A stretch of DNA of 44,167 nucleotides from Azoarcus sp. GTDB taxonomy: Bacteria; Pseudomonadota; Gammaproteobacteria; Burkholderiales; Rhodocyclaceae. Positions 1-44,167 of this stretch are shown here, in pieces (positions within the stretch are counted from its first letter, which is position 1; every line of letters starts with the position of its first letter). The DNA lies in assembly GCA_030656215.1 (NCBI GenBank), contig JAUSOD010000085.1:1-44167 (forward strand), written 5' to 3'. The translations under genes and the position numbers were made by a program. The notes beneath the pieces were generated by a model, which did not search any database, had not been told where the DNA came from, and saw nothing but the letters and a program-made list of their open reading frames with translations.

Positions 1-107
1 AGCCCTTTGCGTACCTGAAGGACGTGCTCGAACGACTGCCGACTCAGCCCTACAGCAGGATTGGGGAGCTGCTGCCGCATCGATGGCAGCCGAGCATCAG
101 CGCCTGA
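1..107 (+). CDS. tnpC: C-terminal end of IS66-family transposase (TnpC), cut by window edge
   Basis: The frame beginning at base 3 reads PFAYLKDVLERLPTQPYSRI and continues to GELLPHRWQPSISA before a TGA at 105-107. The pattern YLxDVLxRLP...RIxELLPHRW is the usual C-terminal tail of the IS66-family DDE transposase (TnpC), which cuts and joins the element's ends. Only about 34 residues lie in the window, so it cannot be judged whether the full gene to the left is intact. The terminal inverted repeat follows directly, which supports the call. The overlapping frame starting at 83 is a shadow. Confidence 0.85.
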   Translation, partial: PFAYLKDVLERLPTQPYSRIGELLPHRWQPSISA

Positions 108-141
108 ACAAGCCGGCAAGATGGGTTCGCCGGGTGCTTAC
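1..141 (+). mobile_element. right end of an IS66-family insertion sequence
   Basis: The transposase tail is followed at about 121-141 by a sequence whose reverse complement begins GTAAGCACCCGGCGAACC. That matches the GTAAGC-type terminal inverted repeats of IS66 elements. The element should therefore end at 141, and bases 142-149 (tttgggtc) would be the candidate 8-bp target duplication. The left end lies outside the window, so the duplication cannot be confirmed. Confidence 0.75.
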
Positions 142-347
142 TTTGGGTCGGCTGCACTCGATGGCGTCCGACAGCTTTCGGGATGCGAAACTTGAGCGGC
201 CGGTTTCCGGCGCCGAACTAAGAAGGTTGCTCGTCGCGTCCCGACCCAACCGCGACGTTCGGCTTCATCGGAAGCGGTCAGTCAACTTCAAAAATGGCAA
301 AATGCTTGCGTTTTTTTTCGGCGAACTCGAGACGAACCGCACCAGCG

Positions 348-1586
348 CTAGTTGGGAGGACATAAGCCGCATTGCTCGATTCTGGCCTCTGCGGGCGATT
401 GACCTGGGGCGTCACTCCCATATCGAGGTGGATTGCAACGCCGATGCTGCCCTACAAGCCCAGTAACATGCTCGCAGGCTCCGCACACTAAACAGGTAAA
501 GTCAGAAGGTTGGCCAGTTTCTGTAACGCACGTACGCCGGTAATCCGTGAGATTGACACCTGCGGACTGTATGCACTTGTTGCACGGACCGCATCTAAAC
601 TGTGGCAATGACCTTCCGACGCTCGGCCCATAAGCCGCAGCCACTGCGCGCACTCTTGGTGTCGTAAATGAGGACAGTTCCACGCCCTCGTGCCAAAGTG
701 TCGTGCCACGGGCACCAGCGTCTATCACCGACCGTGCACCGTCCGGTCCAATTGCGACCGGCCCTAAAGAGTCTAAGTAGGTTCTTTGGATCGTTGAGTC
801 CAGAGTGAGTGTTCCATTGTCGTACTCGTAGACAGTCGTGTCAGCGCGATGGATATCAGTTCCGCGGGTAATGGAGTGAGCAAGAAATATACGGGGACTC
901 GAGCGAATGACGGTAAAGAGGCCGCCCCGTAAGTCTGACCCGCCCGGAGACAACAATAACTGAGCCCCCCCAGTTGGCGCCCACACCTCGCCATCACTCG
1001 AAGTAATGTATCGGAGCCTGGCGCTGGAGTCGGCGAAAATCAGGTGGAGGACATTATTCTGCCAAACTAGCGAAGGCGCAGCCGGAGTAGTTACGCCCGA
1101 AACCAGCGTCGATTCACCTCGAGAACCGGATACGTCGACGATCGCGATCTGGCCACTTGCTAGCACAAACGCCGCAATCCACTTGCGCGTGTTGAAGTTC
1201 CATTCGATTGCCGGCTTTGATCTAGCGTGAACATTGAAGGAGCCATGTGACGTAGGATGGCTCCAATTGGCGGCATCGCTAGAGATTGCAGTACGAAGAA
1301 CACCCGAATCGAACCAAGCAACCAGGTACTGGTCAGGTTTCGCGCCGATTCCTGCTGGAATGCCCTGCGGCGCCGTAGCCGGCAGACCTAAGTCTCGAAC
1401 CTCGATTGGAGAGGACCAATTTATTCCATTGTCGGAGAATCGTGTATTCACGCGAAACGGTGGCGAGTCGACAACGTAGGCTACGACGTAGCGATCGGGA
1501 ACCACTGGTAACGGAATCCGTCCAGAGCAGCCCGCAATCAACACAATGAACCCGAACAACAGAAGGATCCTATTCGCGCGAGTCAT
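348..1586 (-). CDS. putative lipoprotein with Asp-box-like repeats and Cys-rich C-terminal tail
   Basis: The predicted product has 412 residues. The start at 1586 is chosen because an AGGAGA ribosome site lies just upstream; longer in-frame starts have none. The N-terminus is a lipoprotein signal (hydrophobic stretch, then LIAGC), so the mature protein should be lipid-anchored at Cys and exported. The middle has motifs such as SSDGEVW, DNGINW and SSDAANW, which resemble sialidase/BNR Asp-boxes and suggest a beta-propeller. The last 83 residues hold ten cysteines arranged CxxCxxC, single C, CxxCxxC, single C, CxxC, so the tail may bind metal or form disulfides. No enzyme family was recognised. 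GC content is visibly lower than in the flanking chromosome, and the neighbours are IS debris, so acquisition by transfer is likely. The function is unknown. Confidence 0.7.
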   Translation of the reverse strand: MTRANRILLLFGFIVLIAGCSGRIPLPVVPDRYVVAYVVDSPPFRVNTRFSDNGINWSSPIEVRDLGLPATAPQGIPAGIGAKPDQYLVAWFDSGVLRTAISSDAANWSHPTSHGSFNVHARSKPAIEWNFNTRKWIAAFVLASGQIAIVDVSGSRGESTLVSGVTTPAAPSLVWQNNVLHLIFADSSARLRYITSSDGEVWAPTGGAQLLLSPGGSDLRGGLFTVIRSSPRIFLAHSITRGTDIHRADTTVYEYDNGTLTLDSTIQRTYLDSLGPVAIGPDGARSVIDAGARGTTLWHEGVELSSFTTPRVRAVAAAYGPSVGRSLPQFRCGPCNKCIQSAGVNLTDYRRTCVTETGQPSDFTCLVCGACEHVTGLVGQHRRCNPPRYGSDAPGQSPAEARIEQCGLCPPN

Positions 1587-1887
1587 TGAAGTTCTCCTCT
1601 CAGACTTGAACGCCGTAACCGCGAATACATGGATAGGGAATAGTTGTCCTCGGGCGACTGCGTTGCTGCCTAAATCGCCTCTGCTCCGTAACATCGGATA
1701 CCAACCTGACAGACTAGACCAACCAAATCAGCAATCCATCGGGGTTTGGAGTCTCGTTTGCTCCTACTAGTAGTGCGGCAAATCCCCCAACGCGCAAACT
1801 CACTGACCGCAGCGCATACAGGTGGGGGAGATCTCGTTGCCGCGCCGAATTTTCACTGCGCTGATTCGACCGACACGGGCCGAAGGA

Positions 1888-1910
1888 CATGGCATGCCAT
1901 GCCATGCCAT
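1888..1910. repeat. short tandem repeat of catgc
   Basis: About four consecutive units of a 5-bp catgc/catgg-type motif are present. It is a simple microsatellite in non-coding DNA. No role is inferred. Confidence 0.7.
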
Positions 1911-1973
1911 TGATTCAGCATAGACGAGTACTATCGAACCGCAAGTGAAATGTAACGGCCACCGACAGCTTCT

Positions 1974-2078
1974 GGCCGGGTGCGTGAGGTCGCGAACGGC
2001 AGCTTCGGAGCAGCGAAACTCGTGGAATCCCTGTGTGCCTGATCGGCAGCTTTGCGGAAGTTGCTACGACCGTTTGGG
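1974..2078. repeat. direct repeat copy 1 (~105 bp)
   Basis: This copy aligns with 2168-2272 at an offset of 194 bases with only a handful of mismatches. The shared core includes cggcagcttcggagcagcga followed by aactcgtggaatccctgtgt. No coding frame is supported through it. Confidence 0.85.
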
Positions 2079-2167
2079 GTCGAGACAGCTCAGTGGGCCC
2101 CGAAACCTGAGCGACAGCAATCAGTCTGTTCCTGACGTTCAGTCCGAAAAGTCGAGCGGCTGGTCAT

Positions 2168-2272
2168 GGCCGGGTGTGTGAGGTCACGAACGGCAGCTTC
2201 GGAGCAGCGAAACTCGTGGAATCCCTGTGTGCCTGATCGGCAGCTTTGCGGAAATTGCTACGATCGCTTGGG
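2168..2272. repeat. direct repeat copy 2 (~105 bp)
   Basis: This is the second copy of the repeat at 1974-2078. Differences are mostly single transitions, such as tgcgtg/tgtgtg and gtcgcg/gtcacg. The ~90-bp spacer between copies is unique within the window. It could be a duplicated fragment of an unknown element or an old non-coding repeat family. Confidence 0.85.
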
Positions 2273-2553
2273 TTCGTGAGCGGAAGTTTGCGGGCGACAA
2301 TGATCACGATGGGTGGTCGACTAGTCGACTCGGTTCCCGTCACGGGGATGTTTTCGACTTCATTGCGCAGCACTTGCGCGAGGCTGCTGCATTGCTCGCC
2401 CGTGTTTTCAACTTTAGTTGCGTGGAGCGCCGACGCCATTGGTTACGGCGAGCCCTGCTACGCCTTGACGGACTCGCATTCGTACTTCTCGGTGTATCAG
2501 TCGGATGGCGCGAGCCTCAGCCTTCGCCGCCACTGGTGCTTCAAGGCGACTAG

Positions 2554-2754
2554 CCTGGTGTCAAGCGACACGCAGATTTAATCCCCGGGCGCAGGTCCGT
2601 GGTTTTCACGGTGCCGGCCGAGCCCACGGGGGCCGACGAGGGACTGCAAGGGCTGCGGCCGCACTACCATGAGCACTACTATGGCGCTTTCCTGCGGGAC
2701 CCGTTCGGGAACCGGGTGGAGGCCATCTGTCATCTTGTCGAGGGGGAGGTCTGA
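2554..2754 (+). pseudogene. truncated glyoxalase/VOC-family protein, C-terminal remnant
   Basis: Directly after an in-frame stop at 2551-2553, the frame reads to a TGA at 2752-2754. It includes GLRPHYHEHYYGAFLRDPFG and then NRVEAICH, which is the conserved C-terminus of glyoxalase/bleomycin-resistance (VOC) proteins, including the metal-ligand region before the end. The N-terminal half of the ~120-130-residue fold is missing, so this is a broken gene. Its stop abuts the GTG start of the beta-lactamase, so the two were probably once co-translated. The truncation marks the right boundary of the accessory segment. Confidence 0.75.
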
Positions 2755-3555
2755 GTGAGTGCGCGCATTGTGGCCATGCTGGTCATGGCCTTTACGCTGG
2801 TTAGGGTGGCGCAGGCGCAGGGCGGGGCGCACGAGCGCGCCGACTGGCAGAAGAACTTCAGCGCATTCGACGCCCGGGGCACCATTGTTGTCGCTGATGA
2901 GCGCATCGCTGCCCGGCCGATCGGGGTGTTCGACGACACGCGTGCGCGCAAGCGCTACTCGCCGGCCTCGACCTTCAAGATTCCGCACACCCTCTTCGCC
3001 CTCGATGCCGGTGCGGTGCGCGACGAGTTCGAGGTATTCAGCTGGGATGGGGTCGAGCGGAGCTTTGCCCCGCACAATCAGGACCAGGATCTGCGCTCTG
3101 CAATGCGCAATTCGGCGGTGTGGGTGTATCGCCTCTTCGCCGGCAAGATCGGTGAAGAGCGCGCGCGCGAGTATCTTGTAGCGCTCGATTACGGCAATGC
3201 CGACCCGCGCACGAAGGAAGGCGATTACTGGCTTGACGGCAATCTGGCGATCTCGGCATACGAGCAGATTTCCTTTCTCAAGCGCCTTTACCGCAATGAA
3301 CTGCCGTTCCGCATCGAGCACCAGCGTCTGGTCAAGGACGTGATGGTGGTCGAAGCCGGGCGCGACTGGATACTGCGTGCCAAGACCGGTTGGGACGGTC
3401 GCGTCGGCTGGTGGGTCGGGTGGGTGGAGTGGCCGCAGGGTCCGGTGTTTTTTGCGCTCAATATCGACACCCCGAACCGATTGGCCGACCTGCACAAGCG
3501 CGAGGCCATCGTCCGGTCGATCCTGCGTGCGATCGAGGCCTTGCCGCCTGCCTGA
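2755..3555 (+). CDS. bla: class D (OXA-type) serine beta-lactamase
   Basis: This 266-residue protein carries the class D signatures: the active-site S72-T-F-K75 (the Lys is carbamylated in the family), S120-A-V122, Y146-G-N148 and K210-T-G212-W. It hydrolyses beta-lactams in the periplasm; a signal peptide ends near AQA at residues 19-21. The length is typical for OXA enzymes. The GTG start directly follows the TGA of the VOC remnant, and the GGGGGAG ribosome site lies inside that remnant. A strong hairpin follows the gene. Being next to IS and repeat DNA it could be mobile, but its GC content matches the chromosome to its right, so a resident intrinsic enzyme is equally likely. The substrate spectrum cannot be read from the sequence. 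Confidence 0.93.
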   Translation: MSARIVAMLVMAFTLVRVAQAQGGAHERADWQKNFSAFDARGTIVVADERIAARPIGVFDDTRARKRYSPASTFKIPHTLFALDAGAVRDEFEVFSWDGVERSFAPHNQDQDLRSAMRNSAVWVYRLFAGKIGEERAREYLVALDYGNADPRTKEGDYWLDGNLAISAYEQISFLKRLYRNELPFRIEHQRLVKDVMVVEAGRDWILRAKTGWDGRVGWWVGWVEWPQGPVFFALNIDTPNRLADLHKREAIVRSILRAIEALPPA

Positions 3556-3636
3556 GTCGCCGTGCGTTGGCTGTCGGGTAGTTGCCTCGCCGGTCCGCTG
3601 GACGAATGAATGATCGCGCTTGTCGGTCTCCAAGCG

Positions 3637-3670
3637 CGTGGGAGGGGGCGCTTGAGCGCCCCCTCCCACG
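3637..3670. terminator. strong hairpin between convergent bla and nrdJ
   Basis: Two 16-bp perfectly complementary arms (3637-3652 and 3655-3670, cgtgggagggggcgct and its complement) are separated by only two bases. The position between the 3' ends of two convergent genes suggests a bidirectional transcription terminator. No long T run follows on either strand. Confidence 0.65.
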
Positions 3671-3702
3671 CTCGGTACCGACTGCGTTCTTCGGGGCCGT
3701 CC

Positions 3703-6579
3703 TCAGCCGCAGGTGCCGACCGCGCCGCAGGCGGTGCAGAAGTCGCAGCCGTCCTTGCGGATCACCGTATGGTTACCGCACTCAGTGCACAGCGCGCCCT
3801 GCATCAGCTTGGGCTCGTTGTCGTCGCGCGGGGCTTCGAGGATGCCCATTTCGCGCATCGGATAGCCCCTTTCGTCGAGCACGCCGAGCATGGCGTAGCG
3901 GTGGATCATCAACTGCGCGATGTAGGCCACTGTGCTCGGGTAGTTCTGCTGGCGCTTGGTGCCCGGGACGAAGGCCATGAAGTCGCCCAGCGGCTCGGGG
4001 TAGTCGAGCAGCTTGCGCAGTTTCATGCCGATCCAGGCCGGATCCATGACCCGCATGTCGAGCGACAGGATGCGCGACAGGCCATCGAGTGCGCGCGGGT
4101 AGTTGCCCGACAGCCACATCGAATAGGGGCGGGTGACACCTCCCGCGTAGCCGTCCTGCGACGGCAGGGTGATTTCCTTGAGGCCGAGCACGAAGTCTTC
4201 GCCGGTGGCCGGGTTGTAGATGTCCACCGTCCATGACAGCGTGCCGTCGGTGCCGGTCTTGGGTTCATCCAGGCTGAACAGGGTGTCCAGCACCGGGGTC
4301 GTCCCTTCGGTATCGAACGCGCCCAGCTTCTCGCAGCGGTAGTTCACCACCTGAGCGAAGGCCGATACCACGCCGGGCATCAGCTTCTTCTCGCCATGCG
4401 GCGGGAAGGGCATCTCGAAGGATTTCTCGCCCACCGTGCGCGACAGGATCTCGAGCTTGAGCTTGAGCCAGCCACGGTCGTTGGCGCGCATGTCCATCGA
4501 CAGGGTCTTGGCTACCGCGCCCAGGCCCCGCGGCTGGTCGGCGCCGTTGACCCAGACTTCGAACGGGAAGGTGCCGCCATTGGTGCCGAACTGGCCGACG
4601 AATAGTGCGAAACCCCCCTGCGGGGTGTTCAGCATGTAGGTCCAGGCGAGGTTACCGTCGGGCATTTCCGGACGGCCCGGCCAGCGCAGGCTGGCCAGCA
4701 CCGGAGCGGGCAGGCTCTTGATCGACAGGCGCTTGTTGGCGTCCGAGATGGTGACGTCGTGCGGCTGCTTCTGTTCGGTGGTCGGGGTGATCGACAGCAC
4801 CGAGCCGAGAACCGAGTTCGGGCGATAGGTGGCGAGGCCCTTGAGGCCGGCCTTCCATGCGGTGAGGTAGAGGTCCTCGAACTCCGAGTAAGGATAGTCG
4901 CCCGGTACGTTCACCGTTTTTGAGATCGAGGTGTCCACATAGGGCGCAACGACGGCGACCATGTCCTTGTGCGCCTGGGCGGAAATCTCCAGTGCGGTGA
5001 CGAAGGACGGCGGCAACTTGTCGACATTGCCACCCATGTGCTTGTACAGGCGCCAGGCGTAGTCCTCGACGGCGTATTCCTTGAACGTGCCGTCGGCCAT
5101 GCGCTTGCGCCGGGTGTAGGTGTACGAGAACGGCGGTTCGATGCCGTTCGAGGCGTTGTCGGCAAAGGCGAGCGAAATGGTGCCGGTGGGCGCGATCGAC
5201 AGCAGGTGCGAGTTGCGCACGCCGTGCTTGCGGATCTTGTCCTTGACCTCGGCCGGCAGGCGCGAGGCGAAGTTGCCGCCGGACAGATACATGTCGGCGT
5301 TGAACAGCGGGAAGGCGCCACGTTCCTTGGCCAGTTCGACCGAGGCCAGATAGGCGCGATTGCGCATGTATTCGGAGATCTTGCGCGCCTCTTCACGCGC
5401 TTCGGGCGTGTCGTAGCGCTTCTGCAGCATGATCAGGGCGTCGCCCAGGCCGGTGAAGCCCAGACCCACGCGGCGCTTGGAGTCCGCCTCGGCGCGCTGT
5501 TGCTCGAGCGGCCAGTGGGTGGAGTCGAGCACGTTGTCGAGCATGCGGATGGAGACATCCACCACCTTGCCGAAGCCGGCGTAGTCGAACTCGGCCTTGT
5601 CTGAGAACGGGTTCTTGACGAAGGGGGTCAGATTGATCGAACCCAGGCAGCAGCAGCCGTAGGGCGGCAGCGGCTGTTCGGCGCACGGGTTGGTGGCTTC
5701 GATGGTCTCGCAGTAATACAGGTTGTTGTCCTGATTCATGCGATCGAGGAACAGGATGCCGGGTTCGGCGTGATCGTAAGTCGAGCGCATGATCTGATCC
5801 CACAGGCTGCGCGCCGGCACCTTGCGATATACCCACGGACCATCGTCGAGCTGATAGGCGCCGGCTTCCTTGATCTCGTCGGTCGGCTCGGCCTTGTGCA
5901 CCAGTTCGATGTCGCCGTTGCTCTCGACCGCCTTCATGAAGGCGTCGGTCACGCCGACCGAGATGTTGAAGTTGGTGAGATCGCCTTTGTCCTTGGCGTG
6001 GATGAATTCCTCGATGTCGGGGTGGTCGCAGCGCAGGACGCCCATCTGCGCACCGCGGCGGGCGCCGGCGGATTCCACGGTTTCGCACGAGCGGTCGAAC
6101 ACACGCATGTAGGAAACCGGGCCGGAAGCGTTCGATGCGGTGCCCTTGACCACGGCGCCCTTGGGCCGGATCGACGAGAAATCGTAGCCCACGCCGCCGC
6201 CACGACGCATGGTTTCAGCGGCCTGGGCAAGTGCGGTGTAAATGCCCGGGCGGCCGTCCACGGACTCGGAGACCGAATCGCCAACCGGCTGCACGAAGCA
6301 GTTGATCAGGGTGGCAGCCAGGGTGGTGCCGGCGGCGCTGTTGATGCGGCCTGCCGGGACGAAGCCTTTTTCCTGTGCCTCGAGGAACTTGGCCTCCCAG
6401 TGCGCGCGTTTGTCTTCTGTCTCGATTGCGGCAAGGGCACGCGCGACGCGCTGGCGCACCGCGTGGACGGTTTTCTCGTCGCCCTTGGCATATTTTTCGA
6501 TCAGGACTTCGCCGGAAATTTCCTGCATGGCCAGGTTGCTGGCGTCGGCTTTAGCGGTGCTCTGGGTGGTCGCGCTCAT
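3703..6579 (-). CDS. nrdJ: adenosylcobalamin-dependent class II ribonucleotide reductase
   Basis: NrdJ reduces ribonucleotides to deoxyribonucleotides using an AdoCbl-generated thiyl radical and works with or without oxygen. In this 958-residue product, NCFVQP places a redox Cys at 94, and N297-P-C299-A-E301 followed by QPLPPYGCC is the catalytic loop. [20 protein letters not shown] is the family's phosphate-binding region. The C-terminal third has two TSCPD-like repeats ([26 protein letters not shown]). The protein ends in a Cys-rich tail ([13 protein letters not shown]) that could bind zinc or shuttle reductant. The start at 6579 is used because upstream DNA is AT-rich promoter; GAGGA lies 14 bases before it. 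No nrdAB or nrdDG is present in the window. The B12 need links it to the riboswitch cluster at 15127-20939. Confidence 0.96.
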
Positions 6580-6671
6580 GATTTTTTTCGTCGTCCTCGG
6601 TGTGCGTTTCAACGATGTGAAGGATAGCGCAAAATCCGGAATAAGCAAAAAAAAGAAAGTGCAATAAAATC

Positions 6672-6701
6672 ATACTGTTAATAACTTTACTTGTGTGTCA
6701 A
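6672..6701 (-). promoter_or_regulatory. candidate nrdJ promoter
   Basis: On the minus strand a perfect TTGACA (6696-6701) is followed after 18 bases by CAGTAT (6672-6677), within a markedly AT-rich intergenic stretch. The -10 match is only partial, so the exact start of transcription is uncertain. Confidence 0.4.
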
Positions 6702-6712
6702 CTTATAAATTT

Positions 6713-6728
6713 GCACTACATCTAGTGG
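6713..6728. promoter_or_regulatory. putative NrdR box
   Basis: The near-palindrome gcactacatctagtgg matches the NrdR repressor consensus acaCwAtATaTwGtgt at its most conserved positions. It lies just upstream of the candidate nrdJ -35 element. NrdR represses ribonucleotide reductase genes when dATP is plentiful. NrdR sites usually occur in pairs; no clear second box was seen, which lowers certainty. Confidence 0.55.
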
Positions 6729-6783
6729 CTCGAATGAGGGTTGAAACTTGCCCCAATCCCAGTGTTTTCGCGGGTTTACGGCC

Positions 6784-6813
6784 TGTCATGACGCTCTGAT
6801 ATGGGCCTATAAT
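6784..6813 (+). promoter_or_regulatory. candidate hox operon promoter
   Basis: A perfect TATAAT lies at 6808-6813, about 30 bases before the hoxF start codon. The -35 region (about 6784-6789) fits poorly, which would suit an activator-dependent promoter. This is an inference from sequence only. Confidence 0.4.
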
Positions 6814-6844
6814 GTGTCGTCAGATTGTTGTGGAGTGTCGATTC

Positions 6845-8650
6845 ATGAAATCTCATGAAGTCCCCCCGACACCGGTTGGCCGGATTGTCGATCGTCACGG
6901 TCGACATGCCAACCGATTGCTTCAGGTCTTGATCGAAGTGCAGGACGATTCTGGTTGGTTGTCGCCGGCCGTCATCACCGAGATCGCCCGGGAACTGTCG
7001 ATTCCGCGCTCGCGGGTCGAAGGCGTGGCTGGTTTCTATCAGTTTCTGCATACCCGTCCGGTCGGTCGCTATCACCTTCTGTTCGCCGACAACATCACCG
7101 AACGGATGCAGGGCTCGGCCGAATTGATGGCGGCCCTGTGCAGCAAGCTGTGGGTGGAGCCGGGCAAGGTGTCTGAGGACGGGCTGGTCAGTATCGATAC
7201 AACCTCGTGCATCGGCATGGGCGATCAGGGGCCGGCGCTGCTGGTCAATGGCCGGCCGCTTACCCGGCTGTCGCATCAACGGGTAAACCAGATCGCCGAG
7301 CTGGTGCGTCGGGAGACGCCGATCGAGCAGTGGCCGGCCGAGTTCTTCCGGGTCGACGACAACATTCACCGGCGCGATGCCTTGCTCGGCCTCGACATGG
7401 CGCCGGGTGCGGCGCTGCGGGCAGCGATTGGCGCCGGACGTGCGGCCTGGATGACGCAGCTGGAGGCTTCCAACCTGCGCGGACGGGGTGGTGCAGGCTT
7501 TACCACCGCAGTGAAATGGATGGCCTGCAGAGACGCCGCCGGCGCCGACAAGGTGGTGGTGTGCAACGCGGACGAGGGCGAGCCTGGCACCTTCAAGGAC
7601 AGGGTGCTGCTCAACAGCATGGCTGATGCGGTGTTCGAGGGCATGACCCTGGCGGCGTGGGCGGTCGGCGCGAGCGAGGGCTATCTGTATCTGCGCGGCG
7701 AGTACCGCTATCTGCTGCCGGCGCTGCAGGACACGCTGGCGCTGCGGCGTGCGCAAAACCTGCTCGGGCGCGGCATCCTGGGCGAGGCCGGGTTCGACTT
7801 CGACATCGATATCCACCTCGGCGCGGGCGCCTATGTGTGCGGTGAGGAAACGGCCTTGCTCGAATCGCTCGAAGGCAAGCGCGGGACGCCGCGCATCCGG
7901 CCGCCCTTCCCGGTGACACACGGTTATCTGGGGAGGCCCACGGTGGTCAATAACGTCGAGACGCTGGCCAAGACCTGTCTGATCGCACTCCACGGCGGCG
8001 AGGCCTTCGCCGCCACCGGTACGGCGCAATCGACCGGAACCAAGCTGCTGTCGATCTCGGGTGACTGTGCCCACCCCGGCATCTACGAATACCCGTTCGG
8101 GGTGGCGGTGGAGCGGGTGCTGGAAGATTGCGGGGCCTCCGACATCCAGGCGGTGCAGGTAGGCGGCGCAGCGGGCGTCACCCTGGCGGGCTACGAGTTT
8201 CACCGCCGGATCGCGTTCGAGGACGTGCCCACCGCCGGCGCTTTCATGGTGTTCGATTCAAGCCGTGATCTGTTCGACGTGGCACGCAACTTCGTCGATT
8301 TCTTCGCTCACGAGAGCTGCGGTTTCTGCACCCCGTGCAGGATAGGCACCGCCTTGCTGAAGAAAGCGATGACCAAGCTGGCCGAGGGGCATGGGGCAAA
8401 AATGGATCTGGCCGATATCGAGTGGATCAACCGTCTGCTGCGCAATGCCAGTCACTGCGGCCTGGGGGCGGCGGCGGCCAATCCGGTGGTGGATACGCTG
8501 CTGAAGTTCCGCCCCACCTACGAGCAACGTCTCAAGTCGCTCGACTTCGAACCCGCGTTCGACCTCGATGCCGCCCTTGCCGCCGCGCGCCGCGCCAGCG
8601 GCCGCGACGATGCGGCGGCACATCTGGCCGATCGCGCGCCGGGGAGCTGA
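6845..8650 (+). CDS. hoxF: NAD-reducing hydrogenase diaphorase subunit HoxF
   Basis: HoxF carries the FMN and NAD(H) site and passes electrons between NAD and the hydrogenase module of the cytoplasmic group 3d [NiFe] enzyme. The 601-residue length matches Ralstonia HoxF (about 602). Residues ~1-160 are a NuoE-like domain and the rest is NuoF-like. The NuoF part has LRGRGGAGF (FMN), CNADEGEPGTFKDR (NAD), GAGAYVCGEETALLESLEG, and SCGFCTPCRIG with a later HCGLG for the [4Fe-4S] cluster. The NuoE-like part has lost the [2Fe-2S] ligands: only SCIGMGDQ keeps one Cys. ATG 6845 is chosen because GGAG lies 9-12 bases upstream and the length fits. It is the first gene of hoxFUYHW. Confidence 0.96.
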   Translation: MKSHEVPPTPVGRIVDRHGRHANRLLQVLIEVQDDSGWLSPAVITEIARELSIPRSRVEGVAGFYQFLHTRPVGRYHLLFADNITERMQGSAELMAALCSKLWVEPGKVSEDGLVSIDTTSCIGMGDQGPALLVNGRPLTRLSHQRVNQIAELVRRETPIEQWPAEFFRVDDNIHRRDALLGLDMAPGAALRAAIGAGRAAWMTQLEASNLRGRGGAGFTTAVKWMACRDAAGADKVVVCNADEGEPGTFKDRVLLNSMADAVFEGMTLAAWAVGASEGYLYLRGEYRYLLPALQDTLALRRAQNLLGRGILGEAGFDFDIDIHLGAGAYVCGEETALLESLEGKRGTPRIRPPFPVTHGYLGRPTVVNNVETLAKTCLIALHGGEAFAATGTAQSTGTKLLSISGDCAHPGIYEYPFGVAVERVLEDCGASDIQAVQVGGAAGVTLAGYEFHRRIAFEDVPTAGAFMVFDSSRDLFDVARNFVDFFAHESCGFCTPCRIGTALLKKAMTKLAEGHGAKMDLADIEWINRLLRNASHCGLGAAAANPVVDTLLKFRPTYEQRLKSLDFEPAFDLDAALAAARRASGRDDAAAHLADRAPGS

Positions 8651-8686
8651 GCACCGGACATTGACGGCAAGGCGCCGACGGCAGGA

Positions 8687-8728
8687 CACCGAGAACATGG
8701 CACCGAGAACATGGCGCCGAGAACATGA
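8687..8728 (+). repeat. three tandem 14-bp repeats between hoxF and hoxU
   Basis: Two identical copies of caccgagaacatgg (8687-8700, 8701-8714) are followed by cgccgagaacatga (8715-8728). Each unit contains an ATG in a different frame. The array ends just before the hoxU ribosome site (AAGGA, 8732-8736). Confidence 0.9.
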
Positions 8729-8743
8729 GACAAGGAAATTGGC

Positions 8744-9448
8744 ATGAGCAAGCAGTTCCTGTTTGACGGCCGCCCGGTCAGGTTTGAGGAAGGCCAGACC
8801 ATCCTGCAGGCAGCGCGTGCCGCGGGCCACTATATTCCGCACCTGTGCTGGCACCCGGACTTTCCACCTCACGGCTCGTGCAAGCTGTGCATCGTCAAGG
8901 TCGCCGGGCGCCATGTGTCGTCCTGTGCGCTGCCGGCCAAGGAGGGGATGGAGGTCGAGAGCAACACCCCCGAGATCAACGGCGAGCGTCGTGCGCTGGT
9001 GCAGATGCTGTTCGTCGAGGGCAACCACTTCTGCCCCTCGTGCGAGAAGAGCGGCAACTGCGAGCTGCAGGCGCTGGCCTACGATCTGGAGATGATGGGC
9101 GAGCGTTTCGCCCATTTCTTTCCCGATCGGCCGGTGGACGCCTCGCATCCTGAGATGCTGCTCGACTTCAATCGCTGCATTTTCTGCGAGCTGTGCGTGC
9201 GCGCCAGCCGCGAGGTGGACGGCAAGAGCGTGTTTGCGCTCACCGGTCGCGGCATCCACAAGCATCTGGTGGTGAATGCCGAATCCGGCCGTCTGGGCGA
9301 CACCGATTTCTCCGCCGACGACATGGCGGCAAACATCTGCCCGGTGGGGGTGATCGTCAGAAAGCGGGTGGGGTTTGCCACCCCGATCGGCGCGCGCAAG
9401 TACGACGACAAGCCGATACACCTCGTCGACATGGAGGACGGCAAGTGA
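8744..9448 (+). CDS. hoxU: NAD-reducing hydrogenase diaphorase subunit HoxU
   Basis: HoxU is the iron-sulfur electron wire between the HoxF flavin site and HoxYH, homologous to the N-terminus of NuoG. The 234 residues show an N-terminal ferredoxin-like [2Fe-2S] site (C35, C46, C49, C61). A His/Cys-ligated [4Fe-4S] motif follows (NHFCPSCEKSGNC), and then a second [4Fe-4S] motif (RCIFCELC with a distant NICPVG). The start is preceded by AAGGA at good spacing. Its stop overlaps the GTG start of hoxY (GTGA), indicating translational coupling. Confidence 0.96.
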   Translation: MSKQFLFDGRPVRFEEGQTILQAARAAGHYIPHLCWHPDFPPHGSCKLCIVKVAGRHVSSCALPAKEGMEVESNTPEINGERRALVQMLFVEGNHFCPSCEKSGNCELQALAYDLEMMGERFAHFFPDRPVDASHPEMLLDFNRCIFCELCVRASREVDGKSVFALTGRGIHKHLVVNAESGRLGDTDFSADDMAANICPVGVIVRKRVGFATPIGARKYDDKPIHLVDMEDGK

Positions 9449-9993
9449 GCACGCCACGTCCCAAGGTCCGCATCGCGACCACCTCGCTGGCCGGTTGCTT
9501 CGGCTGCCACATGTCTTTTCTCGACATCGACGAGCTGCTTTTCGACCTGGTCGAAGTGGCCGAGTTCGACCGCTCGCCACTGACCGACATCAAGCACTGC
9601 GGCCCGTGTGACATCGGCCTGATCGAGGGTGGGGTGTGCAACGCCGAAAACGTCCATGTGCTGCGCGAGTTTCGCCACAACTGCAAGACCCTGATCGCGG
9701 TCGGTGCCTGTGCGATCAACGGCGGCCTGCCGGCGCAGCGCAATCATCTCGAGCTCGAATCCTGTTTGCGCGAGGTGTATCAGTCGCGTGCTGGGCTGGG
9801 GCAGGGCGGGGTGCCGGACGACCCCGAGCTTCCGCTGCTGCTCGACAAGGTTCGGCCGATCCACGAACTGGTGCGGATCGACTACTTCATTCCCGGTTGT
9901 CCTCCGTCGGGTGAGGCGATCTGGAAGTTCCTCTCCGACCTGATCGCCGGGCGCACGCCGCGGCTGTCGTATCCGATGATGCGTTTTGACTGA
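9445..9993 (+). CDS. hoxY: NAD-reducing hydrogenase small subunit HoxY
   Basis: HoxY holds the proximal [4Fe-4S] cluster next to the NiFe site of HoxH. The 182-residue product contains AGCFGCHMSF (C18, C21), VGACAINGG (C89) and PGCPPSG (C152), the usual small-subunit ligands. There is no twin-arginine signal and the protein is short, as expected for a cytoplasmic group 3d small subunit. The start is GTG at 9445, overlapping the hoxU stop; longer in-frame extension into hoxU is not supported. Confidence 0.94.
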   Translation: MSTPRPKVRIATTSLAGCFGCHMSFLDIDELLFDLVEVAEFDRSPLTDIKHCGPCDIGLIEGGVCNAENVHVLREFRHNCKTLIAVGACAINGGLPAQRNHLELESCLREVYQSRAGLGQGGVPDDPELPLLLDKVRPIHELVRIDYFIPGCPPSGEAIWKFLSDLIAGRTPRLSYPMMRFD

Positions 9994-10000
9994 GACCCCG

Positions 10001-11464
10001 ATGGCTGCCGAACTTGAGACCGCAACAAACCGCGAGAATCTGCGCAAGGTGGTGATCGACCCGGTATCGCGGGTCGAGGGCCACGGCCGGGTGACCCTGC
10101 TGATCGACGACGATGACCAGGTGCTCGAAGCGCGCCTGCATATCGTCGAATTTCGCGGCTTCGAGGTGTTCATTCAGGGGCGGCCGTACTGGGAAGTGCC
10201 GGTGATGGTGCAGCGCCTGTGCGGCATCTGTCCGGTGAGCCACCATCTGGCGGCGTCGAAGGCGCTCGACCGGGTGGTCGGTGCGCTGCCCCCCACCCAC
10301 AGTGCGGTGCAGTTGCGGCGGCTGATGCACTACGGCCAGATCCTGCAGTCGCATGCGCTGCACTTCTTCCACCTGTCCTCGCCCGACATGTTGTTCGGCT
10401 TCGATGCCGAGGTCGGCAAGCGCAACATCGTCGGCGTGGCGGGCGCCTATCCGGAGGTGGCGCGTCAGGGGGTGCTGCTGCGCAAGTTCGGCCAGGAAGT
10501 GATCCGTGCCACTGCGGGCAAGCGTATCCACGGCACCGGCGCGGTGCCGGGCGGGATGAATCGTCACCTGGCCACGGCCGATCGCGACAGCTTGCGCGCC
10601 GAGGTCGGGCAGATGGTGGAATGGAGCCGGGGCGCGGTGGAGCTGGTCAAGCGCCTGCATCGCGCGGACCCGGATCTGTACGACGTGTTTGGCACCTTCA
10701 GTTCCGGGCTGGCTAGCCTGGTGCGTGCCGACGGGGCGATGGATCTGTACGACGGGGCGCTGCGCTTTCGCGATGCGGAAGGCGCGATCATCCGCGACCA
10801 GGTGCCGGACCAGGACTATCACCAGGTGCTGCAGGAAGACGTGAAGTCGTGGAGCTACATGAAGTTTCCCTATCTCACCGAGCGCGGGCCCGAGGCCGGC
10901 TGGTACAAGGTGGGGCCGCTGGCGCGGGTGCAGAACTGCGACTTCATCCCGTCGCCGCTGGCCGAGGTCGAGCGGCGCGAGTTCATTGATCACGGCAAGG
11001 GCAAGCTCATACACGCGCCGCTCGCCTACCACTGGGCGCGCATGATCGAGATGCTCCACGCTGCCGAAGTGATCCGCGACCTGCTCGACGATCCGGCCTG
11101 CACCGACGGCGTGCTGATGACCGATGGCCCGCGTGCGCGCGAGGGCGTGGGCATCATCGAGGCGCCACGCGGCACGCTCATCCATCACTACCAGGTGGGT
11201 GAGGACGATCTGGTGACGATGTGCAACCTGATCGTGTCCACGACCCACAACAACCAGGCGATGAACACCGCGGTGCGCGAGGTGGCCAAGCGCTACCTGT
11301 CGGGACGCAAGCTGACCGAGGGCCTGCTGAACCACATCGAAGTGGCGATCCGCGCCTTCGATCCCTGCCTGTCGTGCGCCACCCATGCGCTCGGGCAGAT
11401 GCCGCTGGTGGTGGAACTCGCTGGCGCGGACGGTGAAGTGCTGGACCGCGCGGTGCGCGATTGA
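10001..11464 (+). CDS. hoxH: NAD-reducing hydrogenase large subunit HoxH
   Basis: HoxH carries the NiFe(CN)2CO active site that splits or makes H2. The 487 residues include the N-terminal motif RLCGICPVSHH (C74, C77) and the C-terminal motif DPCLSCATH (C456, C459, H462), which together provide the four Ni ligands. The 25 residues after H462 form the extension removed by the maturation protease, encoded by the next gene. The ATG at 10001, 7 bases after the hoxY stop, is preferred over a TTG at 9986 that would overlap hoxY. The ribosome site is weak, so coupling to hoxY is likely. Confidence 0.96.
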   Translation: MAAELETATNRENLRKVVIDPVSRVEGHGRVTLLIDDDDQVLEARLHIVEFRGFEVFIQGRPYWEVPVMVQRLCGICPVSHHLAASKALDRVVGALPPTHSAVQLRRLMHYGQILQSHALHFFHLSSPDMLFGFDAEVGKRNIVGVAGAYPEVARQGVLLRKFGQEVIRATAGKRIHGTGAVPGGMNRHLATADRDSLRAEVGQMVEWSRGAVELVKRLHRADPDLYDVFGTFSSGLASLVRADGAMDLYDGALRFRDAEGAIIRDQVPDQDYHQVLQEDVKSWSYMKFPYLTERGPEAGWYKVGPLARVQNCDFIPSPLAEVERREFIDHGKGKLIHAPLAYHWARMIEMLHAAEVIRDLLDDPACTDGVLMTDGPRAREGVGIIEAPRGTLIHHYQVGEDDLVTMCNLIVSTTHNNQAMNTAVREVAKRYLSGRKLTEGLLNHIEVAIRAFDPCLSCATHALGQMPLVVELAGADGEVLDRAVRD

Positions 11465-11937
11465 ATGCCAGGCTCGTGGTGTTCGCCATCGGCAACGATG
11501 CGCGCGGCGACGACGCCCTCGGCCCGCTGCTGGCGCGCCGGATCGAGCAGGGTGGCTTTACGGACCTGAGCCTGTTCATCGAGTACCAGCTACAGATCGA
11601 GCATGCGCTGGATCTGCGTGAGGCGGCGGCGGTGCTGTTCATCGATGCGGCGAAGGGCTTGGCTCAGCCGTTCGAATTCAGCCCGGTCGAAGCGGAGATG
11701 GGGACGCCGGTACTCAGCCATGCCCTGAGCCCGGCCGTATTGCTCGGCGTGTACCAGCGGATCGAAGGCAGACCGCCGCCACCAGCCCTGGTGCTTGCGT
11801 TGCGCGGCGAGGCCTTCGAGCTCGGCGCGCCGCTTTCGGCGGAGGCTGCCGCCGCCCTCGAAGCCGCCTGGACGTGGCTCAACGGGCGTCTGTCAGCCTC
11901 CGCGCTGCTTGCCTGTCGTGCCGCTGCCCATGCGTAG
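11461..11937 (+). CDS. hoxW: hydrogenase maturation protease HoxW
   Basis: HoxW is a HybD-type endopeptidase that clips the C-terminus of HoxH after nickel insertion. The N-terminal FAIGNDARGDDALGP motif, a central FIDAAKG and a later SHALSP supply the acidic and His residues expected for Ni recognition. The length (158 residues with TTG 11461) is typical. The TTG start overlaps the hoxH stop (TTGA); GTG codons at 11476/11479 are alternatives. The 3' end overlaps the convergent benE by 45 bases. No hyp accessory genes are present in the window, so other maturation factors must lie elsewhere. Confidence 0.9.
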   Translation: MNARLVVFAIGNDARGDDALGPLLARRIEQGGFTDLSLFIEYQLQIEHALDLREAAAVLFIDAAKGLAQPFEFSPVEAEMGTPVLSHALSPAVLLGVYQRIEGRPPPPALVLALRGEAFELGAPLSAEAAAALEAAWTWLNGRLSASALLACRAAAHA

Positions 11938-13095
11938 CACCAGCAGTACAAGGGTGCCGGCGACGATGCCCCAGAACGCCGAGCCGATCCCGAGCAGCGA
12001 GACCCCGGAAGCCGTCACCAGAAAGGTGATCAGCGCGGGTTCGCGTTCGTGCTCGTCGCGCAACGCGGTAGCCAGGCCGCCGCCGATCGTGCCCAGCAGC
12101 GCAAGGCCGGCAACCGCCACCACGAGTTCGCGCGGAAACGCCAGGAACAAGGCGCCGACCGTCGCCCCCAAGACCCCCAGCACAAGGTAGAAGCAGCCGG
12201 CTGCCACCGCCGCGACATAGCGTTTGTCGGGGTCGGGGTGCGCTTCACGGCCCATGCATATCGCCGCCGTGATCGCCGCCAGGTTGAACGCGAAACCCCC
12301 GAACGGGGCAAGCACCAGGGCGGTGATGCCGGTCCAGCCGATCACCGGCGAGATCGGCACCTGATAGCCGGAGGCACGGATCACCGCCACGCCGGGCACA
12401 TTCTGCGAGGCCATGGTGACCACGAACAGCGGCAAGGCGATGCCGATCAGGGCGCTAACGGAAAAAGTCGGCAGGGTGAACACCGGCTCGACCATCGAGA
12501 AGCGCAGCGCGTCGAGCCGCAGCAGATCCTGCATGCCGGCGATGCCGATCCCGACCGTCAGTGCGGCGACCACCGCATAGCGCGGAAACAGGCGCCGCCC
12601 GACGATATACACACAGAAGATCGCGAACACCAGTACAAACTGCGCCTTCATCGCGACGAATACATCCAGTCCGAAGCGCAGCAACACCCCTGCCAGCATG
12701 CCCGCGGCCAGCGAAATCGGGATCCGGCTCATCAGCCGCTCGAACAGGCCGCTGAAACCGGCCACAGTGATCAACAGCGCACAGACCAGAAAGGCGCCGA
12801 TCGCGTCGCTCATGGGTACACCGGCGGCGACGCCAATCAGCATGGCCGCACCGGGTGTGGACCATGCGGTCAACACTGGCGCCCGATAGCGCAGCGACAG
12901 CGCGATCGAGCTCAGGCCCATGCCGAGCCCGAGCGCCGCCATCCACGAGCCGATCTCGGCCGGGCTGGCACCGAGCGCGGCGGCGGCCTGGAACACCAGC
13001 ACGGCCGAACTGGTGTAGCCCACCAGTACCGCGACAAAGCCGGCGACGATCGCCGAAAGCGACGCGTCGCGCTGCAATCCTTCGAGTAGCCGCAA
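11893..13095 (-). CDS. benE: BenE-family benzoate/H+ symporter-like transporter
   Basis: The protein is a polytopic inner-membrane permease of about 400 residues. The start region EGLQRDASLSAIVAGFVAVL and segments such as YTSSAVLVFQAA, TAWSTPGAAMLIGVAAG and MASQNVPGVAV are characteristic of BenE (benzoate:H+ symport). About twelve hydrophobic helices are visible. The start is uncertain: no ATG or GTG fits, and TTG 13095 or a CTG overlapping the upstream gene's stop are the candidates. It follows the HDOD gene almost directly, so coupling is likely. Substrate assignment rests on family only. Its last 45 bases overlap hoxW on the opposite strand. Confidence 0.85.
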   Translation of the reverse strand: MRLLEGLQRDASLSAIVAGFVAVLVGYTSSAVLVFQAAAALGASPAEIGSWMAALGLGMGLSSIALSLRYRAPVLTAWSTPGAAMLIGVAAGVPMSDAIGAFLVCALLITVAGFSGLFERLMSRIPISLAAGMLAGVLLRFGLDVFVAMKAQFVLVFAIFCVYIVGRRLFPRYAVVAALTVGIGIAGMQDLLRLDALRFSMVEPVFTLPTFSVSALIGIALPLFVVTMASQNVPGVAVIRASGYQVPISPVIGWTGITALVLAPFGGFAFNLAAITAAICMGREAHPDPDKRYVAAVAAGCFYLVLGVLGATVGALFLAFPRELVVAVAGLALLGTIGGGLATALRDEHEREPALITFLVTASGVSLLGIGSAFWGIVAGTLVLLVLRMGSGTTGKQRGG

Positions 13096-13109
13096 GGCTG
13101 TCGTCCGCT

Positions 13110-13967
13110 TCAGCGCTGTCGCAGGCGCGGGAAGAACGTGGAGATGCAGGCGGCAAGATTGAGTTCGGCGTCCTCCCGCACCTTGGCGAAACACTCGGGC
13201 GCGAGGTCGATGTCGTTCCACATCATCGGCTCGATCCGCGCCAGCGCGACGTCGCTCGGTTCGTCGTAACGGTCGGCATGGACGATGGCGTTGGCGATAT
13301 GGAGCAGGGTGGCCTCGACCGCCCGCTCGCCCCCGAGGCGCGGCACGAGCTGGGCGCCGATCACATCGGCGAAACAGGACGGCAGCTTCCAGGCGTCCAT
13401 CAGGGTGGCACCGACTTCGGCATGATCGCAGCCGATGATCCTGCACTCGGCCAGATGCAGGGGCTCGCCATGGATGCTGGCAGCGCTCTGTGCCTCATCG
13501 GCCAGATTCGGAACGGTCTGGTACATCACCAGATGGCCGATGTCAGCCAGCAGTCCAATCACGAACATGCGCTCCGCAGCCGGGTGGTCTGCAGCACGCG
13601 CAAGCGCCCGTGCCGCGAGCGCACACATCATGCTGCCGTGCCAGAAACGGTTCATGTCCATATGCTTGGCCTGCATGCCGTCGAACACTGCACTCACCGA
13701 GATGGCCAGCACGAGATCGTGCACCTGCTGCAGCCCGAGTATCGGAACCGCACGTTCCACGGTGTCGATCTGCCCGCCGAAACCGTAGAACGCGCTGTTG
13801 ACCAGGCGCAATACCCCGGCGGTGAGCGCCGGGTCGGAAGAAACCAGGCGAGTAACGTCCATGATGGAGCCATCGGGGGAGTCAAGCTGTTCACGGATCT
13901 GGTGATACACCGTGGGCAGGGTGGCAAGTGACTCGACGTGACTGACGATTTCCTGGGCCGAATGCAT
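13110..13967 (-). CDS. HDOD-domain signalling protein
   Basis: The 285-residue protein is an HDOD domain through most of its length, seen in SSDPALTAGVLRLVNSAFYG, ERAVPILGLQQVHDLVLAIS and FVIGLLADIGHLVM. HDOD proteins are HD-related regulatory domains that usually lack phosphodiesterase catalysis and sit in stress, motility or biofilm signalling. No receiver or other output domain is attached. It lies between a CDF exporter gene and benE on the same strand. Its partner and signal are unknown. Confidence 0.88.
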   Translation of the reverse strand: MHSAQEIVSHVESLATLPTVYHQIREQLDSPDGSIMDVTRLVSSDPALTAGVLRLVNSAFYGFGGQIDTVERAVPILGLQQVHDLVLAISVSAVFDGMQAKHMDMNRFWHGSMMCALAARALARAADHPAAERMFVIGLLADIGHLVMYQTVPNLADEAQSAASIHGEPLHLAECRIIGCDHAEVGATLMDAWKLPSCFADVIGAQLVPRLGGERAVEATLLHIANAIVHADRYDEPSDVALARIEPMMWNDIDLAPECFAKVREDAELNLAACISTFFPRLRQR

Positions 13968-14010
13968 GGTGTGGGTATTCCGTGTAGGTATTCCGAACTG
14001 AGCGGATCAA

Positions 14011-15048
14011 TTATCGACGATCCGCAGGCGCGCGGGAATGCTGCGCTACGAATACGAGTGGCTGATCCGGCGCGAGTTCCGGTTGCAGGGTGACGTGTTC
14101 GATGCCGAAGCGGGCCGCGAGCAGCTCGCGCTGGCGCTGCAGGATGGCGGGCCACTGCTGCGCGTCGGCGATCACCAGATGCGCGGAAAGCGCCGGATGG
14201 CGCGAATCCAGGCTCCAGATGTGGAGGTCGTGCACCGAGCGCACGCCGGCCACGGCTGCCATCGACTGCCCCACCTCGGGCAGCGACAGATGGTCCGGGA
14301 CACCTTCCATCAGGGTATGCACCACGCGGCGCAGCAGGGCGACGGTGGAGGCCAGGATCAGACCGCAGATCAGCATGGTGAGCAGGGGGTCGATCGTGAC
14401 CCAGCCGGTGAATTGGATCACCAGGCCCGAGGTGAGGGCAGCGATTGACCCAAGAATGTCGCCCATCACGTGCAGCAAGGCTGCCCGGGTGTTGAGATCG
14501 GACTCGCCACGGGTCAGCAGCCAGGCCACCAGCAGGTTGATCCCGAGGCCGGCGAGCGCGACCAGGGTCACCGCCTCGCCGGCAATCTCGCGCGGATTGC
14601 CGAGCCGTACGATGGCCTGCCACAGCAGGGTCGCCACCAGCGCGAGCATCAGCAGGCTGTTGATCAGCGCCGCCAGGCTCTCGACCCGCTTCAAGCCGAA
14701 CGAATGGCGCACACTCGTGGGCATCAGCGCGAGGCGCGCGGCCAGTGCGGCAAGGCCGAGCGCCATCGAATCGGTCACCATGTGGCCGGCGTCGCCAAGC
14801 AGGGCGAGTGAGCCCGACCACCAGCCGGCTATGGCCTCGACCGCGGCAAAGCCCAGCGTCAGACACAGCGCCAGCGGTAGCCAGCGGCTGGCCGAGTGAT
14901 CGTGGTCGTGGCTGCCGTGTCCGTGCGAGTGAGGGTGATCGTGGTCGCCATGGCCGTGATGGTCATGGGCTTGATCGTGGACATGTGCAGGGTGGTCGGG
15001 TGCGGACATAGGGGCACAGGCGGGATGGTCAGAACCTGATGATGCCAT
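14011..15048 (-). CDS. CDF-family divalent cation exporter (CzcD/ZitB-like)
   Basis: The protein is an inner-membrane antiporter exporting Zn/Co/Cd-type cations. In its 345 residues the first ~55 are very rich in His and Asp (DHHGHGDHDHPHSHGHG), which suits a metal-sensing or buffering tail. Six helices follow. Two of them carry the HxxxD metal sites GDAGHMVTDS and HVMGDILGS. A C-terminal CDF dimerisation domain (VRSVHDLHIWSL) ends the protein. ATG 15048 is used; Met14 is an alternative start. It lies 78 bases downstream of cobN on the same strand with a hairpin between them. It could therefore be read through from the cobalamin-regulated operon, which makes cobalt a candidate substrate, by inference. 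Confidence 0.92.
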   Translation of the reverse strand: MASSGSDHPACAPMSAPDHPAHVHDQAHDHHGHGDHDHPHSHGHGSHDHDHSASRWLPLALCLTLGFAAVEAIAGWWSGSLALLGDAGHMVTDSMALGLAALAARLALMPTSVRHSFGLKRVESLAALINSLLMLALVATLLWQAIVRLGNPREIAGEAVTLVALAGLGINLLVAWLLTRGESDLNTRAALLHVMGDILGSIAALTSGLVIQFTGWVTIDPLLTMLICGLILASTVALLRRVVHTLMEGVPDHLSLPEVGQSMAAVAGVRSVHDLHIWSLDSRHPALSAHLVIADAQQWPAILQRQRELLAARFGIEHVTLQPELAPDQPLVFVAQHSRAPADRR

Positions 15049-15087
15049 TGAAGTGCCCTGTGCGGGCGCTGTCGGTGGGGTAACTCC

Positions 15088-15108
15088 CGCGCGGCGATTT
15101 GCCGCGCG
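15088..15108 (-). terminator. hairpin after cobN
   Basis: Perfect 8-bp arms (cgcgcggc / gccgcgcg) flank a 5-base loop between cobN and the CDF gene. There is no T run, so it may act as an attenuator or an mRNA-end stabiliser rather than a full terminator. Confidence 0.4.
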
Positions 15109-15126
15109 GTCATCAGGTGGGGCCCT

Positions 15127-18100
15127 CTATCCGCCGATTCCGATGGGCCGGCGTGGGCCGTGGTGGCGTGCCCACTGCAGCGAGGCGCCGCCACCCGCCA
15201 CCAGCGCCATGAACAGCAAGGCAAGGAGCGCGTTCGGCTCGTGCGGCGAGGGCTGTTCCATCTCCTGGCGCTGAAGCACCACGCCGCGCACTTTCGACGC
15301 TTCGGCCGGTGGCGATTCGGTGGCCGGGGAAGGGGGTGCTGCCTCCTGCGGCTGCGGCTGCGGCAAGTCAGGGGCGGTGAGCGATGCTGCTACCAGTCCA
15401 GTGGACGGGCTGCGTATCGTGCTTGCGGCGGGCGCCAGCTGCTCGCGGACCCATTGCCGGACCGATGGCAGCTCGCGTGCGAGCGGTGCGTTGCGGGTCA
15501 GCTCGTCATACAGCTGCGCCAGTTCGCGGCGGCTTGCCGCATCGGGCGACCAGTGGCCCTGACGTTGCGCCTGCACCAGCCGCTCCAGGGTCTGCGCATA
15601 GGCCTGCGGATGGCTGCGCAGCCATTCGGGGATACCCATCTTGTGCTTGTCCTTGACCAGCACGTCGTGGAATCCCTGCCAGTGATCGGGGCGTACCGTG
15701 TCTTCGACCGTGGCCTGCCAGCCCCAGATGAACTGCACCGCCTTGAGCACCTGCAGCGTGCCCGAATAGCCCTCGGCCTTCTGCGCCTCGATCCAGCCTG
15801 GATGGAGGTAACGCGTCTGCATTTCCGCCGCGATGCTGCGCTGGGCGCTTTCGGTGAACGGCTCGTTGCTGTCCTGCAGCTGGTTGACGAACAGGCGCAG
15901 CGGTTCCGCCTTGCCGGCCGTGCGTGCCGCGGCGGCCAGACCACCGAGATACTGGAAGGGGTCGTCCGAGCTCGCCATCGCATACAGGTGCGAGGTTCGC
16001 GACAGAATGGCGGCGTCGGTGCGGCGCAACTGCGCACCGAGTGCCTGTGCCGCGACCTCGCCCGGTATGTCTTCGAGCGCACTGCCGCCGAGATAGGGCT
16101 GGCTCATGCGCTGCAGGAACATCTGCCCCAGTCTATCGTCGCGGGTACGCAGTTCGTCGTGCTGCACTGCCTCGGAGATGCCGGTGCCGTAGTCTCCGAC
16201 CGCATTGCCGAACACGCGGGCCTGACCAAGCAGCCGGGCTTGTGCTGCCGGTACGCCCTTCTGTGCGAGCTCGGTGGCGACCTCGGTGCTGTTGAGCGCA
16301 ATCGCACCGAGCGGCTCGGCTTCGGTGACGGTGGCCACCGCCTGATCGAGGAGTGCCATCAGCGCAGGAAACTGGTCGCGATAGGAGCCGGTCACGCTGA
16401 GCAGCACGTCGACCCGTGGGCGGCCGAGTTCTTCAGCCGAAATCAGCTCGACCGAGCGTGGCCGGCCAGCGTCGTCCCACACCGGGCGCACGCCGAGCGC
16501 CACCATCGCCTGGGCTTCCATGATGCCCTGGTGCCGGAGGGTTTCGCCGGCCCACAACGATAGCACCATGCGCCGCGGCGGCTGCGCGCCATTGGTCCGG
16601 TGCCAGTCGTCGAGCCAGTTCTTGAATAGCAGCCCGGCGACGTTGTAGGCCTGGCGGGTGGGGAGGCGACTGGGGTCGAGCCCGGTCAGGTTGCGTCCGG
16701 TGGGCAGGCTCTCGGGATTGCGGATCGGGTCGCCACCATATGCGGCGGGGAGGAAACGGCCGTCGAGCGCGTTCAAAAGGCCATCCATCTCGCCTTCGGT
16801 AGCGAGCAGGCGGTCCAGGGTTTGCGCCCGTTCGGCAAGTTCAAGCAGCGCATCGCGGTCGATCTCGCGGCGCGAGGCGCGGTTGGGTACCGCGCTTTCG
16901 GGTTCGGGCGGGCGCAGGTCGAGTTCGCTCGCGGCCTGCGGGTCGCGCAGTGCAAGCTCCAGCCAGCGCGCCGGGCGCGAGTTGATGACGTCCGTGTAAG
17001 CGATCAGGAAAGTCTCGTCGATATCCTCGCCGAGTGCGTCGAGCAGGGGCTTGCGCACGGCTTGCAGGATGGTCTGGCGGCGCAGCGCTTCGTCCGGGGC
17101 CTTGCCGAAAACCGCCAGCCCTTTCGGTTGCGAGCTTTGCGCGAGCTGATCGAGCCACGGGTGCAGGACCTCCATGAACTTCTGCAGGTCGGCGCTGACC
17201 TGTTCGCGGCTCCAGTCGAGATCGCGGTGCAGCTGGTGTTCGACGATCAGTTCCACCAGTTGCTGTTCGAGTGCGCTGCGGGTCGGGCCGAGGTCGGCGA
17301 TCTCCCATTCGTGCATCAGCTGGTGCATCTCGGCCAGCCTGGCCGGGAAACCCGCGGTGGCGAACACCGGGGTGCGGTGACTGACCAGCAACGCCCGGCC
17401 ACGACGCTTGGCGGTCAGGGCCTCGCCAAGGTTGTCCACGATGTAGGGATAGACCACCGGCAGGTCGCCCAGCGGCAACAGCGCGTCGTCGAGCACGTCG
17501 AGTGCGCGCGATTTGCCCGGAGCCCATTCCTGGGTGCCGTGGGTGCCGAAATGGATCAGCGCATCGGCTTGCTGCGCCCACAGATAGACGGCGAGATAGT
17601 GGTGCGACAGCGGTTGCTTGCTGCGATGCATGAAGGGGTTCTGACCCAGGCGCAGGGTCTCCTCGCGCGGCGGTTGGGGCAGCACCGACAGTTTGCCGAT
17701 CTGCAGCCGGGGAATCACGAATACCGGTTTGCCCTGCCATTGCACGACATAGCGGCTGCTGGCCGGTGGGCCCCAGCGGGTTTCGATCCGCTGGCGCACG
17801 GCTGCGGGCAGGGTTTGCCACCAGGCTTCGTAATCCGACAGCGGCAAGGCGTCCGCCTGCTGCAGTTGCAGCATGGTGACGAGGTCGGCGTCGGGGTAAT
17901 AGGCCTTGAGCAGGGGCGGCAGCGCGCTCACCCAGTCGGCTTCGGGCGTGGGTCGGGTGTCGTATCCGGCTGCGCTCAGTGCGCCGGACACCTGTTCCAG
18001 ACTGCGTGGGACGTTGAGGAAGGAGGCACCGAAATTGGTCCCGCCCGGTGGGTAGTTGTACACCATGGCCACCAGCTTCTTGTCTGCCGCAGGGCGCGTG

Positions 18101-19203
18101 CGGAGCGCAAGCAGGCGCCTCGCCTTTGCCACCACGGCGTCGGCCTGGCGTTCGATGAGCTCGGTGTGCCGGCCGCGGTCGGCATGGGCGACCACCATCA
18201 GGGGGTCGATCGCGCCGGCCGCCTCGGGCTGGACGAGGTAGAAGGGGGTGTCGCCGAGCGCCAGCCCGGCGCTGTCCTGTTCCCACGTCGCGGTGTCGCC
18301 CTGGCGGTAGGGCTGGGTGGCCAATACCGGGGTGCCCCAGCGCTCGAACAGGGTCTGCAGCGTGGCCGCCTGCGGGGTGAGCTGGTGGAGCACGATCAGC
18401 TGCGGGTGCGCGCTGCGGGGACCGGCCGCCGGGCCTTGTTCCAGCATGGCGGCAAGACCGGCCGCGTCCACCTGCTGGCCGAATACCGCATAGGCAAACA
18501 GGCCCTGGCTGGCGAAGCGTCGTAGCCAGTCGTCGAGCCAGTCGGTGTTGCCATTGATGAAGTGATAGCGGTGCACCAGTACCGCGATGGCAGGCTGATC
18601 GCTGTAGCGCGGGAGGGTGGCCTGCCACGCGGCCAGGGCACTCGCGTCGTCGAAAAATTCCGCGGCGTCGGGGTGATAGATGCCGCGCGCAGGCCAGGTC
18701 CGCGGGGCTGGCAGGTCTGCCAGGTCACGCTTGTCGATGGTGGCGGATGCGAGCATGAAGGCGTGACGGACGTTGTCCTCGCCCCCTGCTCGCAGGTAGT
18801 CGCCGATGCCTCGTGTCACGCCATCGGCCACGCCGGGCAGTGCTTCGTTCGCGACCCACACCACCCGGCCAGGGTGGTTGGCGCCATGGACATCAAGCAG
18901 CGGACCATAGAGTTTTTCCAGCCGGGTGTATGCGCTTGCATGAGGAACATCGACCCACACCATGTCCGCCCGCTGCAGGGCCTGGGCCATGGTTTCGCGT
19001 TGCTCCCCGGTCTGCGCCGGGGTGTCGCGCAGCGGGTGATCGAGATGGCTTACGCTCCAGCCCTGGGCAGCCCCGAGACGCTCGATCATGGCGCTGCGTG
19101 CGGCGGGGGTGATGTCGGCCGTCACCCACAGCAGCTTGTACGCGAGGGCGTTGCCGTTCGCGCACAGCAGGGTGAGGCACAGCAGCCGGAGTAGCGTCCT
19201 CAT
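15127..19203 (-). CDS. cobN: exported, membrane-anchored CobN/HmuS-like chelatase
   Basis: The product belongs to the CobN/ChlH large chelatase-subunit family; CobN inserts cobalt into hydrogenobyrinate diamide. The 1358 residues carry the family motif HFGTHGTQEWAPGKSRALD near residue 550. Unlike cytoplasmic CobN, it starts with a clear Sec signal (RLLCLTLLC...ALA, residues 1-21) and ends with one transmembrane segment (about 1324-1344) and a basic RHHGPRRP tail. The body is therefore predicted to lie in the periplasm, tethered to the inner membrane. A Pro/Glu-rich linker precedes the anchor. No cobS or cobT ATPase gene is nearby. The ATG overlaps the stop of the DUF2149 gene (ATGA), and the ExbB-like gene is coupled just before. 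This suits an HmuS-like (de)chelatase or metal/corrinoid uptake role powered by proton-motive force. The activity and substrate are inferred. Confidence 0.88.
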   Translation of the reverse strand: MRTLLRLLCLTLLCANGNALAYKLLWVTADITPAARSAMIERLGAAQGWSVSHLDHPLRDTPAQTGEQRETMAQALQRADMVWVDVPHASAYTRLEKLYGPLLDVHGANHPGRVVWVANEALPGVADGVTRGIGDYLRAGGEDNVRHAFMLASATIDKRDLADLPAPRTWPARGIYHPDAAEFFDDASALAAWQATLPRYSDQPAIAVLVHRYHFINGNTDWLDDWLRRFASQGLFAYAVFGQQVDAAGLAAMLEQGPAAGPRSAHPQLIVLHQLTPQAATLQTLFERWGTPVLATQPYRQGDTATWEQDSAGLALGDTPFYLVQPEAAGAIDPLMVVAHADRGRHTELIERQADAVVAKARRLLALRTRPAADKKLVAMVYNYPPGGTNFGASFLNVPRSLEQVSGALSAAGYDTRPTPEADWVSALPPLLKAYYPDADLVTMLQLQQADALPLSDYEAWWQTLPAAVRQRIETRWGPPASSRYVVQWQGKPVFVIPRLQIGKLSVLPQPPREETLRLGQNPFMHRSKQPLSHHYLAVYLWAQQADALIHFGTHGTQEWAPGKSRALDVLDDALLPLGDLPVVYPYIVDNLGEALTAKRRGRALLVSHRTPVFATAGFPARLAEMHQLMHEWEIADLGPTRSALEQQLVELIVEHQLHRDLDWSREQVSADLQKFMEVLHPWLDQLAQSSQPKGLAVFGKAPDEALRRQTILQAVRKPLLDALGEDIDETFLIAYTDVINSRPARWLELALRDPQAASELDLRPPEPESAVPNRASRREIDRDALLELAERAQTLDRLLATEGEMDGLLNALDGRFLPAAYGGDPIRNPESLPTGRNLTGLDPSRLPTRQAYNVAGLLFKNWLDDWHRTNGAQPPRRMVLSLWAGETLRHQGIMEAQAMVALGVRPVWDDAGRPRSVELISAEELGRPRVDVLLSVTGSYRDQFPALMALLDQAVATVTEAEPLGAIALNSTEVATELAQKGVPAAQARLLGQARVFGNAVGDYGTGISEAVQHDELRTRDDRLGQMFLQRMSQPYLGGSALEDIPGEVAAQALGAQLRRTDAAILSRTSHLYAMASSDDPFQYLGGLAAAARTAGKAEPLRLFVNQLQDSNEPFTESAQRSIAAEMQTRYLHPGWIEAQKAEGYSGTLQVLKAVQFIWGWQATVEDTVRPDHWQGFHDVLVKDKHKMGIPEWLRSHPQAYAQTLERLVQAQRQGHWSPDAASRRELAQLYDELTRNAPLARELPSVRQWVREQLAPAASTIRSPSTGLVAASLTAPDLPQPQPQEAAPPSPATESPPAEASKVRGVVLQRQEMEQPSPHEPNALLALLFMALVAGGGASLQWARHHGPRRPIGIGG

Positions 19204-19562
19204 CGGCCAACTCCCGCGGTGGGGCTGTCGTCCTGCGCCTTGTCCTCCGGGACATAGATGATGCTGCCGTCGCGCAGACGGTATGCGACGCCGGCGCGCA
19301 CCCCTTCTCCTTCGCTGACGCCACCGCTGCCCTTGTAGCGGACTTCGCGTCCCTGCTCGGTGACCACGATCTCCATGTCTGGCTCGCCGGCCTTGTGCAC
19401 CAGCGTGGGTTCGGGAGCCTGTGCTGCCGTCGGGCGGGTGCTCGCCGCCACCGCCGCGAGCAGGGCAACCACCAGTACGAGGAACACGTCGACCAGATTG
19501 ACCGCCGACAGCATCGGATCTTCGTCGTCTTCGTCGAGCACCTTCAGGTGCTTGAGGCTCAC
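19200..19562 (-). CDS. DUF2149 protein, ExbD-like small membrane protein
   Basis: The 120-residue protein has an acidic N-terminus (LDEDDEDPMLSAVNL), one transmembrane helix at about residues 20-42, and a C-terminal domain ending in YRLRDGSIIYVPE, all typical of DUF2149. The helix begins N-L-V-D25-V, a membrane Asp placed as in ExbD/TolR. It could form a proton path with the adjacent ExbB-like protein. The GTG start overlaps the ExbB-like stop (GTGA), and its own stop overlaps the cobN ATG. This very tight coupling implies the three proteins form one complex. Confidence 0.85.
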   Translation of the reverse strand: MSLKHLKVLDEDDEDPMLSAVNLVDVFLVLVVALLAAVAASTRPTAAQAPEPTLVHKAGEPDMEIVVTEQGREVRYKGSGGVSEGEGVRAGVAYRLRDGSIIYVPEDKAQDDSPTAGVGR

Positions 19563-20023
19563 GCCTGCACCCCACGCGCCTTGCGGATGGAGAGCAATTC
19601 GGCCAGCAGCCAGCGCCGCCGCACCGAGTAGACCACCAGCCCGACCGCGGCGGCTGCCAACGCCAGCACCACCCCGGCGAAGGCGCCACTGAACACCGCC
19701 AGCGCTTCATGGCCCTGGCCGGTGGCCACGCTTTGCAGGGCCGGCCCGAGCGGAATCATGGTCGCGATCAGCCCGAGCATTGGCGTCACCCGGCTGAGCA
19801 GGCGCAGTGGTTCGATCTGGCGCAGTACCCGCATCTCGAGTTCGTCCATCGAGTACGCGGCATCGCAGGGCAGGCTGGCGTAGTCAGGCAGGCGCCAGCG
19901 CTGCCAAGCCTCCATCAGGGTCATGCCGCCGACCCACAAGGCGTAGACGAAGGCCAGCGCCACGAGGGCGAGGACGGGCCACAGCAGTGCCTGGGCAATC
20001 TGCAGAAAACTTGTTTCGATCAT
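19559..20023 (-). CDS. MotA/TolQ/ExbB-family proton channel protein
   Basis: The 154-residue product has an N-terminal helix (about residues 11-34), a cytoplasmic segment, and two further helices. The second helix carries the family signature TPMLGLIATMIPLGPALQ at 80-97. It is shorter than ExbB/TolQ (about 220-240). ATG 20023 is chosen because it places the first helix at the N-terminus; upstream frame is non-coding. It probably pairs with the DUF2149 protein to drive the exported CobN-like protein. No tonB or TonB-dependent receptor gene is present in the window. Confidence 0.88.
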   Translation of the reverse strand: MIETSFLQIAQALLWPVLALVALAFVYALWVGGMTLMEAWQRWRLPDYASLPCDAAYSMDELEMRVLRQIEPLRLLSRVTPMLGLIATMIPLGPALQSVATGQGHEALAVFSGAFAGVVLALAAAAVGLVVYSVRRRWLLAELLSIRKARGVQA

Positions 20024-20046
20024 GGTCCGGTTTCTCGCGTTGGAGG

Positions 20047-20583
20047 TCAGAAGGTGATGGCGGGAAATTTCGGCCTGACCGTCAGCGTCTTGCTGCCTGC
20101 CGGAGCGGTCAGCTTGACCCTCAACTGCTTGAGTCCGGGGTGATTGCGGAAGGCCGTGAAGTAGACCGACCGGAGCGCTGAAGCCTTGTCGCATTCGAAT
20201 CTGAACGAATGAACGATATTGGCGATGTCTGCGCTTGGGTCTGCGGTTTCAAGGTCCGGGGAAACGTTCGCCCCGATCGGCGTGCAGACCGCCTCGGGCG
20301 CCGGCTCGATGAACTTGTCGAGTTGGCCAAGGCGGATCTTCAGCGCGTCGAGTGTCTGTTGCTGGGATGGGGTCTTGGGTGGGTAGTCGAACCCGAGCAG
20401 GCTCTCGAGCGGGAAGTTGAATTCTCCCTTCATGCCGTTGGCGTCGACGACGAGGGTCAGGGTTGCGTGTCCATGGGTGTGGCTGCCATGGCTGAAGGCA
20501 GGGCTGGGGAAGGTGCTTGCGGTGATGAGGGCTGCGACGCAGGCAAGCGCTGCCAGAGGCGAGCGGCCGGATTGGATGGTCAT
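20047..20583 (-). CDS. DUF2796 (ZrgA-like) exported metal-related protein
   Basis: The 178-residue protein has a Sec signal peptide ending near PSPAFS, and the mature protein begins with a His-rich HGSHTHGHATLTLVVD. The rest (FPLESLLGFDYPPKTPSQQQ, then a C-terminal beta-rich part) fits DUF2796. The Vibrio zinc-uptake component ZrgA belongs to this family. It is the first gene after the cobalamin riboswitch and lies 23 bases before the ExbB-like gene. It could be a periplasmic metal binder feeding the chelatase. The ATG has no strong ribosome site, consistent with riboswitch control of translation. A GTG ten codons upstream is an alternative start. Confidence 0.85.
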   Translation of the reverse strand: MTIQSGRSPLAALACVAALITASTFPSPAFSHGSHTHGHATLTLVVDANGMKGEFNFPLESLLGFDYPPKTPSQQQTLDALKIRLGQLDKFIEPAPEAVCTPIGANVSPDLETADPSADIANIVHSFRFECDKASALRSVYFTAFRNHPGLKQLRVKLTAPAGSKTLTVRPKFPAITF

Positions 20584-20607
20584 GATGATGAACTCGAAAT
20601 TCGCCCT

Positions 20608-20627
20608 CACTGTCTTCCCCGACAGTG
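20608..20627 (-). promoter_or_regulatory. leader hairpin close to the DUF2796 start
   Basis: Perfect 7-bp arms (cactgtc / gacagtg) flank a 6-base loop about 25 bases before the start codon. It may take part in translational control together with the riboswitch. Confidence 0.45.
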
Positions 20628-20634
20628 CGTGGGC

Positions 20635-20674
20635 ACAAGGTTGCCGTTCGCGAGGCGAACGGCAACGACCTTGT
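20635..20674 (-). promoter_or_regulatory. probable riboswitch expression-platform hairpin
   Basis: A perfect 12-bp stem (20640-20651 with 20655-20666, loop 3) is extended by 5 more pairs (20635-20639 with 20670-20674) across a 3-base bulge. The extension uses bases 20673-20674, which also belong to the closing P1 helix of the riboswitch. The two structures are therefore mutually exclusive, as expected for a ligand-controlled switch. No U tract follows, so termination is unlikely and translational control is favoured. Confidence 0.6.
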
Positions 20675-20905
20675 TGGCCGGTATCCGGGCTGACGGCACA
20701 CCTTTCCATCGCCTTCCCGGGCGGGTCTGAACGATCCCGATTCCAGTGGCTGAATGATGGAAGTGACCCGAACATCATGGGTCTGGCCGCTTACCGTTGC
20801 GGGGGCAGCGCAGGTTATCCCCCCGACGGCCCTTTGTGGCCGGGGGACGGGACTCCTGCTTCCCGTTGAACTGTGCTCCGGGAAAGGAGACACGAGCACC
20901 AACGG
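20668..20905 (-). ncRNA. cobalamin (AdoCbl) riboswitch
   Basis: On the minus strand the leader contains the B12 box AGCCCGGATACCGGCC (20676-20691), an upstream GCCACTG element (about 20740), and the GCTGCCCCCGCAACGGTAAG core (about 20790-20811). These occur in the order and spacing of the cobalamin riboswitch. P1 can close through GTTGG (20899-20903) and CCAAC (20673-20677). It lies directly before the DUF2796-ExbB-DUF2149-cobN operon and should repress it when cobalamin is abundant. Confidence 0.95.
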
Positions 20906-20910
20906 CCGCG

Positions 20911-20939
20911 ATGTTAGCGCAAGCTGCAGCGCCTGTCAG
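20911..20939 (-). promoter_or_regulatory. promoter of the cobalamin-regulated operon
   Basis: CTGACA (20934-20939) and TAACAT (20911-20916) on the minus strand are separated by exactly 17 bases. Transcription would start near 20904, right at the 5' end of the riboswitch. The agreement of position with the RNA boundary supports the call. The preceding gene on this strand ends at 21030. Confidence 0.6.
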
Positions 20940-21029
20940 TTCGCTTGCCGGAGGGATGAGCGCCGATCCGGGGCTGCAGTCGGTCCGAGGCTCAGTTCCG
21001 CAGCGGCCCGCTTTGCTGCGGAGCGCGGA

Positions 21030-24000
21030 TCAGGGCTGGGTTGCGCCTGCCGCGGCCAGCGCCTCCCACCGGACGCGCCATTCCTCGGCTGGCTCGGGTT
21101 TTCCGAACAGGTATCCTTGCAGCTTGTCGCATCGATGGCTGATGAGAAAATCACGCTGGGTGGTGGTTTCCACGCCTTCGGCGACGACCTCAAGGCCAAG
21201 GCTGTGTGCGAGCGACAGGGTTGCGGCGCAGATTGCGGCATCGTTGGCGTCGGTTTCGATGTCGCGCACGAACTCACGATCGAGCTTGAGCACGTGGATC
21301 GGCAGGCGCTTGAGGTAGGCCAGCGATGAATAGCCGGTGCCGAAGTCGTCGATCGCCAGGGTGACACCCAGCGCGCGCAGCGCCTGGAGTTTCTCGATTG
21401 CACCGGCAGGGTCGCTCATGGCAACCGACTCGGTGATCTCGAGTTCCAGTTCGCCGTGCTGCAAGTTGTGTTCGCGCAGGACCGCCGCGACCATGCCGAC
21501 CAGGTCGGGACTGCGCAACTGGTGGGCAGAGAGGTTGACTGCGACCGTGCGCGGGCCGATTCCGGCAGCCTTCCATGCAGCCAGCTGACGGCAGGCTTCG
21601 GCGAGCACCCAGCTGCCTATCGCTTCGATCAGGCCAGTCTCCTCGGCGATCGGAATGAAGCGCAACGGGGGAATCAGACCACGCGTCGGGTGGCGCCAGC
21701 GCACCAGTGCCTCCACCGCGCAGGGGCGCGCCGCGGGGTCTTCGCGGGTGGCGATCTGGGGCTGATAGTGGAGTTCAAACTGCGCCTCCTCGATGGCCCT
21801 GCGCAGTTCGCGCTCCAGCGTCAGCCTTTCGTCGGCGGCGATATTGAGCGCATTGGTGAAGTACTGGATGTTGTTCCGGCCCTGGCCCTTGGCGTGATAC
21901 ATCGCGGTATCGGCATTCTTCATCAGCGTGCCGGCATCTGCGCCGTCCTGCGGGAATACGGCAATGCCGATGCTCGGGCTGGTGTGCAGCCGATCGCCTG
22001 CAATGTCGCAGGCCTGACCGAGCAGCTGAAGAATCTTGGTGGCAACCGGCGATGTATCCTCCGGGCAGGCAAGGCCGCCGAGCACAACGACGAACTCGTC
22101 GCCTCCCTGGCGGGCGACGATGTCGCTCTCCCGCACACAAGCCTGCAGGCGACGTGCAACCTCGATCAGCAGCAGGTCGCCGACATGGTGTCCAAGGGTG
22201 TCGTTGATGACCTTGAACCGGTCGAGGTCGATGAACATCACCGCCACGTGAGTGCCCTCCCTGCGCGCCGAAAGCAGGGACTGGGATAGGCGGATCTCGA
22301 GGTTGTAGCGGTTGAACAGTCCGGTCAGGCTGTCGTGATGGGCCAGATGCTCGATCCTCTCTTCCGCCGCTTTGCGCTCGGTGATGTCGGTGAAGCTGGC
22401 GATGTAGTGGGTGATCTTGCCCTGGGCGTTGCGAATGGCCGAGATTGCAGCCCACTTCGGATAGACGTTCCCTTCCTTGTCTTGATCCCATAACTCGCCC
22501 TGCCAGTAGTTGCTCTCTTCGAGGCTGGCCCACAGTGCACGGTGAGTCTGAGGTGGCGTGCGCCCGGAAGAAAGGCTTTTCGGGTTCTGGCCGACGATGT
22601 CCGCGAGGCTGTAGCCGGTCTGACGGGTGAAGGCCGGATTGATGGCGATGATGCGATTGGCGTGGTCGGTGACCATGATGGCCTCACCGCTGTGTTCGAA
22701 CATCCTGGCGTAGAGCAGCAGGCTCTCTTCAGCCTGCTTGCGTGCGGTGACGTCCTTGAATACCGAAAGGATCTCGCCGCCAGGCAGGCGGATTACATCG
22801 TTCTCCACCCAGAGATTGACGGCCCTGTCCGCGTAGGCCGTCAGGGCGACTGATTCACTGATACCGCTGCTTGCAACCCGGCCAATGGCTGCAAAAATTC
22901 CGGAGGCTTCCAGTCCCGGAAAGGCAATCCGTGAGGGTTGGCGCAGGACTTTCTCACGCCGAACGCCGGCGATGCGCTCGCCGGCCGGATTGATATCCAG
23001 CAGTTGAAATTCGCTGCCGTCGTCCAGCGGGCGGTAGAGCGCCACGCCGTCGTGCATGTGATCGAACATCGCGCGGTAGCGCACCTCCTGGGCGGCGATG
23101 ATGCGCTCGCTGCGCAGGAAGCGGCGCCCGAGCACCAGCGCCGCCGCGGCCGCCATCAGCAGAAACGCGACAAAGGCCAGAATGGTGGCACGCTGTTTGG
23201 CGCGCAGCGGGGCGAGCGCCTCTGCAGCGTCGATCTTCACCACCATGCCCCAGCCCAGCGCGGGCAGATAACGCCAGCTGGCCACCACCTCGACATTGGC
23301 ATAGTCGCGCGTCACGTCGAGCCCGCGCACCCCGGCCAGCGCCTCGCGCATCGGCTGCGCGGCAAGCACCAGCGGGACGCGCTTGGCAAAGGGCTCGTCG
23401 TCAGTGCGTGCGAGAGGAACGGTGTAACGTGCATCGCTGCCATCGACGTAGGCCAATACGGTTTCGCCCGAGCGGCCAAGCCCGGTCCGGTCCGCGACCA
23501 CCGGCTTCAGCGTACTCAGGTTGACCTGCATCGCCAGCGCCCCGACGGGCTTGCCCTGATCGAGTACCGGCGCGACGACGAAGGCGGCGATCTTGTTGGA
23601 CGATGGCGAGTAAGGGGCAAAACGGCTCAGGTCAACGTGCAGGGAGCTCATCGCCTGGCGAAACCCGGCGGCCAGCTCGCTGTCGCGATAGGGGCCGCTG
23701 TACAGGTTGGTCCCCAGGTCCTCCTCCTGGATCAGGGAAAACACCACGTTGCCCGCGGCGTCGATGAGCAGCAGATCATGAAACTCACCATGCTCGCTCA
23801 AGCCGGAAAGCTCGCTGCGGTAGCGTGCGGCCTTGAGCTCGGTGGCGGTGAGTCCGCCACGTCGATAATCTTCCGACAGCGAGAGCAAGGCCTCGCGTAC
23901 CTGAGTCTGTCCGGCCTGCAGACGCACATCCGCCAGCCGCTCGTTGATAAAGGTATCGATCTGGTCGGCTTTCTTGTTGGCGATCGACGACAGGTTCTGC

Positions 24001-24125
24001 AGCACGGTGGCGCTCAGTGCCTGCTCGAAGGTGTGAAGGTAGACCCACGCCAGCCCCGCCAGCGGCAATAGGGCAACAAGCAGAAATCCCAGCGTCAGTC
24101 GCGTCCCGAGGCTGAGCTGGCTCAC
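21030..24125 (-). CDS. Cache-PAS-PAS-GGDEF-EAL c-di-GMP enzyme
   Basis: This 1031-residue inner-membrane sensor makes and/or degrades cyclic di-GMP. A transmembrane helix (about residues 12-32) is followed by a periplasmic Cache-type sensor (to about 300), a second helix (312-332) and two PAS domains (about 340-460 and 470-590). The GGDEF domain has an intact GGDEF at 674-678 with an RxxD inhibitory site at 665-668. The EAL domain has E805-[11 protein letters not shown] and AEGVET. Both catalytic motifs look complete. The GTG start at 24125 overlaps the stop of the binding-protein gene (GTGA). This suggests the binding protein passes a ligand signal to this sensor. The longer upstream frame is a shadow. 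Confidence 0.93.
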
Positions 24126-25375
24126 GGTGTGGAGCTCCCCGAAAGGCCGCCTGATGACGAGACGGGCACCGGCTCCTGCACCAGCTGCAACCATTCGGCG
24201 CGGGTCCGGTACGGCGGAAACGGGGTTGGGCGCACCATGCTTTCGGAGATGTCGGCGATGTCGAATTGGCCGTCGATGCGCGCGTGTCCGACCCGAACGC
24301 GGCGCCAGGCATGGCGGGTTGCCATGTCGATCGCGACCACGCCGGAGGGCCCGGCAACGCTGTGGCGCCCGATCACCTGATTGACGCCTTCCGGATCGGC
24401 CGAGCCCAGCTCGCGCACCGCGCTGGCCCACAGCCGCACCCCGTTGTAGCTGGCCTCGATCGGATCGCTGGTCACCCGGTCGGCGCCGAAGCGCTGTTTG
24501 AATGCCGCGACGAACTGCTGATTGGCCGGACTCGGCAGGCTCTGGAAGTAGCCCCAGACTGCGTGGTGTGCCGGGTGGAAGTATTCGGCCCCCATGGCCT
24601 GCAGTTCCGGTTCGGCAATGCTGAACGAAACCACCGGTATCTGTTGCAGGCGTGAGGCCTTGAGTGCGGCGAACAATGGGCGGTTGCTTGCGCCGTTGAC
24701 CGTGTTCAGGACCACGTCCGGTGCCTTGATACGAATATCCGCGGCCAGTTCGCTGAAATCGGTTGCGGTAAGGGGCAGGTATCGTTCGTTCACGATGACT
24801 CCGCCGGTTGCCGTTACCAGATGCCTGATCAGCTGGTTGGCCATGCGTGGAAATACATAGTCGGATCCGATCAGATAGACCCGCGGACCGAAGGTGTCCA
24901 TGGCCCAGCGTGCGCCCGGAATGATCTGCTGATTGGGCGCCGCGCCCAGATAGACGATGTGCTCGGACTGTTCCAGCCCTTCGTATTGCAAGGGGTAGAA
25001 CATGAGGTGACGGTTTCGCTCCACCACCGGCAGCAGTGTCTTGCGACAGGCCGAGGTCCAGCACGCGAACAACACGCTGACCTGCTCGTCGCGGATCAAC
25101 CGCTCGGCTTCGCTGGCTGACCGGTCCCAGTCCGATGCACCGTCGGCAACGAGCAGTTCCAGCGGGCGTCCGATCAGCCCCCCGGCAGCATTGATCTCCT
25201 CGACCGCAAGGCGCACGGCGTCGACCAGTCCACGCTCGCTTTCTGCCATCACCCCGCTCAGGGAGTGCACTACACCGATACGGATGGGCTTCGGCGCCGG
25301 CGGGCTAAACAGGTAAAAAAGCCCCACCGCGGCAACAAGTGCAAGGAGTAGCGCCCGACTGGCACGAGAGGGCAT
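24122..25375 (-). CDS. AmiC/UrtA-like periplasmic ligand-binding protein
   Basis: The 417-residue protein is a type I periplasmic binding protein: [20 protein letters not shown] at the N-terminus, then [20 protein letters not shown] and [10 protein letters not shown]. The resemblance is to the urea/amide-binding UrtA/AmiC group. The N-terminal hydrophobic segment (residues 8-24) has no clear cleavage site or lipobox and may anchor the protein. No transporter subunits are adjacent. The only partner is the coupled Cache-GGDEF-EAL protein, so a sensory rather than transport role is likely. The ligand is unknown. Confidence 0.87.
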
Positions 25376-25535
25376 GTATGAAGGCGTATTGATAACCTTG
25401 CCACTATGCCAGTTTCGGGTGCCACGCAGAAGAGCATTGTCACCAAGCGGTGATCGGTGGCAATCAACGCGGCCAGCGCCTTGCGTGTGGGCGTGCAGGG
25501 GCTAGGGTGCCGCACCGGACCGGGTCTTCTGCCGT

Positions 25536-26315
25536 CTACTCCGGAAACACCCTGAAGTAGAAGGCGCGGCTGGCATAGGCCATCACCGGCAGGGTGAGCA
25601 GCATCAAGGGCAGCAGCAGTGCGCTGAGCATGATCACCGCGGCAAGCAACACAGCCCAGCACATCACCACCGGAAATCGTCGGAACACGGCGCGTACGCT
25701 GGCGACGACCCCGGAGACGAGGTCGGCGCGGCGGTCATAGATCAGCGGGATGGAGAACGCCGAAATGGTGAACAGGATGAAGGCCAGCACGGCGCCCATG
25801 AACGAACTGAACAGGAGGAAGTTGGCCACCCGAACATCGACCGGCAACATGCGGGCGAACCCCATCGGCTCGTGACCCACCATGAAGCCGTAGAGCGTTC
25901 CCGCATCGGTGAGCCAGATCAGAAACAGCAGCGCGCACACGAAGGACACGACCCAGCCGCCACGCGGCATGCGCCGAAAGCCCTGAGCGATGTCGGCCAC
26001 AACCGGCTTGCCGCCCGCGCGCAGGATGTCCGACACAGAGAAGAATCCCGCCAGCAGGATGGGGCCGATGAGCATGAATCCGCCTGCGAGCGACAGGCTG
26101 AGCGGCGCGATCGAAACGGCTTCGAGGGCGAGAAAGAGCAGGCCGCCGAGGACGACGAACACGGCCGCATAGGCCGCGCTCAGTCCGGGAAGCAAGCGGA
26201 ACTGGGCCACGCCGGCTGTGATTGAAGCCCCGATATCTCCCAGGCTCACGGGCGCCGGTTGAAGGGACGCGGCAGCCAGCCTGCGGTCCGGACCGTCGGG
26301 AGTGGATGCGGGCAT
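25536..26315 (-). CDS. DUF2189 integral membrane protein
   Basis: The 259-residue protein has about six hydrophobic helices and the DUF2189 layout, for example GGFMLIGPILLAGFFSVSDI and ISAFSIPLIYDRRAD. ATG 26315 is chosen for the AAGGA about 10 bases upstream. Function is unknown for the family. It is divergent from the ACP-ligase-acyltransferase gene. A second DUF2189 gene lies just beyond that gene, so a shared membrane-lipid role is possible but unproven. A 160-base gap without features follows toward the binding-protein gene. Confidence 0.85.
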   Translation of the reverse strand: MPASTPDGPDRRLAAASLQPAPVSLGDIGASITAGVAQFRLLPGLSAAYAAVFVVLGGLLFLALEAVSIAPLSLSLAGGFMLIGPILLAGFFSVSDILRAGGKPVVADIAQGFRRMPRGGWVVSFVCALLFLIWLTDAGTLYGFMVGHEPMGFARMLPVDVRVANFLLFSSFMGAVLAFILFTISAFSIPLIYDRRADLVSGVVASVRAVFRRFPVVMCWAVLLAAVIMLSALLLPLMLLTLPVMAYASRAFYFRVFPE

Positions 26316-26586
26316 GGCGGGCAGTCCTTGGTGGAGATGGAAGATCGCACCAGTCCGGCACGATGTGCGGCGTGACGTCCCGGTCATGGGCGGCGATGTT
26401 CGTAGCCTGGCGACGGAGTCATGCCATGCTGATTGTGGTCAGTGTGTGGCGCCTCCGCCTTGATCGAGATCACATTTCGCCAGGCGTAGCGAACGCTTGC
26501 CGGCGGCGGGTGTCCGTTGAAGGGTGGCGCTGATCTCGCTCCGCCGTCGGCGGGCATTGCGCCATTCGAACATCGGAATCCCGAGT
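26316..26586. other. divergent intergenic region
   Basis: The region lies between the divergent DUF2189 and ACP-ligase-acyltransferase genes and must hold both promoters. No clear -35/-10 pair or operator was identified. Confidence 0.4.
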
Positions 26587-29379
<2,793 letters not shown>

Positions 29380-29414
29380 ACCGCCGCACCCTTGACGGAG
29401 GCGTGCTGCAACGG

Positions 29415-29439
29415 CCCCGACCGGGATGGTCGGGGTTTT
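29415..29439 (+). terminator. Rho-independent terminator
   Basis: The stem ccccgacc / ggtcgggg (29415-29422 and 29428-29435) with a 5-base loop is followed by TTTT. It terminates the acyltransferase transcript and touches the stop codon of the convergent DUF2189 gene. Confidence 0.85.
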
Positions 29440-30232
29440 AACTGGCCGGCAGCGGTTCCACCAGATCGCGGTAGGCGTGCCAGGTGGCATGGCCGATGAT
29501 AGGCATCAAGACCACGAGCCCGACGTGGAAGCTGAGAAAGCCGATGAGGGTCAGCGACACGAGCAGAAAGGCCCATACGATCATCGCCGCCGGGTTGCGC
29601 ACCAGCGCTGCGATGCTGGCGAGCATGGAGCTGATTGCGTCCTGGTTGCGGTCGAGCATCAAGGGGATGGAAACCACGCTGACCGCGAACGCGAGGGTGG
29701 CGAAAATCAGCCCGACGCCAAAGTAGACCAGCAGGAACTCGATGTTCTCGAACGCCAGCAACTGAGCGAGAAAGCCCGACAGGTTGGGCATTTCGTTGGA
29801 GTAGAAGAGGGCGAACACCACCAGTGACGCACGTGCCCACACCAGAAAGACTACTCCGAGCACCACCGCGAAAATGCCGATATTGCCGGCGTTGCGTTTC
29901 CACACCGTGAGGGTCGGTGCCAGTGAGCAATCCTCGCCGAGTTGATGGCGGCGACTGATCTCATACAGGCCCATGGCGAGGAAGGGGCCCAGAAGCAGAA
30001 AGCCCGATGTGAGCGCCGCAGTGTATTCGTAGGCATGCTCGAACACGAAGGTGACCAGCAGACCCATGCCGGCGAAGCAGAAGCCGTAGAACAGGCTGGG
30101 AATGGGGCAGGACTTGAGGTCGCCGAGTCCCCGCGCGATCCAGCTGAACGGTGCGGAAAACGGAATATCGCGGACCGTGGGGAAGGGGAGCCCCGCGGCA
30201 TCGTCAAGCTCGGTATCGTTCGGCTGCGACAT
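29438..30232 (-). CDS. DUF2189 integral membrane protein
   Basis: The 264-residue protein has about six helices with classic DUF2189 motifs: SWIARGLGDLKSCPIPSLFY, FLLLGPFLAMGLYEISRR, VVSIPLMLDRN and a C-terminal GHATWHAYRDLV. Its role is unknown. It converges with the acyltransferase fusion and is followed upstream, on the same strand, by a hydrolase gene ending 19 bases before its start. Cotranscription with metY and the hydrolase is likely. Confidence 0.9.
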   Translation of the reverse strand: MSQPNDTELDDAAGLPFPTVRDIPFSAPFSWIARGLGDLKSCPIPSLFYGFCFAGMGLLVTFVFEHAYEYTAALTSGFLLLGPFLAMGLYEISRRHQLGEDCSLAPTLTVWKRNAGNIGIFAVVLGVVFLVWARASLVVFALFYSNEMPNLSGFLAQLLAFENIEFLLVYFGVGLIFATLAFAVSVVSIPLMLDRNQDAISSMLASIAALVRNPAAMIVWAFLLVSLTLIGFLSFHVGLVVLMPIIGHATWHAYRDLVEPLPAS

Positions 30233-30250
30233 GTCTCTCTCCAGTCGGGT

Positions 30251-31054
30251 TTATTTTAGAAACTTCCCTATCGCATCGCTGAGGGCCCTGGGCGATTCGG
30301 CCATCATCGCGTGGCCTGCGCCCGGCAGCGTCATCATACGCGCACCGCCGGCGGCGTTGACCAGTGCATCGCATAGGGGTTTTACCGCACGAGCCGGGGT
30401 CATCTGGTCGCGTTCGCCGCACACGAGCAGCGTGGGGCAGCGGATCGCGGCCGCCACCTCCAAGCCGTCGAGCCAGGCGTTGCAGGCCTGCAGATCGGTT
30501 GCGAGTACGCCGGCGGGCTGGCGTTCCATCAGGCGCTGGTTGGTGCCAGGCAGCGAAGTGCCGGGCGTGGCGCTGGCCCCGAGCTGAGCGGCAGGGCTGT
30601 AGGACCACTGATTGATCATGGCGTGGGCGCGATCGCGATCGTCACGGGCCGCATCGATCAGTACCGGGGCAACCGGCATCGGCGCCACGCTACCCACCAG
30701 CACCAGCCGCTCGACCTGGTCGCCTGCCTTTGCCGCAGCGGCAAGCGCGATCAAGGAGCCCATGCTGTGGCCGACAAGGCGCATCCGGGTGCAGCCGACC
30801 GCGTCGGCCAGGTCGAGCAGCCAGCTCGCCATCGCGTCGATGTCACGCAGCGGCGTGCCGTGCGATGCGCCATGCCCCGGCAGGTCGGGCACGAGTACGC
30901 CGTAGCCGTGATGGGCGAGGTGGCGTGCCTGGTAGTTCCACACGCTGTGGTCGTGCCCGGCGCCGTGGATAAGGACCACCGTCGGCAGTTCGCGGTCGAA
31001 GCTGCGTCCTCCGGTGTAGATGCGGGTGAGCTGGTGATTGACCGGGATGTCCAT
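30251..31054 (-). CDS. alpha/beta-fold hydrolase
   Basis: The 267-residue protein has the esterase/lipase-type fold. It shows an oxyanion motif VVLIHGAGHDHSVW, nucleophile elbow GHSMGS with Ser97, acid CGERD with Asp216 and the catalytic GAGHAM with His248. No signal peptide is seen, so it acts in the cytoplasm. The start at 31054 lies 5 bases after the metY stop, which makes it part of the same transcript. Substrate cannot be assigned. A role linked to O-acylhomoserine chemistry is only suggested by the neighbour. Confidence 0.9.
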   Translation of the reverse strand: MDIPVNHQLTRIYTGGRSFDRELPTVVLIHGAGHDHSVWNYQARHLAHHGYGVLVPDLPGHGASHGTPLRDIDAMASWLLDLADAVGCTRMRLVGHSMGSLIALAAAAKAGDQVERLVLVGSVAPMPVAPVLIDAARDDRDRAHAMINQWSYSPAAQLGASATPGTSLPGTNQRLMERQPAGVLATDLQACNAWLDGLEVAAAIRCPTLLVCGERDQMTPARAVKPLCDALVNAAGGARMMTLPGAGHAMMAESPRALSDAIGKFLK

Positions 31055-31059
31055 GGCGC

Positions 31060-32364
31060 TCAAACCTTCAGCAGTTTGCCGACCGCGGCCAGACCGCGCT
31101 CGAGATCGGCGAGCAGGTCGGCGATGTTCTCCAGCCCGACCGACAGCCGCACAGTGCCCTCGCCGATGCCGGCTGCGGCGAGATCGGTGGCGGACATGCG
31201 GAAGTGGGTGGTGCTCGCCGGGTGGATGACCAATGACTTGGCGTCGCCCACGTTGGCCAGGTGCGAGAACAGGCGTAGCGCGCCAATAAAGACCTTGCCG
31301 GCATCGCGACCTCCCTTGAGCTCGAACGACAGCACCGCGCCGCAGCCATCGGGCAGGATCTGCTGCCCCAGCGCATGGTCCGGATGCGAGGCGAGTGCGG
31401 GGTAGGCCACTTTTTCCACCAGCGGATGGTCGGCCAAGTGCTGGGCGACCCGGACTGTGTTGTCCACATGGGCACGCATGCGCAGCGGCAGGGTTTCGAG
31501 CCCCTGCAGGATCTGGAAGGCGTTCATCGGCGACAGGCAGGCGCCGAAATCGCGCAGGCCTTCGCGTCGGGCACGCAGCAGGAAGGCCGCAACCGGTGAC
31601 TCCTCGGCGAAGTCCATGCCATGGAAGCCCTCGTAGGGCTCGGTCAGGGTGGGGAACAGGCCGGAGGCCTCCCAATCGAAACGACCGCCGTCGACAAGCA
31701 GGCCGCCGACCGCAACGCCGTGCCCGCCAATGAACTTGGTGGCCGAATGCATGACCAGATCGGCGCCGAGTTCGAGGGGGCGCTGCAGTGCGGGGCTGAC
31801 CAGGGTCGCATCGATCAGCAGGGGCAGGCGGGCAGCGTGCGCGATGGCGGCCACGGTGGGGATGTCGAGCACGTCCAGGCCGGGGTTGCCGATCGACTCG
31901 CCAAACAGCAGCCGGGTTTCGGGCCGGATGGCTGCGCGCCAGGCGTCGGCGTCGCGCGGGTCGACAAAGCTGGTGTGGATGCCGAAGCGGGGCAAGGTGT
32001 AGGCGAACAGGTTGTGCGATCCGCCATAGAGCGAACGCGAGGCGACGATATGCCCGCCACAGCCCATCAGCGTGGTGACCGCAAGGTGCAACGCGGCCTG
32101 GCCACTGGCTACGGCCACCGCGCCAACGCCGCCTTCGAGAGCGGCAATCCGCTCTTCGAGCACTGCGTTGGTGGGATTGGAGATCCGGGAATACACATGG
32201 CCGGGCTGTTCGAGATTGAACAGTGCTGCGGCCTGGTCGGCATCCGGAAAGACATAGCTGGTGGTGAAGTGGATCGGCGTTGCGCGCGAGCCGTGGGTGG
32301 CGTCGGGGGATTGCCCTGCATGCAGGGCGAGCGTCTCCCGACCGAAAAGTCCGGGTTGGGCCAT
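31060..32364 (-). CDS. metY: O-acetylhomoserine sulfhydrylase (MetY-type, PLP)
   Basis: The enzyme makes homocysteine from O-acetylhomoserine and sulfide. The 434-residue length and the extended region between FDWEASGLFPTLTEPYEGFH and RREGLRDFG are typical of MetY rather than the shorter MetZ/MetB (about 390-400). The PLP lysine lies in HSATKFIGG (Lys210), with SGQAALHLA and SRISNPTNAVLEER also conserved. It starts an apparent operon with the hydrolase and DUF2189 genes. No SAM riboswitch was found in the short leader. The MetY/MetZ distinction is made on length and insert only. Confidence 0.9.
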   Translation of the reverse strand: MAQPGLFGRETLALHAGQSPDATHGSRATPIHFTTSYVFPDADQAAALFNLEQPGHVYSRISNPTNAVLEERIAALEGGVGAVAVASGQAALHLAVTTLMGCGGHIVASRSLYGGSHNLFAYTLPRFGIHTSFVDPRDADAWRAAIRPETRLLFGESIGNPGLDVLDIPTVAAIAHAARLPLLIDATLVSPALQRPLELGADLVMHSATKFIGGHGVAVGGLLVDGGRFDWEASGLFPTLTEPYEGFHGMDFAEESPVAAFLLRARREGLRDFGACLSPMNAFQILQGLETLPLRMRAHVDNTVRVAQHLADHPLVEKVAYPALASHPDHALGQQILPDGCGAVLSFELKGGRDAGKVFIGALRLFSHLANVGDAKSLVIHPASTTHFRMSATDLAAAGIGEGTVRLSVGLENIADLLADLERGLAAVGKLLKV

Positions 32365-32395
32365 GAGTGTGTTCTGCCTGGTGGTCGAGCGGGGC

Positions 32396-32626
32396 TTAGG
32401 CGAGGTCGTCGGGTTCGATCAGGCGCTCGATGACCGAAATGCGATCCTTTAGCGCCAGCTTGCGCTTCTTCATGCGCCGGATCAGGAGCTGGTCCTCGAT
32501 GGGCGCCGCAACCAGCCTGGCGATCGCCTCGTCGAGATCGCGGTGCTCGGTGCGCAAATCCTCGAGGCGCAACTGCAGGTTGGTTACGCTGTCGAAGTTG
32601 TCGTCATTCATCCTGTCGTCGTTCAT
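32396..32626 (-). CDS. YdcH/DUF465 family small protein
   Basis: The 76-residue, highly charged protein is predicted helical (LQLRLEDLRTEHRDLDEAI; IRRMKKRKLALKDRI), as in the YdcH/DUF465 family, which forms helical hairpins. Function is not established. It lies 31 bases upstream of metY on the same strand and is divergent from greB. Confidence 0.85.
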   Translation of the reverse strand: MNDDRMNDDNFDSVTNLQLRLEDLRTEHRDLDEAIARLVAAPIEDQLLIRRMKKRKLALKDRISVIERLIEPDDLA

Positions 32627-32803
32627 TCAGAACCCGCTCGAGTGCTGGCGCGGCGGCGCCGTTTGTCGGTCCATCTCTGCGGCTATGGTATGCGGCGGGT
32701 GGGGCGATGACAATGGTGACAGCTTGCCGTTGTGGGCATCCATCTGCTTTCTCCTGCTTTATCCGTTAACATCGTTTGTTTGCCGGCATTCGGAAAGGCG
32801 ATC

Positions 32804-33364
32804 ATGAACAAGGCATTCGTCAGGGAAGCAGAGGGCGACGAGGACGAGGACGCGCTTTCGCCCTCGCTGCGCCTGCCGCCGGGCAGCAAGAACTACATGA
32901 CCCGGCGCGGCTACCTCGCCCTGCGCGAGGAGCTCGACCAGTTGCTGCGCGTCGAGCGCCCGAAGATGGTCGAGACTGTCGCCTGGGCGGCGGGCAACGG
33001 CGACCGCTCGGAGAATGGCGACTACATCTACGGCAAGAAGCGTTTGCGCGAGATCGACCGGCGCCTTCGCTTCCTGATCAAGCGCATCGAGAACGCCGAG
33101 GTCGTGGACCCGGCTGCGCAGCAGAATGTGGACCAGGTCTTCTTCGGCGCCACGGTGACGATCAGCGATGTTGATGATGCCTCCGGCGCGGAGCAGACCT
33201 GGCAGATCGTCGGCGTGGATGAGGCCAATGCCTCGGCTGGCATGATCAGCTGGATCTCGCCGCTGGCAAGGGCGTTGATCAAGTCGCGCGAGGGTGATGT
33301 AGTGCGTTTCATGAGCCCGGCCGGGGTGCGCGAGATAGAGATCGTCGAGGTTCGCTACAACTGA
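32804..33364 (+). CDS. greB: transcription elongation factor GreB
   Basis: GreB rescues backtracked RNA polymerase by stimulating transcript cleavage. The 186-residue product has the GreB start LPPGSKNYMTRRGYLALREE, the coiled-coil tip with acidic residues GDRSENGDYIYGKKRL, and the C-terminal FKBP-like domain. The N-terminus carries an acidic extension (EAEGDEDEDALSP). ATG 32804 follows a GGAAAGG ribosome site. htpG begins 79 bases downstream. Confidence 0.95.
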   Translation: MNKAFVREAEGDEDEDALSPSLRLPPGSKNYMTRRGYLALREELDQLLRVERPKMVETVAWAAGNGDRSENGDYIYGKKRLREIDRRLRFLIKRIENAEVVDPAAQQNVDQVFFGATVTISDVDDASGAEQTWQIVGVDEANASAGMISWISPLARALIKSREGDVVRFMSPAGVREIEIVEVRYN

Positions 33365-33442
33365 TTGCGGGCGGGACTTGAAAAAGCGGGTGGGTGGCCC
33401 AATCTGCAGGTCACACTTTTTCACCACCGGAGACGCATCAAG

Positions 33443-35374
33443 ATGTCCAGCGCCCAGACCGCCGCCGAAACCCTGAACTTCCAGGCTGAAGTGAAGCAGT
33501 TGCTTCACCTGATGATCCACTCGCTGTACTCGAACCGCGAGATCTTCCTGCGCGAGCTGATCTCCAACGCCTCCGACGCCAGCGACAAGCTGCGCTTCGA
33601 GGCGCTCGACCAGCCGGCCCTGTTCGAGGGTGACAGCGATCTGAAGATCCGCGTCGCATTCGATGCCGACGCCAAAACCGTCACCATCAGCGACAACGGC
33701 ATCGGCATGAGCCGCGACGAGGTCGTCACCCACCTCGGCACCATCGCCAAGTCGGGCACCCGTGAGTTCTTCGGCAAGCTCACCGGCGACCAGAAGAAGG
33801 ACGCCAACCTGATCGGTCAGTTCGGGGTCGGTTTCTACTCTGCTTTCATCGTGGCTGACAGGGTGATGGTTCAGACCCGTCGTGCCGGCCTGCCAGTCAG
33901 CGAAGGCGTGAAGTGGGAGTGCGCCATGACCGGCGACACCGCGGGCGAATACACCGTGGAACCGATCGAGAAGTCCGGCCGCGGCACCGAAATCACCCTC
34001 CACTTGCGCGAAGGCCAGGAAGACCTGCTCTCCGGCTGGAAACTCAAGAGCCTGATCCGCAAGTACTCCGATCACATCGTGCAACCGATCGTGATGAAGA
34101 AGGAGGAGTGGGACGAGGAGAAGAAGGCCCAGGTCGTCACCGACGAGGACGAGACGGTCAACCAGGCCAATGCGCTGTGGGCCCGGCCGAAGAGCGAGAT
34201 CGCCGACGAGGAGTACACCGCCTTCTACAAGCACGTCGGTCACGACTACGACGAGCCGCTGGCGTGGACCCATGCCCGGGTCGAAGGCCGCCAGGAATAC
34301 ACTCAACTGCTTTACGTGCCCTCGCATGCGCCGTTCGACATGTGGGACCGCAACGCGCGCCACGGGGTGAAGCTCTATGTGAAGCGCGTCTTCATCATGG
34401 ACGACGCCGAGAAGCTGATGCCGACTTACCTGCGCTTCGTGCGCGGGGTGGTCGATTCCGCCGATCTGCCGCTGAACGTGTCGCGCGAGATCCTGCAGGA
34501 GTCCAAGGATATCGACGCCATTCGCCAGGGCTGCACCAAGAAGGTGCTGGCCCTGCTTGAAGGCCTGGCCAACAGCGACGAGGCCGCGGAGAAGGAGAAA
34601 TACGCCACCTTCTGGAAAGAATTCGGCAAGGTGCTCAAGGAGGGTGTGGGCGAGGATTTCGCCAACAAGGACAAGATCGCGGGGCTGCTGCGTTTTGCCT
34701 CGACCCATGCCGACACGACCGACGAGGTGGTCTCGCTTGACGACTACATCGCACGCATGAAGGAAGGTCAGGACAAGATCTACTACGTCACGGCCGAAAC
34801 CTTCAACGCGGCGAAGAACAGCCCGCACCTCGAGATCTTCCGCAAGAAGGGCATCGAAGTGCTGCTGCTGTCGGACCGGGTGGACGAGTGGGTGATCGGC
34901 AACCTGACCGAGTTCGCGGGCAAGCCGCTTGCCTCGGTGGCCAAGGGTGGGCTGGACCTTGGCCAGCTCGAGGACGAGGCCGAGAAGAAAGAGGTGGAGC
35001 AGGCGGCCGACGAATACAAGGAGCTGCTGGAAAAGATCAAGACCAGCCTCGGCGAACGGGTCAAGGACGTCAAGGTCACCTTGCGACTGACCGATTCGCC
35101 GGCCTGCCTGGTGGCCGACGAGCACGATCTGGGCATGAACCTCGGGCGCATCCTCAAGGCAGCCGGCCAGAGCGCGCCGATGTCGAAGCCGATCCTCGAG
35201 ATCAACCCACGCCATCCGGCGGTGCTGCGTCTGAAGTACGAAGACAAGAACTTCGATGACTGGGCCGCGGTGCTGTTCGACCAGGCTCTGCTCGCCGAAG
35301 GCGGCACGCTCGACGACCCGGCGAGTTTCGTCAAGCGTATCAATCAGCTGATGTTGGCGATGAGCGCTAGCTGA
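33443..35374 (+). CDS. htpG: molecular chaperone HtpG (Hsp90)
   Basis: HtpG is an ATP-driven cytoplasmic chaperone. The 643 residues show the GHKL ATPase motifs [38 protein letters not shown] and [11 protein letters not shown]. The middle and C-terminal dimerisation domains are of usual length. ATG 33443 has GGAG about 12 bases upstream. Two hairpins follow the gene. No clear sigma-32 promoter was recognised in the 78-base gap after greB. Confidence 0.97.
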
Positions 35375-35385
35375 TCCACCGGCAC

Positions 35386-35403
35386 GGCCCCGCATCCGGG
35401 GCC
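35386..35403 (+). terminator. hairpin after htpG
   Basis: A 7-bp GC-rich stem (ggccccg / cggggcc) with a CATC loop lies 12 bases after the htpG stop. The following bases are only weakly T-rich. Confidence 0.5.
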
Positions 35404-35422
35404 CGTTGCTACAGCGGTATCC

Positions 35423-35458
35423 GGGAGGGCTGTTCGCGATAATGCGGGCAGCCCTCCC
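35423..35458 (+). terminator. second hairpin after htpG
   Basis: A perfect 10-bp stem (gggagggctg / cagccctccc) with a 16-base loop is present. It could back up termination of htpG. The remaining DNA to 35610 must hold the liv operon promoter, which was not resolved. Confidence 0.45.
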
Positions 35459-35610
35459 GTCGTTTGTCGGCAGCCCTTGGGTGCTGTGCGGGTAAACGAT
35501 AGTTGCTTGTGGGTTCGGATGACGGAAGACTGAGGGCAGGCCAGAATAACGAATAAACAAATCTGCTACGCATCATCGTGTGCGAGCGCCGCAGCCCTTC
35601 GGAAGGAAAC

Positions 35611-36378
35611 ATGAGCGAGTTCATTCTCGAAACGATCGGCCTGACCAAAGAGTTCAAGGGTTTCGCCGCGGTATCCAATGTGGATCTCAAGGTCCGGCAG
35701 GGCGATATCCATGCCTTGATCGGTCCGAATGGGGCAGGCAAAACCACGGTGTTCAACCTGCTCACCAAGTTCCTTCCACCCACGTCGGGCAGCATCCGCT
35801 TCGAAGGCAAGGAGATTACGCAGGAAGCGCCCGCCGTTACCGCCCGCCGCGGACTGGTGCGCTCGTTCCAGATCTCTGCCACCTTTCCGCATCTGACGGT
35901 AATGGAGAATGTGCGCATCGGTCTGCAACGCAAGCTGGGTACCGAATTCCACTTCTGGCGATCGAAGAAATCGCTCGACGTGCTCAACGATGACGCGATG
36001 GCCCTGCTCGAGTCGGTGGACCTGAAGGAGTTCGCCGATACGGTTACGGCCGAGATGCCTTACGGGCGCAAACGTGCGCTGGAAATCGCCACCACGCTGG
36101 CGCTGGACCCGAAGATGATGCTGCTCGACGAACCGACCCAGGGCATGGGCAACGAAGATATCGGACGTGTTGTCGAGCTGATCCGCAAGGTTTCGGCCAA
36201 TCGCAGCATCCTGATGGTCGAACACAACCTGTCCGTGGTCGCCAATCTTTGTGACCGCATCACGGTGCTCACCCGCGGCAGCGTGCTTGCCGAGGGAACC
36301 TACGCCGAGGTGTCGAAGAACCCCAAGGTGCTCGAAGCCTATGTGGGCTCCGACGACATGAACGATGCCCACCACTGA
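35611..36378 (+). CDS. livG: branched-chain-type ABC importer ATPase (LivG-like)
   Basis: The 255-residue ATP-binding subunit has a normal Walker A GPNGAGKT (Lys44), Walker B MMLLDEPTQGM and switch His in VEHNLSVV. The signature region is MPYGRKRALEIA, a variant common in LivG-like proteins. It energises import of a small carboxylate or amino-acid-like substrate through LivH/LivM. GGAAGG lies just before the ATG. It is the first gene of the livG-livF-binding protein-livH-livM operon. Confidence 0.92.
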   Translation: MSEFILETIGLTKEFKGFAAVSNVDLKVRQGDIHALIGPNGAGKTTVFNLLTKFLPPTSGSIRFEGKEITQEAPAVTARRGLVRSFQISATFPHLTVMENVRIGLQRKLGTEFHFWRSKKSLDVLNDDAMALLESVDLKEFADTVTAEMPYGRKRALEIATTLALDPKMMLLDEPTQGMGNEDIGRVVELIRKVSANRSILMVEHNLSVVANLCDRITVLTRGSVLAEGTYAEVSKNPKVLEAYVGSDDMNDAHH

Positions 36379-36396
36379 CCCCGGCGGTCCCCACCC

Positions 36397-37119
<723 letters not shown>

Positions 37120-37153
37120 CCCGGGTGGACATTCAACAGGACGGAGACAAAAG

Positions 37154-38368
37154 ATGCAGATCAAGAAACTGACGACGCTTGCTTGCGCAGCCGCATTCGC
37201 TGCCCTTTCGGGTGCAGCGAATGCGCAGATTTCGGGTAACACGGTGAAAGTCGGCGTGCTCACCGACTTGTCCGGTACTTACTCCGACCTTGCAGGCTCG
37301 GGCGCAGTGTTAGCAACCCAAATGGCGATCGACGATTTCATCGCTGAAGCCAAGCCCGCATTCAAGATTGAAATGGTCTCCGCCGACCACCAGAACAAGG
37401 CCGACATTGCATCGAACAAGGCGCGCGAATGGTTCGAGCGTGAAGGGGTCGATGCCGCCACCGAGTTGGTCACCACCTCCACCGCGCTTGCGGTGATGAA
37501 GATCGCGAAGGAGATGAACCGCATTGCGCTCATGAGTGGTCCGGCGTCAACACCGATCACCAACGAGCAGTGCAATGACGTCTCCGTGCATTACACCTAT
37601 GACACCTACGCTTTGGCAAATGGCACCGCGAAGGCGGTGACCAAGCAAGGCGGCGACACGTGGTTCTTCCTGACGGCGGACTATGCCTTCGGCCAGGCGC
37701 TGGAGCGCGATTCGTCGGCGGTCGTGACCGCCAACGGCGGCAAGGTGCTTGGCTCGGTACGCCATCCCTTCCCGGCGTCGGACTTCTCCTCCTTCCTGCT
37801 CCAGGCGCAGGCCTCCGGGGCGAAAATCATCGGGCTGGCCAATGCCGGCGCCGACACCACCAATGCGATCAAGCAGGCGGCGGAGTTCGGCATCACCCCC
37901 AAGCAGTCGCTTGCCGGCTTGCTGATGTTCATTTCCGATGTCCATTCGCTGGGCCTGAAAAATACGCAGGGCATGTACCTGACCACGGGTTTCTATTGGG
38001 ATCTCAACGACGACACCCGGACCTGGTCGAAGCGCTTCTTTGACAAGCAGAAGCGGATGCCGACGATGGTGCAGGCCGGTCAGTATTCTTCTGTGCTGCA
38101 CTATCTGCGAGCGGTCCAGGCGGCCGGCTCGGACGATTCGGCGAAGGTCATGGCCCAGATGAAGAAGACCCCGATCAACGACTTCTTTGCCAAGAACGGA
38201 CAGATCCGCGAGGACGGCCGGATGATTCACGACATGTACCTGGTGCAGGTGAAGAAGCCCGACGAGTCCAAGTATCCGTGGGACTACTACCACGTTCGCC
38301 AGACCATTCCGGCGGCCGAGGCCTTCCAGCCCTTGTCGGAGTCGCGTTGCCCCCTGATCAAGAAGTGA
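37154..38368 (+). CDS. periplasmic substrate-binding protein of the Liv-type importer
   Basis: The 404-residue product has a classic signal peptide (ACAAAFAALSGAANAQ) and the type I binding-protein start VKVGVLTDLSGTYSDLAGSG. The sequence (FYWDLNDDTRTWSKRFF, GLLMFISDVHSLGL) resembles binding proteins in betaproteobacterial Liv-type operons of unassigned or aromatic substrates, not a canonical leucine binder. GGAG precedes the ATG. The substrate is unknown; the benE gene elsewhere in the window is only weak support for aromatics. Confidence 0.9.
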   Translation: MQIKKLTTLACAAAFAALSGAANAQISGNTVKVGVLTDLSGTYSDLAGSGAVLATQMAIDDFIAEAKPAFKIEMVSADHQNKADIASNKAREWFEREGVDAATELVTTSTALAVMKIAKEMNRIALMSGPASTPITNEQCNDVSVHYTYDTYALANGTAKAVTKQGGDTWFFLTADYAFGQALERDSSAVVTANGGKVLGSVRHPFPASDFSSFLLQAQASGAKIIGLANAGADTTNAIKQAAEFGITPKQSLAGLLMFISDVHSLGLKNTQGMYLTTGFYWDLNDDTRTWSKRFFDKQKRMPTMVQAGQYSSVLHYLRAVQAAGSDDSAKVMAQMKKTPINDFFAKNGQIREDGRMIHDMYLVQVKKPDESKYPWDYYHVRQTIPAAEAFQPLSESRCPLIKK

Positions 38369-38442
38369 GCTGAGCTCGATCCCGTCAGCCAATCATGTCG
38401 CACCGGGGCGCCACGTCTGGCGTCCCGGTGCGGGAGTTCCAT

Positions 38443-39324
38443 ATGGAAATATTCGGTGTCTCGAGTGCCCTGTTGGGCAGCCAGTTGCTGATCGGGCTGA
38501 TCAACGGCTCGTTCTACGCCATTCTCAGCCTCGGCCTGGCGATCATCTTCGGCTTGCTCAACATCATCAACTTCGCCCATGGCGCGCAGTACATGATGGG
38601 GGCTTTTGTGGCGTGGATCGCGCTGACGAAGTTCGGTATCAACTATTGGGTCTCGCTGTTGCTGGCGCCGATCGTGATTGGCGCACTGGGCGTCGTTATC
38701 GAGCGCACCATGCTGCGCAAACTCTACAAGCTCGATCATCTGTACGGCCTGCTTCTTACTTTCGGCCTGGCCCTGATCTTCGAAGGTGTCTTCCGTGACC
38801 AGTACGGCATCTCGGGACAGTCCTACGAGGTACCCGAACTGCTCCAGGGCGGGGTGAACCTCGGCTTCATGTTCGTGCCTATCTATCGCGCCTGGATTGT
38901 GGTGGCAGCGTTGACGGTGTGCTTCGGTACCTGGTTCATGATCGAGAAGACCAAGCTCGGGTCCTACCTGCGTGCCGGCACCGAGAATCCGCAGATGGTG
39001 CAGGCGCTGGGTATCAACGTGCCGCTGCTGATCACCTTCACGTACGGTTATGGCGTGGCCCTGGCCGCGTTCGCCGGGGTGCTTGCGGCGCCGGTGTATC
39101 AGGTGAATCCGCTGATGGGCTCCAACCTGATCATTGTCGTGTTCGCGGTAGTCGTCATCGGCGGCATGGGTTCGATCATGGGCTCGATCGTCACCGGTCT
39201 CGGCCTCGGTCTGATCGAGGGCCTGACCAGGGTGTTCTATCCGGAAGGGTCTGCCGTGGTGGTCTTCATCATCATGGTGATCGTGCTGCTGGTCCGGCCT
39301 GCCGGCCTGTTTGGCAAGAGCTGA
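38443..39324 (+). CDS. livH: branched-chain-type ABC permease (LivH-like)
   Basis: The 293-residue inner-membrane permease has LivH features: GLINGSFYAILSLGLAIIFG, NIINFAHGAQYMMGAF and the EAA-like loop region MVQALGINVPLLITFTYGYG. About eight helices are visible. ATG 38443 follows GGGAG at 9 bases. The upstream in-frame ATG at 38395 lacks a ribosome site and would give an unusual extension. Confidence 0.93.
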   Translation: MEIFGVSSALLGSQLLIGLINGSFYAILSLGLAIIFGLLNIINFAHGAQYMMGAFVAWIALTKFGINYWVSLLLAPIVIGALGVVIERTMLRKLYKLDHLYGLLLTFGLALIFEGVFRDQYGISGQSYEVPELLQGGVNLGFMFVPIYRAWIVVAALTVCFGTWFMIEKTKLGSYLRAGTENPQMVQALGINVPLLITFTYGYGVALAAFAGVLAAPVYQVNPLMGSNLIIVVFAVVVIGGMGSIMGSIVTGLGLGLIEGLTRVFYPEGSAVVVFIIMVIVLLVRPAGLFGKS

Positions 39325-39344
39325 GGCAAAACCGAGGATACGCA

Positions 39345-40295
39345 ATGCACAAAAATTCGATGTTTGCTCGCGCCACACCCTATCTGTTCGGTGCCTTGTT
39401 CATCATTGGTCTCATCGCGCCGTTTGCGGTGTATCCCACCTTCCTGATGAAGATCCTGTGTTTCGGTCTGTTTGCCTGCGCTTTCAACCTGCTGCTCGGC
39501 TTTGCAGGTTTGCTGTCCTTCGGCCATGCGGCCTTTCTGGGGACGGCAGGATACGTGTGCGGCATGCTGGTGCGCGATGTCGGGGTAACGCCCGAGGTGG
39601 GCATCATTGGCGGTACGGTGGCGGCGGGTTTGCTGGGCTGGGTTTTCGGTGTGCTGGCGATCCGGCGTACCGGCATCTACTTTGCGATGATCACGCTCGC
39701 CTTGTCGCAGATGGTGTATTTCCTGGTGCTCCAGATCAAGGCGACCGGCGGCGAGGATGGCCTGCAGGGCGTGCCGCGGGGAAACCTGTTCGGCATCATC
39801 GACCTGTCGAACAACCTTTCGATGTACTACCTGGTGTTCGCGGTGTTCTGCATCGGTTTCTTCATCATCTACCGCACCATCAATTCGCCTTTCGGCGAGA
39901 TTCTCAAGGCGATCCGCGAGAACGAGCCGCGCGCCATATCGCTGGGCTACGATGTGGCCAAGTTCAAGTTGCTCGCCTTCATCATTTCGGCCTCGCTCGC
40001 CGGCATGGCCGGCGCCACCAAGACGCTGGTGTTTCAGCTCGCATCGCTCACCGACGTGCATTGGCACATGTCGGGTGAGGTGGTGCTGATGACCCTGCTC
40101 GGTGGCCTCGGAACGGTGCTTGGCCCGCTGATCGGTGCGGCCACCGTGGTATCGCTGCAGACCCAGCTTGCCGATTCGGTCGGCTCGTGGGTGACGGTGA
40201 TCATGGGCGTGATCTTTGTGTTGTGTGTGCTCTTGTTCCGGCGTGGCATCGTCGGCGAACTGCAGGCACTCATTCGGCGTGCCGGCATCCGCTGA
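39345..40295 (+). CDS. livM: branched-chain-type ABC permease (LivM-like)
   Basis: The 316-residue permease has LivM motifs: FNLLLGFAGLLSFGHAAFLG, GIYFAMITLALSQMVYF, and the cytoplasmic loop IRENEPRAISLGYDVAKFKL that contacts the ATPases. It starts 20 bases after livH with GAGGA upstream. It is the last gene of the operon, and a terminator lies about 100 bases downstream. Confidence 0.94.
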   Translation: MHKNSMFARATPYLFGALFIIGLIAPFAVYPTFLMKILCFGLFACAFNLLLGFAGLLSFGHAAFLGTAGYVCGMLVRDVGVTPEVGIIGGTVAAGLLGWVFGVLAIRRTGIYFAMITLALSQMVYFLVLQIKATGGEDGLQGVPRGNLFGIIDLSNNLSMYYLVFAVFCIGFFIIYRTINSPFGEILKAIRENEPRAISLGYDVAKFKLLAFIISASLAGMAGATKTLVFQLASLTDVHWHMSGEVVLMTLLGGLGTVLGPLIGAATVVSLQTQLADSVGSWVTVIMGVIFVLCVLLFRRGIVGELQALIRRAGIR

Positions 40296-40396
40296 GCGGG
40301 ACGAGCGATAGCAGGTCCTGTCGTGCCACCGCGCGGCAGCGCAGGAGTCTTGAATCAGGCTGGGTGCAGGGCGCAAGGCGCAGGGGTTGGGTGCAA

Positions 40397-40437
40397 GGTG
40401 GGCGAACCGGACTCCGCGGATCGCCCACCACTTTTTT
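40397..40437 (+). terminator. Rho-independent terminator of the liv operon
   Basis: Arms ggtgggcga (40397-40405) and tcgcccacc (40421-40429) are followed after two bases by a run of six T. It separates the importer operon from the SDR gene. Confidence 0.85.
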
Positions 40438-40467
40438 CATGCCGGACAGGGAGTTGACGAGGTTCGA

Positions 40468-41172
40468 GTGATTTCATTTCCCCGGGGCGGATTGGCGGTG
40501 GTCGTGGGGGCGAGCGGTGCGCTCGGCAAGGCGCTGGCCGACGGACTCGAGGCCGGTGGCCACTTTGACGAGGTGATCCGCCTCGGACGCCACACCACGC
40601 CGGCGCTCGATCTGCTGGATGAAGAGTCGATCGAACAGGCCGTCAAGGTGCTGTCCGGGCGTCCGGCACCCCTGCGACTGGTGATTGACGCCACTGGTTT
40701 TCTTCATGGCGAAGGCATGCAGCCCGAACGGAGCTGGAAGCATCTCGATCCGGTACACCTGGCCCATTCCTTCGCCATCAACGCGATTGGTCCGGCGCTG
40801 TTGATGAAGCACTTTCTGCCGCGGCTCGCGCGCGATGGCAAGTCCCTGTTCGCCAGCCTGTCGGCGCGGGTGGGCAGCATCGGCGACAACCGGTTGGGCG
40901 GATGGTACGGATATCGCGCGTCGAAGGCGGCGCTCAATCAGTTGCTGCATACGGCTGCGGTCGAACTCGGGCGCAGCCACCCCGCCGCGGTCTGCACTGC
41001 GCTACATCCGGGTACGGTCGAGTCTTCACTGTCCGCCCCATTCGCCCGCACCGGACTTGAGGTCCAGTCTCCGGTGCTGGCCGCGGAACGTCTGTTGGCG
41101 GTGATGGATACACTGACTGCTGCCGAATCCGGCGGGTTCTTCGATCACCGGGGCAGGGAGATTCCTTGGTAG
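40468..41172 (+). CDS. short-chain dehydrogenase/reductase
   Basis: The 234-residue protein has the Rossmann motif GASGALGKAL (14-23), NAIG (Asn105), Ser in SLSARVGS, and the catalytic Y149-x3-K153 in YGYRASKAAL. It is an NAD(P)-dependent oxidoreductase resembling cell-to-cell C-factor-type SDRs. The start is GTG 40468 with GAGG upstream. The substrate is unknown. A PAS-EAL gene follows 40 bases later. Confidence 0.9.
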   Translation: MISFPRGGLAVVVGASGALGKALADGLEAGGHFDEVIRLGRHTTPALDLLDEESIEQAVKVLSGRPAPLRLVIDATGFLHGEGMQPERSWKHLDPVHLAHSFAINAIGPALLMKHFLPRLARDGKSLFASLSARVGSIGDNRLGGWYGYRASKAALNQLLHTAAVELGRSHPAAVCTALHPGTVESSLSAPFARTGLEVQSPVLAAERLLAVMDTLTAAESGGFFDHRGREIPW

Positions 41173-41212
41173 AGAATGAGCAGACTCTGAATAATTGAGT
41201 CGGGAGACGAGC

Positions 41213-43561
41213 ATGCAGGCAGGATTCATCAAGGCTGGCCGCTTTCCCACATGGATCCTGTTCGCGCTCGCATGCGTAGTTTCTGCCGGTGCCTTTGCCC
41301 AGCCCATGGCGCCCGAAGCAGGCCGGACCGATTACTGGCTGACCTTTTTTGCACTGACGACGCTGGTGCTGCCGCTGCTTGTGTTCTGGTGGGGGCAGCG
41401 CCGCCTGAAGGCCGAGCGCGCTCGTGCGTTGGCAAGCATGGTGGCGCTTTCGCTTAGCGAGGCGCGCTTTCGCAATCTGTTTGAACACACACCGGCGATC
41501 TCGGTGCAGGGCTACGACTCTCATCGCCGGGTCATCTACTGGAACAAGGCCAGCGAGCAGTTGTACGGCTATTCCGTGCGCGAGGCGCTCGGCCGCCAGC
41601 TCGAAGACCTGATCATTCCGGATGTCATGCGCGAAGGCGTCGTTGCCGCGGTGAATGGCTGGGTGGGGGGCGGGGCGGGGATCCCTGCGTCGGAACTGAC
41701 CCTCAGGCGTCGCGATGGATCGCCCGTTCATGTGTTCTCGAGCCACATCATGTTGCACACCGGTATCGGCGAACCGGAGATGTACTGCATCGACATCGAT
41801 CTGTCCGAACGCAAGCTTGCGGAGCAGCAGTTGCGCAAGTTCTCGCTTGCGGTCGAGCAAAGCCCGGCGAGCATCGTGATCACCGATCCGGACGGCAATG
41901 TCGAATACGTGAACGAGGCATTTGTCCGGACCACGGGCTACACCCTGGGGGAGGTGATCGGAAGGAACCCACGCATACTTCATTCGGGCAAGACCCCCCC
42001 AGAAACCTACACTGCGCTATGGGCCGCGGTGACGCGAGGACACGCGTGGAAGGGCGAGTTCATCAATCTGCGCAAGGATGGCACCGAGTACATCGAATCG
42101 GCTACCGTGACGCCCGTTCGCGAGGCGGATGGCCGGGTCAGCCATCTGCTCGCGATCAAGCAGGACATCACCGAGCAGAAGCGCGCCGAAGCGGAGATCA
42201 AACGCCTCTCCTATTACGATGCACTCACCGGATTGCCGAATCGCACCCTGCTGCTTGACCGGCTCGGACTGGTGCTTGCGGTGTCTCAGCGCCAGTCGCG
42301 CCAGGATGCGCTGATCCTGTTCAATATCGATCGCTTCAAGAACCTGAACGATGCCCGCGGACACGCGCTGGGCGACCTGTTGTTGCAGGAGGTGGGGCGA
42401 CGGATCGGCGGGCTTCTGCGTGAGGGTGACACGCTGGCGCGCCTCGCTGCCGACGAGTTTGCCGTTCTGTTGCAGGCGCTCGACGTCCATCGCGAAGATG
42501 CGAGCCGGCGCGCATTGTCGGTGGCCGAGAAAGTGCACGTCGCGCTGCGAGCGCCGTTTGTGCTCGGTGAGGAGACGGCCTCGATCACCGCCAGTATCGG
42601 AATCACGCTGTGTCCGGACGGGGCGTCGGACTCGCCGCAGGAGATCTTTCGGCGTGCGGATACGGCCCTGCATCGAGCCAAGGCTGCGGGCGGCAACCGC
42701 AGCGCCTTCTTCGAGGTCGCCATGGGCGAAATGGCGCAACAGAAGTTCAGGACGGAACGCGAACTCCGGACTGGGATCCCCGCCGGCGAGCTGCGCCTGT
42801 TTCTGCAGTCGCAGGTGGATGCGCAAGGCAGGGCGGTGGGTGCCGAGGCCCTGGTGCGCTGGCAGCATCCGGAGCGGGGGTTGCTTCCGCCCGGGGTGTT
42901 TGTGCCGGTTGCCGAGCAGTCGGACCTGATCTGCGAACTTGATGCCTGGATGCTGGCGGGTGCATGCCGGCTGATGGCGGAGCAGGAGTCGCTGGGCACT
43001 CCGCTGCGACTCTCGGTCAACGTCAGTCCCCGCCATTTTCGCCAGGCCGATTTCGTGTCATGGGTGCGCGACCTGATTGCCACCAGCGGCGTGGACCCGT
43101 CCTACCTCACGCTCGAGGTGACCGAGGGCTTGATGATCGACGACATCGACAGCGTGGTTGCCAAGATGACCGCACTGACCGCGCTCGGCATTCACTTCTC
43201 GGTCGATGACTTTGGTACCGGCTACTCGTCGCTGGCCTACCTGAAGCGATTGCCGATTCATGAACTCAAGATCGACCGCAGCTTCGTCCAGGATGCACCG
43301 TGCGATCCGGGTGATGCGGCGCTGGTCGACACCATCCTCGCCGTGGCCCGCAACCTGCACTTGCACGTGGTTGCCGAAGGCGTGGAAACGGCGGAGCAGG
43401 CCGCGTTCCTCAATGCCCGTTGCGCGGTGGTTCATCAGGGTTATCTGTATGGCAAACCGCAGCCGACAGAGGTCTGGCTTGCAGCCTGGCGGGACGAGAT
43501 CGATCGACGCAAGCAGGGAGACTTGAGCGGGACGGTCACGGTGGAGGACGCGCGGGGGTGA
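41213..43561 (+). CDS. PAS-PAS-GGDEF(degenerate)-EAL protein
   Basis: The 782-residue protein has an N-terminal signal-like helix (residues 12-30) and a second helix (44-60). Two PAS domains follow (about 82-200 and 210-325). The GGDEF domain has A-A-D-E-F at 412-416, and the EAL domain has E545-[11 protein letters not shown] and AEGVET. Both glycines of the cyclase motif are Ala, so cyclase activity is probably lost. The RxxD site (403-406) is kept, so the domain may sense GTP or c-di-GMP and regulate the EAL phosphodiesterase. ATG 41213 follows GGGAG; TTG 41195 is an alternative. Confidence 0.92.
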   Translation: MQAGFIKAGRFPTWILFALACVVSAGAFAQPMAPEAGRTDYWLTFFALTTLVLPLLVFWWGQRRLKAERARALASMVALSLSEARFRNLFEHTPAISVQGYDSHRRVIYWNKASEQLYGYSVREALGRQLEDLIIPDVMREGVVAAVNGWVGGGAGIPASELTLRRRDGSPVHVFSSHIMLHTGIGEPEMYCIDIDLSERKLAEQQLRKFSLAVEQSPASIVITDPDGNVEYVNEAFVRTTGYTLGEVIGRNPRILHSGKTPPETYTALWAAVTRGHAWKGEFINLRKDGTEYIESATVTPVREADGRVSHLLAIKQDITEQKRAEAEIKRLSYYDALTGLPNRTLLLDRLGLVLAVSQRQSRQDALILFNIDRFKNLNDARGHALGDLLLQEVGRRIGGLLREGDTLARLAADEFAVLLQALDVHREDASRRALSVAEKVHVALRAPFVLGEETASITASIGITLCPDGASDSPQEIFRRADTALHRAKAAGGNRSAFFEVAMGEMAQQKFRTERELRTGIPAGELRLFLQSQVDAQGRAVGAEALVRWQHPERGLLPPGVFVPVAEQSDLICELDAWMLAGACRLMAEQESLGTPLRLSVNVSPRHFRQADFVSWVRDLIATSGVDPSYLTLEVTEGLMIDDIDSVVAKMTALTALGIHFSVDDFGTGYSSLAYLKRLPIHELKIDRSFVQDAPCDPGDAALVDTILAVARNLHLHVVAEGVETAEQAAFLNARCAVVHQGYLYGKPQPTEVWLAAWRDEIDRRKQGDLSGTVTVEDARG

Positions 43562-43640
43562 GGCAGGCAGTGGGAAGGCTGGGCACGCAGCGGCGGCGGC
43601 AAGCGGCCGTGCCACCTTAGTGCATCGAGGTCGGGCGTGC

Positions 43641-43661
43641 ACGCTCATGGTGCATGAGCGT
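43641..43661. repeat. short inverted repeat
   Basis: Perfect 9-bp arms (acgctcatg / catgagcgt) flank a 3-base loop in the 190-base gap before the last gene. No T run is present, so it is an operator or weak terminator at most. Confidence 0.4.
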
Positions 43662-43751
43662 CATGGTCGGCCCGCGGTATTCGCCGGATTCGGTGGGATG
43701 ACGGTGAGCACGGACGACGGCACGCAGCTTGCGTGATCACCGCTTCCGGTC

Positions 43752-44167
43752 ATGGCTGTCAGTACGATGTTCGCAAACCTTCACCAGCTTTCTCATCACG
43801 CCGCGTGGCGTCGCCAACTCGAGATGTTGCTCGAGTCGGCGGGCGAGGGTATCTACGGTATCGATCTGGGCGGACGCTGCATCTTCATCAACGGTGCCGG
43901 TGCCGGCCTGCTCGGGTACGCAGCGGATGAAATGCTCGGCCGCAACATGCATTACCTGATTCATCATTCCCATTCGGACGAACGCCTGATGCCGGTGCAT
44001 GATTGCCGCATCTTCAATGCGTTCAGGGAAGGGCGCGGCTGTCGGGTGGATGACGAGGTGCTGTGGCGCAGGGATGGCACTTGCTTTGCTGCCGAGTATG
44101 CCTCCTACCCGATCCGCGACGGCGATGCGGTCGTGGGTGCGGTAGTGACTTTTTCCGACATCACCGC
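43752..44167 (+). CDS. PAS-domain sensor protein, N-terminal part (cut by window edge)
   Basis: An open frame from ATG 43752 runs to the window end (138 codons). It contains a PAS fold: MLLESAGEGIYGIDLGGRCI, GLLGYAADEMLGRNMHYLIH, DDEVLWRRDGTCFAAEYASY and VTFSDIT. This type of PAS domain commonly precedes further PAS, histidine kinase or c-di-GMP output domains; the output here lies beyond the window. No strong ribosome site was seen, and ATG 43767 is an alternative start. Confidence 0.85.
   Translation, partial: MAVSTMFANLHQLSHHAAWRRQLEMLLESAGEGIYGIDLGGRCIFINGAGAGLLGYAADEMLGRNMHYLIHHSHSDERLMPVHDCRIFNAFREGRGCRVDDEVLWRRDGTCFAAEYASYPIRDGDAVVGAVVTFSDIT

Follow-up and report, generated by a model that had tools for sequence, protein, structure and literature searches.

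The locus raises the question of what a CobN protein does when it carries export signals, stands under a cobalamin riboswitch and is encoded with its own ExbB/ExbD-like pair. The window, meaning the whole 44,167-nt stretch analysed, is contig JAUSOD010000085.1 of Azoarcus sp., and the operon region spans positions 15127-20939, with all features on the minus strand. Our tentative answer is a periplasmic, corrinoid-handling class I chelatase that most likely inserts cobalt, with an ExbB/ExbD-type unit possibly replacing the AAA+ CobST proteins.

The Azoarcus operon and its products

The gene order proposed in the initial annotation was confirmed by Rfam and profile matches, the ExbB-like protein falling below its Pfam cut-off, with ExbB proteins as the best, low-significance matches of its modelled fold:

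20659..20918, minus strand: cobalamin riboswitch aptamer (Rfam RF00174, 71 bits)
20047..20583, minus strand: ZrgA-family (DUF2796) exported protein, 178 aa (Pfam ZrgA, 98.5 bits)
19559..20023, minus strand: ExbB-like membrane protein, 154 aa, three long helices (MotA_ExbB, 19.6 bits, and structure model)
19200..19562, minus strand: DUF2149, ExbD-like (Pfam DUF2149, 76.6 bits)
15127..19203, minus strand: CobN, exported and membrane-anchored, class I chelatase H/N subunit, 1358 aa (Pfam and NCBIfam)

The covariance-model search matched the full RF00174 model (cut-off 31.5 bits, E 1.1e-15). The aptamer lies 75 nt upstream of the first gene, and a 7-bp hairpin (CACTGTC...GACAGTG) without a U-run can be read between it and the start codon. 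The operon would be off when cobalamin is plentiful. Reading the sequence bore out the overlaps claimed for the last three genes: GTGA (19562-19559) is common to the ExbB TGA and the DUF2149 GTG, and ATGA (19203-19200) to the DUF2149 TGA and the CobN ATG. The longest ORF (from 19710, 1527 aa) was rejected as the CobN gene, since its first 169 residues cross DUF2149 into ExbB. A cation-efflux gene lies 3' of CobN in the window and was found in none of the other loci examined.

The ZrgA-family protein exceeds the Pfam ZrgA cut-off of 27.4 bits and scores far below the cut-off of the NCBIfam ZrgA equivalog (46.4 vs 185). Its signal-like start leads into HGSHTHGH, and the motif HG.HTHGH is present in all four proteins compared, including this one, which we regard as a candidate periplasmic metal-binding partner.

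Threonines in TM2 and TM3 of ExbB-type channels are pore residues. In the ExbB-like proteins of the module, TM2 Thr93 is kept in 38/38. The Thr that canonical ExbB has in TM3 is kept in 13/13 gamma-clade proteins and is Val in 5/5 window-clade proteins and 16 of the 19 others. The MotA_ExbB score of the Azoarcus protein is under the cut-off (22.9), and that of a gamma-clade orthologue from locus L038 is over it (38.6 bits). The nine best Foldseek matches of the three-helix model (pLDDT 84.6) were ExbB proteins (best E 0.06, probability 1.00; none below 0.001). DUF2149 (cut-off 27.1 bits) has one TM helix with an Asp (N..D) and then a Gly-rich part; this residue, the membrane Asp25 singled out earlier, does not vary across the 38 aligned proteins (38/38). 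The Pfam ExbD profile scored below its cut-off (14.4 vs 25.4 bits, E 0.04), and the DUF2149 structure model, from a five-row alignment, was too poor for a fold search (mean pLDDT 53.7). The suggestion of an ExbB/ExbD-like pair is supported.

CobN matched Pfam CobN-Mg_chel as a full-length domain (851.8 bits) and the NCBIfam CobN equivalog NF004644 (1434.7 bits, cut-off 1248), and by sequence it belongs to the class I chelatase CobN/ChlH/HmuS superfamily. Hydropathy revealed a signal-like start ending in ALA and a C-terminal hydrophobic helix with a basic tail, supporting an exported, C-terminally anchored protein as first proposed, and not a cytosolic one. The other exported CobNs share the C-terminal helix and basic tail and, where the start is present, the signal-like start, except in L043 and L082 (such starts were placed in 11 of the 13 gamma-clade rows examined). 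The cytosolic CobN and BchH rows compared have neither a signal-like start nor a C-terminal anchor.

Recurrence of the module and cobalamin pathways

CobN, ExbB and DUF2149 constitute a recurrent module, found in 38 sets when the gene content of loci was taken from profile matches. CobN and ExbB were present in 19 of the 20 class-level DUF2149 loci fetched, and ExbB/DUF2149 in none of five loci with cytosolic CobN or BchH. A riboswitch lies 5' of 16 of the 38 sets, in a count where the upstream side of L031 and L085 is incomplete, and also precedes L082, a locus with ZrgA and a CobN with a frameshifted start, without ExbB and DUF2149. The full order riboswitch-ZrgA-ExbB-DUF2149-CobN recurs in Azonexus hydrophilus DSM 23864 (L081), a named and sequenced strain, and in an HGW betaproteobacterium (L080), and the operon arrangement is therefore not due to chance; their CobNs are 63-64% identical to that of Azoarcus in the best segment.

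No RF00174-type riboswitch was found in 17 other loci searched, 14 of which have a TonB receptor nearby. Riboswitch-led loci are scattered over three parts of the CobN tree, which needs at least three riboswitch changes (corrected labels: 17 with, 19 without), gain and loss being indistinguishable; L098 and L100 carry riboswitches and sit in the riboswitch-free group in the residue counts and tree labels. The tree comprises rows with at least 900 aligned residues (L030, L031, L040 and L083 are among those that fell below), without L055, L057, L061 and L062-L077, which are partial or duplicate, and without L054, L056 and L058, the same ORFs as L091-L093. Zur control of the riboswitch-free relatives was considered and rejected: using a Zur consensus, two sites with at most two mismatches were found in 20 loci (L098 and L100, both with riboswitches, included) against about 4.4 from shuffles. 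The same scan gave no Zur-type site in 17 B12-type stretches.

Riboswitch-led loci often adjoin BtuB-like, CobO, CbiA, CbiB and CobQ genes; together with the riboswitch itself, these neighbours support the proposed link to corrinoids. CobW, which chaperones cobalt in the cytosol, adjoins cytosolic CobN in two of three loci and exported CobN in none.

The Azoarcus genome encodes a single CobN, and the absence of CobS noted at the locus extends genome-wide. CbiC/CobH was likewise not found in a genome-wide search, and the organism is therefore unable to build the corrin ring. Its one CbiX-family protein (85.1 bits) represents another chelatase, perhaps the sirohaem one. CbiC is missing from 11 of the 15 genomes with a riboswitch-led locus (Azoarcus and 10 of 14 others), for which cobalt scavenging, as initially suggested, is unsuited if meant for B12 synthesis; cobalt supply for ring synthesis was set aside as the main Azoarcus role. 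In three genomes (G089, G236 and G121), the module stands at the head of a corrin cluster that includes CobG, with CobG over the cut-off. The exported CobN is the only one in these genomes, and searches of them retrieved no CobS over the cut-off, no CbiX and no CbiK. The clusters also contain CbiD, named for the cobalt-early route, and an ABC-2 ATPase/permease pair.

Comparison with known CobN-like systems

Exported CobN with ExbB and DUF2149 has already been published, for HmuS and for Pseudomonas aeruginosa PA1922-PA1925, as have riboswitch-led Hmu-like operons in Bacteroidota. HmuS is described as an exported CobN-like haem dechelatase with membrane anchors and with ExbB and DUF2149 partners (PMC12583661, PMC13227078; the DUF2149 label is from PMC10434189). 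The recombinant protein is reported there to convert haem alone (PMC12583661), and HmuU/HmuV are assigned to energising the TonB-dependent receptor (PMC12583661, PMC10100974). The kinship with haem operons that the initial annotation proposed is supported by partner genes of the same kinds and by the tree, in which exported CobNs and HmuS form one clade apart from cytosolic CobN and BchH (SH-aLRT 98). Among solved structures, HmuS 9d26 has the highest bit score (299.7), barely above Mycobacterium tuberculosis CobN 7c6o (295.8). HmuS His538 corresponds to His555 of the Azoarcus CobN, with His aligned in all rows of the three groups, and the metal-site His is kept in 14/14 and 20/20 exported rows. 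HmuS has features of its own, namely Met79/His254, His1209, a Met-rich insertion, HmuY/HmuR and haem dechelation. The Azoarcus system differs in its B12 riboswitch, in the corrinoid context of its relatives, in carrying Asp1081, as CobN does, where HmuS has His1209, and in having no room for the Met-rich domain IV insertion (135 residues between aligned blocks vs 282 in HmuS). This Asp occurs in 14/14 riboswitch-linked rows and 3/3 cytosolic CobN rows. CobNST (PMC7689651, PMC10206600) shares the CobN chain and the Asp but is driven by AAA+ CobS/CobT and ATP, is served by the GTPase CobW and, in the CobN rows compared, shows no export signal.

BtuS proteins are CobN-like and predicted to be periplasmic, with salvage and not synthesis proposed for them (Rodionov 2003, as cited in PMC6460266), and cobalamin-riboswitch Hmu-like operons are noted in Bacteroides, with B. 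fragilis as an example (PMC10100974). The resemblance to the Azoarcus operon lies in the CobN-like, predicted periplasmic protein and in the riboswitch-led operons. They differ in belonging to Bacteroidota, and the available parts of these sources mention no ZrgA, no motor for CobN and no role as sole chelatase in a CobG-type pathway. PA1922-PA1925, which encode a TonB-dependent receptor, a CobN-like protein, an ExbD/proton-channel protein and DUF2149, are given as part of the Zur regulon, responding to zinc starvation (PMC4542158, PMC8531726, PMC9431628), and unlike the Azoarcus operon they include the receptor. Their induction may explain raised cellular cobalt, as the authors of PMC4542158 suggest. 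The cobN cluster of Trichlorobacter (Geobacter) lovleyi pSZ77, which has no CobS/CobT (PMC3403914), shares CobN, ExbB, DUF2149, TonB-dependent receptors, riboswitches and cobalamin genes with the systems analysed here; it differs in its DUF2162 and exbB-exbD-tonB set, in having no ZrgA and in occupying another branch of the tree.

A possible periplasmic corrinoid chelatase

In the mechanism that we infer, CobN would be an inner-membrane-anchored class I chelatase acting on corrinoids in the periplasm, where the ExbB/DUF2149 pair would replace the ATP-driven CobS/CobT ring and pass proton-motive force to CobN via its C-terminal helix. As the likeliest reaction, cobalt would be put into a corrin that lacks it or carries the wrong metal and that has been imported by a BtuB-type receptor; the His-rich ZrgA-like protein would be the source of the cobalt. 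Several points count against insertion or against a corrinoid chelatase altogether. HmuS acts in the removing direction and, as recombinant protein, converts haem alone; the CobN-type Asp is present in most riboswitch-free loci too; CbiA precedes CobNST in the known pathway and is cytosolic; L082 has riboswitch, ZrgA and CobN without the ExbB/DUF2149 pair; and the Azoarcus genome has another chelatase in its CbiX-family protein. Ring-less genomes would depend on a presumed external supply of cobalt-free corrin, and in the three CobG producers, whose clusters also contain CbiD, the corrin would have to exit and re-enter the cytoplasm. It is doubtful, though conceivable, that late cobalt insertion has moved outside the cytoplasm as a whole, with the exported CobN and its proton motor replacing CobST, producers exporting metal-free corrin, as the ABC-2 pair in their clusters might allow, and retrieving the cobalt form, and salvagers such as Azoarcus metallating scavenged cobalt-free corrins.

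Of the proton-driven CobN first proposed, the ExbB/ExbD-like pair stands; the coupling to CobN is conjectural, given that HmuU/HmuV are in print as energising a receptor and that the TM3 Thr is Val. A motor serving an outer-membrane receptor through TonB, with CobN motor-free, is a minority prospect that deserves some weight: HmuU/HmuV are so drawn in PMC12583661 and PMC10100974, and the riboswitch-free loci mostly have a TonB receptor nearby. The Azoarcus operon, however, contains neither a receptor nor tonB, in all 38 sets the pair has CobN as its constant companion, which in Azoarcus overlaps DUF2149, and Trichlorobacter has a separate exbB-exbD-tonB set 3' of the module.

As for the function of CobN, it is rather unlikely that the protein binds incoming periplasmic corrinoid and uses the ExbB/DUF2149 drive to collect it from BtuB or pass it on to BtuCD, leaving the metal unchanged. 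This would fit the BtuB-like receptor that 7 of the 12 gamma-clade loci counted (without the incomplete L040) encode 5' of CobN, the BtuC/BtuD-like genes in L045, L046 and L078, the frequent loss of CbiC and the receptors and exbB-exbD-tonB set around the Trichlorobacter module. It sits poorly with the conserved metal-site His and would leave the CobG-type producers without a recognised chelatase; moreover, the Azoarcus operon is without a receptor, and its genome has a separate riboswitch-led set (L006) with two receptors and BtuC/BtuD-like genes. Cobalt transporters are often targets of B12 riboswitches, which speaks for cobalt acquisition, that is, the periplasmic stripping of cobalt from chelates or tetrapyrroles to feed the cell, as HmuS does with haem iron. 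The ZrgA-family gene at the head of the operon also agrees with it, as do the HmuS precedent (PMC12583661) and the cobalt increase suggested for P. aeruginosa (PMC4542158). We nevertheless judge it improbable: where CbiC is absent there is no ring synthesis to serve, none of the four genes encodes a permease, and the cation-efflux gene is peculiar to the Azoarcus window among the loci examined. Least probable is an HmuS-type haem or porphyrin dechelatase under incidental B12 control; its structural proximity and partner genes recall HmuS, against which stand the replacement of His1209, the missing room for the insertion, flanking genes that, where examined, belong to other families, and the B12 control and corrinoid neighbours of its relatives.

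Should the motor be coupled to CobN as proposed, a chelatase that moved to the ATP-free periplasm has traded its ATP-driven AAA+ ring for a unit of the ExbB type driven by protons, and the ExbB/ExbD family has a new job. The chelatase reading would, if true, also name the missing cobaltochelatase of those CobG-type B12 producers whose genomes yielded no CobS, and would explain how salvagers that cannot build the ring might use cobalt-free corrins. The proposal is directly testable in Azonexus hydrophilus DSM 23864, which has the same operon.

Recurrence of the CobN-ExbB-DUF2149 module and export of CobN

The window operon is preceded by a cobalamin riboswitch. Its last three genes had been described as overlapping, and on sequence reading the stop and start codons do overlap at both the ExbB-DUF2149 and DUF2149-CobN junctions. 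The features are as follows:

20918-20659, minus strand: cobalamin riboswitch, upstream of the four-gene operon
First of four genes, minus strand: ZrgA-family exported protein
Second of four genes, minus strand: ExbB-like protein, 154 aa
Third of four genes, minus strand: DUF2149 protein
Last of four genes, minus strand: CobN, 1358 aa

The neighbouring genes examined 3' of CobN (cation efflux, HDOD and benzoate transporter) and 5' of the riboswitch (one GGDEF/EAL and one periplasmic binding protein) belong to other families. The cation-efflux gene (window 14011-15048) is a CDF member whose start is very rich in His; it comes after CobN in the same orientation, and no equivalent was found at the other loci searched.

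Of 369 genomes of the class, 21 encode DUF2149 at an E-value of 0.001 or lower, 20 of these scoring over the cut-off. Among the 20 class-level loci other than that of the window, 19 encode CobN and ExbB beside DUF2149; the one locus lacking the trio, L047, has a DUF2149 below the cut-off. At the level of the order, 32 of 150 genomes encode CobN relatives, and nine of the 14 CobN regions sampled encode an exported CobN with ExbB and DUF2149, while five encode cytosolic proteins (three CobN-type and two BchH-type) without either partner. Including named relatives and five plasmid loci, the totals are 38 DUF2149 and 38 ExbB rows, the ExbB row of the plasmid locus L100 being that of its TonB system, with the module ExbB identified separately. 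The co-occurrence of CobN, ExbB and DUF2149, for which the initial annotation proposed a search, is thus recurrent (38 sets). An exception is L082 (9292-13953), in which riboswitch and ZrgA lead directly into a frameshifted CobN, with no ExbB or DUF2149. The genome of L082 has additional CobN genes. Incomplete loci L079 and L083 were kept outside this test.

The Sec signal and C-terminal membrane anchor attributed to the window CobN were both recovered: the signal ends in ALA, and a hydrophobic helix is followed by a basic tail. Exported relatives share the helix (best 19-residue mean hydropathy of 1.10 to 2.68, against -0.61 to 0.43 for cytosolic rows) and the basic tail. Hydropathy also placed signal-like starts in the exported relatives, rows truncated by contig ends being left out, with the exceptions of L043 and the frameshifted L082. 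A short V.G..[LM] motif precedes the C-terminal helix (window 15274-15291, 54 residues before the CobN end) in 24 of 25 non-gamma exported rows versus none of 12 in the gamma clade of exported CobNs; two of seven cytosolic rows have a chance occurrence close to their end. This motif may be a docking site for the motor pair.

The membrane Asp reported for DUF2149 is a single transmembrane residue kept in 38/38 proteins, and P86, G89, L90, T93 and L127 are kept in all 38 ExbB rows. A fold search with the window ExbB-like model ranked ExbB first (E 0.06, with no match under 0.001). The two proteins are likely a pair of the ExbB/ExbD type. The canonical Thr of ExbB TM3 is kept in all 13 gamma-clade proteins, and its position is Val in 5/5 proteins of the window's clade and 16/19 other ExbB-like proteins. 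Proton flow in the window's version of the pair is less certain. The constancy of the trio, the overlapping genes, the single anchoring helix of CobN and an operon without receptor or TonB suggest that the pair would drive CobN. No proton motor for an exported CobN was found in the accessible parts of the literature searched, in which most subscription papers were beyond reach.

Chelatase candidates in salvager and producer genomes

The window's own genome encodes a single CobN and, as had been noted for the CobNST partner, no CobS; no CbiC/CobH was found by genome search either, and one CbiX-family protein scored 85.1 bits. It carries three cobalamin riboswitches including that of the window. 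One (L005) precedes a ribonucleotide reductase alpha subunit. The other (L006) precedes a TonB receptor and then a BtuB-type receptor (493.9 bits, below the cut-off of 599.7), followed by BtuC-like, BtuD-like, CobO and SUMT genes, with CobU, CobT (DMB phosphoribosyltransferase) and CobS (ribazoletransferase) encoded divergently. Two GATase_3 proteins (198.6 and 102.2 bits) were assigned to CobQ and CbiA by score alone. Considering this inventory, in an assembly stated to be 100% complete, the organism is most likely a corrinoid salvager, able to start from roughly the level of cobyrinate, rather than a ring maker.

Fifteen riboswitch-locus genomes were compared: the window's own, those of L078, L080, L081 and L082, and G089, G072, G236, G202, G140, G121, G155, G288, G392 and G481. 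CbiC is present in four (the genome of L078, G089, G236 and G121) and absent in 11, completeness figures being lacking for the genomes of L078, L080, L081 and L082. In G089, G236 and G121, the module is part of a gene run on one strand that also contains CobO, CbiA, SUMT, CbiD, an ABC-2 pair and CobG. CobI, CobJ and precorrin-8X methylmutase each exceed a cut-off in L038 and L041, CbiC of G121 lies just beyond the edge of L044, and BluB was found in L041 and L044. CobG is diagnostic of the aerobic B12 route, and its scores (247.7, 323 and 269 bits in G089, G236 and G121) all exceed the cut-off of 234.8. According to PMC7689651 and PMC10206600, this route inserts cobalt late via CobNST. The three producer clusters also contain CbiD, whose name refers to the cobalt-early route and which has been proposed as a substitute for CobF (PMC3621897).

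Each of these three genomes encodes one CobN, the exported one. No CobS exceeds the cut-off in G089, G236 or G121 (best 91.3, 34.8 and 33.3 versus 558.55 bits), and neither CbiX nor CbiK was found by genome search. Therefore, the exported module is the only recognised chelatase candidate in the three genomes within the families searched, and exported CobN paired with an ExbB-type unit would be the apparent sole chelatase of CobG-type producers. No such role was found in the same partly accessible literature. CobS exceeds the cut-off in one of 32 genomes examined (G449), with G143 close at 491.6 bits. In a small sample, two of the three cytosolic CobN genes (L091 and L092) have CobW as a neighbour, whereas no exported CobN does; the sole other CobW match lies ~8 kb away on the opposite strand in L036.

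The ABC-2 permease and ABC ATPase genes sit between CobG and CbiD in the corrin clusters of the three genomes:

L038:3689-5382
L041:3789-5488
L044:1406-3096

Their families were checked in L038, and the permease is in no other locus of those compared. The pair is possibly a corrin exporter.

Active site, riboswitch distribution and relation to HmuS

The window system is real, conserved and corrinoid-linked, a variant of HmuS/BtuS-type systems. According to PMC10100974, a cobalamin riboswitch is present in some Hmu-like operons, which perhaps take part in cobalamin metabolism; HmuS is treated in PMC12583661 and PMC13227078, the former also covering the superfamily, and related literature includes Rodionov 2003 (as cited in PMC6460266), PMC10434189, PMC4542158, PMC8531726, PMC9431628, PMC3403914, PMC2667541 and PMC8620254. 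The window CobN matches HmuS and M. tuberculosis CobN equally well, within 4 bits. HmuS contains a Met-rich insertion for which the window CobN has no room. HmuS His538 corresponds to window His555 and is His throughout the 14, 20 and seven rows of three groups. HmuS His1209 corresponds to window Asp1081, this position being Asp in 14/14 rows labelled riboswitch-linked in this comparison and 3/3 cytosolic CobN rows, and Asn or Thr in BchH. Since Asp also occurs in 16 of the 20 rows that the comparison labelled non-riboswitch, a set including the riboswitch-led L098 and L100, it is not by itself a marker of B12 use.

In a quick tree built from 45 CobN rows, exported CobNs and HmuS split from cytosolic CobN and BchH (SH-aLRT 98), the placement of HmuS, a partial, long-branch row, being unsure. 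A riboswitch lies upstream of 16 of the 38 sets, directly or behind other same-strand genes, and also of L082:

Riboswitch-led sets: window, L078, L080, L081, L098
Riboswitch-led sets: L038, L039, L041-L046, L096, L097
Riboswitch-led set: L100

These loci fall into three separate regions of the tree, so that the riboswitch label must have changed at least three times, gain and loss being indistinguishable. The proposed corrinoid link held: a BtuB-like receptor, CobO, CbiA, CbiB and CobQ adjoin in the gamma clade and L078, in varying order.

Seventeen loci (L028-L035, L084-L090, L101 and L102; the upstream side is missing in L031 and L085) showed no cobalamin riboswitch in the available stretch, and 14 of them contain a TonB receptor. 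None is upstream in L036, L037, the second Azonexus set or the partial locus L040. L036 contains CbiZ, and L037 a MetH-like gene, by sequence reading only. At L037:10347-12676, immediately after the CobN-ExbB-DUF2149 set, a TPP riboswitch lies ahead of a TonB receptor. In L099 (8776-20734, Azospirillum brasilense Sp 7 plasmid p4), CobN-ExbB-DUF2149 is followed by a cobalamin riboswitch, downstream of DUF2149, and then by an ABC transporter, a TonB receptor and NikR. In Azonexus hydrophilus, a second exported-CobN system (L081:13914-23131), with two TonB receptors, ExbB and DUF2149, is convergent with the adjoining riboswitch-led one and falls in a different branch of the CobN tree.
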